Position numbers and translations under genes: made by a program
Shown here: piece by piece, positions 1 through 64,000 of the stretch
How positions within the stretch are numbered: the stretch's first letter is position 1
Layout of the letters: each line of letters starts with the position of its first letter
Notes under the pieces: model-generated
Database searches by the model: none
Seen by the model: only the letters and a program-made list of their open reading frames with translations
What the model was told of the DNA's origin: nothing
DNA from: Nostoc sp. TH1S01
GTDB taxonomy: Bacteria; Cyanobacteriota; Cyanobacteriia; Cyanobacteriales; Nostocaceae
DNA: 64,000 nt
NCBI GenBank assembly: GCA_018993265.1
Contig: JAGKSW010000038.1
Location: 16,804 to 80,803, forward strand
Direction of reading: 5' to 3'

Positions 1-1065
1 GGTTTTATCAGAACAAATCGTGGTGACAGAACCCAAGGTTTCTACCGCTGGTAGTTTGCGAATCAAGGCATTGCGGCGTACCATGCGCTGGGTTCCTAAT
101 GCCAAGGTAACGGTAATCACGGCGGGTAAACCTTCGGGGACTACCGCCACCGCCATACTTAAGGAAACTTCTAACAGGTCTTGTAAATTGCTAAAACCTC
201 TGGCCTGAATGATCCCGCCAATGACAACGATCGCCACTAAAATCAAGGAACCAGAAACTAGGACATTACCTAGTTGTGTCATCCGTTGCTGCAAAGGTGT
301 AGGTTCGCTATCCACCGATTGCAACATGGTGGCAATTTTACCCAGTTCGGTTTGCATCGCGGTGTTGGTCACTAAAACTTTACCGCGTCCTTGGACAACT
401 TCAGTACCTTGAAAAACTAAATTAATGCGATCGCCCAAAGATGTATCTTCAGGTAGTTGAAGAGTTGCTTGCTTGTTAACTGCTTCTGCTTCGCCTGTGA
501 GTGCTGATTCTCGTACTTGTAAATTGGACTGTTCGATTAAGCGTCCATCGGCGGCTATTTGTACTCCAGCTTCCAGCAGCATGATATCCCCTGGAACGAT
601 ATCTTTCGCTGCGACATCCAACAATTTCTTGTCTCGCATGACTCGCACCAAGGGCGAAGACATCTTTTTGAGTGCAGCTAAAGCTTGTTCGGCGCGGCTT
701 TCTTGCACATATCCCAAGATGCCATTGAGAATCACAATTGCCATAATTGCAACTGTATCTTTAAAAGGCACCTCTCCCGGCTTTAATTGGCCTGCTTGCC
801 AAGCTGTAAAATCCAAAAACCCAGAGATCAAAGCCACAGCAATCAGCATCAACAACATAATGTTCTTGAACTGATCGAGCAGTATTTCCCAAGCACTACG
901 ACCACCATGTTCTTCTAATTCATTGGGGCCGTATTTTTGCAACCGTTGTTCAACTTCTTGGGGTGTTAAGCCACTGTCTGCCTTACTATCCAGCAGGTCT
1001 AAAGCTTTATCAACTTCTAAAGTATGCCAAATCGGGTTACTTTCAGGCAGAGAATTAGCAGACAT
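1..1065 (-). CDS. Cation-transporting P-type ATPase (type IIA), N-terminal 355 residues, cut by window edge
   Basis: The reverse strand from the ATG at 1065 stays open to base 1 and is therefore missing from the ORF track. The protein starts with an acidic cation-ATPase N-terminal domain (residues about 10-75), then membrane segments, an actuator domain with LTGEAEAV, and the PEGLP motif of type IIA pumps in the fourth membrane helix. It ends at CSDKT, the phosphorylated Asp of the catalytic DKTG motif, so the nucleotide-binding and C-terminal membrane parts lie outside the window. The family pumps Ca2+ or Na+/K+ across the plasma membrane at the cost of ATP. PEGLP favours Ca2+-type pumps, but the ion cannot be fixed from this fragment. 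Confidence 0.93.
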
Positions 1066-1236
1066 TGTTTAGGTTACAGAAAAGGTTACAAAATTCGATC
1101 ATAATCTTAGTGATGGCGATAAAACCATCCACCAAAGTTACATTTAAGTTATTACTAACTTGTATAAGTTTAAATGCGTTTTTAGACATTTGCTAACTTT
1201 TCTTAAGTTAGGATTATATGTATTTTTATGTATTTC

Positions 1237-1269
1237 ATAGTATTTCTAAGAACATTTTAGAAATACTAT
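1237..1269. other. 13-bp perfect hairpin in the 1066-1390 intergenic region
   Basis: ATAGTATTTCTAA and TTAGAAATACTAT face each other across a 7-base loop. It lies upstream of both the divergent ATPase and the transglutaminase gene, so it could be an operator or part of a leader. The rest of this 325-base gap is AT-rich with no gene visible. Confidence 0.5.
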
Positions 1270-1390
1270 TCCCCTAAGAAATTTGCGGTTCCGTCTAGAG
1301 GTGATAGCAAAATTACTGCTCGGCGTGCTAAACCGTGGAATATATATGCTTAATATAAATTTTGCACTCCCTAGTTAGACTGCTAGCCAG

Positions 1391-3022
1391 ATGTTTGGGC
1401 AAAGGACAATTCGACCGCTTACGGCTGCCTCCCTATGTGGCATTGCTTTCATTAAAGATACACTCATTGCGATTGACAGTACAAAAGGGCATCTACTGGA
1501 GATTGATCCTGAGTCTGACAACAGCAAAATCATCAATCCGCACCAGGTTAAAGAATTTGGTGATGTCACTGGTTTAGCAGTTTGGGAAGATACCCTCTGG
1601 GTAACTCGTGGCAATAGTGTTTATGTATCAAAGCTCGGTTCTTTGGGATTAGAACATTTTGCTACATTGCCTTACACAGCTAATGGTGTGGCTGTGTGGG
1701 ATTCAACAGTCTATATTAGCTGCCAAAAGCTAGGTTACGTTTTGATTTTTGACCGGAATACGCGCAAAGAAATTACCAAATTTTATGCGCCTGGAGTCGG
1801 TGTAGAAAATGTAGCGGTGACTGAAGAAACTCTTTGGATTTGCGATCGCACTGAACAAACAGTTTACTCGATGGATCGGGCGACAGGCGAAGTCAATTTT
1901 AGCGTGCTAACACCGTTTGATTCGCCCACAGGGATAGCGGTACACCGAGATAGTGATGGTCAGGAAACTTTGTATGTCGCCTATGCTTCCGAAGAACCTT
2001 ATATTCGGGATAATCCCAATGCTGACCCGAATCATGAATTAACTTACCGCGATCGGACTTTCATTCACCCACTTTATTACTATTACAACCCTGAGAAACG
2101 CTACGCTTTGTCAAATGGCTATCTCATCGAAATGTCCTACGCTGAGGAAATTGCGCCTTTAGAAGAGGTGTACCTCCCCAATGTAGAATGGCGCATTGCT
2201 TTACCCTCAGAGACAGAACGCCAAAAAGTTAAACACGTTGAACCCATTGGTATACCTTTTACAGAAGAAGTCATTGATGGACAACGAGTAGCAGTATTTA
2301 AATTTGATACTTTAACTCCTGGCGAACGCCATGTGTTTGGTTGGAAGGCATTGTTAGAAGTACGGGGAATTAAGTATCGTATTACGCCTAAAGATGTCGA
2401 AGACTTGCCAGAACTTTCCGTAGAATTTCAAAATCGTTACCTTGTAGATGACGATGATTTGGCAATGGATACTTCGATTGTTCGCAATGCTGCCCGTGAC
2501 GCTGTTGGCTCGGAAACTAACTTGTTACGGAAAATGTATAGTATCCGTAATTATGTTTACGATGAGTTATCTTACGGCATTAAACCTTACATTGACACGC
2601 CAGATATAGTGTTAGATCGAGGCGTTGGTTCTTGTGGCGAGTATGTCGGCGTTTTACTGGCTTTGTGCCGTTTGAATGGTATTCCCTGCCGTACAGTTGG
2701 TAGATATAAATGCCCTCCCTATGGCGAACATCAAAAAGTACCATTACAACCTGATTTTAATCATGTTTGGTTAGAATTTTACATTCCCAATTTTGGCTGG
2801 TTGCCAATGGAATCTAACCCCGATGATGTCGGATATGGAGGCCCTTACCCCACTCGCTTTTTTATGGGTTTGTGTTGGTATCACATTGAAATTGGCAAGG
2901 GCATCTCTTTTGAAACTTTAAGTAGTCAAGGTAATAGACTAACAAAAGAAGATATTCCCATAGGTGATTTAGCAATTAATCATATTCGATTTACGATTCT
3001 TCAAGAATTACCACCTTTTTGA
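1391..3022 (+). CDS. Beta-propeller plus transglutaminase-like domain protein
   Basis: The N-terminal 190 residues contain repeating GLAVWEDTLWV-like and GVAVWDSTVYI-like strands of an incomplete NHL/YVTN-type beta-propeller. A beta-rich middle follows (about 200-350), and the C-terminal part (about 360-500) is a transglutaminase-like fold with GSCGEY (Cys415) and NHVWLEF (His458). The third catalytic position, normally Asp in a W-x-P-x-D context, reads WLPMESN, so Glu474 or a nearby Asp would have to serve. Family members act as proteases, peptide cyclases or crosslinkers. No signal peptide is visible, so a cytoplasmic site is likely. The ATG at 1391 has no clear ribosome-binding site, so the start is uncertain. 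The substrate is unknown. Confidence 0.85.
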   Translation: MFGQRTIRPLTAASLCGIAFIKDTLIAIDSTKGHLLEIDPESDNSKIINPHQVKEFGDVTGLAVWEDTLWVTRGNSVYVSKLGSLGLEHFATLPYTANGVAVWDSTVYISCQKLGYVLIFDRNTRKEITKFYAPGVGVENVAVTEETLWICDRTEQTVYSMDRATGEVNFSVLTPFDSPTGIAVHRDSDGQETLYVAYASEEPYIRDNPNADPNHELTYRDRTFIHPLYYYYNPEKRYALSNGYLIEMSYAEEIAPLEEVYLPNVEWRIALPSETERQKVKHVEPIGIPFTEEVIDGQRVAVFKFDTLTPGERHVFGWKALLEVRGIKYRITPKDVEDLPELSVEFQNRYLVDDDDLAMDTSIVRNAARDAVGSETNLLRKMYSIRNYVYDELSYGIKPYIDTPDIVLDRGVGSCGEYVGVLLALCRLNGIPCRTVGRYKCPPYGEHQKVPLQPDFNHVWLEFYIPNFGWLPMESNPDDVGYGGPYPTRFFMGLCWYHIEIGKGISFETLSSQGNRLTKEDIPIGDLAINHIRFTILQELPPF

Positions 3023-3036
3023 TCTGGAATTACATA

Positions 3037-3098
3037 CAAAGGTTGTCTGTTGAGACTGGGTGTAGGCGTTTTGAACATCTACACCCCTAAAACCTTTG
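3037..3098 (+). terminator. Two-tier hairpin after the transglutaminase gene
   Basis: An outer stem CAAAGGTT/AACCTTTG encloses an inner stem GGGTGTAG/CTACACCC. It starts 15 bases after the stop codon. There is no T-run, so it may act as an RNA 3-prime end protector instead of a classic intrinsic terminator. Confidence 0.45.
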
Positions 3099-3329
3099 AC
3101 CTATCTACTGAAATTCTATTAATTCAATTCATCAATTCTTAAATAAAGTAAGATTTACCAGTAACAGTAAGGATAAGGTTTTGTAGTCAACCTACACAGC
3201 AGAACCCGTATACACCCTCAAGACAGCGTTTCGTAATTAGGATAGTCTTCCTGTATGTATGTAGTTAAGCCACCAGCTTGCTTAAGAGGTTGTTTGAAAA
3301 GTGTTTGGGTGTGATTTTAGGCACTTACA

Positions 3330-3405
3330 GATCCCCCCTAGCCCCCCTTAAAAAGGGGGGAATTCAATTCAAAGTCCCCTTTTTAAGGGAGATTTAGGGG
3401 GATCT
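3330..3405. repeat. Dispersed inverted repeat (GATCCCCC family, MITE-like)
   Basis: Imperfect arms reading GATCCCCCCTAGCCCCCCTT and AAGGGAGATTTAGGGGGATC flank a short centre that itself contains CCCCTT/AAGGGG units. The sequence is of the kind scattered through Nostoc-type genomes as a non-coding repeat. The remainder of the 3099-3712 gap shows no gene. Confidence 0.7.
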
Positions 3406-3712
3406 AGAATGTTTTGATACCAACAGGCAGACTTTTAAAACATCCTCTAAGGCTGAAGTTGTGAAGCAATCATAAGATTGATATTTACTGTCCTGAAGTT
3501 CCCTAAAGATTTTAGTAAATATAGATACTAGATTTCTTGAGTTTGTACAAATGAAATCTTTATCCCATGTATAGGAATCCTATTTGATTTTTGAAAACAA
3601 CTCAGTACAATTTCTGTTCACCGGTTCCTGTTCCCTACCTTCACGAGTAAATTCAGAAATAAAATCGGATTGCTATAATTCATCAACCCAATTTTAAAGT
3701 GGTAATGCTCCC

Positions 3713-5095
3713 GTGAATGATTGGATAAATCGTAAATCTCAAAAAATTCCTAAACAACAAGTTGCTGGTAGTAATATTATCATCACCAGTAATCAATCTT
3801 ATGTACCTTCATATTTGACTCAAAATTCTCAGCATTCAAATGCTGAAGAAAAGCAAATATATCAACATTTACTACATTTGGTACAAGTCAAATCTCCTAA
3901 TGAGATAATTGAGCGGTGTCGCGCTTTATTCATTGAAGGTTTAGATTATCCTGAACCAGAAATATTATTAATATTAGATAAAATTACAGCATCTAAAACT
4001 GCTGTACATGAGTTTAAATTTTTTATTAACCGTTGCTGCCATATTTTGATTAATCGCTGGCACATGCAACCACAATTGCATTATGCCATTCCAGAATTAG
4101 TAAAATTATTTGCCACTTCACCTGCTAAATCTAGAACTACAAGTTTTCGTTGTCGCAACATTAGGCGTTTGCGTGAATTAATTCAGATATTTATCGCTAG
4201 TGAGCAGTATTTAACTTTGCGCCGATTTGTGCAGGTTATACAGAAAACTTCAGAGGAAAATATTCATCACGAATCTCAGCCTTTAATCAGTTTAATTCGG
4301 CACTATCCTTATTTATATGAACATTGTTTAATTAGTGATGATTCTACCTTTGAACATCAGTGGCGTGTCAAGCAAATACAAGTACAGGTACAAAGACAAT
4401 TTGAAGTTGATTTATCGAAATATGTCACTTACCAAGTGCGTCGCTCTCAAATAATCAAAAAAACCTCAGTAGAAGAAGCAGAGAGGATTTTGCGTCCTGT
4501 AAATAATCCTACATTATTGAGCGATCGCGAGCTTTATGCCACCCTCCAGCATTTTATGGGTAAGGTCGAAGGTAACTACACCTACCAAGAATTAGCACAA
4601 AAATTTTTACAGTCTAATCAAAAAGTCAATTGTTTAAGTAATTTTAAAAATAATTTGTATGAATATCTCATATCTTCGATTACTGGAGGTTCGGGAAAAC
4701 GCCAATGGCAGCAAAAATTACATACACAGTTAAAAAATATATTGCCACAAGCTGATGCTCAAAAACCTGATGAATTCTTAATCATGAGAATTTGTAGTCA
4801 GTTATTGAATTTTTTAATAGTTGAAAGTCATTTATCAATCCAGCATTTTAATTTTATCGACTTAATTACCAATCAAGGCACACTAATTACTACCGAAATA
4901 TTACTCAAAATTGTATTAATTTGTCCTAAAGTTAAACCTTATCTAGAAAAGCGATTAACAATTTTATTTCAGCACTATGAATATACAAATATAAGCGAGA
5001 TTAAGTGGCTAGTCAAAGTTTTGGAACAAGTAAATATTGCAATGATTCTCTATTTCGGCAATATTGATATATCTTATTTTAAAGAAATTGGTTAA
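3713..5095 (+). CDS. Unknown 460-aa protein, largely helical
   Basis: I do not recognise this family. The reading frame starts with GTG at 3713 and has AT-rich but consistent coding sequence. The protein has an N-terminal low-complexity stretch of about 40 residues, then long predicted helical segments rich in Leu, Gln and basic residues, with no signal peptide, membrane segment or known catalytic motif. A Cys-Arg-x-Asn-Ile-Arg-Arg patch lies near residue 145. It sits alone, convergent with the nuclease gene at 5166, separated by only 70 bases. Its composition (many RxxL and QxQ repeats) suggests a structural or interaction role, but this is a guess. Helical repeat folds would be one alternative. 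Confidence 0.7.
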   Translation: MNDWINRKSQKIPKQQVAGSNIIITSNQSYVPSYLTQNSQHSNAEEKQIYQHLLHLVQVKSPNEIIERCRALFIEGLDYPEPEILLILDKITASKTAVHEFKFFINRCCHILINRWHMQPQLHYAIPELVKLFATSPAKSRTTSFRCRNIRRLRELIQIFIASEQYLTLRRFVQVIQKTSEENIHHESQPLISLIRHYPYLYEHCLISDDSTFEHQWRVKQIQVQVQRQFEVDLSKYVTYQVRRSQIIKKTSVEEAERILRPVNNPTLLSDRELYATLQHFMGKVEGNYTYQELAQKFLQSNQKVNCLSNFKNNLYEYLISSITGGSGKRQWQQKLHTQLKNILPQADAQKPDEFLIMRICSQLLNFLIVESHLSIQHFNFIDLITNQGTLITTEILLKIVLICPKVKPYLEKRLTILFQHYEYTNISEIKWLVKVLEQVNIAMILYFGNIDISYFKEIG

Positions 5096-5165
5096 TTTTG
5101 CTAGAGGTATGTTCAATAAAATTATACTTAAATAAGTCTGGAGGCTGATTAGATGAAATATATTA

Positions 5166-6005
5166 TTAAACTGGCACTATTGCATCAGGATAAGAACTGA
5201 CAGCGGCAAAATCACAAATTGAATTAAATGGACAAAATCGGCAGTGATAGCCAGGATTGGGTGGAAAAATCTGACTAAAATTGCTATTTTTTTCTTGATA
5301 TTTGTGCAAATCATCTTGATGTTTATGAGCAATCATCGCTAACTCAGATTTTAAATTTTCAAATTCAGGATTTGTGATTTTAATTAAATCTGATTTTTTA
5401 CCCAGTTCTAAATTATAAAATGATGCTACTGCCTGTCTACCAGGATAAAGATAACGAGCAGCTAGTAAATAAACTAATGCTTGTCTTTGGTCAAAAGCCG
5501 ATTTACCTGTTTTGAAATCTAAAATATGTAAAGTGCGATCGCCATCAATAAAAATGCAGTCCATAGCTGCATATAAGCGAAAACAATAATCACCTTGTTC
5601 AATTAAAATTGGCTTGGGAAAACCTTCATCACCAGGAGTTAATTGCAGAATATTTTTACCTCTCAACAATGGCGCATTTTGATATTTTTTCAAAATTTGC
5701 ATAACTCGCTGCTGCACTTGAGAGCTAGTATTGCTGAGTTTTAATAACTGTGCAACTTTTTCTACACCATCGGATTTATTTAACAAATGTCTATTATGAT
5801 GAAACTCGTAAACGCCTTTTTGGGCGAGTATACCAATCCGCTGCGGTGCCGTAGCCTTTGTTAACAGTGCTTTAACTTGGGGTTCATGTTGACGTGCTTT
5901 AATAAACCCACGTCGCATCTGACAATGCCAGCGTTCTTGTCCTATTGCTGGGGCAATTAAAGACCAAAGGTGATAACTGACAAAAGGTCGGTCGGGGGTT
6001 GACAT
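5166..6005 (-). CDS. PD-(D/E)XK nuclease, RecB/Cas4-like, with probable Fe-S cluster
   Basis: The catalytic core shows an Asp in AAMDCIFIDGD followed by HILDFKTGK, the D-x-K motif of the RecB/Cas4 branch, and the downstream QALVYLLAARYL helix corresponds to the QhxxY motif of those enzymes. One Cys near the N-terminus (Cys28, WHCQ) and three at the C-terminus (Cys255, Cys258, Cys264, spaced C-x2-C-x5-C) match the split 4Fe-4S ligand set of Cas4 and AddB. The family cleaves DNA, often as exonuclease. There are no cas genes nearby, so a housekeeping or DNA repair role is more likely than CRISPR adaptation. I chose the ATG at 6005 over the upstream TTG at 6014. It is divergent from the phosphomutase gene. 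Confidence 0.82.
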   Translation of the reverse strand: MSTPDRPFVSYHLWSLIAPAIGQERWHCQMRRGFIKARQHEPQVKALLTKATAPQRIGILAQKGVYEFHHNRHLLNKSDGVEKVAQLLKLSNTSSQVQQRVMQILKKYQNAPLLRGKNILQLTPGDEGFPKPILIEQGDYCFRLYAAMDCIFIDGDRTLHILDFKTGKSAFDQRQALVYLLAARYLYPGRQAVASFYNLELGKKSDLIKITNPEFENLKSELAMIAHKHQDDLHKYQEKNSNFSQIFPPNPGYHCRFCPFNSICDFAAVSSYPDAIVPV

Positions 6006-6155
6006 CGCTAACAAGCAGTGAGAAGAAATACAATGGGCAGAAATTTGAGCATTAATGTTGGCTGCTCATAACTTCTTTTGATACTTGCGGCTAGGCACGC
6101 TTTGCGGGAAGCTTCGTAATAGAGTACTGAAGATGGACGGGAGAAATTGGCAACA

Positions 6156-7583
6156 ATGAGCGTTACTAGCAATTCCAGCAAAATCAAGTTTGGTACTGAC
6201 GGTTGGCGAGGGATTATTGCCGATGATTTTACTTTCCCCAATGTGCGGAAAGTAACTAGAGCGATCGCAAGTTACCTCGAAACAGCCTACTCAAAAGACA
6301 GACCAGTTCTCATTGCTTACGATACGCGGTTTTTAGCTGATCAGTTTGCTCGCACAGCCGCACAAGTCTTAGCAGACTTGGGCTGGACAGTGAAAATTAC
6401 TGATCGAGATTGCCCCACACCAGTAATTGCTTATAACGCCCGTCACTTAAATTCAGCGGGGGCGTTGATGTTTACAGCTAGCCATAACCCTGCACCATAT
6501 TGTGGAATTAAATATATCCCCGATTATGCCGGGCCTGCCACTCCAGAAATCACTGATACTATTGTGGCAAATATTGAAAGTGCTGCGGATGATCTGCCTA
6601 GTAACAACCCTAGCGGGTCAATTTCTATTTTTGACCCCAAACCAGATTATTTGCAATTTATCTACACATTGTTGGATGTGGAACGCATTAAAAGCGCCCA
6701 TTTAAAAGTTAAATATGATGCGCTGTATTCGACATCTCGCGGTTATTTAGATGAAGTTTTGCAACAAAGTGGCACAGAATTAGAAACTTTCCACACTTGG
6801 CGGGATGTATTATTTGGCGGTGGAATGCCAGAACCCAAAGGCGAACAACTAGAAGAGTTAGTAGAAGCTGTACGCCGAGACCAAGCTGATTTAGGTTTGG
6901 CAACCGATGGCGATAGCGATCGCTTTGGTATCGTAGATGAACAAGGTAATGTTCTCACCCCTAACACTGTGCTGTTGGTGTTAGCAAGGCATTTAATCAA
7001 AAATAAAGGTAAAAGCGGTGCAATTGTTCGTACTGTCGCCACAACTCACCTATTAGATAATTTGGCGGCTAAATATGGTTTGCCAATTTATGAGACAGCC
7101 GTAGGTTTTAAATACATCGGTGAAAAAATGCGAGAAACCACCGTTTTGATTGGGGGTGAAGAATCAGGCGGTTTAAGCGTAATTGGGCATATTCCCGAAA
7201 AAGATGGTGTTTTAGCAGATATGCTAGTTGCCGAAGCGATCGCCTACGAAGGTAAACCTCTGAGTCAACTTGTCAAAGAAGCGATCGCGGAAGCTGACGG
7301 CCCCTTGTATAACAAGCGTTTGGACTTACACCTCACCGAAGCCCACAAAACCGCCGTTATCGACTCTTACACTAACAATCCCCCCTCAGAAGTGGCGGGA
7401 ATTAAAGTCAAAGAAGTTGGGCGGAAAGATGGGATTAAACTTTACCTAGAAGAAGGTAGCTGGGTGTTACTGCGTCCCTCCGGTACAGAACCACTGGTGC
7501 GCGTTTACCTCGAAACCAATACCCCAGAAAAACTCTCTCAAATCGCGCAAGAAATGGAGAGTGAAATTGCTAAATTAGGATAA
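6156..7583 (+). CDS. Phosphoglucomutase/phosphomannomutase family protein
   Basis: All four signature regions of the alpha-D-phosphohexomutase family are present: the phosphoserine loop FTASHNP (about residue 107), the metal loop DGDSDR (about 252), the sugar-binding loop GGEESGG and the phosphate-binding RPSGTEP near the C-terminus. The enzyme interconverts hexose 1- and 6-phosphates, feeding glycogen, cell-wall and nucleotide-sugar synthesis in the cytoplasm. Length (475 aa) is normal. The ORF track begins at a TTG, but the ATG three codons downstream (MSVTSNSSK) is the better start. Exact substrate (glucose, mannose or glucosamine phosphate) cannot be told from motifs alone; the TASHNP and GEESGG loops fit a glucose/mannose enzyme. 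Confidence 0.92.
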   Translation: MSVTSNSSKIKFGTDGWRGIIADDFTFPNVRKVTRAIASYLETAYSKDRPVLIAYDTRFLADQFARTAAQVLADLGWTVKITDRDCPTPVIAYNARHLNSAGALMFTASHNPAPYCGIKYIPDYAGPATPEITDTIVANIESAADDLPSNNPSGSISIFDPKPDYLQFIYTLLDVERIKSAHLKVKYDALYSTSRGYLDEVLQQSGTELETFHTWRDVLFGGGMPEPKGEQLEELVEAVRRDQADLGLATDGDSDRFGIVDEQGNVLTPNTVLLVLARHLIKNKGKSGAIVRTVATTHLLDNLAAKYGLPIYETAVGFKYIGEKMRETTVLIGGEESGGLSVIGHIPEKDGVLADMLVAEAIAYEGKPLSQLVKEAIAEADGPLYNKRLDLHLTEAHKTAVIDSYTNNPPSEVAGIKVKEVGRKDGIKLYLEEGSWVLLRPSGTEPLVRVYLETNTPEKLSQIAQEMESEIAKLG

Positions 7584-7595
7584 GAGTTTCAACCG

Positions 7596-7643
7596 CAGAT
7601 GAACACAGATGAACATTTATAAATATCTGTGTTCATCTGTTTT
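7596..7643 (+). terminator. 15-bp hairpin terminator after the phosphomutase gene
   Basis: CAGATGAACACAGAT and its exact complement are separated by 14 bases and followed by TTTT. It starts 13 bases after the stop codon. The same word also occurs as a dispersed repeat in Nostocales, so it may have been recruited as a terminator. Confidence 0.65.
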
Positions 7644-7658
7644 GATTTGTAATTTTTT

Positions 7659-7931
7659 ATGAAGACAATTGCTAATTTGTTAATATCTGTTGTTGTGGCT
7701 GTTTGGATAGTAGCGATCGCAATTCTTTCAGTTCAAAATGCCACACCAGTATCGTTAAAGTTTTTGAGTTTCCAATCAATTCAAATACCAGTTGGTTTAG
7801 TTCTGGCTTTTAGTGCAGCTATTGGGGTAATTGGTATAGCTGTGCTGCAACCTCTTTGGGGGTTGGCTGGTTCGGGGGATAATCGGTTGGAAGAGGATGC
7901 AGAGTTTTTTGTGGATGACGAGGATTTTTGA
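7659..7931 (+). CDS. LapA/DUF1049 small membrane protein
   Basis: A 90-residue protein with two hydrophobic helices (about residues 5-25 and 42-66) joined by NATPVSLKFLSFQSIQIPVG, the typical loop of the LapA (lipopolysaccharide assembly protein A) domain, followed by an acidic tail. In enterobacteria LapA modulates LPS levels; in cyanobacteria the role is not settled. It follows the phosphomutase after a hairpin, so it may be separately transcribed. Confidence 0.8.
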   Translation: MKTIANLLISVVVAVWIVAIAILSVQNATPVSLKFLSFQSIQIPVGLVLAFSAAIGVIGIAVLQPLWGLAGSGDNRLEEDAEFFVDDEDF

Positions 7932-8045
7932 GGGATAAGCGGGCTGATATTTATCCACATTTTGAGTATCTTTGTTATCGTAAATTCTTCATCGAAGATA
8001 AAAAGTTTTGAAATCTACCTATTTGAGATAAGGAGTACATGAAGG

Positions 8046-8141
8046 CGGCAATCAATGGAATTTAATCATCTATTAGCTAATTTAGAGCTTCGACGGCAAT
8101 CAATGGAATTTAATCATTTATTAGCTAATTTAGAGCTTCGA
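8046..8141 (+). repeat. Two tandem 48-bp units spanning a start codon
   Basis: Units 8046-8093 and 8094-8141 differ at one base (catcta versus cattta). Each carries its own ATG, and because 48 is a multiple of three both starts are in frame with the downstream gene. Confidence 0.95.
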
Positions 8142-8759
8142 GATGTCTTTTCTTTTGTTTCATTAATTATTTCTGCCATTTCTCTATTTATATCTGCATA
8201 TTGGAATAGCTTAAGAGGAGCAAAACTAATTGGTGTTCCTCCTCGTTTTGTAGTTTATCTTCATGTTGTAGGTGGACAAGATTATCTAATTGTTCCAGTG
8301 ACAATTATTAATACTGGTGTTCAAACAGGAGTTATTGATTATTTTTACCTTAAGGTTTTCGATTCCTGTAAAAAAGATGATACTGCCATTTTTGCTTGTA
8401 TCTCTGACAGTAATCACATTGAAAACTTCTGTACAGCAATCCAATTAAATAGTAGTCAAAATAATGTGGTATTCAATCTTCCAACCTTAAAGGATTTACC
8501 ACCTCCTTTTGTACTTAAGCCAGGGGAAAGCCGAACAAAATATTTAGCTTTTATATCTCCCAATGATTGGAAAATATCTTTATCTATTAATATATTTACT
8601 GTCTATGGACATTTTGGTGGAAAGAAAAAACCTCAAAAAATGATTGAGCAAAAATTTAAATTTCAAGGTTTGCCTTCAGTTACAAGTTATTCTTATGTTT
8701 TTAATTCAGAGCCGAAAGAAATACTTGTATTAAGTAAATTTTTAGAATCAAGGAATTGA
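8055..8759 (+). CDS. Unknown membrane-anchored protein with duplicated N-terminus
   Basis: I do not recognise the family. The first 29 residues hold two copies of MEFNHLLANLELR, produced by the tandem 48-bp repeat. One hydrophobic helix follows (FSFVSLIISAISLFISAYW), then about 170 residues of predicted beta-rich domain with KYLAFISPNDW and IFTVYGHFGGKKKPQ. The form is that of a single-pass protein with one soluble domain. Translation could start at 8055 or at the second ATG at 8103, and the second gives the un-duplicated product. Local base composition is AT-rich. No neighbour gives a clue to function. Confidence 0.65.
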   Translation: MEFNHLLANLELRRQSMEFNHLLANLELRDVFSFVSLIISAISLFISAYWNSLRGAKLIGVPPRFVVYLHVVGGQDYLIVPVTIINTGVQTGVIDYFYLKVFDSCKKDDTAIFACISDSNHIENFCTAIQLNSSQNNVVFNLPTLKDLPPPFVLKPGESRTKYLAFISPNDWKISLSINIFTVYGHFGGKKKPQKMIEQKFKFQGLPSVTSYSYVFNSEPKEILVLSKFLESRN

Positions 8760-8839
8760 AAGTTACTATTCTTGCTTCTAATATAACTTATGAGGAAGTT
8801 ATTTAAGACTTTCCTTATTTAACAGAGTATTATGTCAGT

Positions 8840-8862
8840 TGCGTTACGCTGTCGCTAACGCA
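8840..8862. repeat. Short palindromic dispersed repeat (TGCGTTACGC type)
   Basis: TGCGTTA and TAACGCA face each other around CGCTGTCGC. Words of this kind recur in intergenic spaces of Nostoc-type genomes. Confidence 0.55.
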
Positions 8863-8972
8863 TCCTACTGGCTACGTATATTTTAAAAATCAAATATGAG
8901 CTCTATTTTTTGTGAGTATTTAGCAGATGCTAAACAGCGAATTTACTGAGGGGTGTAAGCTGAAAATAGTTA

Positions 8973-9017
8973 GTGCGATCGCATTTATAATAAAATGCAA
9001 AAAATGAGCGATCGCAC
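8973..9017. other. Hairpin whose arms are HIP1 octamers
   Basis: GTGCGATCGC and GCGATCGCAC are exact complements separated by 25 AT-rich bases, ending 40 bases before the Uma2 gene. Each arm holds a HIP1 site. Confidence 0.55.
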
Positions 9018-9057
9018 TCTGCTTAAAGTTAAAATATGAAGAGCAGTGGTATCAGCC

Positions 9058-9675
9058 ATGACTCAATCTCTAAGCAAGTTAATTACATTTGATGAATTCG
9101 TTGCTAAATATCCAGAGCAAACAGAAAAACGTTACGAACTTCATGATGGAGTAGTTGTTGAAATGCCACAACCAACAGGAGATCATGAAGAAGTCACTGG
9201 ATTTTTAGCCTTTGAAATTACTAGAGAATGTATTCGTTTAAATCTTCCTTACTTTATACCTAAAACAGCACTAATAAAACCGCCAGAAAACGAATCAGCT
9301 TACTCACCAGATGTACTGTTGTTAAATCGTCTCAATTTGGTCAATGAACCTCTGTGGAAAAAAGAATCCACTGTTATTCAAAGTTCATCCATACCATTGA
9401 TTATTGAAGTAGTAAGTACAAACTGGCGTGATGATTATCTCAAAAAATACGCTGATTATGAAGAAATGGGGATTTCTGAATATTGGATTGTAGATTATGC
9501 AGGATTAGGTGGTAGGGAGTTTATTGGTAATCCTAAACAGCCTACTATTTTGGTTTGTGCGTTGGAAGATGGTGAGTATCGCGTGAGCAAATGTAGAGGT
9601 GATAACAGAATCGAATCTGTCACCTTCCCGGATTTAAACTTAACTGCACAACAGATTTTTAATGCTGGGTATTAG
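9058..9675 (+). CDS. Uma2 family (DUF820) putative endonuclease
   Basis: The 205-residue protein begins with TFDEFVAKYPEQTEKRYELHDGVVVEMPQPTGDHEEV, the standard opening of Uma2 proteins. The PD-(D/E)XK-like core is visible as SPDVLLL (Asp), PLIIEVVSTN (Glu) and LKKYADYEEMGISEYWIVD. These proteins are very numerous in cyanobacteria and are presumed restriction-like nucleases, but biochemical activity is mostly untested. The ATG at 9058 is preferred to the GTG at 9046 because the family normally begins near this Met. It stands alone, with no methyltransferase or antitoxin next to it. Confidence 0.88.
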   Translation: MTQSLSKLITFDEFVAKYPEQTEKRYELHDGVVVEMPQPTGDHEEVTGFLAFEITRECIRLNLPYFIPKTALIKPPENESAYSPDVLLLNRLNLVNEPLWKKESTVIQSSSIPLIIEVVSTNWRDDYLKKYADYEEMGISEYWIVDYAGLGGREFIGNPKQPTILVCALEDGEYRVSKCRGDNRIESVTFPDLNLTAQQIFNAGY

Positions 9676-9806
9676 TAATGGTACGCTAAGACATTTATCA
9701 GATGATTTACATCTTCCTACTTCAATACCACAGACAAGCGATCGCACTCTACTTATATTCTTTCTAACGATATCAGACTGATGTCATGGTAGCTTGATTA
9801 AAGTTG

Positions 9807-9877
9807 CCCGGTAGTGTCAGTTTGCGGCTGACGACTACCGGGAAATCCTCCGTAATTGATTAGGCCAACTAGGGAGG
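9807..9877 (+). promoter_or_regulatory. Structured 5-prime leader: strong hairpin plus sequestered ribosome-binding site
   Basis: CCCGGTAGT-GTCAG pairs with CTGAC-ACTACCGGG (14 base pairs, one bulged G, loop TTTGCGG; 9807-9842). Five bases later CCTCC (9847-9851) can pair with GGAGG (9873-9877), the ribosome-binding site of the response-regulator gene starting at 9889. No T-run follows the first stem, so it is unlikely to be a simple terminator. Confidence 0.5.
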
Positions 9878-9888
9878 CACAGTTTATC

Positions 9889-10344
9889 ATGGCAAATAAT
9901 TACAAAGATTTACATCTGCAAGATGATGTAAAAAATGACCAATCTTTAGATGGGTTGCAAATTCTTGTAGTAGATGATAACGAAGATAGTCTGATGTTGA
10001 CGACTTTTATTTTAGAAAGCTACGGTCTACAAGTCACAACAGCAAAATCAGCTTTAGATGCACTCAAGTTAATCAAAAATCGTAGATTTGATGTTTTCAT
10101 TTTTGATATTGCAATGCCAAAAGTAGATGGATATTCTTTAATTCGCAAAGTTAGACAAATGTTACTCTTGCAAAAACAGCATACACCTGCTATTGCTTTA
10201 ACTTCTCTGACTGCGGAAGAAAGTTATCGTTTGGCATTGTTATCTGGCTTTCAAGGCTATGTTCATAAACCTGTAGAGGCTGGTGTGTTAATAGCTGAAA
10301 TTACAAAAGTTTTAGGATTTGCTCAAGGAGAAAATGGTGAATAA
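9889..10344 (+). CDS. Single-domain response regulator (CheY-like receiver)
   Basis: After about 30 variable residues a complete receiver domain follows: VVDDNEDS supplies the acidic pair, FIFDIAMPK the phospho-acceptor Asp, ALTSL the conserved Thr/Ser and VHKPVE the Lys. There is no output domain, so it probably works by protein contact with a partner kinase or effector. GGGAGG at 9872 precedes the ATG at 9889 by 11 bases, which decides this start over the upstream TTG at 9856 given by the track. No kinase is adjacent. The gene has a hairpin-rich leader that could control translation. Confidence 0.9.
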   Translation: MANNYKDLHLQDDVKNDQSLDGLQILVVDDNEDSLMLTTFILESYGLQVTTAKSALDALKLIKNRRFDVFIFDIAMPKVDGYSLIRKVRQMLLLQKQHTPAIALTSLTAEESYRLALLSGFQGYVHKPVEAGVLIAEITKVLGFAQGENGE

Positions 10345-10401
10345 TTCAGAGCGATCGCTAAAATACATACAGACAACCCAGGTAAATTCAGTAGGCGATC
10401 G

Positions 10402-11439
10402 ATGACTAACCAACTCCAAGACTATAATCCAAGTGGTGTCGGTGAAATTAATGGCAACCTCTTTGGTTTGCCATTTGATTACGAGTCAGCAAACTTAATT
10501 GTCTTTGCCGTACCTTGGGAAGTCACAGTTTCCTATGGTGCAGGTACAGCCAACGGCCCCCAAAGAATCCTCGATGCTTCCACACAACTAGATTTATTTG
10601 ATTTTGACAACCCCGATGGCTGGAAACAGGGAATTTTTTTGGTTGAAATTCCTCAAGATATTTTAGAAAAAAATCATTACCATCGCACATTAGCCGCCCA
10701 AATTATTGAAAGGCTGGCACAAGGTAAACTCATAACAGACACACCCGATTTAACTCCTATCCTCACAGAAATTAATCAGGCTTCTCAACAGGTGAATCAA
10801 TGGTTATTTACCCAGTGTCAGCAAGCGATAAATCAAGGTAAGCAAGTAGCAGTTATTGGTGGAGATCACAGTTCTCCATTAGGTTATTTTCAAGCATTAG
10901 CAACGAAATATTCTAACTACGGCGTTCTGCACATTGATGCACATGCAGATTTACGCGATGCTTATGAAGAATTTGAATTTTCTCATGCCTCCATCATGTT
11001 TAATGCTGTGAAATTACCGCAAATCTCTAAGTTAGTTCAGGTAGGTTTACGTGATATTAGCCATGATGAAGTGCAAATGATTGATCAATCTCATGGTCGC
11101 ATCGTTGCCTATTATGACCCAGCCATCAAGCAAAAAATGTATGCTGGCATCACATGGATAGAGATATGCCGGGAAATTATCAATCATTTGCCCGAAAATG
11201 TTTACATTAGCTTTGATATAGATGGTTTAGATCCAAAACTTTGTCCAAATACAGGTACGCCTGTTGCTGGTGGGTTGGAATTAGAGCAAGCATTCTGTAT
11301 ATTACGTGAATTAGTCAATAGCGGTAGAAAAATTATTGGCTTTGATGTTTGTGAAGTTGGTGATGCAGAGTGGGATGGCAACGTTGGTGCGAGAGTTGTC
11401 TATAAGCTGGCGAATTTCATGGAACTATCTCAGCGATGA
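10402..11439 (+). CDS. speB: Ureohydrolase, agmatinase-type
   Basis: The Mn2+-binding motifs of the arginase/agmatinase fold are intact: GGDHSSPLG (about residue 153), HIDAHADLRDAYE (about 177) and SFDIDGLDP (about 272), followed by GTPVAGGLE. The family hydrolyses guanidino compounds: agmatine to putrescine and urea, arginine to ornithine, or guanidine itself in some cyanobacterial members. At 345 residues it is longer than the typical 300-residue bacterial agmatinase, with an inserted helical stretch near residues 95-130. It resembles the agmatinase described for arginine catabolism in Anabaena. The symbol is given with caution, since substrate cannot be read from motifs. The gene follows the response regulator by 57 bases and may be cotranscribed. 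Confidence 0.8.
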   Translation: MTNQLQDYNPSGVGEINGNLFGLPFDYESANLIVFAVPWEVTVSYGAGTANGPQRILDASTQLDLFDFDNPDGWKQGIFLVEIPQDILEKNHYHRTLAAQIIERLAQGKLITDTPDLTPILTEINQASQQVNQWLFTQCQQAINQGKQVAVIGGDHSSPLGYFQALATKYSNYGVLHIDAHADLRDAYEEFEFSHASIMFNAVKLPQISKLVQVGLRDISHDEVQMIDQSHGRIVAYYDPAIKQKMYAGITWIEICREIINHLPENVYISFDIDGLDPKLCPNTGTPVAGGLELEQAFCILRELVNSGRKIIGFDVCEVGDAEWDGNVGARVVYKLANFMELSQR

Positions 11440-11494
11440 GTGCAATTAGGTAGAAAGCGATCGCATATTACCATCAAACTTCAATAAACATCCT

Positions 11495-11788
11495 CTACGA
11501 TACTTTTGGTTGATACCACAGCGATAAATTTAACTGGGAACAGAAGTAATCTCCAGCAATAATTTGCTGCTTGTGGTCAACTATCCAATCATACAGTTGT
11601 GCAGCTCTTGCTAATGCAACCCGTTCAGAACGATAAAGTCGTGGACTAGGACAGAAAACCTCGCCATTGATGTGTATCCCTGCAATCAACCAATAGTCAC
11701 TGCTTTCACCCTCTGGTAAAATTTCTAGAAACCCGTTACTGTAAGGCTCGATTATTCCCATATTCATTTGCAAGCCAATCGAACTCAA
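11495..11788 (-). CDS. Small conserved-type hypothetical protein
   Basis: A 97-residue soluble protein with IIEPYSNGFLEILPEGE, DYWLIAGIHINGEVF and YRSERVALARAAQLYDWI. I recognise no functional domain. Codon use and length look like a genuine small cyanobacterial gene. It is convergent with the ureohydrolase gene (56-base gap). The start may be at 11788 or at one of two Met codons within the first eleven residues. The 313 bases upstream, to 12101, hold no gene. Confidence 0.6.
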   Translation of the reverse strand: MSSIGLQMNMGIIEPYSNGFLEILPEGESSDYWLIAGIHINGEVFCPSPRLYRSERVALARAAQLYDWIVDHKQQIIAGDYFCSQLNLSLWYQPKVS

Positions 11789-11914
11789 AAAATATAGTGT
11801 GACAACAATCGTCTTATTTAATGTATCGAGGGTTTTCCGAAATAAAAGTAGTGTAAGCTCTATTTGTTATGCTTCAGGTATTTGATCTATGATTAACTAT
11901 ATATGAAATATATG

Positions 11915-11930
11915 TAGTAAAGTAATTTTA
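11915..11930. repeat. 16-bp direct repeat, copy 1
   Basis: TAGTAAAGTAATTTTA occurs here and again at 12537-12552, flanking the small gene at 12102. Confidence 0.7.
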
Positions 11931-12101
11931 GTAACAGCAGGCAAAAAACAACTACTGAATTAACAAAATTAGTATTATTGCTGTTTACGTTTGATGATCT
12001 GCTTTATTTAAACTTTTATACCTAATCTATAACTGCGGTTTTTATTCCTAGCAGGAAGTATTTAAGCCATTAACAATATCGTCACAAGAGGATAGATTAC
12101 A

Positions 12102-12512
12102 TTGACTGCTAACACACTTATAGAACGAATCAATCAACATCAATATTTGCGTGATTTACGAAATAAATTACTCCATCTTCACCGGATGCTACTAGATACA
12201 GAACGCATCAACTATGAACAGGTTCGCGGACGAGTATCGAATAGTGAACTTTTTCAACTTGTGATTGCAGATGAGCAATTTGCTTGGCTACATCGAATTT
12301 CTGAACTAGTTGTGCAAATTGATGAAACCCTATCATCTGATCAACCCATATCTTTAGAAGATGTGCAAAATTTAATTGCAAACGCTCGAAGTTTAATCGC
12401 ACCTTCCGAGGTTGACAATGAGTTCGCTAGAAAATACTATGCTGCTCTCCAAAATGAACCGAGTGTTGTATTAGCACATGCAGCAGTTTCAGAACTCTTA
12501 ACTACTAAGTAA
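12102..12512 (+). CDS. Unknown 136-aa helical protein
   Basis: The frame starts with TTG at 12102, preceded by AGAGG nine to ten bases upstream, and no alternative ATG exists before residue 30. The protein is soluble and predicted to be almost entirely helical (LRDLRNKLLHLHRMLLDTERINYEQ, LHRISELVVQIDETL, DVQNLIANARSLIAPSEV). I do not recognise a family. It is flanked by a 16-bp direct repeat and followed by a good terminator, so it is probably a one-gene unit. Confidence 0.72.
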   Translation: MTANTLIERINQHQYLRDLRNKLLHLHRMLLDTERINYEQVRGRVSNSELFQLVIADEQFAWLHRISELVVQIDETLSSDQPISLEDVQNLIANARSLIAPSEVDNEFARKYYAALQNEPSVVLAHAAVSELLTTK

Positions 12513-12524
12513 ATTAGGCAAAGC

Positions 12525-12570
12525 AAAGGATATGTATAGTAAAGTAATTTTACGCTACATATCCTTTTTT
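12525..12570 (+). terminator. Intrinsic terminator after the 136-aa gene
   Basis: AAAGGATATGTA pairs with TACATATCCTTT across an AT-rich loop, followed by a T-run. The loop contains the second copy of the 16-bp direct repeat (12537-12552). Confidence 0.8.
12537..12552. repeat. 16-bp direct repeat, copy 2
   Basis: TAGTAAAGTAATTTTA, identical to 11915-11930, here forming the loop of the terminator hairpin. Confidence 0.7.
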
Positions 12571-12614
12571 ATTTTTTATCTAAGATTGCTGAAACTGCAC
12601 GTCAATTAACATCA

Positions 12615-12762
12615 AATCGATATGAAGAAGCATATAATTAGCCTGCGTGGTGCGCCAAGCGTAGCGCAAGCGCGATAGGCAGGCAGGCTTTGTTTATATA
12701 GCCCCAGACTTCCAGTTTGAGGGTTTGATTTATATGCAGCTTCATATTAAATTGGTATAACG
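12615..12762. repeat. MITE-like inverted repeat element
   Basis: Outer arms near AATCGATATGAAGAAGCATATAA and TTTATATGCAGCTTCATATTAAATT are imperfect complements. Inside lies a GC-rich hairpin with GCCTGC/GCAGGC arms around GTAGCGCAAGCGCG. It holds no reading frame and sits just upstream of the methyltransferase-HIT gene. Confidence 0.6.
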
Positions 12763-12813
12763 ATTTTATGATTAGCTGTGCTAAGACAGGAATGATCTAA
12801 AAATTAACATTCC

Positions 12814-13671
12814 ATGCAGCAGCAAAAAAATCAATTCAGTCATCTCACAGCAATCGAAAGAACGTACCTGTCATTTCCAGCAAAGTTTTTATTAAATCAA
12901 AACCTACTTCAAGGCCGAATACTAGATTTTGGCTGTGGTTTTGGTAGCGATGTTAAATTATTGAGTGAAAAAGGCTTTGATATTATCGGTTATGATCCTT
13001 ATTATTTACCTCATTACCCACATGGACAATTCGATACGATCATTTGCTTTTATGTTTTAAATGTTTTGTTTTCTGAAGAACAAGCTAATGTTTTAATGGA
13101 AGTATCACATTTATTAAGACCAGGTGGTAAAGCTTATTATGTCGTGAGAAGAGATATTAAAAAACAAGGTTTTAGAGAACATTATGTTCATAAAAAACCG
13201 ACATATCAATGTGTTGTCAAGCTGCCTTTTCATTCAATTTATTTAGATGAAAGCCGAGAAATATATGAATATATTCATTATAATTATCAACGTAATTCAT
13301 CTAATAACTGTATATTTTGTAATCCTTACAAACATTTAAATTTATTAACTGAATCAGCAACAGCTTATGCTATGTTTGATGGTTATCCTGTAAGTAAAGG
13401 ACATGTATTAGTCATTCCTAAACGGCATGTAAGTAATTATTTTGAATTACCATTTAAAGAACAATCTGCTTGCTGGTTGATAGTAAATAAAGTTCAAGAG
13501 ATTCTCAAAACAGAATTTGCGCCCGATGGCTTTAATGTGGGAATGAATATCAATCGAGAAGCTGGACAAAATATTATGCACGCTAGTATTCATATCATCC
13601 CCCGCTATAAAGGTGATAATATGGGTACTAAAAGTGGTATTAGGAATGTAATAAATAAAAAAAATAAGTGA
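12814..13671 (+). CDS. SAM methyltransferase - HIT domain fusion with altered histidine triad
   Basis: Residues about 25-135 form a class I methyltransferase with the SAM-binding ILDFGCGFGSDV and a post-core LLRPGGKAYYVVRRD. From about 165 a HIT domain begins with CIFC, continues with YPVSKGHVLVIPKRHVSNYFEL and ends in GQNIMHASIHIIPRYKGD. The family triad H-x-H-x-H reads His256-Ala-Ser258-Ile-His260: the middle residue, the nucleophile that forms the nucleotidyl intermediate in FHIT and HINT enzymes, is Ser (codon AGT at 13585). Hydrolase activity is therefore doubtful, and nucleotide binding without turnover is possible. The gene stands alone and is AT-rich relative to its neighbours. The fusion looks genuine since the linker is in one continuous frame. 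Confidence 0.85.
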   Translation: MQQQKNQFSHLTAIERTYLSFPAKFLLNQNLLQGRILDFGCGFGSDVKLLSEKGFDIIGYDPYYLPHYPHGQFDTIICFYVLNVLFSEEQANVLMEVSHLLRPGGKAYYVVRRDIKKQGFREHYVHKKPTYQCVVKLPFHSIYLDESREIYEYIHYNYQRNSSNNCIFCNPYKHLNLLTESATAYAMFDGYPVSKGHVLVIPKRHVSNYFELPFKEQSACWLIVNKVQEILKTEFAPDGFNVGMNINREAGQNIMHASIHIIPRYKGDNMGTKSGIRNVINKKNK

Positions 13672-14331
13672 TGTACCATTTGTTGGTGATTAGAGATTAT
13701 TTATAAAGTAAAAATAAAATTCCCGTAGGGTGTATTAGGCGCAGACTGTGAGCTAATTCATCATAAAATGATACGTGATATCATTTTGATGTTTTGTCAA
13801 GGGTATCTGATAAATTCTCTTGAAAATTCTTTTGTGTAATTTTGGTAATAGTAGATTCATGGATTACTTTTGTTAATTTAATAAGTGATAATGTTTTATG
13901 TTCAAACAGATAATCTATTTTTTTATGTAAATCACAATAATCTCTATGCCATGAAACAGTTATTTATATATTTGCTGAATACAAATATATAAATTTTAAT
14001 GATTATATTGAATGCAAATATATTAGAAAAAATCTGGATGAGACACTTCATCAAATTAATGAATTTATTCTAAATAAATGTATTACTTTAGTTATAAATT
14101 TGAGATAATAATGAAGTTATTAAGTAAAACTGAATACAAAAGCAATAATAGGACTGAGGCAGACTTTACGACTTATCCGTGTTTCATTCTACGCTAAGCC
14201 GCTTCGCATCTAATGCGAATTTTAGGTTCGATAAATTAACGTTTTTGGTTATTTTTACGTAATTACTGAATTAAATGGCAGAATTTCGGGTTTATACCGC
14301 TATACTAACGCTGGAGAGTAGAATATCGAAG
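13672..14331. other. AT-rich intergenic region without a recognisable gene
   Basis: A weak hairpin with T-tail lies at 13760-13795 (CATCATAAAATGATA against TATCATTTTGATG) and may end the preceding transcript. The rest is AT-rich with stops in all frames and no gene that I can support. Confidence 0.5.
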
Positions 14332-14739
14332 ATGGTGCGATTGTTGGTCACAATGATTTTGCTGGTGTTGTTAACGGCTTGTGGTACTATTGGACTGCTG
14401 CCTACTAGTGAGTTAGTACAAAAAGCGATCGCACTTGGGCTAGAACAAACCAAACAAGAACTCAGCCAAAAACTAGATATAGATTTTCAGGGATTTGAAA
14501 TTAAGCAGTTAAAAATTGCCGAAGAAAAGCCATTAACAATTCAAAATTTACCAGCCTTCCGTGTCAAAGGAAAATACGATTTAATTATCAACTTACCGCA
14601 GCGACAGTTGACGCAACTGCAACAACCCTTTGAACTGTATTTACAAATTCAACAAGAAGGCAAAACTTGGCGATTATTATTACCAGACAAGAATAGCAAA
14701 GATTCTCAAAGAGTTTGGCGTAGTTACCTGATTGATTAA
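14332..14739 (+). CDS. Small lipoprotein of unknown function
   Basis: Starting at the ATG at 14332, the protein opens with MVRLLVTMILLVLLTACG, a signal peptide with lipobox LTAC. About 115 residues follow: an amphipathic helix (SELVQKAIALGLEQTKQELSQKL) and a beta-rich section ending in WRLLLPDKNSKDSQRVWRSYLI. It should be lipid-anchored in the periplasm. GGAGAG about 13 bases upstream supports this start over the track start at 14275. I do not know its function. The next membrane protein gene begins 97 bases downstream. Confidence 0.8.
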   Translation: MVRLLVTMILLVLLTACGTIGLLPTSELVQKAIALGLEQTKQELSQKLDIDFQGFEIKQLKIAEEKPLTIQNLPAFRVKGKYDLIINLPQRQLTQLQQPFELYLQIQQEGKTWRLLLPDKNSKDSQRVWRSYLID

Positions 14740-14836
14740 TTAATATGTGCAAGTAGCCAAACCAGCACAACCATTCCGTATAAATGCCCAGCCGTAGCCA
14801 TGATTGAAGTGATAGTTTCAGTGGAGACAGGGCAAA

Positions 14837-15610
14837 ATGTATTTTAACTTTTTTATCAGTTCTATCGTCGGAATCGTCGCTATATTACTGTTAGCATTTG
14901 GTGTATTGCAATGGTTCCATGTACCCGCCGGTAACTTTCTCGATTGGGTAATTGGCGGTGCGAGTTTTTGGTGGTTGTTGGTAATTGTAACTGTACCTTG
15001 GAATGTGCATTTTCAAGCTAAAGAAGTTTTAGCAGAAGCCGCACAGTCTTCCGAAAAAGGCATTCCTGTAGATGGGAAACAAGTAAAATATGTCCAATTA
15101 TTAGCCAAGCGATCGCTTTGGGTTGCCGTCGCCTTACACTTATTTTCAGCGGTTGGACTTTACACTCTCGCAGCCACTGGAATTAGCGCCGTAGGTTATA
15201 TCAGTTCCGGTGCTGCTTTATTATTAACTATTCTGCGTCCGGCCATTCGCGCCTACGAATATTTATATGCACGGCTAACTATGATTAGCCAAGAATGGAA
15301 ATATCCCCGCGAAGATATTTATGAACTGCGGAATCGTTTTTATGAATTAGAACAAAAAGTCCAATCTATTGAAGAGCAACTCAACCCAGAACAATCATAT
15401 TCTTTGCCAGCTACCCAACAACGTTTTGCTGAAGAAACTCGCAAAGAACTGTCAAGGATTTTAGCCAATTTAGAAGAATTACGCGCCACAAATCAAACAG
15501 AACATGAACGTTTAGCCAGAGAAGCCAGAAATGCGATCGCCCAACTTTCTACTGATGGGCAATTTCTCGATCACGTCCGCGAAATTATTCGCTTTTTCAA
15601 AACAGCTTAG
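14837..15610 (+). CDS. Membrane protein with C-terminal coiled coil, unknown function
   Basis: Four hydrophobic stretches can be seen (about residues 4-25, 36-55, 93-118 and 120-137). The last 120 residues are charged and helical with a likely coiled coil (YELRNRFYELEQKVQSIEEQLNPE and ELSRILANLEELRATNQTEHERL). The topology suggests membrane anchoring with a cytoplasmic coiled-coil tail. I do not recognise a named family. GGAGACAGGG just before the ATG is a plausible ribosome-binding site. Confidence 0.75.
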   Translation: MYFNFFISSIVGIVAILLLAFGVLQWFHVPAGNFLDWVIGGASFWWLLVIVTVPWNVHFQAKEVLAEAAQSSEKGIPVDGKQVKYVQLLAKRSLWVAVALHLFSAVGLYTLAATGISAVGYISSGAALLLTILRPAIRAYEYLYARLTMISQEWKYPREDIYELRNRFYELEQKVQSIEEQLNPEQSYSLPATQQRFAEETRKELSRILANLEELRATNQTEHERLAREARNAIAQLSTDGQFLDHVREIIRFFKTA

Positions 15611-15644
15611 GTAACAGAACTTAGACACAGTTTATCCGTTGAGA

Positions 15645-15771
15645 CGGGTGTCAGAAGGTCAAGGTATAGGGGTTTCCGGGCTTTGAATATATATACCGTT
15701 CGACTGACATGGAAGTTGAGCTTGTCAAAACTCACGGCGAAGCCCTCACACCCTTATACCCCTGCTAAAAG
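15645..15771. repeat. Inverted dispersed repeat with TATAGGGGT/ATACCCCT arms
   Basis: GGGTGT...GGTATAGGGGT and TATACCCCT with ACACCC lie about 100 bases apart in opposite orientation. Related words occur at 40499-40570 and 56950-57015. Confidence 0.5.
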
Positions 15772-15785
15772 CTAGTACAAAAAGG

Positions 15786-15823
15786 CTGAAGTATGAAGTC
15801 TGAAGTATGAAATGAAGAAACCC
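15786..15823. repeat. Heptameric STRR, GAAGTAT/GAAGTCT type
   Basis: Consecutive seven-base units (TGAAGTA, TGAAGTC, TGAAGTA) form a short tandem tract in the gap between the coiled-coil protein and sufE. Confidence 0.7.
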
Positions 15824-15917
15824 TTAGAGTGAACTTTTCAGCAATTGATAATGGGTGCTTTATTTCCGCCGAACTGTACTAGTCTATTTACTCAGTACTT
15901 TTTACTATTGTTCTAAC

Positions 15918-16340
15918 TTAACATTCCAACGCCTTTTTTTGCATGGTTTTAAATATGTTGTAAAAACCGTTAGCACGGGAAGGTGTCAAACTCACATTTA
16001 AACCTGTTGCTTGAATAAAATCTGGTGTTAATTGGACAATTTCTGTGGGACTTAGTCCATTTAAACCTTCAATCAATAGTGCGACTAATCCCTTAGTTAA
16101 TTGAGAATCAGATTCTCCTTGAAATACTACTTTCCCATCATTTAAGGCTGCGGTAACATACACCTGAGAAACGCAACCTGGGACTTTATTTTCTGGTACC
16201 TTGTCAGCTTCTGGAAACTCTGGAAGCTTCTGCGCGTACCAGATGAGTTGTTCATAGCGCCGCTTAGGATCGGAAGCACGTTGAAAGCGCTGGACGATTT
16301 TAGCGAGAGCAGGTGGTAAAGAATCTAAACTGGAAGACAT
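15918..16340 (-). CDS. sufE: SufE-family cysteine desulfurase activator
   Basis: A 140-residue SufE protein, normal length. SufE takes persulfide sulfur from the SufS desulfurase and passes it to the SufBCD scaffold for Fe-S cluster assembly. The sulfur-accepting Cys56 is in the expected NKVPGCVSQVYV context, and the C-terminal RANGFYNIFKTMQKKALEC helix fits the family. It is transcribed alone here. The 350 bases upstream, between it and the tRNA, show nothing recognisable. Confidence 0.93.
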   Translation of the reverse strand: MSSSLDSLPPALAKIVQRFQRASDPKRRYEQLIWYAQKLPEFPEADKVPENKVPGCVSQVYVTAALNDGKVVFQGESDSQLTKGLVALLIEGLNGLSPTEIVQLTPDFIQATGLNVSLTPSRANGFYNIFKTMQKKALEC

Positions 16341-16691
16341 AACAGAAGCTGCAAATAATTCGGTCTCACCTTGAGTGTAAATTATCTAGAGCGCGATCGC
16401 GTTCATGATGAGCAAGTCTATAACCAAAACCTAGAAACTTAAATTTAGACTTCAAATGTACATTCACAAACTGGATGTCGCTATTTAACAAATTAAAGTC
16501 GTGACGTTTAAACCGTAAAACTCTTGCACAGTAAGGATTTTAGAGATTTATATGATTATACAAAAGTAACGAGAGATTTTTCACGGATTTCACAAATTGA
16601 GGTCGCAAACCCAAAAATTTCACATTTTAAGAGTCGCTTATTTTCTTCAGCTAGAACTATCAAGCTTTAAGTTAGCTATTTACTGTTTAAA

Positions 16692-16765
16692 TGGCTCAGG
16701 TCGGATTTGAACCAACGACCCCAGGCTTATGAGTCCCGTGCTCTAACCAACTGAGCTACTGAGCC
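16692..16765 (-). tRNA. tRNA with anticodon CAT (probably elongator tRNA-Met)
   Basis: The reverse strand folds as a cloverleaf: acceptor GGCTCAG/CTGAGCC with discriminator A, D stem GCTC/GAGC, anticodon loop CTCATAA and T arm with TTCAAAT. The 3-prime CCA is not encoded. The anticodon stem has an A-G mismatch next to the loop (positions 31-39). CAT can mark initiator, elongator Met or lysidine-modified Ile. The body closely resembles bacterial elongator tRNA-Met, and the acceptor end is fully paired, which argues against the initiator. Confidence 0.92.
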
Positions 16766-16875
16766 AAGCGCTTTCGCATTAATTCTTAATATAGCATATA
16801 CAATTGTTGATGACTAGTCTTTTTTTCAATTAATTTTCCTCCACAATCGAATTTGGCATTTTAAAAAACCAAGCG

Positions 16876-16900
16876 AAAGAGGGAGACTCTCTCCCTCTTT
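16876..16900 (-). terminator. Hairpin terminator for the M23 peptidase gene
   Basis: AAAGAGGGAGA pairs perfectly with TCTCCCTCTTT over a three-base loop, 36 bases beyond the stop codon. T-runs on either side let it act in both directions. Confidence 0.75.
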
Positions 16901-16936
16901 TGACAAGGTAATGACTGGGTTAGATACAGACAAGGA

Positions 16937-19192
16937 CTATATGCGGTTTTGTTGTGGTAGGAAAGCAATTGGGTTAACTGCGCCCTTACCTGATGGATGA
17001 ATTTCAAAGTGAGTGTGAGGCCCAGTACTAAAACCAGTACTGCCCATTAAAGCAATGGTTTCCCCTTGACGCACTTGCTGACCTACGCGCACCAGAATCT
17101 TGCTGTTATGACCATAGCGGGTTATGCTGCCATCAGGATGGCGGATATCAACGAGATTACCATAGCCACCTTTATTCCAACCTGCTACTTCAATCACACC
17201 ATCAGCCGAGGCGTAAACTGGCGTACCAGTGGCGTTAGCAACGTCAATACCCTTATGCATTCTTCCCCAACGCCAACCATAACCAGAGGTAAATACACCT
17301 TTTGCTGGCCAAATATAAGCTACAGATGATGTGGAAGGTGGAGGTATGGTCTCATCAATTGGTTTAGGCAAGTATTGATCTACTGCTGCTAAAGGCGGTA
17401 GTTGTGGGGATACTTGAGTTCCCCGCATTCTTCTGGGAGCATCAGAAGCATTGACACCAACCGGTGGTACTGTGACTCTAGCCTGGTTGGGTAGAAACTC
17501 TGGGTTAATTGGCTCGTCAGTAGTGCGAGTAGCACGAAATTCGGGCTTAATTGGTTGAGCGCTGTAGCTTGGTAAGATTGGTGTCGGAACAGGAATAGGT
17601 ACTGCAAAATTCTTAGTTCCTGATACGGGCTTGGTGACAGCCAAGTTACTCGGAATAGCTACAGGTACAGGAACTGGTATAGTAACGCTGTTGTTGTCAC
17701 GCTCAGTAATTGCTTGTGCAACTACATTATTACCTGCATTACCAGATTCTTGAGCGCGGTATTTCTGCTGTAGTCTTTGAATTTCCGCCTGTAAACTCCG
17801 TAGACGCTCGTTATTTCTGTCTCTTGCTACCTTTTGATTAGTTTGTTGGCTACCAGGCTGTAGCTCAGCAAAAGCTTTAGGTACGGGAGTGTCACCACCT
17901 ACACCATAAGGATTAGCGTTAGCAGTATTTGTCTGTGTTTGGTTATTTGTTGCTGCTGCGGCTGGTTTGGCAGCATTGTCGTTGACAAAAACTGGTGATA
18001 CTGGTGCTAAGGGTACATTGAGGTTGCTGCTAGCAGTGTTAATAGGTACGCCAGCTACTTTGGTATTGTTGGTAAACTGTGCGCCAGCTGGATTAACTGC
18101 CACGGGTATTGAAATTGCACCATTACGGTTTACCTTGGATGGCAGAATTAGCTTTTGGCTAATTTTTAGCTGGTTAGGATTACTGATATTGTTGAGTTTT
18201 GCTAGTTCTGCAACAGTGGTGTTGTATCGGCTAGCGATCGCTGCTAGAGTATCTCCAGGCTTAACTTCGTAAGCTGTATCAGTATCCGTTGGTGCCACAA
18301 TCTGTGGTGTGGCAGGTACAGATGTGGTTGCTAATGGCTGTACTGGCTCGCTCGGAGATTTTGTCTGCTTAGTTTCTGGAAAGAACTTTGTTTTGTCTTC
18401 ATCGACCAGAGAGGGCAACTGTTGCCCTACCTCTTGATTGACGCTGTTAGGTGGCAACTTCTCTGCTAACGTTGTCTCCTGCGGCGATGCAGTAGTTTTC
18501 GCTAAATTTTTTGACTCCCCAGACCGCAACTCCGCCAGACTTGCTCTTAAACGGTTTGATTTTTCTTGTAAGTGATACAGGGCAAACTCTTGCTGTGCTT
18601 TTAATTTAGCTTTAACTTCATCACTAGCAACAGAAGTTTCACTACCTGTAGTTGATGCTTTAATGCCAGTCACATCATTAGCATTTAGGGTTTCTTTTGC
18701 CTCTCCATTCTTTGCTAATGGCAACTGATTAATAGAATTTGTCTCGGCTGCTGTTTTGGAAATATTATCTGGTGCTGGAACTTCCACAGACATTCCACTT
18801 GCCGCAACTTGCAATTTAGCTTCAAGCCCAGGCAACTGTGAAATTGCTGTTGGTTCCACAATGACAGGATTTTCTGGCATATTTGCTGAGGAGACTAGTT
18901 TGGCCTCCAGCTTTGTGGGAACAAATTTCACCTCAGTGTCAGGAGCAGCCGAAATATTTGAGGCTACCTTTTGGCTGCCTACAGGTGCTGCTGCTTGGGC
19001 TTGATCGCTTTGTCGAGTCACTAAAAGGCTGGTTGCCCCGACTGAGATAGCTAAACCAATCATGGCGGCTTGTGTGCTAACCCGACGATTAACTTTGGGA
19101 TTTACCACACTTAACTGCTCACTAGGGACACTTTCACTGCTGGGGGTATTTTTCAGCACAGCTTTTACTCTTTTTTTCAATGCTCGTTTCAA
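16937..19192 (-). CDS. LysM and M23 metallopeptidase, cell-envelope protein
   Basis: Residues about 36-60 form a single N-terminal hydrophobic anchor. A LysM domain (YEVKPGDTLAAIASRYNTT, about 307-352) binds peptidoglycan. Long Pro/Gln/Thr-rich linkers follow, and the C-terminal 115 residues are an M23 (lysostaphin-type) domain with HKGID, YGHNSKI and GPHTHFEI supplying the zinc ligands and catalytic His, all intact. It should cut peptidoglycan crosslinks or, in NlpD-like fashion, control amidases during cell division. The start is a TTG at 19192, placed six bases after a perfect AGGAGG, with no better ATG. The upstream region is unusually long and is described separately. Confidence 0.92.
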   Translation of the reverse strand: MKRALKKRVKAVLKNTPSSESVPSEQLSVVNPKVNRRVSTQAAMIGLAISVGATSLLVTRQSDQAQAAAPVGSQKVASNISAAPDTEVKFVPTKLEAKLVSSANMPENPVIVEPTAISQLPGLEAKLQVAASGMSVEVPAPDNISKTAAETNSINQLPLAKNGEAKETLNANDVTGIKASTTGSETSVASDEVKAKLKAQQEFALYHLQEKSNRLRASLAELRSGESKNLAKTTASPQETTLAEKLPPNSVNQEVGQQLPSLVDEDKTKFFPETKQTKSPSEPVQPLATTSVPATPQIVAPTDTDTAYEVKPGDTLAAIASRYNTTVAELAKLNNISNPNQLKISQKLILPSKVNRNGAISIPVAVNPAGAQFTNNTKVAGVPINTASSNLNVPLAPVSPVFVNDNAAKPAAAATNNQTQTNTANANPYGVGGDTPVPKAFAELQPGSQQTNQKVARDRNNERLRSLQAEIQRLQQKYRAQESGNAGNNVVAQAITERDNNSVTIPVPVPVAIPSNLAVTKPVSGTKNFAVPIPVPTPILPSYSAQPIKPEFRATRTTDEPINPEFLPNQARVTVPPVGVNASDAPRRMRGTQVSPQLPPLAAVDQYLPKPIDETIPPPSTSSVAYIWPAKGVFTSGYGWRWGRMHKGIDVANATGTPVYASADGVIEVAGWNKGGYGNLVDIRHPDGSITRYGHNSKILVRVGQQVRQGETIALMGSTGFSTGPHTHFEIHPSGKGAVNPIAFLPQQNRI

Positions 19193-19977
19193 AGACGACC
19201 TCCTATGATCACTAGCGCTTAACTGACCTCGATTTTGCAGTCGGAATACTAGTCAATGATTTAGATCACATCTAACGATAGACCTGGATCACATTCACCA
19301 GAGATACTTAGGCAAGATTAACCTGCTTCTCTGATTTAGACAAGTTTACACCTGTTAGCAAAACATAAAGTTGCTGTGCTTACTTGTCCGCTCCACTCCT
19401 CACACCCTAGAACTTTTGCTCTTTACAGTTGTCAGCGCCTACTTTACTCGCTGGGATTGGAAAAGTTGATATTAGCCGAATCTGCTTTATATTGTCAGCA
19501 ATTTTAGTTGCTATAAGTTTTAAAAAGCGATGCCTCCTGCTGTAAATATCTTCAAGGTTTTTTTAACCGATCCGTCTTCCCAACAGGAGACTTTACGTTG
19601 ATTCTTCCCTAAAAGACAACCGTACAAACTCCCCAGTACTTTTGTCCTCCTGAAATATACTTATTCGGACAAAATAGTACAAATGCCTTATCCGTATTGA
19701 TTTCAGCTTTTCGTTTTTGACGACAGGATAAATCTAGTTCATCAAAATCTATCATTCAAAGTGAGTATGTTGTCAAAATTAATATAGAAATTTCTTATCT
19801 AAAACCTAGCTAATGAACTAATTTTTTTCTGTATTATTGCTGAAATTAAACTATTTTAAGTATAAAAACCTTAAGTATTTTTGATGATGATAGAATTGTT
19901 ATCTAATGAAAATCCTGCTTTCATTTAATCTCCAGACTTTTAAGAGTATTTATACTTAAAATCTTTTTGTTTAAAAA
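19193..19977. other. Long intergenic region upstream of the M23 peptidase gene
   Basis: Nearly 800 bases lie between the peptidase and trmL, both on the minus strand. Apart from the AGGAGG at 19199-19204 and the 11-base motif at 19397-19407, I see no gene. A long leader or a small RNA gene is possible. Confidence 0.5.
19397..19407. promoter_or_regulatory. Yfr1-type motif ACTCCTCACAC (or its complement in the M23 leader)
   Basis: The plus strand carries the exact 11-base core conserved in the cyanobacterial small RNA Yfr1. No convincing terminator stem follows it on the plus strand. On the minus strand the complement GTGTGAGGAGT would lie about 205 bases upstream of the peptidase start, as a possible Yfr1 target. 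Confidence 0.3.
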
Positions 19978-20439
19978 CTACACTAAATCACCTAGTTGTC
20001 TACGAGCTTCAAACAAACCTATGGCAACACTAACCGAAAGATTGAGGCTACGAACCCCTGGTTGAAACATCGGAATGTATAAGGTTGTATCACACATTGA
20101 TAATGCTTCTGGTGATAAACCTGTAGTTTCACTACCGAACAGTAGCCAATCATTAGGCTCAAACTGAAATTGAGTGTAGTTAAAACTGCCCCTCACAGAG
20201 AAGCCTAAACATCTACCTCCACGCTGTTGATGTGAGTCTTTGAAAGCTGCCAGCGACTCATGATAATGGAGTTTGACATAAGGCCAGTAATCTAACCCAG
20301 CGCGTTTAAGGTAGCGATCGCTAATTTCAAACCCTAAAGGCCCCACCAAATGTAATTCTGTACCTGTAGCGGCGCATGTACGCGCGATATTGCCTGTATT
20401 AGGTGGAATTTGCGGATTTACTAAAACTACCTGGGGCAT
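19978..20439 (-). CDS. trmL: tRNA (cytidine/uridine-34-2'-O)-methyltransferase TrmL
   Basis: A 153-residue SPOUT-class enzyme without any extra domain, the size of TrmL. Motifs are intact: NPQIPPNTGNIARTCAATG at the N-terminus, LLFGSETTGLS in the middle and MFQPGVRSLNLSVSVAIGLFE forming the knotted SAM site. It methylates the wobble ribose of leucine tRNAs in the cytoplasm. It is followed only by intergenic DNA, and trmL is usually monocistronic in cyanobacteria. Confidence 0.93.
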   Translation of the reverse strand: MPQVVLVNPQIPPNTGNIARTCAATGTELHLVGPLGFEISDRYLKRAGLDYWPYVKLHYHESLAAFKDSHQQRGGRCLGFSVRGSFNYTQFQFEPNDWLLFGSETTGLSPEALSMCDTTLYIPMFQPGVRSLNLSVSVAIGLFEARRQLGDLV

Positions 20440-20876
20440 CTTCTGTAAAACTGAGATATTGTATAAAAAGTTATATTGACAATAAAAAATCTACCAAAAG
20501 GTAGAGGTTATATATAGGTTTTGTTAATAACCATTTTGTAGTTTACATCGATTAGTTTTTTAAAACAAAAAAATCGCCAATTTTTCCCAAAAATTTTCTG
20601 AAAATGTATCGGATGAGCTTGCAGACAAAACTATTTTGTTGTTATGAAACTAAAAATCTCCACCAAAATTATTTGTTAGCAACTTTCCTAAAATCTATCT
20701 TATGTATGAAACCACAAATCATGGTCTTAGACTAGTAGGCATTTATAGGCTGGATATTGAGTGCTGGTAAAGAAGCTAAAACACACCTAAGTTACAAAAG
20801 CAATTGTCAAGGTTGTCCTTTGTCATTAGTCCTTTGCTAATAATAACTAATGACATGGAACAACCTTAATTTCCGA
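20440..20876. other. Intergenic region between trmL and gshA
   Basis: AT-rich, no gene seen. It ends with the hairpin at 20809-20867. Confidence 0.5.
20809..20867 (-). terminator. Imperfect hairpin downstream of gshA
   Basis: AAGGTTGTCCTTTGTCATTAGT faces ACTAATGACATGGAACAACCTT with a few mismatches across a short loop, 10 bases past the gshA stop codon. The arms are made of STRR-like TCATTAG units. Confidence 0.55.
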
Positions 20877-22016
20877 TTAAGCCCGCAAGGACGAGCATAA
20901 TTTGTGTTCTAGTTCCATTTCTCGTTCTTGTGTCGCCACAATAGCTTGAGTAATCACACGCTGACAGTCAAAACCCACGCTATGTAGTTGTAACCACTGC
21001 TGGGCTTCATTGCCTTCACGTAGAATTTTATGCAATGGCGACAGGAAACAGCTAAAGCCTTGTTGTTTAGCGATCGCCCAAACTTCTTGATATAGTTCCG
21101 CAATCCAATCTCTGGCTAAAATGGTTCTGCCATCTTGCCAATGTTGCAGTTTAGCATCCAAGCTGGCACTAGCGGCTGCTATTTCATTGTTAGTGGTAAG
21201 AGCAATTAGTTCTTCCGGAGAGAAGCTACTGTTAGTTAAGGGATCTAAATCGGGATGATTAATTATCTGCAATAAACGCGCTTCTAACAATGCGGTAATT
21301 GCGAGTAAAGTAATAGGATCTGTAACTAAATCGCAAATCCGCAATTCTAAACGATTCAGATCATAAGGACGGCGATTGCCATTTGGTCGTACTGATACCC
21401 ATAAGTGCCGGACATTTTGCATTGTTCCAGCTAATAACTGCTCTTCTACCCATTGAATATGATGGGCATGGCTGGTAAATAATGGTACGTAGCTGGGAGT
21501 TTGGGGAAATACGCCCCAACGAGTCGAGTGATAACCAGTGGCTTTGCCATTGAAAAATGGCGATGAAGCACTCAGTGCCAGAAACAAAGGCGCTTCTAAG
21601 CGGATGAATCGACAAGCACGCATTAATGTTTCTGGGTCGCTAATACCTATATTGATATGAACGCTGGCAGTAACTACATTTGTGCCGTAGGTCTGCTCAA
21701 TATAATCATGATAAGGATTGGTTGGGTCAGAACGAAAGAAGCGATCGCCCCCACTTAACGACAAAGTACTTCCAGGAATTAAAGTGTAGTTACCCAAACG
21801 CTGGAGGTACTTGCGTAATTCCCGGCGCGGACTTAGTAAAGCACATAAAAGATTTTCGTAACTTGTGGATGGCTTTGTTATGTATTCCACGTTGCGGCTA
21901 TCTGGTTCCCGCATAAATCCATCCAAATCGGCAACAATTTTATCGGAGAGACCAACAATTTCACCTTGAGGTGTGCCAGTGTACATCTCAATCTCAAAAC
22001 CTTTTGATAGCACCAC
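20877..22016 (-). CDS. gshA: Glutamate-cysteine ligase, cyanobacterial type
   Basis: The 379-residue protein matches the cyanobacterial GshA family: KGFEIEMYTGTPQGEIVGLSDKI at the start, TASVHINIGISDPE, GYHSTRWGVFPQTP and NRLELRICDLVTDPITLLA further on. It joins glutamate and cysteine to gamma-glutamylcysteine, the first step of glutathione synthesis, in the cytoplasm with ATP. Length is normal. gshB is not in the window. The start at 22016 follows AAGGAGAACTAAGTG, with GGAGA a few bases upstream. Confidence 0.92.
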   Translation of the reverse strand: MVLSKGFEIEMYTGTPQGEIVGLSDKIVADLDGFMREPDSRNVEYITKPSTSYENLLCALLSPRRELRKYLQRLGNYTLIPGSTLSLSGGDRFFRSDPTNPYHDYIEQTYGTNVVTASVHINIGISDPETLMRACRFIRLEAPLFLALSASSPFFNGKATGYHSTRWGVFPQTPSYVPLFTSHAHHIQWVEEQLLAGTMQNVRHLWVSVRPNGNRRPYDLNRLELRICDLVTDPITLLAITALLEARLLQIINHPDLDPLTNSSFSPEELIALTTNNEIAAASASLDAKLQHWQDGRTILARDWIAELYQEVWAIAKQQGFSCFLSPLHKILREGNEAQQWLQLHSVGFDCQRVITQAIVATQEREMELEHKLCSSLRA

Positions 22017-23237
22017 TTAGTTCTCCTTGGCTCTCCAGCCTATTAATTGTATCGAATTAGACGATTTTTTGGTTTGAACTTGCCGTTATTTAAACGTTAA
22101 GAATCTTTTAGCAGAACATTTATTACGACAAAGGATTTATTTTATCCCTTAGTAATTACTTAAACTAAAAGTATCAATTTTATTTCTGTCTTTGTATGGA
22201 GATTCACATACTAAATTAGGGTGAAAAAACCGTACTTGATTTTGTGCCTTGTGGAAAAATCGATCTGACTAGCTGCACGATGTAGCAAATGTCTTAGGCA
22301 AACTGATACCAATGACACATATTACTAGATAAACGACACCCAAAATCTATATTTTTTTGCGGAGAAGGACAGTATCGCTTAAGTCTAATTTAACCTAGCA
22401 AATCGCTTTCAAGAAGCAAACTAATACAAGTATTAATTATTACTATTTTATTAAATATAAAACAATAGTAGAGTGCTTTATAACACAGCGCAATCCACCG
22501 TAGTGTTGCACTGAAAAATTGTCATGATTTTCCAGTTTAGAATGTTGGTAATTATTGTCATTTGGAGTTGAGAAATATTAATTTGCAATTTTAGTGATGG
22601 ATGTTAACCATAAGCACAAAGTATTTATTTCTTTTTTTGCCAAAATTTAAATATATAATTTTTACTTTTACTGCAAATTAAAAGCAATAATCAGCCAGAG
22701 CAGTTGAATGAAGGTTTTAATTTTAATACATTGTTTATTCACTTTATGTTAATTAATAACTTCTGACAAAAAATTGGATGTTAACTTAATTACAAATATA
22801 TTTTCTCTAAGTGTGCAATATCGCATATTCAAATATTTTGCTATGTGCAATATCTAAAAATAAAAGGTAGATAAGCTACATCATCATAATTATTTTTCTG
22901 TTAGCAGCCTTGTTTTTGCAGCTTTATATTAGTTTTTGACAATTACTAAAAAAATCATTAAGCTAATAGATAGATGGCCAACTATCAACCAAATAACCAC
23001 GATTTTGTGAGGTAAATTCAAAATCGTCGTTATAAAGTATCAACATGAACAAATGAATTGAACTTAATCATTGACGATAAATAGTAACTTCAACCAATTT
23101 AGCTAGAACAAAGCTAATACCTGATTCCTTAGATGGCGCTGCGGGGTTTTGAAGATAATCCAATCAGGTGTGAATGTTTGTAGTGATGGTGATACTTGTC
23201 TGTTAAACATGAAACTTTGGCTAAGGTGCAGGAAACT
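22017..23237. other. 1.2-kb AT-rich region upstream of the oxidase operon
   Basis: No reading frame of coding quality, RNA gene or clear repeat is visible. A dyad GTAG-ATAAG-CTAC near 22867 is one base short of the NtcA spacing (GTA-N8-TAC), so I do not call it. The size suggests a regulatory region or decayed DNA. Confidence 0.5.
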
Positions 23238-23738
23238 ATGCTTGATTTTTTTACATCGTTGAACGACCATAATCTTCCCTATCCAGATACGCTACATCCC
23301 ATTGTTGTTCACTTTGTAATTGCAATGGTATTGTTTGCATTTTTCTGTGACTTAGTAGGTTATTTCACTGGTAAAGCTCGCCTATTTGAGGTGAGTTGGT
23401 GGAATATGTTTATCGCTACGATCGCCATTTTTGTAGCGATTATTTTTGGACAATTTGAAGCCGGTTTAGCCCAACCTTACGACGTAGCTAAATCAGTTTT
23501 AAATATCCATACACTGATTGGTTGGTCGCTGTCTGGCATTATCGCCGCAATTACAGCATGGCGCTATGTAATTCGTTCGCGTAACCCGCAAAAATTACCA
23601 ATTCATTATTTAGCAGCCGGATTTGTTTTAGTTGCAATTGTCGGCTTGCAAGTATATTTCGGTGATGAATTGGTTTGGGTATATGGATTGCACACAGTAC
23701 CAGTTGTTGAAGCTGTCAAGGATGGGATGCTGCCATGA
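23238..23738 (+). CDS. DUF2231 membrane protein, oxidase-linked (first of pair)
   Basis: Four hydrophobic helices span a 166-residue protein that opens with MLDFFTSLNDHNLPYPDTLHPIVVHFVIAM, where LHPIVVHF is the conserved DUF2231 motif with two His. The function is unknown, but the protein lies directly upstream of subunits II, I and III of a terminal oxidase and may help assembly, haem or electron delivery. I chose the ATG at 23238, with AGGA five bases ahead, over the TTG at 23196 in the track. It overlaps the next gene by four bases (ATGA), indicating translational coupling. Confidence 0.82.
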   Translation: MLDFFTSLNDHNLPYPDTLHPIVVHFVIAMVLFAFFCDLVGYFTGKARLFEVSWWNMFIATIAIFVAIIFGQFEAGLAQPYDVAKSVLNIHTLIGWSLSGIIAAITAWRYVIRSRNPQKLPIHYLAAGFVLVAIVGLQVYFGDELVWVYGLHTVPVVEAVKDGMLP

Positions 23739-24340
23739 ATTCAGAGCTAATTAATCAATTAAATGTGGAAATAGGCGCTAACGGACTACCTTACACTCTG
23801 CCTATTCACCCAAATTTGGTGCATCTTACCATCGGTCTATTCATCATTGGTATTACCTTTGATATCGTCGGTGTTTTGTTTCCTATCCAAAAATGGGTAT
23901 TCAAATTTTTGGCAATTACTGTTGAACGAGCCAACTTCTTTGATGTGGGTTGGTACAACATGGTTGCGGCAACTGGCATCACCTTTTTTACTGTAGCAGC
24001 CGGCTTTTACGAAATGCTCTTAGCCTCTCCACCAACGGATGTGAAGAGTGCATGGGGAATGCCTGCAATGGAAACCATGCTTTGGCATGGTATCGGTGGT
24101 GTTGTCCTCCTAGCTTTATTTGTTGGGATGACCATGTGGAGAGGATGGCAACGCTTTTCTTGGAGCAAAGATTACGACGTAGAAGTGCAGTGGAGCTATT
24201 TATTTGCGGGAGTCGCAATTATGTTTTTGATGTTCCTGCACGGCACATTAGGAGCGCAGTTAGCTGCTGAATTTGGCGTTCACAACACCGCAGATAGACT
24301 ACTGCAATTAGGCGAAGACCTGAACACAATGCTCAAATAA
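23735..24340 (+). CDS. DUF2231-like membrane protein, oxidase-linked (second of pair)
   Basis: The protein repeats the plan of its upstream neighbour: LPYTLPIHPNLVHLTIGLFIIG at the start, then three more hydrophobic helices, with His residues in the IHPNLVH and MLWHGIGGVV segments that could be metal or haem ligands. At 201 residues it is slightly longer. It overlaps the first gene by ATGA, so the two products probably work as a pair. It is followed by an STRR tract and then the subunit II gene. The function is inferred only from context. Confidence 0.8.
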   Translation: MNSELINQLNVEIGANGLPYTLPIHPNLVHLTIGLFIIGITFDIVGVLFPIQKWVFKFLAITVERANFFDVGWYNMVAATGITFFTVAAGFYEMLLASPPTDVKSAWGMPAMETMLWHGIGGVVLLALFVGMTMWRGWQRFSWSKDYDVEVQWSYLFAGVAIMFLMFLHGTLGAQLAAEFGVHNTADRLLQLGEDLNTMLK

Positions 24341-24342
24341 CT

Positions 24343-24412
24343 TTTGTCATTCGTCCTTTGTTCTTTGTTAATGACCAATGACCAATGACCAATGACTAAT
24401 GACTAATGACCA
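24343..24412. repeat. STRR tract, AATGACC/AATGACT heptamers
   Basis: Six or more consecutive seven-base units (AATGACC, AATGACT) follow a TTTGTCATTCGTCC stretch. The tract separates the DUF2231 pair from coxB. Confidence 0.85.
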
Positions 24413-24418
24413 AAACCC

Positions 24419-25336
24419 ATGAAACTCTCAAAGATTTTAAGCATATTAACCTTAATTACTGGTGCGATCGCTGTTAGCATCACCAGTATCTGGATAGGTA
24501 AACAAGCCTATTCCTGGCTACCTCCCCAAGCAGCAGCCGAATCTCATCTGATTGATGATTTGATTAGTTTTTTGGTGACATTAGGTGCATTTATATTTCT
24601 TGGTGTTACCAGCACCTTAATGTATTCTGTGATTTTCCATCGTGCTAAAAAAGACGACTTCAGCGATGGCCCCCACATCGAAGGTAACGTCACCTTAGAA
24701 GTTGTCTGGACAGCCATCCCCATTATGTTGGTACTGTGGATTGCTGGCTATAGCTCCCAAGTTTACGAACAAATGGGAATTCAAGGCCCTACACAGCTAG
24801 TGCATCTGCATAACCCCGTGGGTATGGAATCAGCTTATGCTGCACCCAAAGATGGTGCAATGAGCGAACCTGTAGAAAAAATTGATGTCATCGCCAAACA
24901 ATGGGCGTGGGTATTTCATTACCCTGAGAGAAATGTTACCAGTACCGAACTGCATTTACCAAGCGATCGCCGTGTGCGTTTAGCACTGCAATCAGAAGAC
25001 GTACTGCATGGCTTTTATATCCCTGCATTCCGTCTCAAACAAGACATCATTCCCAACCATACTATCGACTTTGAATTTACCCCCATTCGCCAGGGTCAAT
25101 ATCACCTCACCGACTCGCAATATAGCGGCACTTATTTTGCCACCATGCAGGCAAACGTAGTTGTTGAATCTGCTGAAGACTATCACAAATGGTTGGCTAA
25201 AATCGCCACACACAAACCCTCCCCCGCCAATAACCAAGCTGCTTCTGAATACGCCCAAGCAGCTAACGAACCCGTGAAAAATGGTTGGGATACCGTCGTA
25301 CCTGCCGCACCTCCTTTGGTGAATTATTCCGGTTGA
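24419..25336 (+). CDS. Terminal oxidase subunit II lacking the CuA site
   Basis: A 305-residue subunit II with two N-terminal membrane helices (about 5-30 and 45-75, 90-110) and a periplasmic cupredoxin domain. QWAWVFHYPE and VLHGFYIPAFRLKQDIIP are conserved. At the CuA loop, where cytochrome c oxidases read C-x-E-x-C-G-x-x-H-x-x-M, this protein reads DSQYSGTYFATM: both Cys, the Glu and the second His are replaced (by Asp, Ser, Gln and Phe), and only the Met remains. Such subunits belong to the quinol-type alternative respiratory terminal oxidase of cyanobacteria (cox3/ctaII type), probably in the cytoplasmic membrane. It is first of coxB-coxA-coxC. Confidence 0.9.
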   Translation: MKLSKILSILTLITGAIAVSITSIWIGKQAYSWLPPQAAAESHLIDDLISFLVTLGAFIFLGVTSTLMYSVIFHRAKKDDFSDGPHIEGNVTLEVVWTAIPIMLVLWIAGYSSQVYEQMGIQGPTQLVHLHNPVGMESAYAAPKDGAMSEPVEKIDVIAKQWAWVFHYPERNVTSTELHLPSDRRVRLALQSEDVLHGFYIPAFRLKQDIIPNHTIDFEFTPIRQGQYHLTDSQYSGTYFATMQANVVVESAEDYHKWLAKIATHKPSPANNQAASEYAQAANEPVKNGWDTVVPAAPPLVNYSG

Positions 25337-25383
25337 ACACAAACACACCCCCACTCCCTTATTTCTTATAAGGAAACTCTTCC

Positions 25384-27054
25384 ATGACTAACATCCCTAT
25401 TGATGGTCTCAGCCTACCGGTTGAGAAACCACACCACGGAACTCCAGGAGGCTGGAAACAATATTTCAGCTTTAGCACCGACCACAAAGTAATCGGTATC
25501 CAATACCTTGTTACTTCCTTTTTCTTCTTTCTTATTGGCGGTATCTTCGCCATGATTCTGCGGGGAGAATTAATTACCCCCGAAGCCGACTTAGTTGACC
25601 GCACCGTATATAACGGTATGTTCACCATGCACGGCACAGTCATGCTGTTCTTGTGGACATTTCCCTCACTAGTTGGTTTTGCTAACTACCTCGTACCCTT
25701 AATGATTGGGGCGCGAGATATGGCCTTTCCCCGCCTCAACGCCGTCGCCTTTTGGATGGTGCCAGTTGTCGGGATTTTGTTGATGGCCAGCTTCTTTGTT
25801 CCTGGTGGCCCTGCCCAAGCAGGTTGGTGGGCTTATCCTCCCGTCAGTTTGCAAAATCCTACAGGCCACTTGATTAACGGTCAAGTTTTATGGCTGTTGG
25901 CAGTCGCCATCTCTGGTGTCTCCTCAATTATGGGTGCTGTCAACTTTGTGACCACCATCGTCAAGATGCGTGCGCCCGGTATGACCTTCTTTCGGATGCC
26001 TTTGTTTGTCTGGGCAGTCCTCAGCGCCCAAATCATCCAATTGTTTGGTTTACCTGCCCTGACAGCAGGCGCAGTCATGTTGTTACTTGACCTCACCGTT
26101 GGTACTGGCTTTTTTAACCCCAGCAACGGCGGTAACCCAGTCATGTTCCAGCATTACTTCTGGTTCTACTCTCACCCGGCTGTGTATGTGATTATCCTGC
26201 CAGTTTTCGGTATCTTCTCCGAAATCTTCCCTGTTTACTCTCGCAAACCTTTATTCGGTTACAAAGTCGTTGCGATTTCATCACTGTTAATTGCCGTCGT
26301 CAGCGCCATTGTTTGGGTTCACCACATGTATGTCAGTGGTACACCTGCTTGGATGCGGTTGATTTTCATGTTAACCACCATGTTTGTGTCTGTACCCACT
26401 GGTATTAAGGTATTTGCTTGGGTAGCGACAATTTGGGGTGGTAAGTTGCGCTTGAATACACCCATGTTATTTGCTTTGGGTGGATTAATCATGTTTGTTT
26501 TTGCTGGCATCACAGGGATTATGCTGTCTTCTGTACCTGTGGATGTTCACGTTAACAATACCTATTTTGTGGTTGGACACTTCCACTACGTCCTCTTCGG
26601 CACAGTGACAATGGGCTTGTATGCTGCCATTTATCACTGGTTCCCTAAAATGACTGGTCGGATGTACTACGAAGGCTGGGGTAAATTACACTTCTGGTTG
26701 TCATTTATTGGTACTAATCTCAACTTCTTACCTATGCACCCACTAGGTCTGCAAGGGATGTTACGCCGAGTTTCTTCCTATGCGCCAGAGTATGAACAGT
26801 GGAATATCATTGCGAGCCTGGGTGCATTTTTGTTAGGTATGTCTACCTTGCCATTCATCTTCAACATGGTGATTTCTTGGATGCAAGGAGAAAAAGCGCC
26901 TGATAACCCTTGGCGAGCAATTGGTTTAGAGTGGTTAGTTTCTTCACCACCACCTGTTGAGAACTTTGAAGAAATTCCTGTAGTTGTCTCTGAACCTTAC
27001 GGTTACGGCAAATCAGAACCTTTGGTAGCAGAGTCTCACAGTCACCATCAGTAA
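25384..27054 (+). CDS. Terminal oxidase subunit I (haem-copper, A2-like)
   Basis: About 12 membrane helices. The haem and CuB ligands are visible: FTMHGTVML (low-spin His), WFYSHPAVYVIILP, WVHHMYVSG and GHFHYVLFG. Helix VI reads YSHPAVY in place of GHPEVY, so the proton-gating Glu is absent and the Tyr-Ser pair of A2-type oxidases is present. The D-channel Asp (GARDMAFPRLN) and K-channel Lys (PTGIKVFAW) remain, so a proton pump is plausible. AAGGAAAC precedes the ATG. Subunit II lies 48 bases upstream, consistent with one transcript. Confidence 0.94.
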   Translation: MTNIPIDGLSLPVEKPHHGTPGGWKQYFSFSTDHKVIGIQYLVTSFFFFLIGGIFAMILRGELITPEADLVDRTVYNGMFTMHGTVMLFLWTFPSLVGFANYLVPLMIGARDMAFPRLNAVAFWMVPVVGILLMASFFVPGGPAQAGWWAYPPVSLQNPTGHLINGQVLWLLAVAISGVSSIMGAVNFVTTIVKMRAPGMTFFRMPLFVWAVLSAQIIQLFGLPALTAGAVMLLLDLTVGTGFFNPSNGGNPVMFQHYFWFYSHPAVYVIILPVFGIFSEIFPVYSRKPLFGYKVVAISSLLIAVVSAIVWVHHMYVSGTPAWMRLIFMLTTMFVSVPTGIKVFAWVATIWGGKLRLNTPMLFALGGLIMFVFAGITGIMLSSVPVDVHVNNTYFVVGHFHYVLFGTVTMGLYAAIYHWFPKMTGRMYYEGWGKLHFWLSFIGTNLNFLPMHPLGLQGMLRRVSSYAPEYEQWNIIASLGAFLLGMSTLPFIFNMVISWMQGEKAPDNPWRAIGLEWLVSSPPPVENFEEIPVVVSEPYGYGKSEPLVAESHSHHQ

Positions 27055-27066
27055 CATTTTAGGTTT

Positions 27067-27186
27067 TACTCCTGCGCTCTTCTCTGCGCCTTTGCGCCTC
27101 TGCGTGAGACAAAAAATATCTCGTTTTTGTGCAGAATGTTAGTTTTTTAAACGCAGAGGAGCGCTGAGGTAAGCGCAAAGTTGAGG
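27067..27186. repeat. Dispersed repeat, CTCTGCGCCTTTGCGCCTCTGCG type, both orientations
   Basis: CTCTTCTCTGCGCCTTTGCGCCTC is followed 60 bases on by the opposite-strand words ACGCAGAGGAGCGCTGAGGTAAGCGCAAAG. A related copy is at 47858-47890. The insertion lies between coxA and coxC. Confidence 0.7.
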
Positions 27187-27275
27187 CAGCCGCGTGGGCG
27201 GGTTTCCCGACTTGAGCGGACTGCCGTTTCGCGGAGTATTCTCCAAGCAATATTACACGAATAAAAATTTTACCA

Positions 27276-27887
27276 ATGGACAGCTATATTGTTTCTGAAG
27301 AGTTGCAAAATCACTCACATCATACTGGTGAGCATGGACATGACGAAGAAGGCAATAAAATGTTTGGTTTTATTGTTTTCTTACTGTCGGAAAGTGTTAT
27401 TTTCTTGAGTTTTTTCGCCGGCTACATTGTCTACAAACTGACAACTCCTAACTGGCTACCGCCTGGTGTAGAAGGGCTAGAAGTTAGAGACCCGGCCATT
27501 AATACTGTTGTGCTGGTTGCTAGTAGCTTTGTAATTTATTTGGCGGAACGCGCTCTGCAACGTCACAATTTGTCTGGTTTTCGGATATTTCTGCTCGCAA
27601 CAATGGCGATGGGCAGTTACTTCTTGGTCGGACAAGCTATTGAATGGAGTCACTTGGCTTTTGGTTTCACTTCTGGAACTTTTGGCGGAATGTTCTACCT
27701 GTTAACTGGTTTTCACGGTTTACACGTTTTAACAGGTATCCTGTTGCAATTAATCATTTTGATCCGGTCTTTCATTCCGGGCAATTATGACTCCGGCCAC
27801 TTTGGTGTCAATGCTACTTCACTATTTTGGCATTTTGTGGATGTGATCTGGATTGTTTTGTTTGTTCTGCTCTACATTTGGCAGTAA
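27276..27887 (+). CDS. Terminal oxidase subunit III
   Basis: A 203-residue subunit III with five hydrophobic helices: FGFIVFLLSESVIFLSFFAGYIV and the last helices with LLTGFHGLHVLTGILLQLIILIRS. The five-helix form is common in bacterial quinol and cytochrome oxidases that lack the first two helices. It should stabilise subunit I and the proton pathway. It lies 221 bases after coxA because of the inserted repeat, so it may still share the transcript. Confidence 0.9.
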   Translation: MDSYIVSEELQNHSHHTGEHGHDEEGNKMFGFIVFLLSESVIFLSFFAGYIVYKLTTPNWLPPGVEGLEVRDPAINTVVLVASSFVIYLAERALQRHNLSGFRIFLLATMAMGSYFLVGQAIEWSHLAFGFTSGTFGGMFYLLTGFHGLHVLTGILLQLIILIRSFIPGNYDSGHFGVNATSLFWHFVDVIWIVLFVLLYIWQ

Positions 27888-28147
27888 ATATTAAATTTTG
27901 TCTAAAAATTAGAGCAAATTTTCAGGGGAAGGGTAAGAGAATTTACTTTTTCCTCTGTTTTTCATATTTAGATATTCTTAAAATGATTTTATTCCGATTT
28001 ATAAAATTATGTCACTCTATCTCTGTATAGATGTGAAAAAATTGATTTTCAAGATAAAACTTGGAAGGCTTAATGTGGAAAATTTAATTTTACTGAGCTA
28101 GGCATATTCAGCATATACAATCTTACTTAGAAATATTTAAGTTACCA

Positions 28148-30226
28148 ATGGCAATCCAATCTTTATTAGAAAGCCCAATTATTGCATTTACCATTCTCCT
28201 AACAGTAATTTTTACTGTACCACCAATATTTGAAAAATTGCGATTGCCCGGATTAGTCGGTTTGCTAGTAGCAGGTGTAATTTTAGGAGAAAATGGCTTA
28301 AAGATACTCAATTCAGAATCAGATACTATCAAACTGCTTTCAGATATTGGCAAAATATATCTGATGTTCGTAGCAGGTTTAGAAATTGATTTAGAGCAGT
28401 TTCGCAAAACTAAAAATCGTTCTATAGGATTTGGGACGCTGACTTTTATAGTTCCGTTAATAGCGGGGATTTTGGTTGGGCGTTTATTCAATTTTGGTTG
28501 GAATTCTGCTTTTTTGATTGGTTCTTTACTTGCATCCCACACTTTATTAGCTTATCCAATTGTTAGTCGTTTGGGTGTGGTCACAAATGAAGCTGTGACT
28601 GTAACAATTGGTGCAACGATTTTTACTGACACAGGTGCTTTGTTGGTACTAGCAATTTGTGTGGGTATTCACGGCGGAGAATTTACAGCCTTGAGTTTAG
28701 CCACACTCTTGGGAGGATTGGCAATTTATTCGGTTGTAGTTTTGTTTGGCTTTGACTGGGCAGGTAAAGAATTTTTCCGGCGTTCGGGAGATGAACAAAG
28801 CAATCAGTTTTTGTTTATTTTACTAGCATTATTTTTGGCTTCTGTAGGAGCGCAAGTTATTGGTGTTGAGAAAATTGTTGGGGCGTTTTTAGCAGGCTTA
28901 GCTGTTAATGATGTTTTAGGACGTAGCCCAGTTAAAGAAAAAATTGAGTTTATTGGAAGTGTTTTATTTATCCCATGTTTTTTTGTCGATATGGGATTGT
29001 TGATTGATATCCCGGCATTTCTCAAGACTCTCAGTTCTGTTTGGTTGACTGTGGTAATTGTTGGAGCTTTAATTGGCAGTAAATTTATTGCGGCATTTTT
29101 AGCTAAATTATTTTACCGCTACAATACAGCAGAAATGCTAACAATGTGGTCGTTATCTCTACCGCAGGTAGCAGCTACATTAGCGGCGGCATTGGTAGCA
29201 TATCAAACTGTTAACCCGGCTGGCGAAAGGTTAATCAATGAAGGGGTTTTAAACAGTGTGATTGTGTTAATGCTGGTGACTGCTATTTTAGGGCCAGTAA
29301 TTACAGCGAGGTCTGCTACTGCTCTACAAGTTAGTGAAGCAGATTTTGCAACAGATCGTCTCTCAACTTGGTGGGAGAGTCATGAAAGTGAGGTCGAAGA
29401 ACAACAACAGCCATTTACTGTCGTAGTCCCAATTTACAATCCTCAAACCCAGCGTTATTTAATAGAAATGGCTGCATTACTGGCACGTCACGAATCGGGA
29501 ACAATTGTACCATTAGCAATTACTAAAGCTCTGATTCAGATGGATGATCCGCAATTGGTGACGGCGCTTGATCAAAGTCAAAAAAGATTGAAGTTGGCTC
29601 AAGAAATCAGTCAAGAATTTAATGTAGAAGTATCGCCAGTAATTCGTATTGATGATGATGCAGCTTTGGGAATTAGCCGTGCTAGTCGGGAACGTAACGC
29701 TAATTTAGTAGTAATGGGTTGGTCGCAAACTACTGGCTTTCGCGCTCGTTTGTTTGGAAGTGTGATTGATAGTGTGTTTTGGTCTTCACATTGTCCAGTG
29801 GCGGTGACACGTCTGTTGAGTAGTCCGACCAGTATCCAAAGAATTCTAGTACCTGTTGGTGATTTAACGCGACAAACTATCGGTGCTGTTAGGTTCGCGC
29901 AAATTTTAGCTGATGTGAATCAGGCAGAGGTGGTATTGTTGCATGTGAGCGATCGCAAAACTCCCCCAGCTTTAGTAGAAAAATTTACATCACAATTATT
30001 GGAAATTACCACAAAAAGTCAGTTACAGGTGAAGACAAATATCCAAACAGTTAAAGGTGATGATGTCGCTAGAGTAATTATTCGAGAAGCGCAAGCTTTT
30101 GATTTAGCAGTTTTGCGTTCTGTTCGCTATCGCACAGCCGGCGGCTTAGGTGTGAGTCAAGTAACAACCCAAATTTTGAGGGAGTTGAAATGCTCGATTG
30201 TATTACTAGGTGAACCTCACTCGTAA
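28148..30226 (+). CDS. CPA2-type cation:proton antiporter with two C-terminal Usp domains
   Basis: Residues 1 to about 395 form 12 or so membrane helices with FAGLEIDLEQF-like and TDTGALLV motifs of the CPA2 family, which exchanges Na+ or K+ for H+. Two universal-stress-protein domains follow (about 420-555 and 565-690), with VVVPIYNPQTQ, VVMGWSQTTGFRARLFGS and ILVPVGDLTRQT. These likely bind ATP or other nucleotides and control transport. The plan antiporter-Usp-Usp is frequent in cyanobacteria. Ion choice cannot be fixed. It is monocistronic, with a new gene 200 bases on. Confidence 0.88.
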   Translation: MAIQSLLESPIIAFTILLTVIFTVPPIFEKLRLPGLVGLLVAGVILGENGLKILNSESDTIKLLSDIGKIYLMFVAGLEIDLEQFRKTKNRSIGFGTLTFIVPLIAGILVGRLFNFGWNSAFLIGSLLASHTLLAYPIVSRLGVVTNEAVTVTIGATIFTDTGALLVLAICVGIHGGEFTALSLATLLGGLAIYSVVVLFGFDWAGKEFFRRSGDEQSNQFLFILLALFLASVGAQVIGVEKIVGAFLAGLAVNDVLGRSPVKEKIEFIGSVLFIPCFFVDMGLLIDIPAFLKTLSSVWLTVVIVGALIGSKFIAAFLAKLFYRYNTAEMLTMWSLSLPQVAATLAAALVAYQTVNPAGERLINEGVLNSVIVLMLVTAILGPVITARSATALQVSEADFATDRLSTWWESHESEVEEQQQPFTVVVPIYNPQTQRYLIEMAALLARHESGTIVPLAITKALIQMDDPQLVTALDQSQKRLKLAQEISQEFNVEVSPVIRIDDDAALGISRASRERNANLVVMGWSQTTGFRARLFGSVIDSVFWSSHCPVAVTRLLSSPTSIQRILVPVGDLTRQTIGAVRFAQILADVNQAEVVLLHVSDRKTPPALVEKFTSQLLEITTKSQLQVKTNIQTVKGDDVARVIIREAQAFDLAVLRSVRYRTAGGLGVSQVTTQILRELKCSIVLLGEPHS

Positions 30227-30423
30227 GCTCTGCTCACTTTACTTACAGTATTTCATGAATGTGTAAACTGCTGTATGTTGATTAATTTCTATCGTTGGTC
30301 ATACCTCAGTGGATTCCACAAACTGAATCTATATTAGATAACCTAGTTAATATGTTGTCGTGTTCAGAAAGCTTAGATATTTTAGACTTGTTTATGCTCC
30401 ACACCACTAGGAAGTTAAATTAA

Positions 30424-30975
30424 ATGCAGAGTTTTCAAGTTTGGAATCAATTAATCAGGTCGAAGTTTACCAAATTATTGAGTCAGACAGTGGCTTTAGG
30501 AGTTGGTGCTGGTGTTTTGTTGTTCAGTGCTAGTGCTAACGCTGCTGAACAAGTGATTTTAAAGTATGGTAGCTTTCAAGGGCCTGTTTCGGTTGCAGAA
30601 TTAAATCAGTTTGTGCAAACAGGTAAGACTACCCCAACAATCAGCAATTATTTGCAAGTGGCTAAACAAGACCCAAATGTAGCGCGTAAAGCCTTAGTCG
30701 CAGGGATTAAAGCTGAACCTGCTTTTTTAAATAGCTTGCTGTCTGGTTGGACAGGGCCAATTTTACTATCTCAAATTGGTGATGTAGTGCATCCACCTGC
30801 GGGAGAGTTAGATGCACAGGCGCTAGAAACATCTTTGAGTAAGTCTATTCAGCAAGATGGGGAAATTACTTTGTTAGGCGCAATTCGTCATTATCCAGAT
30901 CGTACTGTGGAAATAGAAGGCGATCGCCTCATCCCGGTTTATGAAAGACTTAGCAGTTTAGCAAAAGTTCTCTAG
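30424..30975 (+). CDS. Secreted DUF1400-family protein without hydrolase domain
   Basis: After about 40 residues of signal peptide (VALGVGAGVLLFSASANAAE) comes a 140-residue DUF1400 domain with EQVILKYGSFQGPVSVAELNQFVQTGK and VARKALVAGIKAEPAFLNSLLSGWTGP. In other cyanobacterial proteins this domain precedes an alpha/beta hydrolase. Here it stands alone and ends at residue 183. A separate product and a split fusion partner are both possible, but nothing following looks like a hydrolase. Confidence 0.8.
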   Translation: MQSFQVWNQLIRSKFTKLLSQTVALGVGAGVLLFSASANAAEQVILKYGSFQGPVSVAELNQFVQTGKTTPTISNYLQVAKQDPNVARKALVAGIKAEPAFLNSLLSGWTGPILLSQIGDVVHPPAGELDAQALETSLSKSIQQDGEITLLGAIRHYPDRTVEIEGDRLIPVYERLSSLAKVL

Positions 30976-31026
30976 CGACTGAGCGCATTGCCAATTTAAG
31001 CCTAAAGGTACCCTCCCCTTGGTAAG

Positions 31027-31392
31027 TTGTTTACGCCTACCGATGGGAGTTTAGCTTGTATTGATGCGAGTGAAAATGCGATCGCCTCTGCTCAAGCTGG
31101 TACAATTCCCGAAGCAACTGTGATTAAAGCACCAAAAACTGAGGGAGTTACACCTTCGGCTGTTCTGGAAACTACTACAGATACAAGTACTGGGGTAATT
31201 GCCGAGTGTTTTCAAGATGGTAGTAAACTGCGCGTCAGAGTTATTTCTCCAGGCTACAATTCTAACGGGAATGTGCAGTTTCCCAAAGATATTCGCCAAG
31301 CAGGCGATCGCTATCTCGTCCAAGAAATCCGCGAGTCAGCTAGAGGTGGCTTTTATCGCGCCTATGGCGATATTAAAAAGATAAATAATTAA
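31027..31392 (+). CDS. Hypothetical protein with uncertain start, possibly truncated
   Basis: The frame starts at TTG 31027, only eight codons after an in-frame stop (31003-31005), and has no ATG before residue 121. The 121-residue product is beta-rich, with IAECFQDGSKLRVRVISPGY and DRYLVQEIRESARGGFYRAYGDI, but it lacks a signal peptide, although its neighbour upstream and its content suggest an exported protein. A lost N-terminus is likely. I do not recognise the family. Confidence 0.55.
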   Translation: MFTPTDGSLACIDASENAIASAQAGTIPEATVIKAPKTEGVTPSAVLETTTDTSTGVIAECFQDGSKLRVRVISPGYNSNGNVQFPKDIRQAGDRYLVQEIRESARGGFYRAYGDIKKINN

Positions 31393-31432
31393 GGTTGTCA
31401 TTTGTCATTCGTCATTTGTCATTCTGACTTCT
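31393..31432. repeat. STRR tract, GTCATTTGTCATT units
   Basis: Repeated TTGTCATTTGTCATTCGTCATT heptamer-like units follow the end of the 121-residue frame. Confidence 0.65.
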
Positions 31433-31528
31433 GATACCAATTCACGAAATTACTGATACAAATCTCTTCCTCTGCTCGTCTATTTGTCTCATTTTTTAAG
31501 TCAAACGGTATGACTTCTGAATTTTTGA

Positions 31529-32662
31529 TTAACTAACGTCTCTTGCAGGTAAGGCGACTGTGCGAATTGCGATCGCCTGTTTTCTGCCGTTACGATTGAT
31601 TGTAATTTGCATCATGTCGCCGACTTTGGTATTTTCTACCTGTTGTTGCACTTGTCTAATATCTTGAATCGCTACACCGTTAATACTGTCGATAATGTCA
31701 CCCGGACGCAAGCCAGCACGGGAAGCAGGAGAGTTAATTGCAACTCCTAAAATAATCACACCTGTATCTTGATTAACTTTTAATCCGGTATCACTTTGAT
31801 TAATTTTGGTGCGTAAATCAGGGGTTAACTCTCCCATTTGAATGCCAACATAAGGATGATCTACTCGTCCTTTAGCGATTAATTCATTGGCAATTCTTTG
31901 GGCTGTTTTGATGGGAATTGCAAAGCCTAATCCTTGCGCTCCTTGGATGATAGCAGTATTCATTCCAATTACTTCACCTTGAGCGTTGAGCAAGGGGCCG
32001 CCAGAATTACCAGGGTTAATTGCTGCATCAGTTTGAATAAAATCGACTCGTTCTGTGGGTACTCCTAAATCAGACACAGAACGCTGAGTTGCACTGATAA
32101 TTCCTTGGGTAACTGTATTATCTAATCCTAATGGATTGCCAATTGCGATCGCCCATTGCCCTGGTAACAAATTATCTGAGTTACCTAATTTCACTGTTGG
32201 CAAACCTGTACCTTTAATTCTGACTACCGCCACATCGGTTACACGGTCTACTCCTACTACTTTACCTTGAAGGCTACGACCATCTTTCAACACCACTGCG
32301 ACGCTATCTGCATCTGCGATCACGTGGGCGTTAGTCAAAATAATCCCATCTCCACTGATAATAAACCCTGAACCAATCCCCCGCTGTACTTCTTCTCGAC
32401 TCGGCACCTGTTCGCCAAAAAAACGCCCTAAATAAGAGTCTTGGGGAGATACTGCAACAGTGCGAGTGGAATTGATGCGTACCACTGCTGGCCCTACTTG
32501 TTGAACTACTTGCGTGATGTAATTTGCATCTTGATTAGCATTAATTGGCGATGCTGGATTAAGTGTTGCTGTGACTAAAGGATTTTTGACATCTCTATTG
32601 GCAACACATCCAGTTAATAGCACAGTTAGATAAACTGAGAATTGCAAAATCAGTCGTTTCAT
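31529..32662 (-). CDS. HtrA/Deg-family serine protease, lipoprotein
   Basis: The signal peptide ends at a lipobox (VLLTGC), so the protein is lipid-anchored in the envelope. The trypsin-like core has all three catalytic residues: His in LTNAHVIADAD, Asp in RVTDVAVVRI and Ser in INPGNSGGPLL. One PDZ domain fills the C-terminal 100 residues (VIILGVAINSPASRAGLRPGDIIDSINGV). It degrades or refolds damaged exported proteins. The start codon overlaps the TspO stop (TAATG), so the two are translated from one mRNA. Confidence 0.93.
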   Translation of the reverse strand: MKRLILQFSVYLTVLLTGCVANRDVKNPLVTATLNPASPINANQDANYITQVVQQVGPAVVRINSTRTVAVSPQDSYLGRFFGEQVPSREEVQRGIGSGFIISGDGIILTNAHVIADADSVAVVLKDGRSLQGKVVGVDRVTDVAVVRIKGTGLPTVKLGNSDNLLPGQWAIAIGNPLGLDNTVTQGIISATQRSVSDLGVPTERVDFIQTDAAINPGNSGGPLLNAQGEVIGMNTAIIQGAQGLGFAIPIKTAQRIANELIAKGRVDHPYVGIQMGELTPDLRTKINQSDTGLKVNQDTGVIILGVAINSPASRAGLRPGDIIDSINGVAIQDIRQVQQQVENTKVGDMMQITINRNGRKQAIAIRTVALPARDVS

Positions 32663-33138
32663 TATGGGTTGATGGGGCTATTGAGTTGGAGTAATAACCA
32701 AGTTAGATAAGTGCCGAAAGGCCCCCAAAGTGCATAAGGAAGAAATAGCCACGAAGCTGTTTGAGAAATTGGCTTAACGACAAAAGCCAGAATATAGACC
32801 AAAAGCGTTGCTAAACCGCCAACAATGATACCACCAATCAAACTGCGGAGTTCTACCACCACCGGACTGTAAAGCGATGTCAGTAAAGCAATGGCCGCAT
32901 AAACTAGCAGCAACCCCCAAGGACGAGAACCTTTCTTGCTGCTTTTCTCCCAAACGATAATTGCAGAAATCGTAATGCAAACCCAAATGAAAGTCCAGAT
33001 AAAGGGAATGAGAAACTCAAAGGTTAACCAACTAGGACGTTGCAGATTTTGAAACCAAGGGTCGCGCAGCGATGTGAACAAACTACCACCAAAAAACAAA
33101 GCTGCTGAAGTTGCTGTAATAATCCATCTAGCTTTCAC
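32662..33138 (-). CDS. TspO/MBR family membrane protein
   Basis: Five hydrophobic helices in 158 residues. The family motifs PSWLTFEFLIPFIWTFIW and WLFLPYALWGPFGTYLTW are visible. TspO binds porphyrins and other ligands, and in bacteria it regulates tetrapyrrole and stress responses. In cyanobacteria it is linked to osmotic or light stress. It shares one base with htrA (TAATG), a coupled two-gene unit. The 387 bases upstream hold a hairpin described at 33325. Confidence 0.85.
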   Translation of the reverse strand: MKARWIITATSAALFFGGSLFTSLRDPWFQNLQRPSWLTFEFLIPFIWTFIWVCITISAIIVWEKSSKKGSRPWGLLLVYAAIALLTSLYSPVVVELRSLIGGIIVGGLATLLVYILAFVVKPISQTASWLFLPYALWGPFGTYLTWLLLQLNSPINP

Positions 33139-33324
33139 AACGACTCCTGCCAGATTAATACATTTGTAGTTTAAATTGAATCTGCGATCGCTGCACCTAT
33201 CCTGAGTCTGGATGTGACTTTACCATTAGCGCGATCGCAACTGTGAGGTAACACTCTTGCACCTTAGATTGAGGAAAAAAGAAAAGTTTTTAGGGAAATT
33301 GCGCTAAATTATGCTTATAATTTG

Positions 33325-33367
33325 GCGATCGCTCCCATGTTGATTTTACTTAGCATGGAGCGATCGC
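33325..33367. other. Hairpin with HIP1 arms between tspO and the RTX gene
   Basis: GCGATCGCTCCCATG and CATGGAGCGATCGC pair with one bulged C across 14 bases. It lies between the divergent ends of tspO (upstream) and the RTX gene (downstream end). Confidence 0.55.
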
Positions 33368-33447
33368 GTAAATTTTGCTCTATTTACATTTCTTTAGAGG
33401 CAACTTTAAGGCAATAGAAAACCCTGGTTCTTCGAGATTGAACAACA

Positions 33448-33480
33448 AGATACCGGACTTTTCAAAAAAGCCCGGTATCT
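33448..33480 (-). terminator. Hairpin terminator for the RTX/lectin gene
   Basis: AGATACCGGACTTTT and AAAAGCCCGGTATCT pair, with a T-run on the minus strand. It lies 46 bases past the stop codon of the 1377-residue gene. Confidence 0.7.
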
Positions 33481-33525
33481 AAACCTCTCAATTTTCAGAA
33501 TTGCCTAAATAATAGCAGAGGCAAG

Positions 33526-36500
33526 CTAAACGACGGTTGTAAAGTTACCAGTTCCTAAAGTACCTGTTAACCCTGTTACTTCAACAATGGCATCAGTATT
33601 AGCATTAAACGTGGCTGTAGCATCATTAATAGCTACAAAGGTACGGCTACCAAAGGTAAATTGAGCAGCAAAGTTAGCTGCAAAATTAGTAGAATTTAAT
33701 TTGGCTGCAATTCCAGTTGCATCCAGTGTTGCAACAGATCCCGCATTAGAGAACCCAGCTCGTGTAGTGGAAACGAGGAATTTATCTTCAATAGCACTAA
33801 AGTCTGTAATCACATCAAAGCTGTTGAGAAGAGAATCAGCTAAGTTGCGGTAATCAAAAAGGTCAGATCCAACTCCCCCGGTTAAAGTATCTTTTCCAAG
33901 TCCCCCAGTTAGTGTATCATTCCCCCCCAGTCCACTCAGACTATCATTGCCATCTTCACCAAGAAGAACATCCCGATAATTACTACCTATAAGATTGTCA
34001 TTTCCTCCCCTACCTTGTAAGTTTAATGCTGATCCGTCCTCTGGGGGAAGTTCTAGGTTATTAAAACTAATACTATCGTCATAGATAGTACCTATAACTG
34101 ATTCAACGTTTCTGACATTCTGACTGTTACTAATTGTGAGAGAAATTCCTGTCGCATTCTGTGAATAATTCACCTGGTCATATCCTGTCCCTCCATCTAT
34201 AAAGTCATTAATTCCACCAGGTACAATAAAATCATTCCCTTCTCCAGCATATATTTCATTGGTTCCATTATTACGTCCCGCCAGTAGATCATCACCAGCA
34301 AGACCGTATATTTTAACAGCGCCAACAGTGGGGTTATTTTGAGCAACATAGATGTAATCCCCAGCAATAGTTCCAGTGTAGCTTGCACCACTAACTGCTA
34401 CCTTACTGGTATTGTTGCGTGTTTGACCGATAACACCGTGAGACGCATTGTTAGTGAACAAACTTCCAATGAATTCCGTTAATCCAATATTTTGACCATT
34501 TATTACTGGTAAAAGGTTTGGATCTATATAAATTCTCAGAAAAGTTGAGGGTTCATTTGTTTGGTTGTTGTACGCTACTTCTACACCCGTTCCATTAATA
34601 CCCGACACAAATGTGTATCTATAAGATTGATTACCAGTTAGCTTAGGAAGTGTGATGGTATCTATCCCTGGTTGAAAATCCATAATTTCTACCAAGGATC
34701 GTTTTTGCGTTATGTTAACTGTTCCCCAACCATTACTTCCCTGTCCTTCAAAGAAATTACCGATAGCCGCTAAATTATTTTGATATTCCTCTATGTCTAA
34801 GTTGTAGTTGGCTTCGATATTAGCTAGATCATTAGCGAGGTGTGCTGTAGTAGCGATCGCATCAATTACCCCATCCGCTAAACCAGTAATATCTGCTGCC
34901 TGTGCTACTGCTGCTGCATAATCAATGCCAGCACTAATAAAAGCGGCACTAGTATCCGCAATAAGACGTTGCTCTCTAACATCCCAATCAGGTTCTACTA
35001 ACAGTTCAGCTAACTCTTTTAGTTTACCTGCATTGAAATCTAGTCCTACTGTACCAGATGATCCTTCAATAGATATGTTGAATATATCACTCCCTTGAGA
35101 ACCGTAAACTTTTTGTGATGTAGTTAAGCCATCATAGGATCTGAGTTGAAAAATGTCTGGGCCAAAACCTCCAAGAACACTAATATCAAATTTTTCAGGT
35201 TTTCCCAAAACAAAAAACTGAGAATCTGTATTGTTTCCGGTTGCATTATACTCTTTGATTTCAATAATGCCTCTTAAAGAATAGGTACTGTTGTAATCAT
35301 TCCATTTGCCAGCAGCACCAAAATTCATCCCCACATAATCTTCGTCACCCGCATTATTTGGTTCATTGGTAAAGAAGTTCCTGTAAGTAGAGGTTTCACC
35401 GCTCACCCACGTGAATTTAGTACCATCTGTAAAGGCTTCTGTAACCTTATCTGTCAGTCCAATCCACAGTTGTTCACTACCACCAAAGGTATTAACTAGC
35501 CAGTCTTGCTCGGCTTGAGAGTTAATGGTGACAAGATTTCCACCTAAACTTTGTGCTTGAGCTTGAGCTTGTTCCCATGTACCAGATCCAGTTAAGAGAT
35601 ATTTACTGCCGTTCCATTCATAAAACTTGTTTTCAATAATGCCTCTCGAAGAATAGGTACTGTTGTAATCATTCCATTTGCCAGCAGCACCAAAATTCAT
35701 CCCCACATAATCTTCGTTACCCGCATTATTTGGTTCATTGGTATAAAAGTTCCTGTAAGTAGAGGTTTCACCGCTCACCCACGTGAATTTAGTACCATCT
35801 GTAAAGGCTTCTGTAACCTTATCTGTCAGTCCAATCCACAGTTGTTCACTACCACCAAAGGTATTAACTAGCCAGTCTTGTTCGGCTTGAGAGTTAATGG
35901 TGACAAGATTTCCACCTAAACTCTGTGCCTGGGCTTGAGTTTGTTCCCATGTACTAGAGGTACTACTAAGTCTATAGATAGACCCATTAAACTGGTAGAC
36001 AGCATTGGGGAAGGGAAGAGTGTTAATAGTACCGTAAGTATTACTATAGTTTGTGCCAATGGCTTGGGCTGTAGCTCCATCTCTAACAAAAATGTTCGCA
36101 CCAAGACCTTGACCATTATTTGCACCAGTACCACCTGTGGCTGAGTTGACAGTAAAAACACTGTTGAGTAGGGTTAAACTTGCCCCAGAGTTGACGAAAA
36201 TAGCACCGCCTAGACCAGCGCCACCGCCGCCTCGACCACCATCAGCCCCAGCGACACCACTGGTATCACCATACCATTCACCTCGTTTACCACCAGAACC
36301 ACCAGCACCATTGCCACCGAATTGACCAGCAGTACCAGCACCGCCGCCAGCGCCCTGAAATTTATCTGACCATTTAGCACCAGCACCACCACCGCCGCCG
36401 CCGCCGCCGCCACCAGCACCAAAACCACCAGCACCACCAGCACCACCAGCACCACCATTCCAACTCCAAGCACCACCATTATGGTCGCCACCGGCACCAC

Positions 36501-37659
36501 CGCCGCCGCCGCCACCGCCTACTCCAAAATTACCCACAGCACCAGCACCACCAGCACCACCAACATTACCCTCTACTACATTCCCTCCAGCACCACCAGA
36601 TGAAGTAGAACCACCATTTAATCCTCCACCTCCACTTCCAGCTTGACCATTATCACCATTACGATTTGTACCGTAATATTCTCCCCCATTACCACCTCTA
36701 CCTGCATTGCCGTTGGCATTACCCCCAACTGCCCGATTTCCGGTAAAGGTCACATTATTAAGGGTGACATTCCCTGCGTTAATAAACAGCGCACCTCCAG
36801 CACCTAAACCACCGCCACCACCATTATTACCATCGCCTCCTCTGGCTAAACCATTAGCAAAGGTTAGTCTAGAGAAAGTAACATTAGCCCCATTCACTGA
36901 AATAATCTGACGGGCATTTTGACCATTAATAGTAGTGTTACCATCATCAACAAAATTAATGTCGTTACCTGTATTAAGATTGCCGAGGGAACTGTTGAGA
37001 AAAATTGTGCCACTAACGCCAGTTAAATCAATGGTATCCACTCCAGGAGTATTACCAGCATTAATGATGGCTTGGCGCAAAGAACCAGCACCACTATCGT
37101 TATTGTTGGTAACTGTGATGATAGGGTTATTCTGCTCAATCTCAACAACCTGACCATCCAAAGTCACCGTCGCACTATCATCCTCAGCCTTCAAAACCGC
37201 TAACTCTTCCTGACTTAAACTCTCCCCTTGCACCAACCTGGCAAAAATATCACCTTCATCCCCTGCTGCATCAGCTAGATTAATTCGTGCATCAAAAAAA
37301 TGCCCGATTTCCTCCAGCAACACGGCGGTAATAGCACCTGTATTCTGAGCATTTTGACTAATAAACTCAGCAGCTAAATAAATCTTGCCCGTAGTGATCG
37401 AAAAAGCACCATTCGCACCATTAATATCACTACTATTCACAATCTCGATGCTAGGGATATCATTAAAATCCCCTTGAGCAAAACTATCAAATAATGAATT
37501 AGCTTTTACCTGATCAAAACCAGAACCAAATGCAGTCTCCAATTTCTGGCTATACCCTGCATCATTGCGGAAGTTCCTGAGATATGAATGGGTATTGTTT
37601 AACGCATCTTGCAGTATTTCATCAATCTCAGAAAAGTTTAAAAATAAATTGTTGGTCAT
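33526..37659 (-). CDS. Large secreted RTX protein with Gly-rich region and two C-type lectin domains
   Basis: The 1377-residue protein has no N-terminal signal. In order: an N-terminal domain with LLEEIGHFFDARIN (to about 180), a parallel beta-helix start (NNNDSGAGSLRQAIINAG, about 190-280), a Gly-rich stretch (about 280-500), two near-identical C-type lectin domains (about 567-675 and 691-799) each with EPNNAG and KWND ligand motifs of the carbohydrate/Ca2+ site, a linker, and RTX nonapeptide repeats (GGLGKDTLTGGVGSD) near 1100-1285. This is the plan of calcium-dependent adhesins or matrix proteins exported by type I secretion, which uses the C-terminus. No secretion genes are adjacent. It is divergent from the STAND gene at 38041. 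Confidence 0.85.
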   Translation of the reverse strand: MTNNLFLNFSEIDEILQDALNNTHSYLRNFRNDAGYSQKLETAFGSGFDQVKANSLFDSFAQGDFNDIPSIEIVNSSDINGANGAFSITTGKIYLAAEFISQNAQNTGAITAVLLEEIGHFFDARINLADAAGDEGDIFARLVQGESLSQEELAVLKAEDDSATVTLDGQVVEIEQNNPIITVTNNNDSGAGSLRQAIINAGNTPGVDTIDLTGVSGTIFLNSSLGNLNTGNDINFVDDGNTTINGQNARQIISVNGANVTFSRLTFANGLARGGDGNNGGGGGLGAGGALFINAGNVTLNNVTFTGNRAVGGNANGNAGRGGNGGEYYGTNRNGDNGQAGSGGGGLNGGSTSSGGAGGNVVEGNVGGAGGAGAVGNFGVGGGGGGGGAGGDHNGGAWSWNGGAGGAGGAGGFGAGGGGGGGGGGAGAKWSDKFQGAGGGAGTAGQFGGNGAGGSGGKRGEWYGDTSGVAGADGGRGGGGAGLGGAIFVNSGASLTLLNSVFTVNSATGGTGANNGQGLGANIFVRDGATAQAIGTNYSNTYGTINTLPFPNAVYQFNGSIYRLSSTSSTWEQTQAQAQSLGGNLVTINSQAEQDWLVNTFGGSEQLWIGLTDKVTEAFTDGTKFTWVSGETSTYRNFYTNEPNNAGNEDYVGMNFGAAGKWNDYNSTYSSRGIIENKFYEWNGSKYLLTGSGTWEQAQAQAQSLGGNLVTINSQAEQDWLVNTFGGSEQLWIGLTDKVTEAFTDGTKFTWVSGETSTYRNFFTNEPNNAGDEDYVGMNFGAAGKWNDYNSTYSLRGIIEIKEYNATGNNTDSQFFVLGKPEKFDISVLGGFGPDIFQLRSYDGLTTSQKVYGSQGSDIFNISIEGSSGTVGLDFNAGKLKELAELLVEPDWDVREQRLIADTSAAFISAGIDYAAAVAQAADITGLADGVIDAIATTAHLANDLANIEANYNLDIEEYQNNLAAIGNFFEGQGSNGWGTVNITQKRSLVEIMDFQPGIDTITLPKLTGNQSYRYTFVSGINGTGVEVAYNNQTNEPSTFLRIYIDPNLLPVINGQNIGLTEFIGSLFTNNASHGVIGQTRNNTSKVAVSGASYTGTIAGDYIYVAQNNPTVGAVKIYGLAGDDLLAGRNNGTNEIYAGEGNDFIVPGGINDFIDGGTGYDQVNYSQNATGISLTISNSQNVRNVESVIGTIYDDSISFNNLELPPEDGSALNLQGRGGNDNLIGSNYRDVLLGEDGNDSLSGLGGNDTLTGGLGKDTLTGGVGSDLFDYRNLADSLLNSFDVITDFSAIEDKFLVSTTRAGFSNAGSVATLDATGIAAKLNSTNFAANFAAQFTFGSRTFVAINDATATFNANTDAIVEVTGLTGTLGTGNFTTVV
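35263..35584 (-). repeat. Lectin-domain duplication, copy 2
   Basis: Near-identical to 35635-35956, with a period of 372 bases (124 codons). It encodes the second C-type lectin domain of the RTX protein. Confidence 0.9.
35635..35956 (-). repeat. Lectin-domain duplication, copy 1
   Basis: Encodes the first C-type lectin domain. Few base differences from copy 2 mean the duplication is recent or homogenised. Confidence 0.9.
36200..36700 (-). repeat. Gly-rich coding region with GCC/CCA triplet runs
   Basis: Runs such as CACCGCCGCCGCCGCCGCC (36388 region) and alternating CACCAGCAC units encode the Gly/Ala-rich segment of the RTX protein. Such triplet tracts are prone to length change. Confidence 0.8.
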
Positions 37660-38040
37660 GGTTTTATTCCTTAATTGTCATTGCATCGAAAACTAAGCAC
37701 AAAAAAATGTCTGCATTCCTAAAGCCAATTTAGGAATCAGTCTCATCTAAAAGAGGTATATGAACAAAAGAGAGAATATTTAAGTAAGCAACAGTAAAAT
37801 TACTTACATTTGATATAACAATATTTTGTTACTGACTAACTTCAGACCTAAAAATTACTGACTTATTCTGACTTTTAACTAAGTTTAATAATTTTTTAAT
37901 ATTTTTCTTAAAGAGAGAATTTGAGTTAGTGATTTATAAATTGATACTATTATGTTTTTTCTATGAAATACCAAATACATTAAAATGTGCTTAAACATTA
38001 TTGTACGATAGTTATGTAACTAAACACACATTAATGCAGA
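37660..38040. promoter_or_regulatory. Divergent promoter region between RTX and STAND genes, with a 9-bp dyad
   Basis: ATTCCTAAA-GCCAA-TTTAGGAAT (37715-37737) is a perfect dyad 56 bases upstream of the RTX start. The rest is AT-rich and contains a looser AGTAAG/TTACTT pair near 37785. No promoter boxes can be fixed by eye. Confidence 0.5.
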
Positions 38041-38340
38041 ATGCCAAGGTCATTGAAAGTTCAAGATGACTGTATTGATCAAGTCAAGGTAGCACTGACA
38101 CGTAATGGCTACCCCACCCAAAAAAGCCTTGCTTATGACACAGGACTAGCTCTAGCTACAGTTAGTAAGTTCCTCACTGGAAAACCAGTTGGTCATGCAA
38201 ATTTTGAAGAATTATGTCGTAAATTACAGCTAGATTGGAGAGAAGTCTCTACACTTAATTCTCATTCTCAATTTAACTATCTAAGTAATAACACAAAATT
38301 AATTGCAAAAAAAAAACACAAATTGGGGTGCGGCAATTGA
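38041..38340 (+). CDS. HTH N-terminal part of a STAND protein, ends at A10 frameshift
   Basis: The 99-residue frame encodes a helix-turn-helix domain (QKSLAYDTGLALATVSKFLTGKPVGHANFEELCRKLQL) of the type that opens cyanobacterial HTH-NB-ARC proteins. It stops at 38338, shortly after a run of ten A (38307-38316). Removing one A joins it in frame to the NB-ARC frame at 38303 as AKKNTNWGAAIDISSFYGR, exactly the expected junction. The two frames are therefore one gene of about 518 residues, broken or read through by slippage at the A-run. Confidence 0.8.
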   Translation: MPRSLKVQDDCIDQVKVALTRNGYPTQKSLAYDTGLALATVSKFLTGKPVGHANFEELCRKLQLDWREVSTLNSHSQFNYLSNNTKLIAKKKHKLGCGN

Positions 38341-39598
38341 TATTTCCTCATTTTATGGACGCTCACAAGAACTGACACAACTAAAGTCATGGATTATAGA
38401 AGATGGCTGTCGCCTAGTGAAAGTTTTAGGTATGGCTGGTGTAGGGAAAACGACTTTAGCCACTAAATTGGCAAAATCAATTCAAGACCAGTTTGAGTAT
38501 GTGATTTGGCGAGCCATACAACATACTTCTTCAGCAAATGACCTTGTGACTGAGTTTGTATCATTTTTGTCCCATCAGCAAGAAAGCAAACCCGACATTA
38601 ATCTGCTGATTCATTATCTACGTAAATCCCAATGTCTATTAATTTTAGACAACCTAGAAACAACCTTAGATGCCGACTTAATGATCAACTATCGCTCAGG
38701 TTATCAGATATATAGTGATTTAATCCGAGCAATTAGCACAACCAACCATAATAGCTGTCTAATTTTAACCTCTAGAGAAAAGCCGGCTGAAATCGCCACC
38801 TTAGAGAGAACAGCTTTTAAGGTACGTTCCCTCAACTTAGAGGGTTCTCAAGAGGTAGCCTTACACTTACTGCAATCAAAGCAACTGCTCGGTTCAGAGG
38901 AGCAAAAACAGAAATTATGCCTTCTCTACAGTCATAACCCTTTACAAATCAATATGGTAGCTAATGCCATCATCAAGCTATTTGATGGCAAGATAGACAA
39001 ATTCCTAGAACAAAATACTTTATTGCTCAGTAACATCAGCCAATTACTCAAACAACAGTTACATCGTCTTTCTGAGCTTGAATGGCATATTATGTACTGT
39101 ATAGCTATTAATCAACAATTAACAAGTATTGATACCTTAGCTAAAAGCATTTGGTTGACTGTTCCTAAATACCAACTTTTGAACGCTATAGAAAGATTGA
39201 TTTGGCGTTCATTAATTGAAAAACAAGGTCAAGGTTATACCCAAAAGCCAGTGGTGATGGAGTATGTAGTGGAGCGGTTTAAAGAGCAGATTTTAAGTGA
39301 ACTGATAAATAAAGAATTTTTCCTGTTTAATCAACATCTACTGCTTACAGAAAACAGCAAATATTGCGGTATAGAAAATCAGACACCAGGAATTTTGCAA
39401 GGCATTGCAGACCAGTTTTGTAATTATTGTCCGTCCAGAATAGCTCTTAAAAGACACATTAAAGAAATTATAGAAGAAGTGCAAACTTTTCAGAACTGCT
39501 TATGTAAATATGGAATATCAAATTTTATTCATCTCTGCAACTATCTGGAATTTGAGTTAACGACAGCAGAACAAGAGATATTCCAACATTGCCTCTAA
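38303..39598 (+). CDS. NB-ARC (STAND) ATPase part of the same split gene
   Basis: Beginning with NWGAAIDISSFYGRSQELTQLKSW, it carries the Walker A GMAGVGKTTLA, Walker B CLLILDNLET, the TSREKP arginine motif and NPLQINMVA, all intact. Winged-helix and helical segments follow, then about 130 residues up to a stop at 39598. Related cyanobacterial STAND proteins go on with WD40 or pentapeptide repeats, which are absent here, so the sensor part is missing or lies in the terminal region. STAND ATPases act as switches in signalling, defence or cell death. The track start at 38303 is a TTG inside the A-run junction and is not an independent start. Confidence 0.85.
   Translation: MQKKNTNWGAAIDISSFYGRSQELTQLKSWIIEDGCRLVKVLGMAGVGKTTLATKLAKSIQDQFEYVIWRAIQHTSSANDLVTEFVSFLSHQQESKPDINLLIHYLRKSQCLLILDNLETTLDADLMINYRSGYQIYSDLIRAISTTNHNSCLILTSREKPAEIATLERTAFKVRSLNLEGSQEVALHLLQSKQLLGSEEQKQKLCLLYSHNPLQINMVANAIIKLFDGKIDKFLEQNTLLLSNISQLLKQQLHRLSELEWHIMYCIAINQQLTSIDTLAKSIWLTVPKYQLLNAIERLIWRSLIEKQGQGYTQKPVVMEYVVERFKEQILSELINKEFFLFNQHLLLTENSKYCGIENQTPGILQGIADQFCNYCPSRIALKRHIKEIIEEVQTFQNCLCKYGISNFIHLCNYLEFELTTAEQEIFQHCL
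38307..38316 (+). other. A10 run at the frame junction (possible slippage site)
   Basis: Ten consecutive A lie where the HTH frame must shift +1 to enter the NB-ARC frame. One A fewer restores a single reading frame. Confidence 0.9.
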
Positions 39599-39720
39599 TA
39601 TGTTTATGAAAGCACAACAGCGATCGCTCTCCATCAAGAAAAATGCGATCGCCCTTAATTTTCGTTCCCGTACTAAGAGTTACAGTTGAGCAAACTTCGG
39701 TGACTCAGCACTTTTATAAA

Positions 39721-40275
39721 TTAACGTCGCAAAAATAACTGAGTCATGTAGTATGTATTGCCAACTCGCCAAATTCCCACACCTGTCTCTCTAAACACTG
39801 GACGCAAAATATTGGCTCGGTGTCCGGGGCTATTCATCCAACCTTTGATGGCTGCTGGTACAGGTTGGGGTACATTCGTACAGGTAAATAAGTTTTCCCC
39901 CACCATCCAATAAGAGATTCTACCTGCACGTATTCTGTCTGGTAAGGTGCTACCATCAGCACCAGTGTGACTAAAGAATTTTTTCTGCGCCATCTGGCGG
40001 CTGTAGTTGCGGGCTACCTGGGTGAGTTTTTCATTATTTTGCAGCGGCGGAAGTCCGTTTTCTTGCCGTACTTTGTTGATACCTTGGCGCACGGCGACTT
40101 CCATGTCTGCAATTTTGGTAGATGCAGCAGGAATTACAGGCTGGGGTGGTTGGCTTGATGGAAATTCAATGTTGGGTAATGGCGGCGCATATTTTAGCAT
40201 ATCCTCGCAGCTGCTAATCAATAGTGCGATCGCTGCCGCAGCTAACCACATTATTTGAGGTAGTTTATTTTGCAT
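39721..40275 (-). CDS. CAP (SCP/PR-1-like) domain lipoprotein
   Basis: The signal peptide ends in LLISSC, a lipobox, so the protein is probably lipid-anchored. After a Pro-rich linker the CAP domain fills residues about 60-184: VRQGINKVRQENGLPPL, YSRQMAQKKFFSHTG (His), VGENLFTC and WMNSPGHRANILRP (the conserved GHRANI motif), ending in TYYMTQLF. CAP proteins are secreted and poorly understood in bacteria, sometimes binding lipids or acting as nucleases. It is monocistronic. A conserved-type length is seen. Confidence 0.9.
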   Translation of the reverse strand: MQNKLPQIMWLAAAAIALLISSCEDMLKYAPPLPNIEFPSSQPPQPVIPAASTKIADMEVAVRQGINKVRQENGLPPLQNNEKLTQVARNYSRQMAQKKFFSHTGADGSTLPDRIRAGRISYWMVGENLFTCTNVPQPVPAAIKGWMNSPGHRANILRPVFRETGVGIWRVGNTYYMTQLFLRR

Positions 40276-40498
40276 CTACTTATTGACTGTTGCCTAAACA
40301 CCCGATTGCTCACATTTATGGTTCTTTCTCCAGACAAGAACTATCAATTTAGCTGTCATGATGAAGTTGCTGTGAGTTCTGTCTTTACGGTAACAAAAAT
40401 CGCAAAATTCAACTGAGCTAAATTTGAGAGTTGCATTGCTGGAGAAAGAATAACAATGACAGGACTGATGCAGTGAGACAAAAATCTAGGGTTTAGAC

Positions 40499-40570
40499 AA
40501 GGGGTGTAAAGGTTTAAGAATGTAAGGGTTTTGCTCACTTATACCCCTACACCTCATCCCTTCACACCCA
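40499..40570. repeat. Inverted dispersed repeat, GGGGTGTAAAGG/TACCCCTACACC type
   Basis: GGGGTGTAAAGGTTT...GTAAGGG faces TTATACCCCTACACCTC. It is related to repeats at 15645 and 56950 and lies downstream of psaK. Confidence 0.55.
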
Positions 40571-40591
40571 ATCTCAACCTGACTTTTGGAT

Positions 40592-40843
40592 TTATAGACG
40601 GCCAATATTAGTCAGTCCTAAAACAATACCAATCCCGATAATGTGACCAAAAGCCATAGCCGCGATAAATGTGGGAACACTAACGGGTAACACTGGCAAT
40701 TTTGGCCCAACTAGAGGTTTCTCAATGCGGGTAGATAACAACAGAATGATCACGCAGGTAACGCTAATAATGATGCCTACTGTGGGATTCCACGCAGGGG
40801 TGGCGGGGACATTAGCTGCTGCTGCCAGTAAATTTGATAACAT
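40592..40843 (-). CDS. psaK: Photosystem I subunit PsaK
   Basis: The 83-residue protein has two membrane helices and the PsaK signatures WNPTVGIIISVTCVIILLL near the N-terminus and FGHIIGIGIVLGLTNIGRL at the C-terminus. PsaK sits at the edge of photosystem I in the thylakoid and takes part in linking antenna complexes. Cyanobacteria often have more than one copy. The ATG follows AGGAGAC. It stands alone, between the CAP gene and trpF. Confidence 0.92.
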   Translation of the reverse strand: MLSNLLAAAANVPATPAWNPTVGIIISVTCVIILLLSTRIEKPLVGPKLPVLPVSVPTFIAAMAFGHIIGIGIVLGLTNIGRL

Positions 40844-40949
40844 CGAGTTTTTGTCTCCTAAATGACAAAATTCATAAAACCTCCAAAATTATAGAATTAG
40901 TGAGTCAGCAACCAAAGATTGTTAGCAAAAATTCGCTCTTTAGAACTAT

Positions 40950-41582
40950 ATGCGGGTTAAAATCTGCGGCATTACTCAACCACAGCAAGCAACTGCGATC
41001 GCATCTTTAGGTGCAACCGCTTTAGGATTTATTTGTGTACCTACCTCACCGCGTTACGTAACTGCAACGCAAATTCGGGCAGTCATAACCCAATTACCAG
41101 ACAATATTGACAAAATTGGCGTTTTTGCCAACGCTAACATTGAGGAAATCAGTCAAATAGTGGATGATTCTGGTTTAACTGGTGTGCAGTTACACGGAGA
41201 TGAATCACTAGAATTTTGTCACAAAGTACGCCAAAAAATTCCCCATGTCGAAATTCTCAAGGCATGGAGGATACGAAGTGCTGACCACCTGGAACAAGCA
41301 GCTATATATGCTCAACACGTAGACACTTTATTACTTGATGCCTATCATCCCCAACAGTTGGGCGGTACAGGTCAAACTTTAGATTGGGCAATGCTAGAAA
41401 AATTCCACCCCGGTAGTCCGTGGTTTTTAGCGGGAGGATTAACCCCAGCAAATATCTTAGAAGCTTTAAGCCAAGTCAGCCCCGATGGTATAGATTTATC
41501 CAGTGGTGTCGAAATTCAACCAGGAGATAAAGATTTAAATAAAGTCGCACTACTATTTGAAAGGCTGAAGACCAAAGTCTGA
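40950..41582 (+). CDS. trpF: Phosphoribosylanthranilate isomerase
   Basis: A 210-residue TIM-barrel enzyme with the opening MRVKICGIT (catalytic Cys), [21 protein letters not shown] and [10 protein letters not shown] phosphate-binding loop, and IDLSSGVE near the end. It converts phosphoribosylanthranilate to the ribulose form in tryptophan synthesis. trpF is usually scattered from other trp genes in cyanobacteria. It is divergent from psaK and convergent with folE, sharing an STRR tract at its 3-prime end. Confidence 0.93.
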
Positions 41583-41637
41583 AGTGTGAAGTGTGAAGTA
41601 TGAAGTGTGAAAATTCCTACTTCACACTTCACACTTC
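41567..41637. repeat. STRR tract with inverted arms at the trpF/folE ends
   Basis: GAAGTGTGAAGTGTGAAGTATGAAGT heptamers face TACTTCACACTTCACACTTC in opposite orientation, so the tract can fold as a bidirectional hairpin between the two convergent genes. Confidence 0.85.
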
Positions 41638-42344
41638 TAAAAGAACGATGGTTGGTGACGAATCAAATTAAAGAATTCTTCACGGGTTTTTTGTTCATCT
41701 TGGAATACACCCAGCATGGCACTAGTAACAGTCCAAGAACCGGGTTTCTGCACACCCCGCATTACCATGCACATGTGAGTTGCTTCCATAACTACTGCTA
41801 CACCTTGAGGTTCCAAAATCGTTTGAATCGCTTCGGCGATTTGGCGAGTTAACCTTTCTTGAACTTGCAAACGGCGGGAATACATTTCCACAATCCGAGC
41901 TAACTTACTTAAGCCCACAACTTTTTGATTGGGAATATAAGCAACATGCGCTCTCCCCATAAAAGGCAGCATGTGATGTTCGCAGAGGCTAAAGAAATTA
42001 ATATCTCGAACGAGTACCATCTCGTTATGCCCTTCATCGAAGATGGCACCATTCACTAGTTCGTCTAAAGATTGGTTATAGCCACTGGTAAGAAACCGCA
42101 TTGCTTCCGCTACACGTTTGGGAGTTTTGAGCAATCCTTCACGTTCAGGGTCTTCCCCAACACCGACTATGATGTTTCTGACGGCATCCATCATTTGCTC
42201 CATCTGTTCCTCAGAAGGCGGGTGCAAATCCGGTTGTCTGCCGTCGTGGGTGTTGCGATCGGGTCTGGTATTAATGGCATCTGCCAAATTAGAAATCAGA
42301 GGAGATTGAAAACGATTGGAACCGTTAGAACTAGCAATAGTCAT
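41637..42344 (-). CDS. folE: GTP cyclohydrolase I
   Basis: A GTP cyclohydrolase of about 235 residues. The zinc Cys-His motifs [20 protein letters not shown] and [22 protein letters not shown] are intact, as is [18 protein letters not shown]. It makes dihydroneopterin triphosphate, first step toward tetrahydrofolate and pterins in the cytoplasm. I used the ATG at 42344 (MTIASSNGS) because the first 14 residues of the track frame are encoded by STRR sequence. It is the last of folE-SDR-accA-aar-ado on the minus strand. Confidence 0.92.
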
Positions 42345-42378
42345 GATGTAATTTTCAGTTAGTTTTGGATGTTTGCCA

Positions 42379-42463
42379 TGAGTCATTAGTCATCAGTCAT
42401 TGGTCATTTGTCCTTTGTGATTCACTCATAACAAATGACTAATGACCAAGAACAAATGACTAA
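42379..42463. repeat. STRR tract between SDR gene and folE
   Basis: Repeated AGTCATT, GGTCATT, AATGACT and AATGACC words in opposing orientations fill the gap between the two genes. Confidence 0.8.
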
Positions 42464-43185
42464 AATGTGCCTGCATTGGGCATGAGAATCAATTCATCAA
42501 TTACTGCTTGTGGTGGCAATAAGACAGTGTGGAGAATTGACTGTGCCACAATTTCTGGAGTTAACATTTTTGAACGGTCAAAGTTGGCGTTAACGGTGTC
42601 TGTGTCCCAAATTTCTGTATTCACAGAACCAGGACAAATGGCCGTGACACGAATACCGTGGGCGCGTTCTTCTTGTGCCAGGGTTTGAGAAAGGGCTAGA
42701 AGTCCGGCTTTGCTAACACAATAGGCTCCCCATCCAGCAAAGGTTTGCTTGGCAGCTATTGAGGCTACGTTGATAATTGTGCCTGTGCCGCGATCGCGCA
42801 TTCCCGGCAAAATTCCTTTGATGCACTCAAATATACTGGTGAGATTGATGTTAATAACTTGCTGCCAGTCTTCTAAGCTTGTTTCGCTTAAATTACCTGT
42901 ATAGCCTATTCCGGCATTATTTACCAAAATATCTATGTTGCCAAAATCTTGGGCGATCGCTGTGATTTTTGCTTCTACTTGTGGTAAATCGGCTAAATCT
43001 AAGGTGTATGCTTTAGCTTCGACTCCAGTTTGCTTGGCTGCTGTTGCTACCGCCTCTAATTTATCTAAAGAACGGCTGACTAAGGCAACATCTATGCCTG
43101 CTTTAGCAAATGCCAAAGCTGTTGCTTTGCCAATTCCACTACTCGCCCCAGTAATCAGGGCGCGTTGTTTCTGCTTACTACTCAT
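42460..43185 (-). CDS. SDR family oxidoreductase
   Basis: A classical short-chain dehydrogenase of 241 residues: NAD(P)-binding TGASSGIG, NNAGIG, catalytic Ser in VASIAAK and YCVSK (Tyr-x-x-x-Lys). The substrate is unknown. Gene order ado-aar-accA-SDR-folE is familiar from Nostocales genomes, so the enzyme may be linked to fatty acid or alkane metabolism, though this is inferred only from context. GGGGGAAA before the ATG at 43185 supports this start over 43197. Confidence 0.88.
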   Translation of the reverse strand: MSSKQKQRALITGASSGIGKATALAFAKAGIDVALVSRSLDKLEAVATAAKQTGVEAKAYTLDLADLPQVEAKITAIAQDFGNIDILVNNAGIGYTGNLSETSLEDWQQVININLTSIFECIKGILPGMRDRGTGTIINVASIAAKQTFAGWGAYCVSKAGLLALSQTLAQEERAHGIRVTAICPGSVNTEIWDTDTVNANFDRSKMLTPEIVAQSILHTVLLPPQAVIDELILMPNAGTF

Positions 43186-43460
43186 GCTTTCCCCCATTAT
43201 TTTGGCAGTGACCCCAGCCCCTTGCCACCAAATTATTTAAGTCCTTCGGATTGGCTACATTAAAGTAACCTTAAATTCCGATAATTTTTTTTTGACAATT
43301 GCTATATTGAATTGTCAGTATGGGTATTTTTCCCAATAAAACATTTCCCAGTGATGAAATTTTAGTCTTCATCTGGGAGTTTGGGCTGTCTACTCGCAGT
43401 AAGTTACAAAAAACTACACACAGTCTCTCATTTAAATGAGCGGATGATCACAAATACAAA

Positions 43461-43507
43461 TGCCTGCGGTTAAAAAGATTGTTAAAAATCTTTAAGAACC
43501 ACAGGCA
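43461..43507 (-). terminator. Hairpin after accA
   Basis: TGCCTGCGGTTAAAAAGATT pairs with AATCTTTAAGAACCACAGGCA around GTTAAA. It lies 43 bases beyond the accA stop codon. Confidence 0.75.
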
Positions 43508-43549
43508 ATTATAGCATTGCTCTTGAATTAATGACCTAGCTTTAGCTTG

Positions 43550-44530
43550 CTAGTGAGGTATTTCTGTAAAAACACCGATTTTGCGGAATTTGTCATAGCG
43601 CATTTGCCGTCTTTCTTGGGATGTTAACTGTTTGAGTTCATCTAAATGATCTAAAAGGGCTTGCTTGAGGGTGGTTGCCGCTTCTAAGGGGTCAGAGTGA
43701 GCGCCACCAATTGGTTCCGGCAAAATTTGGTCAATAATTCCTAAGTTTTTTAAGTCATGGGAAGTAATTTTTAAAGCCACAGCAGCTTGGGGTGCTTTAC
43801 TGGCATCTTTCCAGAGAATTGCCGCACAACCTTCAGGGCTGATCACAGTGTAAACAGCATGTTCAAACATTAGTAAGCGATCGCAAACGCCAATACCCAG
43901 CGCCCCACCCGAACTTGCTTCTCCGATAACTGTGCAAATAATCGGTACATCCAAACCAAACATTTCCCGTAGATTATAAGCAATGGCTTCGCCTGCACCT
44001 TGATGTTCGGCTGCTACTGTTGCCAAAGCACCGGGTGTATCGACAAAAGCTAAAATCGGCATTCCAAACTTATTGGCGTGTTCCATCAGCCGCATCGCCT
44101 TACGATAACCACCAGGAGCAGCCATCCCGAAATTCCGCGCAATATTATCCTTAGTGTCACGCCCTTTTTGTTGACCTAACATTACCACTGGCTGCCCACC
44201 TAAACGAGCGACACCAGCGATTAAAGCCGGATCATCAGTACCACAGCGATCGCCATGCAACTCCATCCATTCATCGGTAATCGCCTGAATATAATCAAGA
44301 GTACTAGGGCGACGGGGATGCCGGGCGACTTGTACCTTTTGAGCCGGAGATAATGTACTAAAAATCTCCTCACGCAGTTTTGTGGCGCGTGCTTCTAGCT
44401 TGCGAATTTCGCCAGATACATCAACACCATTTTCTTCTGCTAGTTGCCGAATCTGCTCAATGCGGTTTGTGAGTTCTGCTAACGGCTTTTCAAAATCCAA
44501 CAGTAGTGGTTTACGCTCGGTAGTGGCCAT
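43550..44530 (-). CDS. accA: Acetyl-CoA carboxylase carboxyltransferase subunit alpha
   Basis: The 326-residue protein matches Acc[20 protein letters not shown] at the start, [44 protein letters not shown] and [16 protein letters not shown]. It transfers carboxyl from biotin carrier to acetyl-CoA to give malonyl-CoA, the committed step of fatty acid synthesis. Length is standard. accD is elsewhere. It follows aar in the same direction, which fits a supply of acyl-ACP for alkane synthesis, although repeats separate the genes. Confidence 0.95.
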
Positions 44531-44537
44531 AATTTAG

Positions 44538-44604
44538 GGATGAGGAACTAGAGGTTAGGGACTAGGGGCTAGGGGCTAGGGACTAGAGGCTAGGGGCTAG
44601 GTTT
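44538..44604. repeat. STRR tract, GGGGCTA/GGGACTA heptamers
   Basis: Eight or nine units of AGGGGCT/AGGGACT type (TAGGGACTAGGGGCTAGG) lie just upstream of accA. The opposite-strand tract at 44720-44757 is complementary. Confidence 0.9.
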
Positions 44605-44719
44605 GAATGTTATTTTCTATCTCTTAACTTTTATTACAGCACGGCGTAAATCAAGGAAGCCTTATAAATCAGTGAAAAGCCTATTTGATCAGCTTTTTGA
44701 CTTTTGACTTCTGCCTTGC

Positions 44720-44757
44720 GGTACTAGCCTCTAGACTCTAACCTCTAGCCCCTAATT
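44720..44757. repeat. STRR tract, AGCCTCTAGACTCTAACCTCTAGCCCC type
   Basis: Heptamers in inverse orientation to 44538-44604 sit directly after the aar stop codon. The pair could form a large hairpin between aar and accA. Confidence 0.8.
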
Positions 44758-44758
44758 G

Positions 44759-45778
44759 CTAAAGCAGCAAAGGTCTAAAGCCGTGTTTCACCGATGCTTG
44801 ACCAATCTGCTCCATTTTGTCTACGGTAATCTGATTACGCCCCCAAGAAAAGTTCGTATGTAACTTCTCAAATTCCAGTAGCATAGCTTCGGCGAAACAA
44901 GCAAATAGCTGACGTTCTGGCACTTCCATATTGACGATTTCCATAATTTTCCAGTCAATATCTAAAGAATGCTCAACAATGCCACCGTTGAGTACATGAG
45001 CGTCAGGATGTTGAATTTTTGTCGCTAAATTTTTAGGATAGCCGCCATCAATAAGTAGACAAGGTTGCTTTAACACCTTGGGGTCAATTTCCACGCCTTT
45101 GGGCATACTTGCTACCCAAACGACAATATCAGCTTCGGGTAATGCTTCATCCAAAGCCATAATTTTGCCTCGTCCCAATTCGTCTTGTAAATTTTGCAGG
45201 CGTTCTTGGTTACGAGCGATGAGCAAAATTTCTTTGACATCTGTTTTGGCATCTAGCCAGCGTGTTACCGCACTACCAATATCCCCAGTCGCACCACATA
45301 TCGCTACTGTTGCTTTCGACAGTTCGATTCCAACTTGTTTTGCAGCTGCCTCTACTTGCCGACAGATAATGTAGGCAGTGTGTGTATTGCCTGTAGTGAA
45401 GCGTTCAAACTCTAATTTGACGTTGCGGACTTGACTGAACTGCTCCAAATTAAAGTTTTCAAAAATAATTGATGAAAAACCGCCTAAAGCTGTGATATCT
45501 ATATCATTCTTTTGAGCATGAGCCATTGCATTCAGAATTTTGCGGGTTGCCGCTTTTATCCGCCGATTTGCCAGCATTTCTGGCAAAAAACATGATTCTA
45601 CGTACTTGCCTTCGATTGTTTCCCCAGTCAGACTGGTAACTTTAATATGATCAACAATTTGCGGCGGGGCGCTGCACCAAAAATCTAGACCTTGATCGGC
45701 ATATTCTGGGTATCCCAATTGTTGAGCTACCGCTTGAGCGTGTTCTAAACTAGTCAGATGTCCAATTAGACCAAACAT
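44759..45778 (-). CDS. aar: Long-chain acyl-ACP reductase (alkane pathway)
   Basis: A 339-residue protein of the cyanobacterial AAR family: [49 protein letters not shown], the NADPH loop [16 protein letters not shown] and the acyl-accepting Cys in VESCFLPEM. It reduces fatty acyl-ACP to aldehyde. ADO lies immediately upstream (246 bases), so the two make alkanes together. Length and motifs are normal. Confidence 0.95.
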
Positions 45779-45857
45779 GTATTGTGTATTAGGCGTTTGC
45801 TGCGTCGAAAGCGTGGAATTTAGTGGGTAAGTGACAATACCTAACCTTAAAAATACA

Positions 45858-45906
45858 ACAAAGTGTGAAGTATGAAGTATGAAGTCTGAAGTGTGAAGTC
45901 TGAAAT
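45858..45906. repeat. STRR tract, GAAGTAT/GAAGTGT/GAAGTCT heptamers
   Basis: Seven units (AAGTGTGAAGTATGAAGTAT and on) fill part of the aar-ado gap. Confidence 0.9.
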
Positions 45907-45983
45907 TTTAGCAAAATGCGATTCATCTGTCAGAATTTTCGATAGATTTGATTTTGTATCCTGAATTCTGACTTTTGTTTTCT

Positions 45984-46021
45984 TCTTGTAACTTCATGCT
46001 TCATCCTTCATCCTTCATACT
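45984..46021. repeat. STRR tract, CTTCATC/CTTCATG units
   Basis: ACTTCATGCTTCATCCTTCATCC units lie immediately downstream of ado in opposite orientation to 45858-45906. Confidence 0.85.
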
Positions 46022-46024
46022 TTT

Positions 46025-46720
46025 TTAGGCAGCGGAAAGTCCGTAGGCTGACAAGCGCATGATATCTCTGGTTGTGAAGCCAATGTTACTTAAAGCTTCA
46101 CCGTATTGAATCATGAAGTCTTCGACTAAAGCTTCTTTTTCCATTGCTAAAACTTCGGCATCGTCAGCTACTTGATTGAGCATTTTCCAAACCAGAGGGA
46201 GGTTTTGGCGATTTGCTTCTTCGAGTTCAGCTTTGGAGGCTTCAAAGTTTGCTTTCAGCCAGACTTCACCAAAGTTTAAATGGCTGTATTCATCTTTAAT
46301 TACTCCCTCAGTAATTTTGCGTGCGAAATCATCAGCAACGGGGATGTAAATGTTGTATGCGGCGATCGCAAAGCATTCAATAATCAAAGATTGAATCAGT
46401 AAGCAGGTGACAACGTTTCCTTTGGCTGCTGCTGCTTTAAAGTTATCGTGCAGAGGTGCAAAAAACTCTTTGGCAAATTGTAAATCTGGGGTAACTTGTA
46501 AATTCCGACCGCAAGCTTCAAAGCCTTTTTTATGGCGGCTTTCCATTTTCGACAAGCGAATTAAATCATCATGATGCTCAGGCAGCAGTTCAGCTAGTTT
46601 GATGTAATTCTCATAAGCTTCTTGTTCCCCTTCAATCACGATCGCATTAATGCGACTATAGGCATCTTTATATGTTTCGCTTTGGAAATCTATTTCTAAT
46701 CCATCTGCCAACTGCTGCAT
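46025..46720 (-). CDS. ado: Aldehyde-deformylating oxygenase (alkane synthase)
   Basis: The 231-residue all-helical ferritin-like protein has the di-iron ligand motifs [36 protein letters not shown] and [14 protein letters not shown] of the cyanobacterial ADO family. It converts fatty aldehyde plus oxygen to alkane and formate in the cytoplasm. CAGGAGTGACG precedes the ATG as ribosome-binding site. It is the first gene of the ado-aar-accA-SDR-folE series. Confidence 0.95.
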
Positions 46721-46926
46721 GGTATCGTCACTCCTGTAAAATGAATCATTTGATACTAACGCTTCATTTACCCTGGCATTTTAGGGTAATCTTCACTGTT
46801 GTTTAATTTAACTTAACAAGTCACTATGTAATAGATTAGCTTTTGCAGGGGAGCGATGCTCTAGTACTAAAGAAACAAATGCAGCGTGTGGATTGAATCG
46901 TCAAAAGTCAATGGTCAAGAGTAATT

Positions 46927-46961
46927 TTTTCTCTAGTCTCTAGCCCCTAGCCCCTAGGCTC
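46927..46961. repeat. STRR tract, CTAGCCC/CTAGTCT heptamers
   Basis: CTAGTCTCTAGCCCCTAGCCCC units lie 17 bases upstream of the ABC permease gene. Confidence 0.85.
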
Positions 46962-46977
46962 TGCTATCTATTTACTT

Positions 46978-47802
46978 ATGATGAAATCTAGTTGGAACCT
47001 GAAATCTGGCGATCTTGTGAGTTTGGCAGTACTGCTACTGGGAGCATTGATTGTCTTGCTTCCGCTATTTGTGGTGTTTTTCACTTCTTTTGCACCCCCT
47101 GGCGCGACTCCAGATATGATGCCTAAAAGTTGGTCTTTAGGTAATTACCATGATGCTTGGCAGCGAGGGAAGTTCCTGTTGGCGTTTGCTAATTCTACTT
47201 TAGTAGCGATCGCAGTCACGGCGTTTCAGCTGATCACCTCTGCTTTGGCTGGTTACGCTTTGGCGAGATTGAAATTTCGTGGTAGGCAAGCTCTACTATT
47301 AGTTGTTTTAGCAACCTTGGTTATCCCTTTTCAGCTGTTGGTTATACCTATATTCTTGGTTTTAAAATGGGGACATTTAATCAATACTTATGGGGCGCTG
47401 ATTTTACCAACTGCTGTCAATGGCTTTGGCATATTTCTTTTACGCCAATATTTTCAAACAATTCCTGTGGAACTGGAAGAAGCAGCCACAATTGATGGGG
47501 CGAACAGGTTACAAATTTTGTGGCGGGTGTTATTACCTTTAGCCCGTCCAGCTTTGGTGACTTTGTTTTTATTCACTTTTATTGCTGAATGGAATGATTT
47601 ATTTAAGCCTTTGGTATTTACTACACGCCCAGAATTAAGAACAGTACAGTTGGCATTAGCAGAATTTCAAGAGCAATTTACTAATAACTGGCCTTTGATG
47701 ATGGCAGCAGTAACTATTGCAACGGTGCCGGTGATGGTACTATTTTTATTTGGTCAGCGTCAATTTATTCGCGGAATTGCCACCACAGGAATGAAAAATT
47801 AG
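46978..47802 (+). CDS. Carbohydrate ABC transporter permease (MalG/UgpE type), lone gene
   Basis: Six hydrophobic segments and the EAA loop EEAATIDGANRLQILWRVLLPLARPA, which contacts the ATPase, define a type I sugar permease of 274 residues. It needs a second permease, a binding protein and an MsmX-type ATPase, none of which is in the window, so it must be served by genes elsewhere. Glucosylglycerol/sucrose or maltose uptake is possible. Translation starts directly after an STRR tract. A normal length is seen. Confidence 0.9.
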   Translation: MMKSSWNLKSGDLVSLAVLLLGALIVLLPLFVVFFTSFAPPGATPDMMPKSWSLGNYHDAWQRGKFLLAFANSTLVAIAVTAFQLITSALAGYALARLKFRGRQALLLVVLATLVIPFQLLVIPIFLVLKWGHLINTYGALILPTAVNGFGIFLLRQYFQTIPVELEEAATIDGANRLQILWRVLLPLARPALVTLFLFTFIAEWNDLFKPLVFTTRPELRTVQLALAEFQEQFTNNWPLMMAAVTIATVPVMVLFLFGQRQFIRGIATTGMKN

Positions 47803-48463
47803 GCGTTGCATATTTGCGGGATGAATTCAAAATTTTGAGCAACGCTAAAAGTCTATTCTTTGCGCCTTTGCGTCTTTGCGTGAGGTAAAAATCATCCCAT
47901 CAATCAGCAACGCCAAAAATTAATTCTGAAGGCTTTGCTGCATCTTGCGTTTTTTAATTGCGAATTGCGAATTGGCATAAGTGTCGGCTTCTCTGTACTT
48001 CTGTAGTATCTTTCGGGTTGGAACGCCTGATGAGGAACAGGAAGCTATAGGCGCACGCATATACATGTTGTAGTCACTGGTGCGTCAGCTCTAATTTACC
48101 AAAATCAGCAGGAAACATCAGTTTGTTTGATATACAACCTTAATTAAAAAACAATTGTCAAAAAACCATCAATTATGAGAGAACTAGATTAGAAGGAAAA
48201 TAAGTTATATCGTTTGAGTTATTTGTAAATAGTTTTTTGTTTTTTAAAATTTCAAATTTTTCTCAAAATAAGTTTGTCTAGCTTTACATTTTTTAACAAC
48301 TATCAGAGCAATTACTTCAACATTTTTTTGAGAAACATTGATAATTAATGACTTAGATATCTCATTTAGACAGATTATTTGAATAATTAAATAATTCATA
48401 AGTATGTTTAACCTTGCCAGTAAATTGAATAACATGGAGGAAATATACTGACGAGGGTATTAG
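47803..48463. other. Intergenic region with dispersed repeats
   Basis: TTCTTTGCGCCTTTGCGTCTTTGCG at 47858-47890 matches the repeat family at 27067. The remainder is AT-rich. The 63-residue minus-strand frame at 48244 is judged spurious. Confidence 0.55.
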
Positions 48464-48838
48464 ATGGAGCCATTACAAAACCAGATCCTGACTTTGAGCC
48501 ATAAACTGGATGCCCTCTACCAGGTAATTGAGCAGCTTGATTTTAAAGTTGCTCAGGCGTTCTCAGAGTGCTCCTTGGCTAAAACACCAGCAAAAGATAA
48601 CTATCAAGAAAATAGTGAGAATTTTCCCTATCAGTTAAAAGGACAAATTAGTTTTAATCAAGAATTAGAACACAAGGATGTTCTAACAGATGGCATTTAT
48701 TTAGACATGAATCGTCAAGGCGGAGATAAGGTTTTAACACCAGAAATTCAAATACAACGACTGACAGCGCAATTAACCGCAGCCTACAATCGGATTGCAG
48801 CATTAGAAGAACAATTACTTCGAGAAAGAATTCATTAA
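48464..48838 (+). CDS. Unknown 124-aa protein with helical ends
   Basis: The protein is soluble with a helical N-terminus (MEPLQNQILTLSHKLDALYQVIEQLDFKV) and a coiled-coil-like C-terminus (IQIQRLTAQLTAAYNRIAALEEQLLRER), joined by a polar, probably disordered middle. I do not recognise a family. It is followed by a good terminator, so it is a real monocistronic gene. Confidence 0.7.
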   Translation: MEPLQNQILTLSHKLDALYQVIEQLDFKVAQAFSECSLAKTPAKDNYQENSENFPYQLKGQISFNQELEHKDVLTDGIYLDMNRQGGDKVLTPEIQIQRLTAQLTAAYNRIAALEEQLLRERIH

Positions 48839-48868
48839 TCGTTAATTAGCCAATATTCCCAGATAATT

Positions 48869-48900
48869 TACCGGAACTTTTTCAGTCCGGTATTTTTGTT
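48869..48900 (+). terminator. Intrinsic terminator
   Basis: TACCGGA pairs with TCCGGTA across a short loop and is followed by TTTTTGTTTTT, 31 bases after the stop codon. Confidence 0.8.
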
Positions 48901-48958
48901 TTTATATTAAGGGACTTCCAGAAATTAATACCAATTCGCAATTCGCAATGACGCTTCT

Positions 48959-48979
48959 TCTCCCAAAGGGAGACGCTAC
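48959..48979. repeat. Dispersed repeat TCTCCCAAAGGGAGACGCTAC
   Basis: The exact reverse complement is at 55103-55123. The surrounding 48943-49015 contains further inverted words (AATTCGC and GCGAATT-like, CGTCGCTAACG). Confidence 0.8.
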
Positions 48980-49101
48980 ACGAACGTCGCTAACGCTGCG
49001 AAGAGAGCAATTCGCACTTAAGAAATCTAGCTCCAGTAAGTTTTGGCGATCGCCAACGCAGTATCATCAAATGAGCTAAAGCTAGAGGTGGCGATTTTTT
49101 C

Positions 49102-49497
49102 TTAGTTTTCAATGCGATAACGTATTAACTGCTTAATCGCTGTGATTGGTAGTCCTAAAGCTTGAGCGATCGCGGCATCAACTTGAGCAAATTCAGTCAT
49201 AGGGAACTCAAATTCCATTTGCTTTAACACTGAATCAGCAGTGTAAACTTTGACTTCAGTCAACTTTTCTTGACGTTGAATTAAAGCTTCAATAGACATG
49301 ACAGCCACGGAAACAGAAAAGTGAATTTGATGTTTTGAGTCGGCGTGGATTTGAGCGGTTGTGCCAGATGTATAGCTCAATACGTGATGCGTTAGCAAAC
49401 CTGTACTCAACCAAAAAAACAGTCCGATTAAAGGTATTGGCAGCCAAAACTCCAGTCCTAAATTATTGAGTAATTGTAGCCAGCGATTTCGAGTCAT
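49102..49497 (-). CDS. Unknown single-pass membrane protein
   Basis: A 131-residue protein with one strong N-terminal hydrophobic helix (LEFWLPIPLIGLFFWLSTGLLTHHV) and a soluble rest (HSVAVMSIEALIQRQEKLTEVKVYTADSVLKQMEFEFPM). It has no recognised domain. Being divergent from the RppA-like regulator with only 66 bases between starts, it may be a target or partner of that system. Confidence 0.7.
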   Translation of the reverse strand: MTRNRWLQLLNNLGLEFWLPIPLIGLFFWLSTGLLTHHVLSYTSGTTAQIHADSKHQIHFSVSVAVMSIEALIQRQEKLTEVKVYTADSVLKQMEFEFPMTEFAQVDAAIAQALGLPITAIKQLIRYRIEN

Positions 49498-49563
49498 AAT
49501 ACAGAAAAGTTTGATGATGAATTAATCATAGGAAAATAAACAGGAAGTACAGCGATGTGATGA

Positions 49564-50250
49564 ATGAGAATCTTACTTGTAGAGGATGATATCACTCAGT
49601 TACAACCACTACAGGGTGCGCTCTTGAAAGTCGGGCATATTGTAGACGCTGCTGAAGACGGCGAAACAGCTCTGTGGTTAATGCAACAGAGAGACTACGA
49701 CCTATTAATTTTAGATTGGATGTTACCTAAAATTAGTGGTGTTAGTCTGTGTCAACAGTATCGTCAAGCAGGAAAAACCGCTCCAGTACTGATTCTCACA
49801 GCTAAGGATGCCATTTTGGATAAAGTATCTGCTTTAGATATTGGCGCAGATGATTATCTAGTTAAACCGTTTAGTTTACTTGAATTGTTGGCACGAGTCA
49901 GAGCATTGGGACGCAGAGTGCCACTTAGGCAAGGTGACACACTAGAGTTAGCCGACTTACAACTTCATCTCAACACTCTCACGTTACAACGTCAGGAAAT
50001 TACAGTCCAGTTGTCAGGTCGAGAATTTCAATTGCTGGAATACTTTCTGCGACATCCTAAGCAAGTACTAACTCACGACCAAATCGAACAAGCACTTTGG
50101 GAGTGGAATAGACAACCAGATAGTAAAGCAATCACGATGTTAGTGCATCGGCTGCGGCAACGCTTACAGTTGGTGAGAGCAGAAGATTGGCTACAGACTG
50201 TTTACGGAATAGGATATCGATTAGTCGCCCCTGAATCATGCGATCGCTAA
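49564..50250 (+). CDS. OmpR-family response regulator (RppA-like)
   Basis: The receiver (about 1-118) has VEDD, LLILDWMLP (phospho-Asp), LTAKD and DDYLVKPFS. The C-terminal winged helix (about 130-225) ends with MLVHRLRQRLQLVRAEDWLQTVYGIGYRL, typical of OmpR. It resembles the RppA regulators that answer redox or metal signals in cyanobacteria. The gene overlaps the kinase gene by 13 bases, and the genes downstream suggest regulation of envelope or efflux functions. Confidence 0.93.
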   Translation: MRILLVEDDITQLQPLQGALLKVGHIVDAAEDGETALWLMQQRDYDLLILDWMLPKISGVSLCQQYRQAGKTAPVLILTAKDAILDKVSALDIGADDYLVKPFSLLELLARVRALGRRVPLRQGDTLELADLQLHLNTLTLQRQEITVQLSGREFQLLEYFLRHPKQVLTHDQIEQALWEWNRQPDSKAITMLVHRLRQRLQLVRAEDWLQTVYGIGYRLVAPESCDR

Positions 50251-51578
50251 TTCCTAAAATGTTTAGTCGCAGTCGGCGTAATCTAGCTCGCTGGTTTACG
50301 CTCTCGATGGGGAGTATTTTAGTGTTATTCGCAGCAATACTTTACTTTTTAGAAGCTAAAGACCAATTGCGGGGATTTGACCAAGAACTTTACAATACAA
50401 GTCAGCTGATGGCGGCTGGCGTTGAAGATGGACGTTACCAAGAACAGCAACGCATTAGTCTTGAAGATGTTCCTATCTTGGGCGGTGAAGCTTTGCCCTT
50501 TAACAACAAAATTATTTATGCTCGTTGGTACACTCCCAAAAAGCAACTACTAGAGTTTTTTGGTGTCATTCCGTCAGAGCAGTTAAATAATCAACTAGGG
50601 TTTCAAACAATTAAGTTAGATGATGCTACAAAGGAAGCATACCAAGCGGGCGATCGCGTTTCTACTAGTATTGGTCAAAGTAAACTGTTGCGTCAATTAA
50701 CAGTTCCTGTTTTTCAGGATAAACAATTAATCGGCTATTTAGAAATAGCAGCTTCTCTAACGCCTGTTGAAGAAACTTTATGGTCACTGAGACTGTTTTT
50801 AATCATAGGTGTACCGATTGCCTTAAGTGTAATTGGTTTGACTGGTTGGTTTCTTGGTGGGATGGCCATGCAGCCAATTCGCCAATCCTACGAGCAATTA
50901 CAACGTTTTACATCTGATGCCTCCCATGAGCTACGCACACCCCTCCAAGCAATTCGCAATCATGCTCAGTTTGGTTTGCTCGAACCAATAGACCCTAGCC
51001 AACAGCAAAGTTCACTAGAAAATATTGACCAACTTGCGGAATCAATGGGAATGCTGATTAGTAATTTATTATTCTTAGCTCGGAATGAAGGAAAATTAAA
51101 GCCAGAGGCACTTAAGCTTGTCAATTTGGTTAGCTGGCTGGAAACATTAGTAGAAGAATATGCTGACTCAGCCAAGGCAAAAAACTTAGAATTCACCAGC
51201 GAATTTCCTCAACAATTGGTCATGTTGAGAATCAATCCAGATTTAATGCGGCAGGCAGTTACAAATATTCTTAATAATGCCTGCCGATACACGCCGTCTG
51301 GAGGTAAACTTCACTTACGAGTTGTTCTTGTATCTCGCTGGCTAGTAATTGAAGTCCAGGATAGCGGTATTGGGATTCCAGAGGCAGATTTACCGCATAT
51401 ATTTGAGCGATTTTATCGAGTAGATAGCGTGCGATCGCGCCATACAGGTGGCTTCGGGTTAGGATTAGCGATCGTACAACAGATTGTTCAGGCACATGGG
51501 GGAGAAATCAGAGCAATTAGCCGTTTGGATGAAGGCTCTACATTTCAAATTACACTACCATTCACGCCTCAATCTTGA
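50238..51578 (+). CDS. Sensor histidine kinase (RppB-like)
   Basis: Two membrane helices (about 20-38 and 185-210) flank a periplasmic sensor region. The H-box SDASHELRTPLQAIRNHAQ, N-box MRQAVTNILNNACRY, G1 VQDSGIGIPE and G2 GFGLGLAIVQQIV are all present. It should phosphorylate the upstream RppA-like regulator. The sensor region has no recognisable PAS or HAMP domain. The 13-base overlap with the regulator implies coupled translation. Confidence 0.93.
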   Translation: MRSLIPKMFSRSRRNLARWFTLSMGSILVLFAAILYFLEAKDQLRGFDQELYNTSQLMAAGVEDGRYQEQQRISLEDVPILGGEALPFNNKIIYARWYTPKKQLLEFFGVIPSEQLNNQLGFQTIKLDDATKEAYQAGDRVSTSIGQSKLLRQLTVPVFQDKQLIGYLEIAASLTPVEETLWSLRLFLIIGVPIALSVIGLTGWFLGGMAMQPIRQSYEQLQRFTSDASHELRTPLQAIRNHAQFGLLEPIDPSQQQSSLENIDQLAESMGMLISNLLFLARNEGKLKPEALKLVNLVSWLETLVEEYADSAKAKNLEFTSEFPQQLVMLRINPDLMRQAVTNILNNACRYTPSGGKLHLRVVLVSRWLVIEVQDSGIGIPEADLPHIFERFYRVDSVRSRHTGGFGLGLAIVQQIVQAHGGEIRAISRLDEGSTFQITLPFTPQS

Positions 51579-51617
51579 CCATAACGAGCAATAGATTTTC
51601 CAGATTTAAAACCTTGC

Positions 51618-51637
51618 TGTTACTTTCTTGTTACTTT
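51618..51637 (+). promoter_or_regulatory. Direct repeat TGTTACTTT, 11-bp spacing (possible OmpR-type site)
   Basis: TGTTACTTT-CT-TGTTACTTT is a direct repeat with 11-base period, the geometry bound by OmpR-type dimers, in the 115-base gap between the kinase gene and the OB-fold gene. It could be the RppA-like target. Assignment is by geometry only. Confidence 0.45.
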
Positions 51638-51693
51638 TATCCGGCAATCTGAAAGTAAGCGTCAATTACACATCAGATTGGAGGATTTAACTA

Positions 51694-52035
51694 ATGAATT
51701 TCAATCCAACACCCAGTATCGTCCTAACTGCTTTGTTTACGTTGCTAATTCCGTTTCAGGTAGGAGCGCAGAAAACACCCAACCAAATTGAGAATGTTCC
51801 TAACGCTCGTGTTACTACTATTTCCGGTCAAGTTACTAAGCTTTTAGATGACGAGTTCATTCTCAAAGATGGTAAGGGACAAATCATCGTTGAAGCAGAA
51901 CCTCAGTTAGGGCAACTCATTAACCTGTCTGTAGGAGAAAAAATCACCGTAGTTGGCAACTATGACGACAATGAGTTCAAAGCTCGGAGTATTACTCGTG
52001 CCAACGGTGAAACTATTCAAATTCATGACGATTAA
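51694..52035 (+). CDS. Small secreted protein with OB-fold (BOF/YgiW-like) domain
   Basis: A 24-residue signal peptide (IVLTALFTLLIPFQVGA) is followed by an OB-fold-like domain with RVTTISGQVTKLLDDEFILKDGKGQIIVEAE and KITVVGNYDDNEFKARSI, close to bacterial BOF (YgiW/YdeI) stress proteins. It should be periplasmic. GGAGG precedes the ATG. The gene follows the two-component system and carries the OmpR-type repeat upstream, so it is a likely target. Confidence 0.78.
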   Translation: MNFNPTPSIVLTALFTLLIPFQVGAQKTPNQIENVPNARVTTISGQVTKLLDDEFILKDGKGQIIVEAEPQLGQLINLSVGEKITVVGNYDDNEFKARSITRANGETIQIHDD

Positions 52036-52260
52036 ATTTTCTGCACTCCAGGATTTTTCCGACATCAGAAAACCAGGTAGCCTTTGATACTAATTTGCAG
52101 AACGCAAAGACCTTAATACACAATTTACCGTGGTGGGCTAGAAATTTTTTAACTAAACAGAGCGCAATGTTTACTCTTCTGACTACGCGCTCTGAAAGAA
52201 ATCCTTAATAAATAATCGTTTTAATTCGTCTTGGGTTAGTACCACAGCAAAGGTAAGCGA

Positions 52261-53616
52261 ATGAAATACGATATGTTTTTTTTAGCAGCCCTTTTAGCAA
52301 TCACAGGCTTGCGAGCTATCGTGTTATCCTTTTTTTCTAATTCTGCGGAATCTACTGGGACTATAACTAGCACTATCAAACCTATAGAAGTAGAAACGAC
52401 GCTGACCAAGAAAGCATTCAGTCTGGGTAGAATCTCCTTGAATGGTGCTTTGGAAGCGGTAGAAACCGTTACTACTACCAGCCGCGTTATGGGACAAATT
52501 AAAACTTTGCCAGTCCAAGAAGGCGACAGAGTTAAAGCAGGTCAAATCATTGCGATTATCGATGTTAGAGATATTGAGGCGCAACGCAATCACACATCGG
52601 CTGTGATTTCCCAAGCCCAAGCAAGTGTAACAGTTGCGACTGTCGCCGAAACTCAAGCCCTAGCAAACAAAACTCAGGCACAAGCACAACTCAACCACGC
52701 AGAGGCGCATTACCAGGAAGCCGAAACCAAATTACAGGAAGCACAAGCACAACTAGGTGAAGCCCGGTTAAATCAACAACGTATGGCTATGCTGCAAAAA
52801 GCTGGTGCAGTTAGCCAATTACAACTAGATACAGCCAATACACAGTTAGCATTAATTGAATCTCGTATTCAACAGACAAAAGTTGGGATTGAACAAGCCA
52901 AGCAGGAAATTGAGCAAGCCAAAGCTGCTGTAAAACGGGCAAATTTCCAAGTCCAGCAAGCACTAGCAGAAGTAGAGCAGGCGCGTTCCCAAGTTCAGCA
53001 AGCACGAGCAGAAGTAAAGCCAACGATTGCTAAGCTAAACCACAGCATTGTTAAAGCACCATTTGCTGGAGTCGTCACAAAGAAACATACACAAGTAGGT
53101 GCAATAGCAGCTTTTGGACAACCTTTAGTAACATTGGAAAGTAGCGATCGCCTGCGCTTTAGTGTTGTTTTACCAAAGTCAATGATGTCTTTAGTAAAAC
53201 AAAGAGATGAAGTAGAAGTGCATCTGGATGCTCTCAACCGTTCTGTACGAGGGCAGGTAAATCAAATTATTGTTTCAGCAAATCCCAATAGCCATTATTT
53301 TACTGTCAAAATAGCCTTGAAAAATACCGCAAATTTAATGCCAAGAATGATTGGACGAGTAGAACTACCTGGTGAAAGTCACTCAGTAATTATGATTCCT
53401 CAGAGTGCTTTATTGAAACGAGGTCAGTTAGAAGGAGTTTATGTAGTTGGTGCAAATAACATTGCTCAATGGCGATCGGTGAAAACAGGTAAAGTAAAAG
53501 ATAGCAAAGTAGAAATTGTTTCTGGGTTAAAAGAGGAAGAAAGAATTATTACCAGAAATATAGAGCAATTAAGTAATGGGCAACAAGTTGTCAGTAATTT
53601 GGTGGGAAAAAACTGA
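52261..53616 (+). CDS. RND/ABC efflux periplasmic adaptor (HlyD/AcrA type), lone gene
   Basis: After a membrane anchor (about 5-24), the 451-residue protein has the adaptor plan: lipoyl half (MGQIKTLPVQEGDRVKAGQIIAIIDV), long coiled coil (about 120-255, AQLNHAEAHYQEAETKLQEAQAQLGEARL and on), second lipoyl half (IVKAPFAGVVTKKHTQVGAIAAFGQPLV), beta-barrel and membrane-proximal domains. It would link an inner-membrane pump and an outer-membrane channel. No pump gene follows, the next being reversed. It is 225 bases from the OB-fold gene and likely in the RppA/B regulon by position. Confidence 0.88.
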   Translation: MKYDMFFLAALLAITGLRAIVLSFFSNSAESTGTITSTIKPIEVETTLTKKAFSLGRISLNGALEAVETVTTTSRVMGQIKTLPVQEGDRVKAGQIIAIIDVRDIEAQRNHTSAVISQAQASVTVATVAETQALANKTQAQAQLNHAEAHYQEAETKLQEAQAQLGEARLNQQRMAMLQKAGAVSQLQLDTANTQLALIESRIQQTKVGIEQAKQEIEQAKAAVKRANFQVQQALAEVEQARSQVQQARAEVKPTIAKLNHSIVKAPFAGVVTKKHTQVGAIAAFGQPLVTLESSDRLRFSVVLPKSMMSLVKQRDEVEVHLDALNRSVRGQVNQIIVSANPNSHYFTVKIALKNTANLMPRMIGRVELPGESHSVIMIPQSALLKRGQLEGVYVVGANNIAQWRSVKTGKVKDSKVEIVSGLKEEERIITRNIEQLSNGQQVVSNLVGKN

Positions 53617-53894
53617 ATAACCCAATTTTTTAGTTTATAGCAGTCGAATCCTAGGTTAGGACTATATTGATTGCTGAAACCTTGATAATACTAAGTTTCT
53701 ACTCAGATCAAAGCTCTTCGCTATAAAAATTAGAATTTTATCCAGTAATTTATATGTTGATTACTGGTGTTATGTCAATATATTTCAGTTAAAATCTCAA
53801 TCTTGTTCAGATCCCTCCAACCCCCCATAAAAAGTATTGGGTGTTATGTCAGGCTGATCAGTTGTTATTCGATCAAGGAACTTTACAAACCATG

Positions 53895-55022
53895 CTATCT
53901 TGAAAGACTCAGGCGCTGGAATTGGTCTTCAATAGCTGCTAAAAGTTGAGATTGTTGCCAATTTTGGTAGAGATGGGCTGCAATGCAGGCGGCTCCAGCG
54001 CCTACGCCTTCTTTAACAAAACCTTGCTCATAAGCTTGGAGTTGTGGATAACGAGAATTGGCAAAACTTAGCTGCGTCGATAGTAAGGTAGGGATTATGC
54101 CTTGATTTTTGGTGCTTTTATGTAAGCTGAAGGCTAAATCCACAGTCCCGCCAGTGGGATCTTCTGCTACCCAGCGAGTTGTTCCGACAATTACCTGCAT
54201 GGGTTGCCAAGATAAATTATAAATTTCTGAAATTGCTGTAGTTAGAGCGTAAACTGCCAGCATTTGTGTTCCACCTGCCAGCATAACTCCACAACGACGG
54301 CTAGCGGCGATCGCCATTCCTGCTAATACCACTTGCATCGGATCACCCACGGCTGCCACAATTTGGAGAGGATCAGCATCATCAGGAATTTTTTGTAAGC
54401 CAGCCTGGACGACTTGCCACTTTTGCTGATGGTTACAAATTGGGTGGCTGCTGTTAACTTTACCCGTCGCATCTATTCCCAAAGCTGTGAGTACAGCTAA
54501 AGCGGTTGTCGTACCGCCAACAACACATTCACTCAAAATTACGTAACTTTGCGGTACTTCAGCCGCCAAGCGATCGCCCCAAGTCAGCCCTTGTTCTAGC
54601 AAGTGTTTGACTGTGGCTAATTCCATCGCCTGACCTGTACTTAAGCATTGGGCTGGCGAACCACCCAAATCAATTGCAGGTACAGCCGGAAATAAAGGTA
54701 ATCCCGCATTAAACAAACGCAAAGGTATTTTGAGTCCTTCCACCACAGCGCGAGAAATTAACACAGGCGATGCTCCCGCTGTCAGTGGTGGGAGACAATA
54801 CTGCGGTTGATGTTCGGCACCATAGTATAAAAATTCAGCATCCGCACAGGCTGTATATTTACGGTCTTCTGGCGTGCGTCCAGCCGCCGAAATCCCTGGA
54901 ATTAAAGCAGTTTCTGTAAAACCTAAAACACAGGCAAACACAGGTAAACAACCACCATATTTAGCAATCCAGGCTGTACCTTGTTCTATTTGAGTATAAA
55001 TACGAATTGAGTCATTAGTCAT
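53895..55022 (-). CDS. CobT-like nicotinate-nucleotide phosphoribosyltransferase family (UPF0284)
   Basis: The 375-residue protein shows the CobT-family fold signatures VFACVLGFTETALIPGISAAGRTPEDRKY, SECVVGGTTTALAVLTALG, MLAGGTQMLAVYAL and DPTGGTVDLAFSLHKS. The UPF0284 branch is found in cyanobacteria and archaea and may activate lower-ligand bases of cobamides. Classical CobT chemistry is uncertain. The start ATG lies in an STRR-like TCATTAGTCAT word. The gene is at the end of a minus-strand series (Crp, DUF2232, CobT). Confidence 0.87.
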   Translation of the reverse strand: MTNDSIRIYTQIEQGTAWIAKYGGCLPVFACVLGFTETALIPGISAAGRTPEDRKYTACADAEFLYYGAEHQPQYCLPPLTAGASPVLISRAVVEGLKIPLRLFNAGLPLFPAVPAIDLGGSPAQCLSTGQAMELATVKHLLEQGLTWGDRLAAEVPQSYVILSECVVGGTTTALAVLTALGIDATGKVNSSHPICNHQQKWQVVQAGLQKIPDDADPLQIVAAVGDPMQVVLAGMAIAASRRCGVMLAGGTQMLAVYALTTAISEIYNLSWQPMQVIVGTTRWVAEDPTGGTVDLAFSLHKSTKNQGIIPTLLSTQLSFANSRYPQLQAYEQGFVKEGVGAGAACIAAHLYQNWQQSQLLAAIEDQFQRLSLSR

Positions 55023-55040
55023 TGGTCACTAGTCCTTAGT
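55009..55040. repeat. STRR tract, AGTCATT/GGTCACT units
   Basis: GAGTCATTAGTCATTGGTCACTAGTCC heptamers overlap the CobT-like start codon. Confidence 0.8.
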
Positions 55041-55102
55041 TAAATATATGAATCCAGAACCAATGACAAACAACATAGACGCGCCAGCGGCTTCCCGTTC
55101 GC

Positions 55103-55123
55103 GTAGCGTCTCCCTTTGGGAGA
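55103..55123. repeat. Dispersed repeat GTAGCGTCTCCCTTTGGGAGA
   Basis: Exact reverse complement of 48959-48979. It lies upstream of the CobT-like gene. Confidence 0.8.
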
Positions 55124-55146
55124 AGGGTAGGACAAATGACAAATAA

Positions 55147-55887
55147 TTACCCTTCATAATCCATCATGACTTGTACCCAACGTGGCGGACGGGGAATAGG
55201 ATTGCCCAAACGATCTAGTAGTAGCCATGCAGCCAGATGTACGACAAATAAATAAATAAAGTTATTAATCACCACCAAAGCAAAAGCCCCGACTTGTATT
55301 AAAAATACGCTGGGACTGTTTAATAATCCGAGTTTGAGAAATATCCACTCAGTAATTTCTGTAACTTGGTTAATTAAATAAATCCATAAATCTTCACCAG
55401 ACAATACAGACAGCAACCACATCCGGAAAAAGAACCCCAAAGTACCTAACAACGTAGCTAAAGTGATAGACACAATCCAAGGAACCCGACGATGCCAAGT
55501 TGCACCCAAAAGTACGCCCATAAGAGCAAAAGGCATCACAAACAATAGACTGCGAACAGGCCCCATCAGTACCGATAACAACAAGCCAGAGGTAACAGCT
55601 GCCATCCATGCGGCTCTTTGTCCCCAACGCAGGTAAACTAGAGCGATCGGTACAGGAAAGAATATCCGTAATACTGGCCCCAAAGGAAAATAAAAATTAA
55701 TAAACCAAATTAAACTGGCAGTACTGGCTAAAAATGCTGTTTCTACCATTCGTAAAGGTGCTGCGGCTTTGAGTTGGGGAGGTTGTAATTCGCTATGGTT
55801 TTGCTGTAATTCCTCTTGGTTAGTGATTTGAGATGCAGAAGATAAGTTTTCCTCTGGTTCTTCGGGCAGAGAATCTACAATACTCAT
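55147..55887 (-). CDS. DUF2232 family membrane protein
   Basis: After 40 acidic residues the protein has about six hydrophobic helices with AAPLRMVETAFLASTASLIWFINFYFPLGPVLRIFFPVPIALVYLRWG, the DUF2232 opening, and ends FLIQVGAFALVVINNFIYLFVVHLAAWLLLDRLG. The family is found beside cobalamin or regulator genes in cyanobacteria and may transport small molecules. I chose the ATG at 55887, 11 bases after the Crp gene, over the track start inside it. Confidence 0.85.
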   Translation of the reverse strand: MSIVDSLPEEPEENLSSASQITNQEELQQNHSELQPPQLKAAAPLRMVETAFLASTASLIWFINFYFPLGPVLRIFFPVPIALVYLRWGQRAAWMAAVTSGLLLSVLMGPVRSLLFVMPFALMGVLLGATWHRRVPWIVSITLATLLGTLGFFFRMWLLSVLSGEDLWIYLINQVTEITEWIFLKLGLLNSPSVFLIQVGAFALVVINNFIYLFVVHLAAWLLLDRLGNPIPRPPRWVQVMMDYEG

Positions 55888-55898
55888 TTTGAAATTTG

Positions 55899-56600
55899 TT
55901 ACACAATCAATCTTTCCAGGGCTAACACATCGGGAATACAAATAGTTTCTTGATCCCGTTGAATTAACCCTTTCTTTTCTAACCTAGTCAAGACTCTTGT
56001 CACTGTTTCTCGCGCCAACCCACTTAAACTACTTAATTCTCGATGAGGTAAATTCGGAATTTCTGTTCCGGTTTGCGCTCGTTTTCCCTGCCCTTCTGCT
56101 AAGAATAACAAAGTGTCTGCTACCCGCGATTGGCTATCAGATTCTCGCAGCCGCAAACGACGGTTGACTTGGCGCAAGCGCCTAGCCATCAATTTTGATA
56201 GTCTTACGCCTGCTAAGGGTTCGATGTTGAGTAACTTGACAAAATCTTGAGATGGCAGACTACCTATGACTGTACTGGTGAGGGTAATCACATCGGTAGA
56301 ACGAGGCACTTCATCTAACGCTGCCATTTCACCAAATAGTTCGCCTTTACCTAGAATATTGAGGGTGACTTCTTTGCCCTCTAAATTATAGGTACGAATT
56401 TTTACCCAGCCTTCAAAGATAAAATATACAGAACCACCCCAGTCATTTTCCAACAAAATCACTTGATTTGCTGGGTGTGTCCGTGTCACAAGATGGGTAA
56501 GGGCTGGTTCTACAACCGATTCTGGCAACCCTTGAAAAAAGGGAGTTGTTCTAATCCACGGATGAATAGGTTCTTCTTGCAAGCTATATCGGTCTCCCAT
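55899..56600 (-). CDS. Crp/Fnr-family regulator with intact cAMP pocket residues
   Basis: The N-terminal cyclic-nucleotide-binding fold contains GKGELFGEMAALDEVPRSTDV, where the Gly-Glu and Arg-Ser/Thr that hold cAMP in E. coli Crp are conserved. The C-terminal winged helix reads LPHRELSSLSGLARETVTRVLTRLEKKGLI, with the recognition helix GLARETVTRVL. It has no Fe-S Cys set, so Fnr-like sensing is unlikely. cAMP-receptor proteins of Anabaena control nitrogen fixation and carbon genes, but which orthologue this is remains open. The ATG at 56600 is preferred to the GTG in the track. Confidence 0.88.
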   Translation of the reverse strand: MGDRYSLQEEPIHPWIRTTPFFQGLPESVVEPALTHLVTRTHPANQVILLENDWGGSVYFIFEGWVKIRTYNLEGKEVTLNILGKGELFGEMAALDEVPRSTDVITLTSTVIGSLPSQDFVKLLNIEPLAGVRLSKLMARRLRQVNRRLRLRESDSQSRVADTLLFLAEGQGKRAQTGTEIPNLPHRELSSLSGLARETVTRVLTRLEKKGLIQRDQETICIPDVLALERLIV

Positions 56601-56949
56601 CACGGCATCTTCATTAAAGGTATTACACACAAAACAACAACAAAGTTAATTGCAGCCTAAGCCATCAATGCCAATACTTTTTAAAATACAGACTTCAGCT
56701 ATGTAACCAAAATCACAATAAAAGCATTTTTCAGAACAGTCTCACTGACGCAGTTTAAATAAAGTAAAACTTGTGCAAGTAATGTCTAAGTGCCTCTGAG
56801 ATAATTTTGAAAACTCTAGCTGCATAGCAAAAATATTTACTTAAAAATATAGGCAAACCACATTAATGATACTCAAACTAGTTAATTTTTGCTAACGGAA
56901 AATTTTCGGCTATATCGAATTATGTGGAGTTTGGCTGGGGATCAGGGAA

Positions 56950-57015
56950 AGGGTGTAGGGGTATGAAGGTGTAAGGGTGTAGATTTAAACAACTCTTACA
57001 CCGCTACACCCCTAC
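56950..57015. repeat. Inverted dispersed repeat, GGGTGTAGGGGTATGAAGGTG type
   Basis: AAAGGGTGTAGGGGTATGAAGG and CTCTTACACCGCTACACCCCTA face each other. The words match repeats at 15645 and 40499. Confidence 0.65.
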
Positions 57016-57435
57016 GGATAATTCAAAATTTAAAAGTAAGAGGATGTTAATTTTGACTTTTGACTTTTGACTTAATTTTGCCCCTACACCCATTTTCCAC
57101 AGACAATCTTTGTGCGTAAGTTTATTTGTTTGCCAGTTAACTTGCCATTCCTCAACACCTTAGCTACATTAATGGCGCGTGTGGATGTAAAGTGGAGGGA
57201 ATTTGCCTTGTCGATTTGGTGTTTGTGAGCAGATGCCAGTTGGTTCCAGACTCATGGCTGATTTGTTGCATTTTTTTATGTTTTTGATTGTGAAGTCCCA
57301 GAGACTGTAACATCGCCTGTATGGTAAAAGGTCAAAGTACCTAGTCAACCAACTTGGCTGACAATTGGGGAATATTTTTGTATCCTTGTACTTCAATTAG
57401 CATTCAGCTAATTACCATGATGCCTGATGAAAATG

Positions 57436-57538
57436 AGGCTAGGGGCTAGAGACTAGGGGCTAGAGGCTCAGGATGTTTCTTGAGTGAGTAATCATTACTC
57501 AGTACTCAGCACTCAGGACTCGGTACTCAGCACTCTCA
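57436..57538. repeat. STRR tracts, GGGGCTAG and ACTCAGTACTCAGC units
   Basis: First CTAGGGGCTAGAGACTAGGGG (57436-57471), then CAGTACTCAGCACTCAGGAC (57493-57538) heptamers in succession. Confidence 0.85.
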
Positions 57539-57552
57539 AGGCAGTTGCTACC

Positions 57553-57627
57553 GTGATTAACTTTGATAAGCGTCAATTTCTCACCCAAGTTAAAAATCCA
57601 GTTCTAGCTAAGGTAATTCTAAAGTGA
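57553..57627 (+). CDS. Possible 24-residue leader ORF overlapping the actin-like start
   Basis: GTG ATT AAC ... AAG TGA reads 24 codons and ends in GTGA overlapping the GTG start at 57624. AAGG lies about ten bases upstream. It is below the track limit. A translation-coupling leader is possible but chance is not excluded. Confidence 0.3.
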   Translation: MINFDKRQFLTQVKNPVLAKVILK

Positions 57628-60600
57628 CTTCCCGCGCTGATGAAATTCAAAAACTGATCGCAGATATTGATAACTTACTCACTAACAATGGTAAGCGACT
57701 GCCGAAGTTGCTGTCTGGTCAAGCGCCAGAAGCCAGAGAGGTTTTAGAGCGAGTTCGCAACTTTTTGGTGAATTTGCAAGCAACTGAGAATTTACATGGC
57801 AATATTCCCCAGCCAACGGGACAGGTACAACATTCACCTTTGTTGGCGAAATTTGCTGAACAAGTTAATCAGCCATCGTCAGTAGAGTTATATCAATCTG
57901 AGTCAGGAGAAAATAGTGGACTGAGTAGCCAACTAAAAACCGAATTGGCGACATTAATTCAGCCATTGCAAGCAGAATTGACAGCACTGTTGCAAGAACG
58001 CTCGACGCTGATGCAGGAAATTCGGCAGTTGGAGCAAAAGCGGCTGCAAAATTACTCTTTAAGTCAACAGTTGGCTAATCAAGAGCAAATTATTGGGGAA
58101 TTTTTACAGGTGTTGATGAGTCGCCTTGTCCCCACTGTTGCACCGCATATCAACTCAACTGCGGCGTATGATTTTCATGCTGCGAGTCCAAGTCATCACA
58201 ACAGTATAGAATTCACCTCGGCTGCAAGTTTGCCTTCATTAGAATCATCAGCGCAGTTAGAACGGTTAAGTCAGTTTGCTAAGGATTTAGACCAACGTTT
58301 ACTGTCACTTGATGGTACGGTAAATGTTGTATTTGAGGCACTTCAGCGCAATATTAATACTTATCACGAATCTTTGTCGCAAGCACTGGCGAGAATGCAT
58401 AGTACAGGCTTGCAAGGTGAACAGTTGCTAGTGAGTTTCCTGAATAATTGGACTCAGCAATTGCAGCAACATATTAACAATATTCCAGCGGCGGGAGCAG
58501 TTAAAGAAACATTACCAGCGCCGCGATCGCCATTCCCAACTCCCGCAGAGACTGCTACTGTAGAAACTATCCAACCAGTAGTTATTACTAATACTGAAGC
58601 TGCTAACCCACCACTAGAATTACCACAGCCAGAAGTAGAATTAGCCTCTGATGTGGCGGCTAACGATTTGGATGCTATGTTACTAGAATTGACTGGTAGC
58701 ATTTCGCCAGCGACGGATGCTGCTGCGCCTCTGAAACTGGAGGGGTTGGAAGATTTAGAAACATTGGCGGATGATTCCCCAGCACCACTAACTGCGCCGA
58801 CACTTTTACCAACACTAGAAGCCGCAACACCACCGCCAGAAATCTCTGGGATGTTTAGTGATTTATCGCCACCAACTCTAGAGTTGAATGATGAGGTAGA
58901 TCAACTTTACGCCAGTTTATTTCATGTCAGTTCTGTGACTCAACTCAGTGTTGCACCAACTCCCACAGAACCAACCCCAGATACTTCTGCAAACATTCCT
59001 GATACCACTCCTCCCGCAGAACCAGAAACATCAATTACAACTGTTCCAGAAGATATTTCTAACTTAAATCCTAGCGACACCCCAACCGCGCCTTTATTTG
59101 AGGAAAATGCCGACTTACCAGAGTCGATATTCACTCAGTCAGATGCAGGTTTGTTAGAAACGAATAATTCTCTACCACAAAACACAGCAACTCATTCGCC
59201 GCAATTTATCGATTTATCATCAGATTTTCAACAAAAGTTATTTTTTGAAGAAGAACCTGATTTTTCCAATACTACACTCAGTTATTCTCATACCATTCGA
59301 GAAAATATTCCTGTTCAGCCAGAGCATACTGACACTATTACTTCTTTAAGTGAACTGTTTGCAGATGCAAGTAGTGAAGAGAATTTATGGCCTGGTTTGT
59401 CTCCTTCAGAAATTGCACTGACTTTAGATGAACCCAGTAATGATGTTGCAGTTGCATCTGAGGCGGAAGCACAGGAAAATGTGTCGGATAGATATATTGC
59501 TGCTTCTCCCCAGGAGAATTTGCTTGCGCCAGAGGTAATGCAGTCGGGAAACATACCGGATATTTCTTTGAATGAAGAACAGTTGCAGCAATTAAATCAA
59601 GATTTAGCTAACTTTGATGAGTTGCTCAACTATCAGTCAACAGATATCTACAGTTTGGCAGATACCGAACAACCGCCGAATGTCACGTTTTCCAATTCTC
59701 AAACCCTAGACCATACGCCAAATGTGGCTTTTTCGCGTCCGGCTGTACCACCGGTTGCACCTATATCATCACCACAAACAGATGTTGATTTAAACTTCTC
59801 TCCCGCCAACGAAAAAAAAAAGGAAGACACATCTGGTTCCAGTTCTCCAACTCAGATAGAACTGACCGTCGATGTGCATAACTCGGTTTGGTATTTAGGT
59901 ATTGATTTAGGCACAACTGGAATTTCTGCGGCTTTGTTAAATCGCTCTCAGTCGGTGGTATACCCAATATACTGGTCAGCAGAAAATATTCCTGGCGCGA
60001 CTTCTTTTCAACATTCATTTCGTTTACCTGCGGAAGTTTATCTGCCGAATGCTTCAGTTTCTCAAGGTAGCAGTAATGTTAAAAGTAGCCAATGTTCCGC
60101 ACAGTTAAAGCCTTATTTACAAATAGCTGTCCCCTACAAAAGTGAAGAGCAAAAATGGGAACCTGTACTGCAATTCAATGAATTTTCGGCAGGGCCATTA
60201 ATTTGGGTGGTACGATCGCTTTCTAAATTACTATTAACCCTCAAATCCGATCGCCAGAGTACCACCCAAGGTTTAATTGCGATGGCGGTGGGAATTAATC
60301 AGCCGACTTTCCACACAATTATGAGTAAAATCGCAGGGGTGATATGTACTTGCTCCGCGAGTTGGTCAGAACAATATAGATTTAATGTGCGGGAAGCTTT
60401 GCTGACGAGCAAAATTGTCCAACATCCCCAGCAAGTCTTTTTTGTGGAAGAAGCGATCGCTAGTTTAATTAGTTTATTTGATAAAAGTGACAGCCAACTC
60501 ATTCAAGTGAGCGATCGCACTGGTTTACGTCCCGTCGAAACCACAGAACCCTTACTCGGCAATACTTTGGTGATTAATATTGGCGCAACCGCCAGCGAAA

Positions 60601-61724
60601 TGGCTTTGGTTGATATCCCGGAAAATTTGCTGCAACTAGCGCACTCAGATTTTATGCTGCACAGTTTTCCCTACGCCAGCAAGGGGATAGAACAAGATAT
60701 TATTTGTCAGTTACTCATTCCGCCGAAATATCGGGAATCACGGTTAAATAATCAAGTTAATGGTCAAAAAAATACTGGTAATCCTTGGCATTGGCAATCA
60801 GCTTTTCCTGATGTAGACAAAATGCAGTGGCAAAGTTTGGGATTAGATAAATTTGATTTACCGCGAGCCGGAGAGCCTGATATTGGCGTGCGGACTCGGT
60901 TACAGCAACGGTTAGAAAGTTACGTTTTAGGACAAGCTGCTCTCGAAGCTGCCTTGGCTTTAAAGTTAATTTTGCAACATCAGGAAAACTTCACCCTAGA
61001 ATTAGCTGACCAACGCTGGATACTGCAACGGCGAGACTTAGAAAATCAAGTGTTTGTCCCCTTTGTGCGCCGACTGAACCGGGAATTGAATAAATTGCTA
61101 GTCGCACGGGGTATCCCGACAGAAGCAATTAATCAAGCCGTTTTGACTGGTGGAGTCGCATCTTTAGGAGTTGTTTATCATTGGCTACGGCAAAAACTCC
61201 CCAATGCCAAGATTATTCAAGATGCGTATTTGGGAGAAAATGGCGCACCGAATTGCAGCCGAGTTGCGTTAGGTTTGGCGATGTTACCCTTGCATTCCCA
61301 GATTTTAGAAGCACCAAGACAACAGTACACAGATTATTTTCTGTTTACAGAATTGCTGCGCCTACTGCCAGAGCGGAGTTTATCATTTAACGAAGTGCTT
61401 CAGTTGTTTGAGGGACGAGGAATTAATACAAGTATTTGTCAGCAGAGATTATTGGCATTTTTAGAAGGAGAATTACCAGCAGGGTTAATTCCATCACCAC
61501 CAGAGTCAGCATGGCTAACCCAGAATTCATCTCAGAATTTAGATTATCAGGCGATCGCAGCTGCACCATTGTTTGAAAAACAAGGAAATCTCAGCTATCG
61601 TCCCAACTCTCAGCAATTGTCCGCCTTGCGTCGCTATTTAGCCGCCGTCAAAGCCAGCACCCAGCAATCTTTAGAGGAACCATACACGGTTAACTTTGTT
61701 AAGGGAGTGGTGAGTAGGGAGTAG
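57624..61724 (+). CDS. Large protein with C-terminal actin/Hsp70-like ATPase domain, unknown function
   Basis: The 1366-residue frame starts with GTG. Residues 1-290 are helical with a likely coiled coil near 115-160 (LTALLQERSTLMQEIRQLEQKRLQ). Residues 295 to about 745 are Pro/Thr/Ser/Glu-rich and probably disordered. From about 754 a domain of the actin/Hsp70 superfamily begins: LGIDLGTTGISAALL (phosphate 1), NIGATASEMALVDI (phosphate 2) and TGGVASLGVV (adenosine loop). It ends in a helical region. The plan resembles cyanobacterial proteins of unknown role, possibly cytoskeletal or cell-division linked. No signal peptide. The neighbours give no hint. Confidence 0.85.
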   Translation: MTSRADEIQKLIADIDNLLTNNGKRLPKLLSGQAPEAREVLERVRNFLVNLQATENLHGNIPQPTGQVQHSPLLAKFAEQVNQPSSVELYQSESGENSGLSSQLKTELATLIQPLQAELTALLQERSTLMQEIRQLEQKRLQNYSLSQQLANQEQIIGEFLQVLMSRLVPTVAPHINSTAAYDFHAASPSHHNSIEFTSAASLPSLESSAQLERLSQFAKDLDQRLLSLDGTVNVVFEALQRNINTYHESLSQALARMHSTGLQGEQLLVSFLNNWTQQLQQHINNIPAAGAVKETLPAPRSPFPTPAETATVETIQPVVITNTEAANPPLELPQPEVELASDVAANDLDAMLLELTGSISPATDAAAPLKLEGLEDLETLADDSPAPLTAPTLLPTLEAATPPPEISGMFSDLSPPTLELNDEVDQLYASLFHVSSVTQLSVAPTPTEPTPDTSANIPDTTPPAEPETSITTVPEDISNLNPSDTPTAPLFEENADLPESIFTQSDAGLLETNNSLPQNTATHSPQFIDLSSDFQQKLFFEEEPDFSNTTLSYSHTIRENIPVQPEHTDTITSLSELFADASSEENLWPGLSPSEIALTLDEPSNDVAVASEAEAQENVSDRYIAASPQENLLAPEVMQSGNIPDISLNEEQLQQLNQDLANFDELLNYQSTDIYSLADTEQPPNVTFSNSQTLDHTPNVAFSRPAVPPVAPISSPQTDVDLNFSPANEKKKEDTSGSSSPTQIELTVDVHNSVWYLGIDLGTTGISAALLNRSQSVVYPIYWSAENIPGATSFQHSFRLPAEVYLPNASVSQGSSNVKSSQCSAQLKPYLQIAVPYKSEEQKWEPVLQFNEFSAGPLIWVVRSLSKLLLTLKSDRQSTTQGLIAMAVGINQPTFHTIMSKIAGVICTCSASWSEQYRFNVREALLTSKIVQHPQQVFFVEEAIASLISLFDKSDSQLIQVSDRTGLRPVETTEPLLGNTLVINIGATASEMALVDIPENLLQLAHSDFMLHSFPYASKGIEQDIICQLLIPPKYRESRLNNQVNGQKNTGNPWHWQSAFPDVDKMQWQSLGLDKFDLPRAGEPDIGVRTRLQQRLESYVLGQAALEAALALKLILQHQENFTLELADQRWILQRRDLENQVFVPFVRRLNRELNKLLVARGIPTEAINQAVLTGGVASLGVVYHWLRQKLPNAKIIQDAYLGENGAPNCSRVALGLAMLPLHSQILEAPRQQYTDYFLFTELLRLLPERSLSFNEVLQLFEGRGINTSICQQRLLAFLEGELPAGLIPSPPESAWLTQNSSQNLDYQAIAAAPLFEKQGNLSYRPNSQQLSALRRYLAAVKASTQQSLEEPYTVNFVKGVVSRE
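59812..59821 (+). other. A10 run inside the actin-like gene, before its ATPase domain
   Basis: Ten A are read in frame as GAA AAA AAA AAG (ANEKKKED) at about residue 730. Loss or gain of one A gives a stop within about 20 codons, before the ATPase domain. Confidence 0.85.
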
Positions 61725-61743
61725 AGAGTGGGGAAGAGAAATA

Positions 61744-61776
61744 AGATCCCCGACTTTTTAAAAAAGTTGGGGATCT
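61744..61776 (+). terminator. Hairpin terminator after the actin-like gene
   Basis: AGATCCCCGACTTTTT and AAAAAGTTGGGGATCT pair, with one G-T, about 20 bases past the stop codon. The tight arms resemble the hairpin at 33448. Confidence 0.75.
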
Positions 61777-61810
61777 GCGCTTACTAATTAACGTGGTGTG
61801 CAACTTTCTC

Positions 61811-61906
61811 TCAAACCTAACCCCCAACCCCCTTCCCTACGAGGGTAGGGGGGCAAGATTCAAAGCCTCTCTCCGCTTCGGGGAGAGGTTTGGAGAGGGG
61901 TTTTAA
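61811..61906. repeat. Dispersed repeat, CCTAACCCCCAACCCCCTTCC type
   Basis: CCCCCAACCCCCTTCCC followed by CCTCTCTCCGCTTCGGGGAGAGG, which forms its own hairpin. It lies between the convergent actin-like and TPR-CHAT genes. Confidence 0.65.
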
Positions 61907-61925
61907 GAAGAAGTCGCACATCGCG

Positions 61926-64000
61926 TTAATTATTCAACGCAGTCCAATTACCAGAAGGAACAAACGCCGCCCAAAATCGCGGTTCGCTATACTGTTGGCT
62001 ATTGAGTAAATCCAACTGTGCAGAACGTAACGCTTCATGTCTTCCTTTCCCCGCTTGCAAATTCTGGTAATACTTCACCATCAATTCCTTAGTCGCCTCA
62101 TCATCCACTTTCCACAAACTCAAAACTTGAGTTTGCGAACCAGCAATTACCAAAGCCCGACGTAAACCATACACCCCATCGCCAACTTTGATATCACCAT
62201 TACCAGTGTCGCAAGCCGACAACACAACTAATTGATTAGAACGCAAATCTAAACCAGCCACCTCCAAAGCCGTCAACACACCATCATCATTCCCGGCTTT
62301 GACTTGATTGCGTTTATTTGCACCAGCCAACCCCAACCCAGAACGCAACAACGGATTTTCTACTTCTATCACTTCTTTTGGACGTGGTGTTAATTCTAAA
62401 TCTGGTGAGGCTTTGAGATTTTGTTCTACATCGGTAATAAAGAAACCGTGAGTCGCCAAGTGTAAAATCGTCGGACTTTGTAATTGTTTAACAGCCGTTT
62501 CTGTTGCATCTTTACCTAACAATATTTTGGCATTAGGTAAAACCTTTTTAATTGCTGCGGCTTCATCTTTAGTATTCTCTAATGGTAGGAATTCCAAAGT
62601 CGCCAACTCACCAGAACGGCGATTTTGGGAACCGCGCACACCAGATGGTTTTGCAGAGGCTATAGTTTGGGTTTGATTGTTGTAGTCAACATCTGCCAGC
62701 ACTACAGGCGCAGAAACGTTGTTAACATTTGATTGTAACCGCAACAAATCCCTTCCACTGGTGAGGTAAGAAAAAGCATAATTTTGAATAAGAAATTTAT
62801 CTTGCTCATCCTTTAATGCCTCAAAGGGAATTAACGTTAATTGCCCATCGGGAGAAATTAAAATATGATTCGCATCACCCAATAAAGGACGAATGGGTGC
62901 GATTAATTTCTCATCTAAAGTGCGGGCGAGTTTTTTAAATGTTCTGCCTGTGGCTAACGCTGCACGAAAATCAATGGCTAACTTATCAATTTCTGCGGCT
63001 TCACCTAAATCAACCCACTTAGGTTCACCAGAAGAACGCAACACCGCCGCTGCATAACGCGGTTTACCCCATTTTTCGGCATTTGTTTTGGCTTTGGCGT
63101 TGAATGGTTCATACTGCACAATCTCTACCAAAGCTGCATCTTGGGGTATTTTTGCTTGAATTGCTGCTAATTCTACTGGTTGGGTTTGCTGACGGAATTC
63201 GGCACTTTTAGTACTAATTGCTGCTTCTAGTTTTTCTTTTTCGGCTTCGAGTTGTTCTAGTTGAGCTTTCGGGTTAGTAATTTGTTTTGCTGACTGGGAG
63301 AAGACTAAGGCTGAGAGTTGCTGCTGTACTTGCAGCCATTGAGAAAATAATTGTTGAGTTTCTGAGTTTTTGTCGAGTTGAGCGCGTAATATTTGTATAT
63401 TGTCAGCTACGGCATCTAACACTAAACCTTTGCGACGGAGTACAGTGGCTAAAGCCAGAGATGCGGCGGTTGGATTTTTGCGGGCTTCTTGTAGGGATAG
63501 GGAAATGGAAAAATCAGTTGTTCCTCTAAAAGTTACTATATAGTCCTGTTTTCGTCGTTCTGAGCCGACAGCAAAAATCAAATTGAGATTTTGTGTTTGA
63601 ACTTCTAACCCACGGCGTAAAAAATCAGTAGCGCGAGTGATATTACCCTGTGCGTGATACAGAATAGCCAAATTATTCAAGCTCATGGCGACTGAGGGAT
63701 GAACATTCCCCAGCACCTTTTCTAAGATAGCCAGGGAGCGGAGATACAATGGTTCCGCTTGTCGATAATTCCCCTGTGCGCGATACAGACCAGCCAAATT
63801 ATTCAAGCTTTGGGCGACTGAGGGATGTTCTTTCCCCAGCACCTTTTCGAAGATAGCCAGGGAGCGGAGATACAATGGTTCCGCTTGTCGATAATTCCCC
63901 TGTGCTTCATACAGTCCAGCCAAATTATTTAAGCTTTGGGCGACTGAGGGATGTTCTTTCCCCAGCACCTTCTCTCGTATAGCCAGGGAGCGGAGATACA
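61926..64000 (-). CDS. TPR-CHAT protein, C-terminal part, cut by window edge
   Basis: The reverse frame stays open to the window end, so the ORF start at 63968 (GTG inside a repeat) is not real. The beginning has 42-residue TPR units (KEHPSVAQSLNNLAGLYEAQGNYRQAEPLYLRSLAI), nearly identical at DNA level (126-base period). A middle helical region precedes a C-terminal CHAT domain (about 300 residues) with the caspase-like His in LHLATHGFF and Cys in VVLSACDTGNGD, followed by VGDGVYGLRRALVIAGSQTQVLSLWKVDDEAT. CHAT proteases are activated by partner signals in stress or defence. The TPR part should bind the partner. Confidence 0.9.
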   Translation of the reverse strand, partial: YLRSLAIREKVLGKEHPSVAQSLNNLAGLYEAQGNYRQAEPLYLRSLAIFEKVLGKEHPSVAQSLNNLAGLYRAQGNYRQAEPLYLRSLAILEKVLGNVHPSVAMSLNNLAILYHAQGNITRATDFLRRGLEVQTQNLNLIFAVGSERRKQDYIVTFRGTTDFSISLSLQEARKNPTAASLALATVLRRKGLVLDAVADNIQILRAQLDKNSETQQLFSQWLQVQQQLSALVFSQSAKQITNPKAQLEQLEAEKEKLEAAISTKSAEFRQQTQPVELAAIQAKIPQDAALVEIVQYEPFNAKAKTNAEKWGKPRYAAAVLRSSGEPKWVDLGEAAEIDKLAIDFRAALATGRTFKKLARTLDEKLIAPIRPLLGDANHILISPDGQLTLIPFEALKDEQDKFLIQNYAFSYLTSGRDLLRLQSNVNNVSAPVVLADVDYNNQTQTIASAKPSGVRGSQNRRSGELATLEFLPLENTKDEAAAIKKVLPNAKILLGKDATETAVKQLQSPTILHLATHGFFITDVEQNLKASPDLELTPRPKEVIEVENPLLRSGLGLAGANKRNQVKAGNDDGVLTALEVAGLDLRSNQLVVLSACDTGNGDIKVGDGVYGLRRALVIAGSQTQVLSLWKVDDEATKELMVKYYQNLQAGKGRHEALRSAQLDLLNSQQYSEPRFWAAFVPSGNWTALNN
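63660..64000 (-). repeat. 126-bp tandem TPR-coding repeats
   Basis: Near-identical 126-base units in the TPR-CHAT gene share GGCGACTGAGGGATG and CAATGGTTCCGCTTGTCGAT words. They continue out of the window. Confidence 0.9.

Follow-up and report, generated by a model that had tools for sequence, protein, structure and literature searches.

A cyanobacterial methyltransferase–HIT fusion family that keeps its nucleotide pocket and has mostly lost the catalytic histidine

The window (the whole 64,000-nt stretch of Nostoc sp. TH1S01 DNA analyzed here) encodes a 285-aa protein in which a class I methyltransferase with an intact SAM-binding motif is fused to a histidine triad (HIT) domain whose catalytic histidine is replaced by serine. 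The protein belongs to a cyanobacterial family in which that histidine is missing from 170 of 181 full-length members, the other pocket residues are frozen, and both halves are under purifying selection. We propose that the HIT domain serves as a binding-only pocket that controls or feeds the methyltransferase, a reading to which we give an even chance. The features of the gene are as follows (window coordinates):

12814–13671, forward strand: methyltransferase–HIT fusion gene, ATG to TGA, 285 aa, stand-alone and without recurrent neighbors
12835–13287, forward strand: class I methyltransferase domain, residues 8–158 (Pfam, alignment to viral relatives, match to the TIGR04096 profile)
12922–12951, forward strand: SAM-binding motif I, LDFGCGFGSD (D38, G40, C41, G42, G44, and D46 invariant)
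12991–12999, forward strand: YDP, acidic end of methyltransferase strand 2 (Y60 and D61 invariant)
13051–13065, forward strand: YVLNV motif of the methyltransferase (invariant; common to viral methyltransferases)
13201–13209, forward strand: TYQ motif of the methyltransferase (T130, Y131, and Q132 invariant; common to viral relatives)
13288–13668, forward strand: HIT domain, residues 159–285 (Pfam; 3IMI and 1Y23 by sequence; FHIT by fold)
13309–13320, forward strand: CxxC (C166, C169), probable ligands of a predicted zinc, by analogy with bacterial HIT proteins that bind Zn; invariant in 181 of 181
13399–13428, forward strand: GHxLxxPKRH pocket strand (H197, K203, H205), invariant in 181 of 181, with no changes on the tree
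13534–13548, forward strand: NxGxN pocket strand, which includes residue 244 (family alignment)
13579–13593, forward strand: altered histidine triad H256-A-S258-I-H260 (sequence and family alignment)
13585–13587, forward strand: codon AGT for Ser258, which replaces the catalytic (middle) His (alignment, codons, tree)

Both halves scored well above the Pfam cut-offs: Methyltransf_23 at residues 25–112 (E = 3.5e-12; 46.8 bits against a cut-off of 27), with Methyltransf_25, Methyltransf_11, and Methyltransf_12 likewise exceeding theirs in the same half, and HIT (PF01230) at residues 177–266 (E = 5.6e-18; 65.8 bits against 21.5). The first half has the glycine-rich motif I and the acidic strand-2 residue of class I SAM-dependent methyltransferases, and both LDFGCGFG and YDP are fully or almost fully invariant. 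As a fold, the second half belongs to the HIT superfamily, on the evidence of its profile score and of fold matches to FHIT, 3IMI, and 1Y23. HIT hydrolases use the middle His to attack the alpha-phosphate, and this residue then bears the nucleotide. Codons 256–260 of the window protein (CAC GCT AGT ATT CAT) read H-A-S-I-H in place of the full H-x-H-x-H-x-x motif, and S258 pairs with the middle His of two Bacillus HIT structures, 3IMI (VFHFHLHLIPRY) and 1Y23. The residue that acts as nucleophile in the catalytic branches of the superfamily (Hint, Fhit, GalT) is therefore absent, with S258 in its place. A preliminary description of this DNA had reported the fusion and its H-A-S-I-H triad, and the Pfam matches, the codons, and the 3IMI/1Y23 alignment bear it out in every detail.

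An AF2 model built on a broader alignment was of moderate quality (pLDDT 75, pTM 0.63; HIT core mostly 75–92) and was used in preference to an earlier model at pLDDT 55, which was set aside. Its HIT part superposes on FHIT with an rmsd of 1.1 Å over 92 columns, and its fold matches include 2FHI (FHIT H96N with a substrate analog) as well as 3IMI and 1Y23. Residues 116–134 are poorly modeled, and the arrangement of the two domains relative to each other is not fixed by the model.

We scanned 84,980 species genomes and recovered 197 relatives, the best 80 of which (77%–92% identity) were all cyanobacterial. Of 391 genomes from the window's order, 144 proved to contain the fusion in whole-genome searches; outside that order, samples of 386 genomes from the phylum and 390 from the class held none at the same score, and none of the 105 plasmid and 18 phage records that matched covered 80% of the query. 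We assembled a full-length set of 181 proteins (180 collected members and the window protein), whose placed members all fall within the window's own cyanobacterial order; its counts are of loci and not of independent species, some of the 180 being one gene taken twice from two collections. A dereplicated set (<93% identity) had 123 members. No gene family recurred at a fixed place beside the fusion beyond related loci, so no pathway can be inferred from its surroundings. An agmatinase/ureohydrolase-like protein, recognized by eye, is encoded upstream of the fusion in the window (10402–11439); it is not a constant neighbor. In-frame stops interrupt the fusion gene in two relatives (L096 and L137, from G197 and G404), possible recent pseudogenes or assembly errors.

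Residue 258 varied widely across the full-length set (Ser 109, Asn 28, Ala 14, Thr 14, His 11, Leu 2, Gly 2, Gln 1) and across the dereplicated set (Ser 66, Asn 21, Thr 12, His 11, Ala 9, Leu 2, Gly 1, Gln 1). The conserved trait is the absence of His and not Ser itself. The homolog alignment that the preliminary description had proposed as a check on Ser thus has two outcomes: loss of the middle His is conserved, and Ser as such is not the conserved feature. The seven residues that replace His are chemically unlike, so they offer no common substitute nucleophile; Ser as an alternative nucleophile was rejected, Ala, Gly, and Leu also being tolerated at this site. In the same proteins C166, C169, H197, K203, H205, N241, Q252, H256, and H260 were identical in 181 of 181. 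At residue 244, in the NxGxN strand, each of the 11 His-bearing members has Phe, whereas 167 of the 170 others have Met, Ile, or Leu; shared ancestry may be partly responsible for this covariation with the triad. Ser at 258 is encoded by AGY in 109 of 109 cases, Asn always by AAT, and His by CAY; the Asn and Gln codons lie one base away from those for His, a pattern that fits separate losses of His.

A maximum-likelihood tree of 84 members, inferred with the middle residue masked, grouped all 11 His-bearing members in a single 16-member clade (support 100/97). This clade also includes two members with Leu, two with Asn, and one with Gln, and His has been lost again inside it. None of the other 68 members has His, and a 123-row tree was concordant. 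Site 258 changed 19 times on the tree, which puts it among the 58 fastest-changing of the 285 sites, and positions neighboring the frozen pocket residues changed 10–30 times; H256, H260, Q252, H197, K203, H205, P263, R264, and Y265 did not change at all. Median dN/dS values were 0.127 (HIT half) and 0.098 (methyltransferase half), and a value of about 0.13 indicates that the HIT domain is not decaying. The domain has the hallmarks of a pseudoenzyme, with fold and binding site kept, the catalytic residue lost, and purifying selection acting on it.

The preliminary description had held that homologs with an intact triad would expose the Ser as a sequence error or a lone mutation. Such homologs exist (11 of 181), but they form a distinct clade with repeated loss of His inside it, which argues against both explanations. 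A further 108 members have Ser at 258, among them the nearest neighbor of the window protein (92% identical). The in-frame stops in a few relatives (G197, G404) lean toward an error or a pseudogene, and dN/dS of about 0.1 leans the other way; we regard sequencing error, pseudogene, or lone mutation as hardly credible. The simplest history without regain has five losses, if the ancestor had His as in all outgroups read. By count, a history of one early loss, three regains, and another loss is no longer than this, but it would require the exact catalytic His to return three times. When HIT sequences alone were analyzed with outgroups, the root landed at an unresolved position within the His-less group and drew long-branch warnings, and the His-less group as a single clade was not rejected (AU p 0.23 and 0.64); the outgroups fix neither the root nor the exact order of losses.

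We also compared each half with its stand-alone relatives. The nearest stand-alone HIT proteins come from plasmids and viral contigs (up to 49% identity), and several of their genes adjoin HNH endonuclease genes. The middle His is kept in all 69 of those read (7/7 plasmid and 62/62 viral), and the first triad His is Tyr, Trp, or Gln in 24 of the 62 viral proteins. These plasmid and phage proteins (PHROG 19494; HNH nuclease neighbors), together with the Hint-like 3IMI and 1Y23, are the closest in sequence to the HIT half of the fusion and share with it the CxxC, the PKRH, and an R-G-G-x-R-x-V-I-P tail. Those read keep the middle His and none is fused to a methyltransferase of this type, whereas the fusion is mostly His-less. 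Many viral HIT proteins (L241–L260) have Tyr or Trp as the first triad residue with the middle His intact (QTVMYPHIHLIPR), the opposite of the fusion pattern.

The methyltransferase half aligns end to end, at about 40%–47% identity, with stand-alone viral methyltransferases of ∼150 aa (e.g., L264, L265, and L268), which share its YVLNV, VRRD, and TYQ motifs. Unlike the fusion, they have no HIT domain; they weakly match PHROG 24759 "methyltransferase." The search for relatives of this half centered on viral contigs and cyanobacteria, and "viral-type" therefore describes what was found and not a proven origin. No methyltransferase and HIT genes were neighbors within 1 kb in the viral contigs. 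The methyltransferase core is also homologous to TIGR04096 (DNA phosphorothioation-associated putative methyltransferase), whose N-terminus it matches less strongly than it does the viral proteins, scoring 64.8 bits over residues 10–87. TIGR04096 proteins are ∼480 aa long, against 285 aa and no recurrent dnd neighbors for the fusion. We rejected membership in this family (dnd_rel_methyl) because the score falls far below the cut-off of 150, the match covers partial length, and dnd genes are absent from the recurrent neighbors of the fusion. The true TIGR04096 protein of the window's genome sits elsewhere, beside dndE in a dnd locus (L082:1039–2931).

Inactive HIT relatives are already known as a kind, from the laboratory (FHIT H96N) and from birds (HINTW). 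FHIT H96N binds substrate tightly and does not cleave it (PMC4074825); it keeps signaling (PMC4074825), its tumor suppression is nearly equal to that of the wild type (PMC4074825; PMC5745650), and the corresponding mutant MccH H101N is inactive (PMC7157772). The fusion's HIT domain has the same fold as FHIT H96N (PDB 2FHI) and is altered at the same position, some natural members even having Asn there. Human FHIT is, however, an active enzyme whose H96N form was engineered; in the fusion the change occurs naturally, is shared by many species, and affects a protein that also carries a methyltransferase. HINTW, the avian W-linked HINT paralog, resembles the fusion in being a HIT protein predicted to lack the key catalytic part; it evolves under weak purifying selection (dN/dS 0.6) (PMC4053838) and has been proposed as a dominant negative. 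In contrast, the fusion's HIT domain has a dN/dS of 0.13 and an intact pocket in which the nucleophile alone is missing. As for architecture, NitFhit of Caenorhabditis elegans (1EMS) likewise joins a FHIT domain to another enzyme, in this case a nitrilase, but has an intact triad.

Taken with the otherwise frozen pocket, the inactivity of the FHIT and MccH mutants gives good grounds for the earlier view that this is probably not an ordinary nucleotide hydrolase. In the reading we favor, the protein would pair a HIT domain turned pseudoenzyme with a methyltransferase whose SAM site is intact. With no middle His, no nucleotidyl-histidine intermediate would form. Instead, the pocket would hold a (di)nucleotide or a nucleotide-bearing ligand without turnover, as FHIT H96N does, and its occupancy would regulate the methyltransferase or deliver substrate to it. 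The parts of this proposal differ in strength. By analogy with the mutants, covalent HIT catalysis has very probably been lost in the window protein. That the pocket still binds a nucleotide seems probable, on the same analogy. That binding controls or serves methylation is a tentative step, at best evenly balanced. Because 11 members keep an intact triad, the family as a whole cannot depend on non-hydrolysis unless its ancestral protein had another way of working. The preliminary description's suggestion of a sensor for nucleotides or modified nucleotides, coupled to methylation, is conjectural; we found no ligand, methyltransferase substrate, or recurrent gene neighbor to back it.

The conservation that suggests binding could also come from folding, zinc, or dimer contacts. 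HIT proteins typically dimerise, the CxxC...H zinc set is invariant, and no ligand is known, all of which would suit a HIT domain kept as a scaffold for dimerization, a zinc site, or support of the methyltransferase, with no functionally important ligand. A scaffold, however, needs no frozen flanking triad His, Gln252, Lys203, His197, or NxGxN amid neighbors that change 10–30 times, and we consider this explanation unlikely. Another possibility is that HIT catalysis persists without the middle His, through H256 and H260 with direct attack by water or through a nucleophile supplied by the methyltransferase (candidate His123), another subunit, or the substrate. H256, H260, and Q252 are invariant, as is His123 of the methyltransferase domain. 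Against this stand the lack of hydrolysis by FHIT H96N and MccH H101N (PMC4074825; PMC7157772) and the acceptance of Ser, Ala, Asn, and Leu alike at 258; moreover, the His123 region (116–134) has low confidence in the model, which gives no distance from it to the pocket. We consider persistent catalysis improbable.

Also improbable is a single path for the two domains, in which the pocket would hold a nucleotide-containing substrate (e.g., capped or adenylated) for methylation and hydrolysis would be harmful. The fusion itself suggests coupling, loss of the cutting residue from a kept pocket fits the holding of a substrate, and there is a weak DcpS_C profile match (E = 1.1e-6). Yet there are no recurrent biosynthetic neighbors, and the nearest methyltransferase relatives are stand-alone, with no HIT partner within 1 kb.

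The favored reading of a pocket that binds without cutting can be extended more speculatively. A methyltransferase type otherwise seen here in viruses and a HIT domain of mobile-element type would have been joined in one cyanobacterial order, and the nucleophile would then have been lost some five times while the pocket stayed frozen. The result might be a nucleotide-gated methyltransferase responding to ApnA or a similar alarmone, a natural and repeated counterpart of the FHIT H96N case in which the bound complex is the signal; we think this unlikely. If the ligand were ApnA or another alarmone, the fusion would be a candidate bacterial receptor. The idea that HIT proteins signal by holding a nucleotide and not by cutting it rests largely on FHIT H96N, a mutant made in the laboratory. 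In this family, naturally His-less proteins occur beside His-keeping close relatives of the same architecture and lineage; their comparison could give direct insight into the role of a HIT domain after hydrolysis is lost, with the methyltransferase as a ready read-out. A literature search found no published description of the methyltransferase–HIT fusion; presumably the architecture may already bear a generic bifunctional name in public annotation pipelines.

Several other fusions that involve HIT domains were seen along the way. A viral contig (L263:908–1939) encodes an apparent fusion in the reverse order, with a HIT domain that retains the middle His (WPHVH) at the N terminus and a C-terminal part that, by eye, resembles a different class I methyltransferase. 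Three loci (L127:4412–5407, L128, and L129), from genomes that belong to a different family within the same class, have an HNH-type domain N-terminal to an intact-triad HIT domain; on plasmids (L195, L197, and L200) the HNH and HIT parts are separate adjacent genes. Finally, a 1320-aa reading frame (L130) joins an intact-triad HIT domain to an apparent helicase-type protein.

Follow-up and report, generated by a model that had tools for sequence, protein, structure and literature searches.

A putative homopolymer-controlled frame switch in an NLR-like HTH-NB-ARC STAND gene of Nostocaceae

We analyzed a gene that is split by a run of ten adenines (A10) into an HTH frame and an NB-ARC frame, and is located within a 64,000-nucleotide stretch of DNA (hereafter, the window) from a Nostocaceae-type cyanobacterium with a 7.65 Mb genome assembled in 247 contigs. 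Comparison with the homologous genes makes it moderately probable, in our assessment, that this is a phase-variable, NLR-like STAND gene whose reading frame is controlled by the length of the homopolymer and whose expression would be leaky due to RNA polymerase slippage.

The NB-ARC frame is in the +1 position relative to the HTH frame (Table 1), and with nine A instead of ten, the two become a single frame of 518 codons, with the junction ...LIAKKNTNWGAAIDISSFYGR; in the rejoined product, the HTH/NB-ARC junction is spanned by KKNTNWGAAIDISSF. The HTH open reading frame (ORF), the position of the A10 run and the one-frame offset of the NB-ARC part reported in the initial annotation proved exact on recheck, and the deletion of one A that it proposed indeed yields the joined 518-residue protein. 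The NB-ARC part scores 47.6 bits with PF00931, against a cut-off of 23.5, and contains the Walker A motif, so that, by a profile score above the curated cut-off combined with Walker A, the gene belongs to the STAND/NB-ARC (AP-ATPase) class. The HTH part scores 21.6 bits with HTH_26, slightly below the 22-bit cut-off, and its homologues were detected in more than 100 genomes of the family. Proteins of the STAND/NB-ARC class usually, although not universally, carry a C-terminal repeat sensor, such as WD40 or TPR; no such sensor was found with Pfam in the window protein, which ends about 430 amino acids past the junction. The other HTH-NB-ARC paralogues in the source genome have no internal stops.

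Table 1. Features of the split HTH-NB-ARC gene in the window
Feature	Coordinates	Strand	Description
HTH ORF (Cro/C1-type, Pfam HTH_26-like)	38041..38340	+	99 aa; ATG at 38041, stop codon at 38338-38340; the run and an out-of-frame tail form the last codons
HTH-to-NB-ARC linker	38251..38320	+	variable, predicted disordered; site of the homopolymer tracts in the clade; based on linker alignment and AF2
A10 tract (frame break)	38307..38316	+	in frame with 9 or 12 A; same A10 in G210 (L016:1505-1514)
NB-ARC (AP-ATPase/STAND) ORF	38303..39598	+	TTG start, 431 aa; contains Walker A (GMAGVGKTT); uninterrupted up to its natural C-terminal end

The A10 run on its own is unremarkable because the AT-rich window is expected, under a second-order Markov model of its sequence, to contain 1.9 A/T runs of at least 10 nucleotides, and two are present; what counts is its placement. 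Its significance comes from the presence of the same A10 and the same break in another genus, and from the concentration of runs and breaks in one linker across the subfamily. The second A10 of the window (59812-59821) lies inside an uninterrupted ORF of 1370 codons (57612-61724, + strand), where slippage would yield truncated products.

In a search of 218 genomes of the family, the closest relative found (G210) belongs to a different genus, is 78% identical over the NB-ARC frame, and carries an identical A10 that splits it at the corresponding position, the surrounding sequence being TTTGC-A10-CACATCCTGGGG in the window and ATTGC-A10-CACAAATTGGGG in G210. The recurrence of the run in an independent genome of another genus argues against the possibility that the run length was misread in sequencing or assembly, as do the lack of breaks in tract-free relatives and the presence of breaks in many assemblies, including SPAdes-type, apparently short-read, contigs of Dolichospermum sp. 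LEGE 00240 and ST_sed8; the run length in the source genome comes from a single assembly, and we regard such an error as extremely unlikely.

Both copies are OFF, that is, out of frame, and yet the dN/dS ratio between them is 0.30 (dS 0.40) over 425 NB-ARC codons and 0.44 (dS 0.26) over 70 HTH codons, values close to those for comparisons with intact genes (0.24-0.34). The NB-ARC body contains no stop in either copy, compared with the approximately 12 per lineage expected under neutral decay, a test that only sets an upper bound of about 0.04 substitutions per site on neutral evolution after the break, so that a recent break in each of the two lineages is still compatible with it. The A10 common to the two genes is equally compatible with a conserved and with a variable run length.

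The break is not universal because some relatives with shorter runs have a continuous frame. The initial annotation held that related strains with a continuous frame and no A-run would speak against slippage; the continuous frames were found, but together with runs of seven A, in G113, G114 and G164 (apparently Nostoc sp. S13), or eight A, in G136, so that this expectation was borne out in part. In G123 (apparently Nostoc foliaceum FACHB-393), an A8 run is accompanied by a break in the opposite direction and by additional lesions downstream. No close orthologue of the window gene was found in ten other genomes of its genus, the first scan of contigs with the NB-ARC frame of the window as the query produced no match, and the plasmid records contained more distant types only, mostly those with WD40. 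The neighbouring gene in the window (33526-37659, - strand) encodes a 1377-aa protein with two C-type lectin domains, and the same neighbourhood surrounds the intact HTH-NB-ARC gene of G114.

A pattern scan for runs of at least nine A upstream of a (D/N)WG motif, combined with an HTH family search, yielded 60 loci. In the tree, 36 genes form a well-supported clade from Nostocaceae (Dolichospermum, Trichormus, Sphaerospermopsis and Nostoc), which is rich in Dolichospermum and also includes genes from Trichormus NMC-1, Sphaerospermopsis and Anabaena FACHB-1237. In the usual linker of this clade, a poly-C tract of at most 11 C (C11) is followed by a short, conserved sequence similar to GCATACGCACAAATACG and then by a poly-A tract (A8-A10), which lies about 20 nucleotides downstream of the poly-C; in the subclade of the window gene, there is an A tract only, without poly-C. 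We considered the possibility that the linker is a mobile cassette and rejected it; exact GCATACGCACAAATACG is confined to the linkers of the clade in the 17 genomes scanned, and therefore, the tracts are not part of a repeat common to other genes.

The tracts are concentrated in the linkers, with 21 A/T runs of at least nine nucleotides and 20 C/G runs of at least six in 2.7 kb of linker sequence, compared to one and none, respectively, in 40.3 kb of gene bodies. Runs of at least ten C are scarce genome-wide, with two to four in each of G060 and G067, one per genome being the linker of a STAND gene. Among the 28 tract-bearing genes of the clade, 10 are in frame (ON) and 18 are OFF, matching the one third expected when lengths vary freely (binomial test against 1/3, p=0.84), whereas all eight tract-free genes are in frame (Fisher test against the tract-bearing genes, p=0.003), these p-values being indicative given that the genes are related and the tract cut-off (A>=8/C>=6) was set after inspection of the data. 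The related genes outside the 36-gene clade are in frame without exception (15 of 15). The ON and OFF states show no phylogenetic signal, with 9 changes on the tree against 5-10 in shuffles. Thus, the class of explanation offered in the initial annotation, slippage or phase variation, is strongly backed by the comparison, namely, by the shared break, the variable A and C runs, the contrast between random and intact frames and the intact OFF copies, with the reservation that the break is not universal; the annotation, focused on a single A-run, missed the subfamily-wide extent of the phenomenon and the involvement of poly-C.

Length variation is seen in the genes of G059, G056 and G058 (the latter apparently Dolichospermum sp. 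LEGE 00240), which have nearly identical bodies (NB-ARC dN ~0, dS ~0.05); their linkers are distinguished by a single substitution and by tract lengths of C10A10 (OFF), C9A9 (ON) and C7A10 (OFF), respectively. An intragenic homopolymer that sets the frame is the hallmark of simple-sequence-repeat phase-variable (contingency) genes, and it is present here; length variation in near-identical alleles, another such hallmark, is found in these three genes, and for the window gene, A10 alone was seen in both close copies. To restore a continuous frame, changing the length of one tract is enough in 16 of the 19 OFF genes, and both tracts have to change in two; in the remaining one, neither change suffices.

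These observations have to be weighed against the possibility that homopolymers, which are known indel hotspots, simply break the frame in an unconstrained linker, the OFF copies being young null alleles on the way to gene loss, without any regulatory role. A one-third ON rate is what an unselected frame would give and is equally expected if the genes are dispensable, and the absence of stops excludes only neutral evolution beyond the bound given above. Some clade members have shortened C-termini (NB-ARC part of 221-241 aa), and a few copies are clearly decayed (L113) or contain further lesions (L095). Nevertheless, in 18 of the 19 OFF genes, the NB-ARC ORF is unbroken over 221 aa or more, with the same C-terminal length classes as the ON genes (in L088-L147, approximately 221-241, 314-336 and 413-435 aa past the junction), the window gene and G210, both OFF, show the dN/dS ratio of intact pairs, and long C runs persist across the clade while being absent elsewhere in the same genes. 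On balance, gene loss at a mutational hotspot appears unlikely.

In three pairs of clade genes (L119/L122, L106/L124 and L106/L131), the HTH part seems to have been exchanged by recombination upstream of the tracts because the HTH parts are only 77-79% identical, compared to 91-98% for the linker and NB-ARC.

Variable tract length in near-identical genes has been described as a sign of replicational slippage, and a constant run in homologues as a sign of transcriptional slippage (PMC1088944). Programmed transcriptional slippage would maintain the tracts for a fixed mix of transcripts, with a constant ratio of HTH-only to full-length product whatever the genomic frame, and with neutral variation in DNA length. 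Conservation of A10 in two genera at dS 0.40, with the out-of-frame part under purifying selection, is compatible with such a role, and for IS elements of Nostoc sp. PCC 7120, slippage has been proposed to occur at runs of A8-A10, with transcriptional slippage also described at A9 in Thermus dnaX (PMC1088944). Of the two features expected of programmed slippage, a conserved run and a conserved downstream frame, the A10 is kept in the sister genus, but within the clade, neither the run length nor the ON/OFF state is constant, and widely varying lengths in near-identical genes are the published mark of the replicational process (PMC1088944). Moreover, breaks caused by poly-C, and those involving both tracts (two genes), would be poorly served by polymerase slippage at A runs. 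We consider programmed transcriptional slippage as the main function of the tracts to be fairly unlikely.

The direction of the shift bears on the translational alternatives. The window gene requires a +1 (or -2) shift, and OFF genes occupy both other frames, which can be accommodated by slippage indels and not by programmed -1 ribosomal frameshifting; the latter was rejected as a general answer given that the NB-ARC part of both the window gene and G210 is in the +1 frame. Alternatively, the two ORFs could encode separate proteins through translational coupling, the NB-ARC part starting from the TTG at 38303. Both the window gene and G210 indeed have a TTG CAA in the NB-ARC frame, immediately ahead of the run. 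This explanation is very unlikely because 15 of the 19 OFF genes have no in-frame start that lies past the upstream stop and ahead of the NB-ARC motif, the exceptions being the window gene, G210, L110 and L130 only; in addition, the orthologues are fused, and the two ORFs overlap by 38 nucleotides.

Structural modeling places the tract in a region where length changes could be absorbed. In the AF2 model of a homologue (L196), the HTH (residues 1-70) has a pLDDT of about 88, and residues 73-87, the tract-bearing linker, are of low confidence (pLDDT ~40), so that the tract probably falls in a disordered linker between the HTH and the ATPase, where a few variable residues would therefore be tolerated. 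In a Foldseek search, the best matches of a homologue model were plant NLR resistosomes, Apaf-1 and CED-4; given the mean pLDDT of 65 and the low TM-scores, these matches indicate the fold class only. PADLOC detected no defence-model match over most of the protein, with weak partial matches to PDC-S27 (1.5e-4) and to IetA (9.5e-6) over the ATPase; a PDB sequence search was uninformative, and a scan for promoters and terminators revealed none above chance.

We propose a DNA-level switch with leaky OFF alleles on the grounds that variable tracts mark replicational slippage, and A8-A10 runs are proposed slippage sites (PMC1088944). The proteins of the clade consist of an N-terminal HTH, a probably disordered linker and NB-ARC, without a WD40 tail, and under this scenario, the linker tracts would act as the frame switch. 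Slipped-strand mispairing during replication would alter tract length, and lineages would alternate, presumably reversibly, between ON, the HTH-NB-ARC fusion, and OFF, an HTH-only peptide of about 90-150 aa. The switch would involve poly-C plus poly-A in Dolichospermum and close genera, and poly-A alone in the window gene and in its sister from G210; the length found in both is A10 (OFF). RNA polymerase slips at runs of A8-A10 as well, so that OFF would be a low-output rather than a null state, with some full-length protein probably produced from nine-A mRNAs. The most likely role of such a switch would be bet-hedging of a costly immune or cell-death-like regulator. More tentatively, and with slightly less than even confidence, we suggest that the entire HTH-NB-ARC clade in filamentous bloom-forming cyanobacteria could be phase-variable via paired poly-C and poly-A tracts. 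Populations would then be mosaics of cells that differ in which of their immune or regulatory ATPases are armed, and the basal level of expression would be set by transcriptional slippage at the A tract.

Pathogens provide the best-known examples of homopolymer phase variation, in surface and restriction-modification genes. The genes described here resemble the poly-G/C and poly-A contingency loci of Neisseria, Campylobacter and Helicobacter in having an intragenic homopolymer that varies in length between close relatives, ON and OFF states set by the frame, and an intact remainder of the gene. Unlike those loci, however, they encode an intracellular NLR-like STAND ATPase rather than a surface or modification protein, belong to filamentous cyanobacteria, and often carry two tracts (C and A) in series, and their switching is proposed from sequence comparison. 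With the IS elements of Nostoc sp. PCC 7120, which come from the same bacterial family, and with Thermus dnaX, they share an A8-A10 run at the frame junction (PMC1088944), but they are not transposases, their tracts vary in length and often include poly-C, and slippage at them is putative. The closest architectural counterparts are the cyanobacterial HTH-NB-ARC-WD40 STAND proteins, such as the ~1200-aa NB-ARC/WD-40 proteins of Calothrix and Nostoc plasmids, which have the same HTH, (Q)DWG junction and NB-ARC; in contrast to the clade, these have a WD40 tail and linkers without homopolymer tracts, and in the sampled set, they are always in frame. Apaf-1, CED-4 and plant NLRs share NB-ARC with the clade by sequence profile and fold class, whereas the clade proteins have an HTH in place of CARD, TIR or CC and lack a repeat sensor.

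A search of the open-access literature recovered pathogen genes with homopolymer phase variation and IS elements with slippage, but nothing on phase variation of NB-ARC/STAND genes or in the genus Dolichospermum. If the proposed mechanism is correct, filamentous cyanobacteria would hedge an immune or cell-fate switch across cells or filaments, and many such genes that are now read as pseudogenes would be switchable loci. Short HTH ORFs of 81-113 aa were detected in other families of the order (L178-L181, from G365, G462, G472 and G382, respectively) and may represent further split genes. In genomes of the Dolichospermum clade, long runs also occur at intragenic frame breaks in genes for a secreted protein (G11; L192, G067:C1:2110493), a signal-peptide protein (C10; L193, G060:C1:2009514) and a SAM methyltransferase (C10; L194, G067:C1:4948973), which suggests genus-wide contingency loci.
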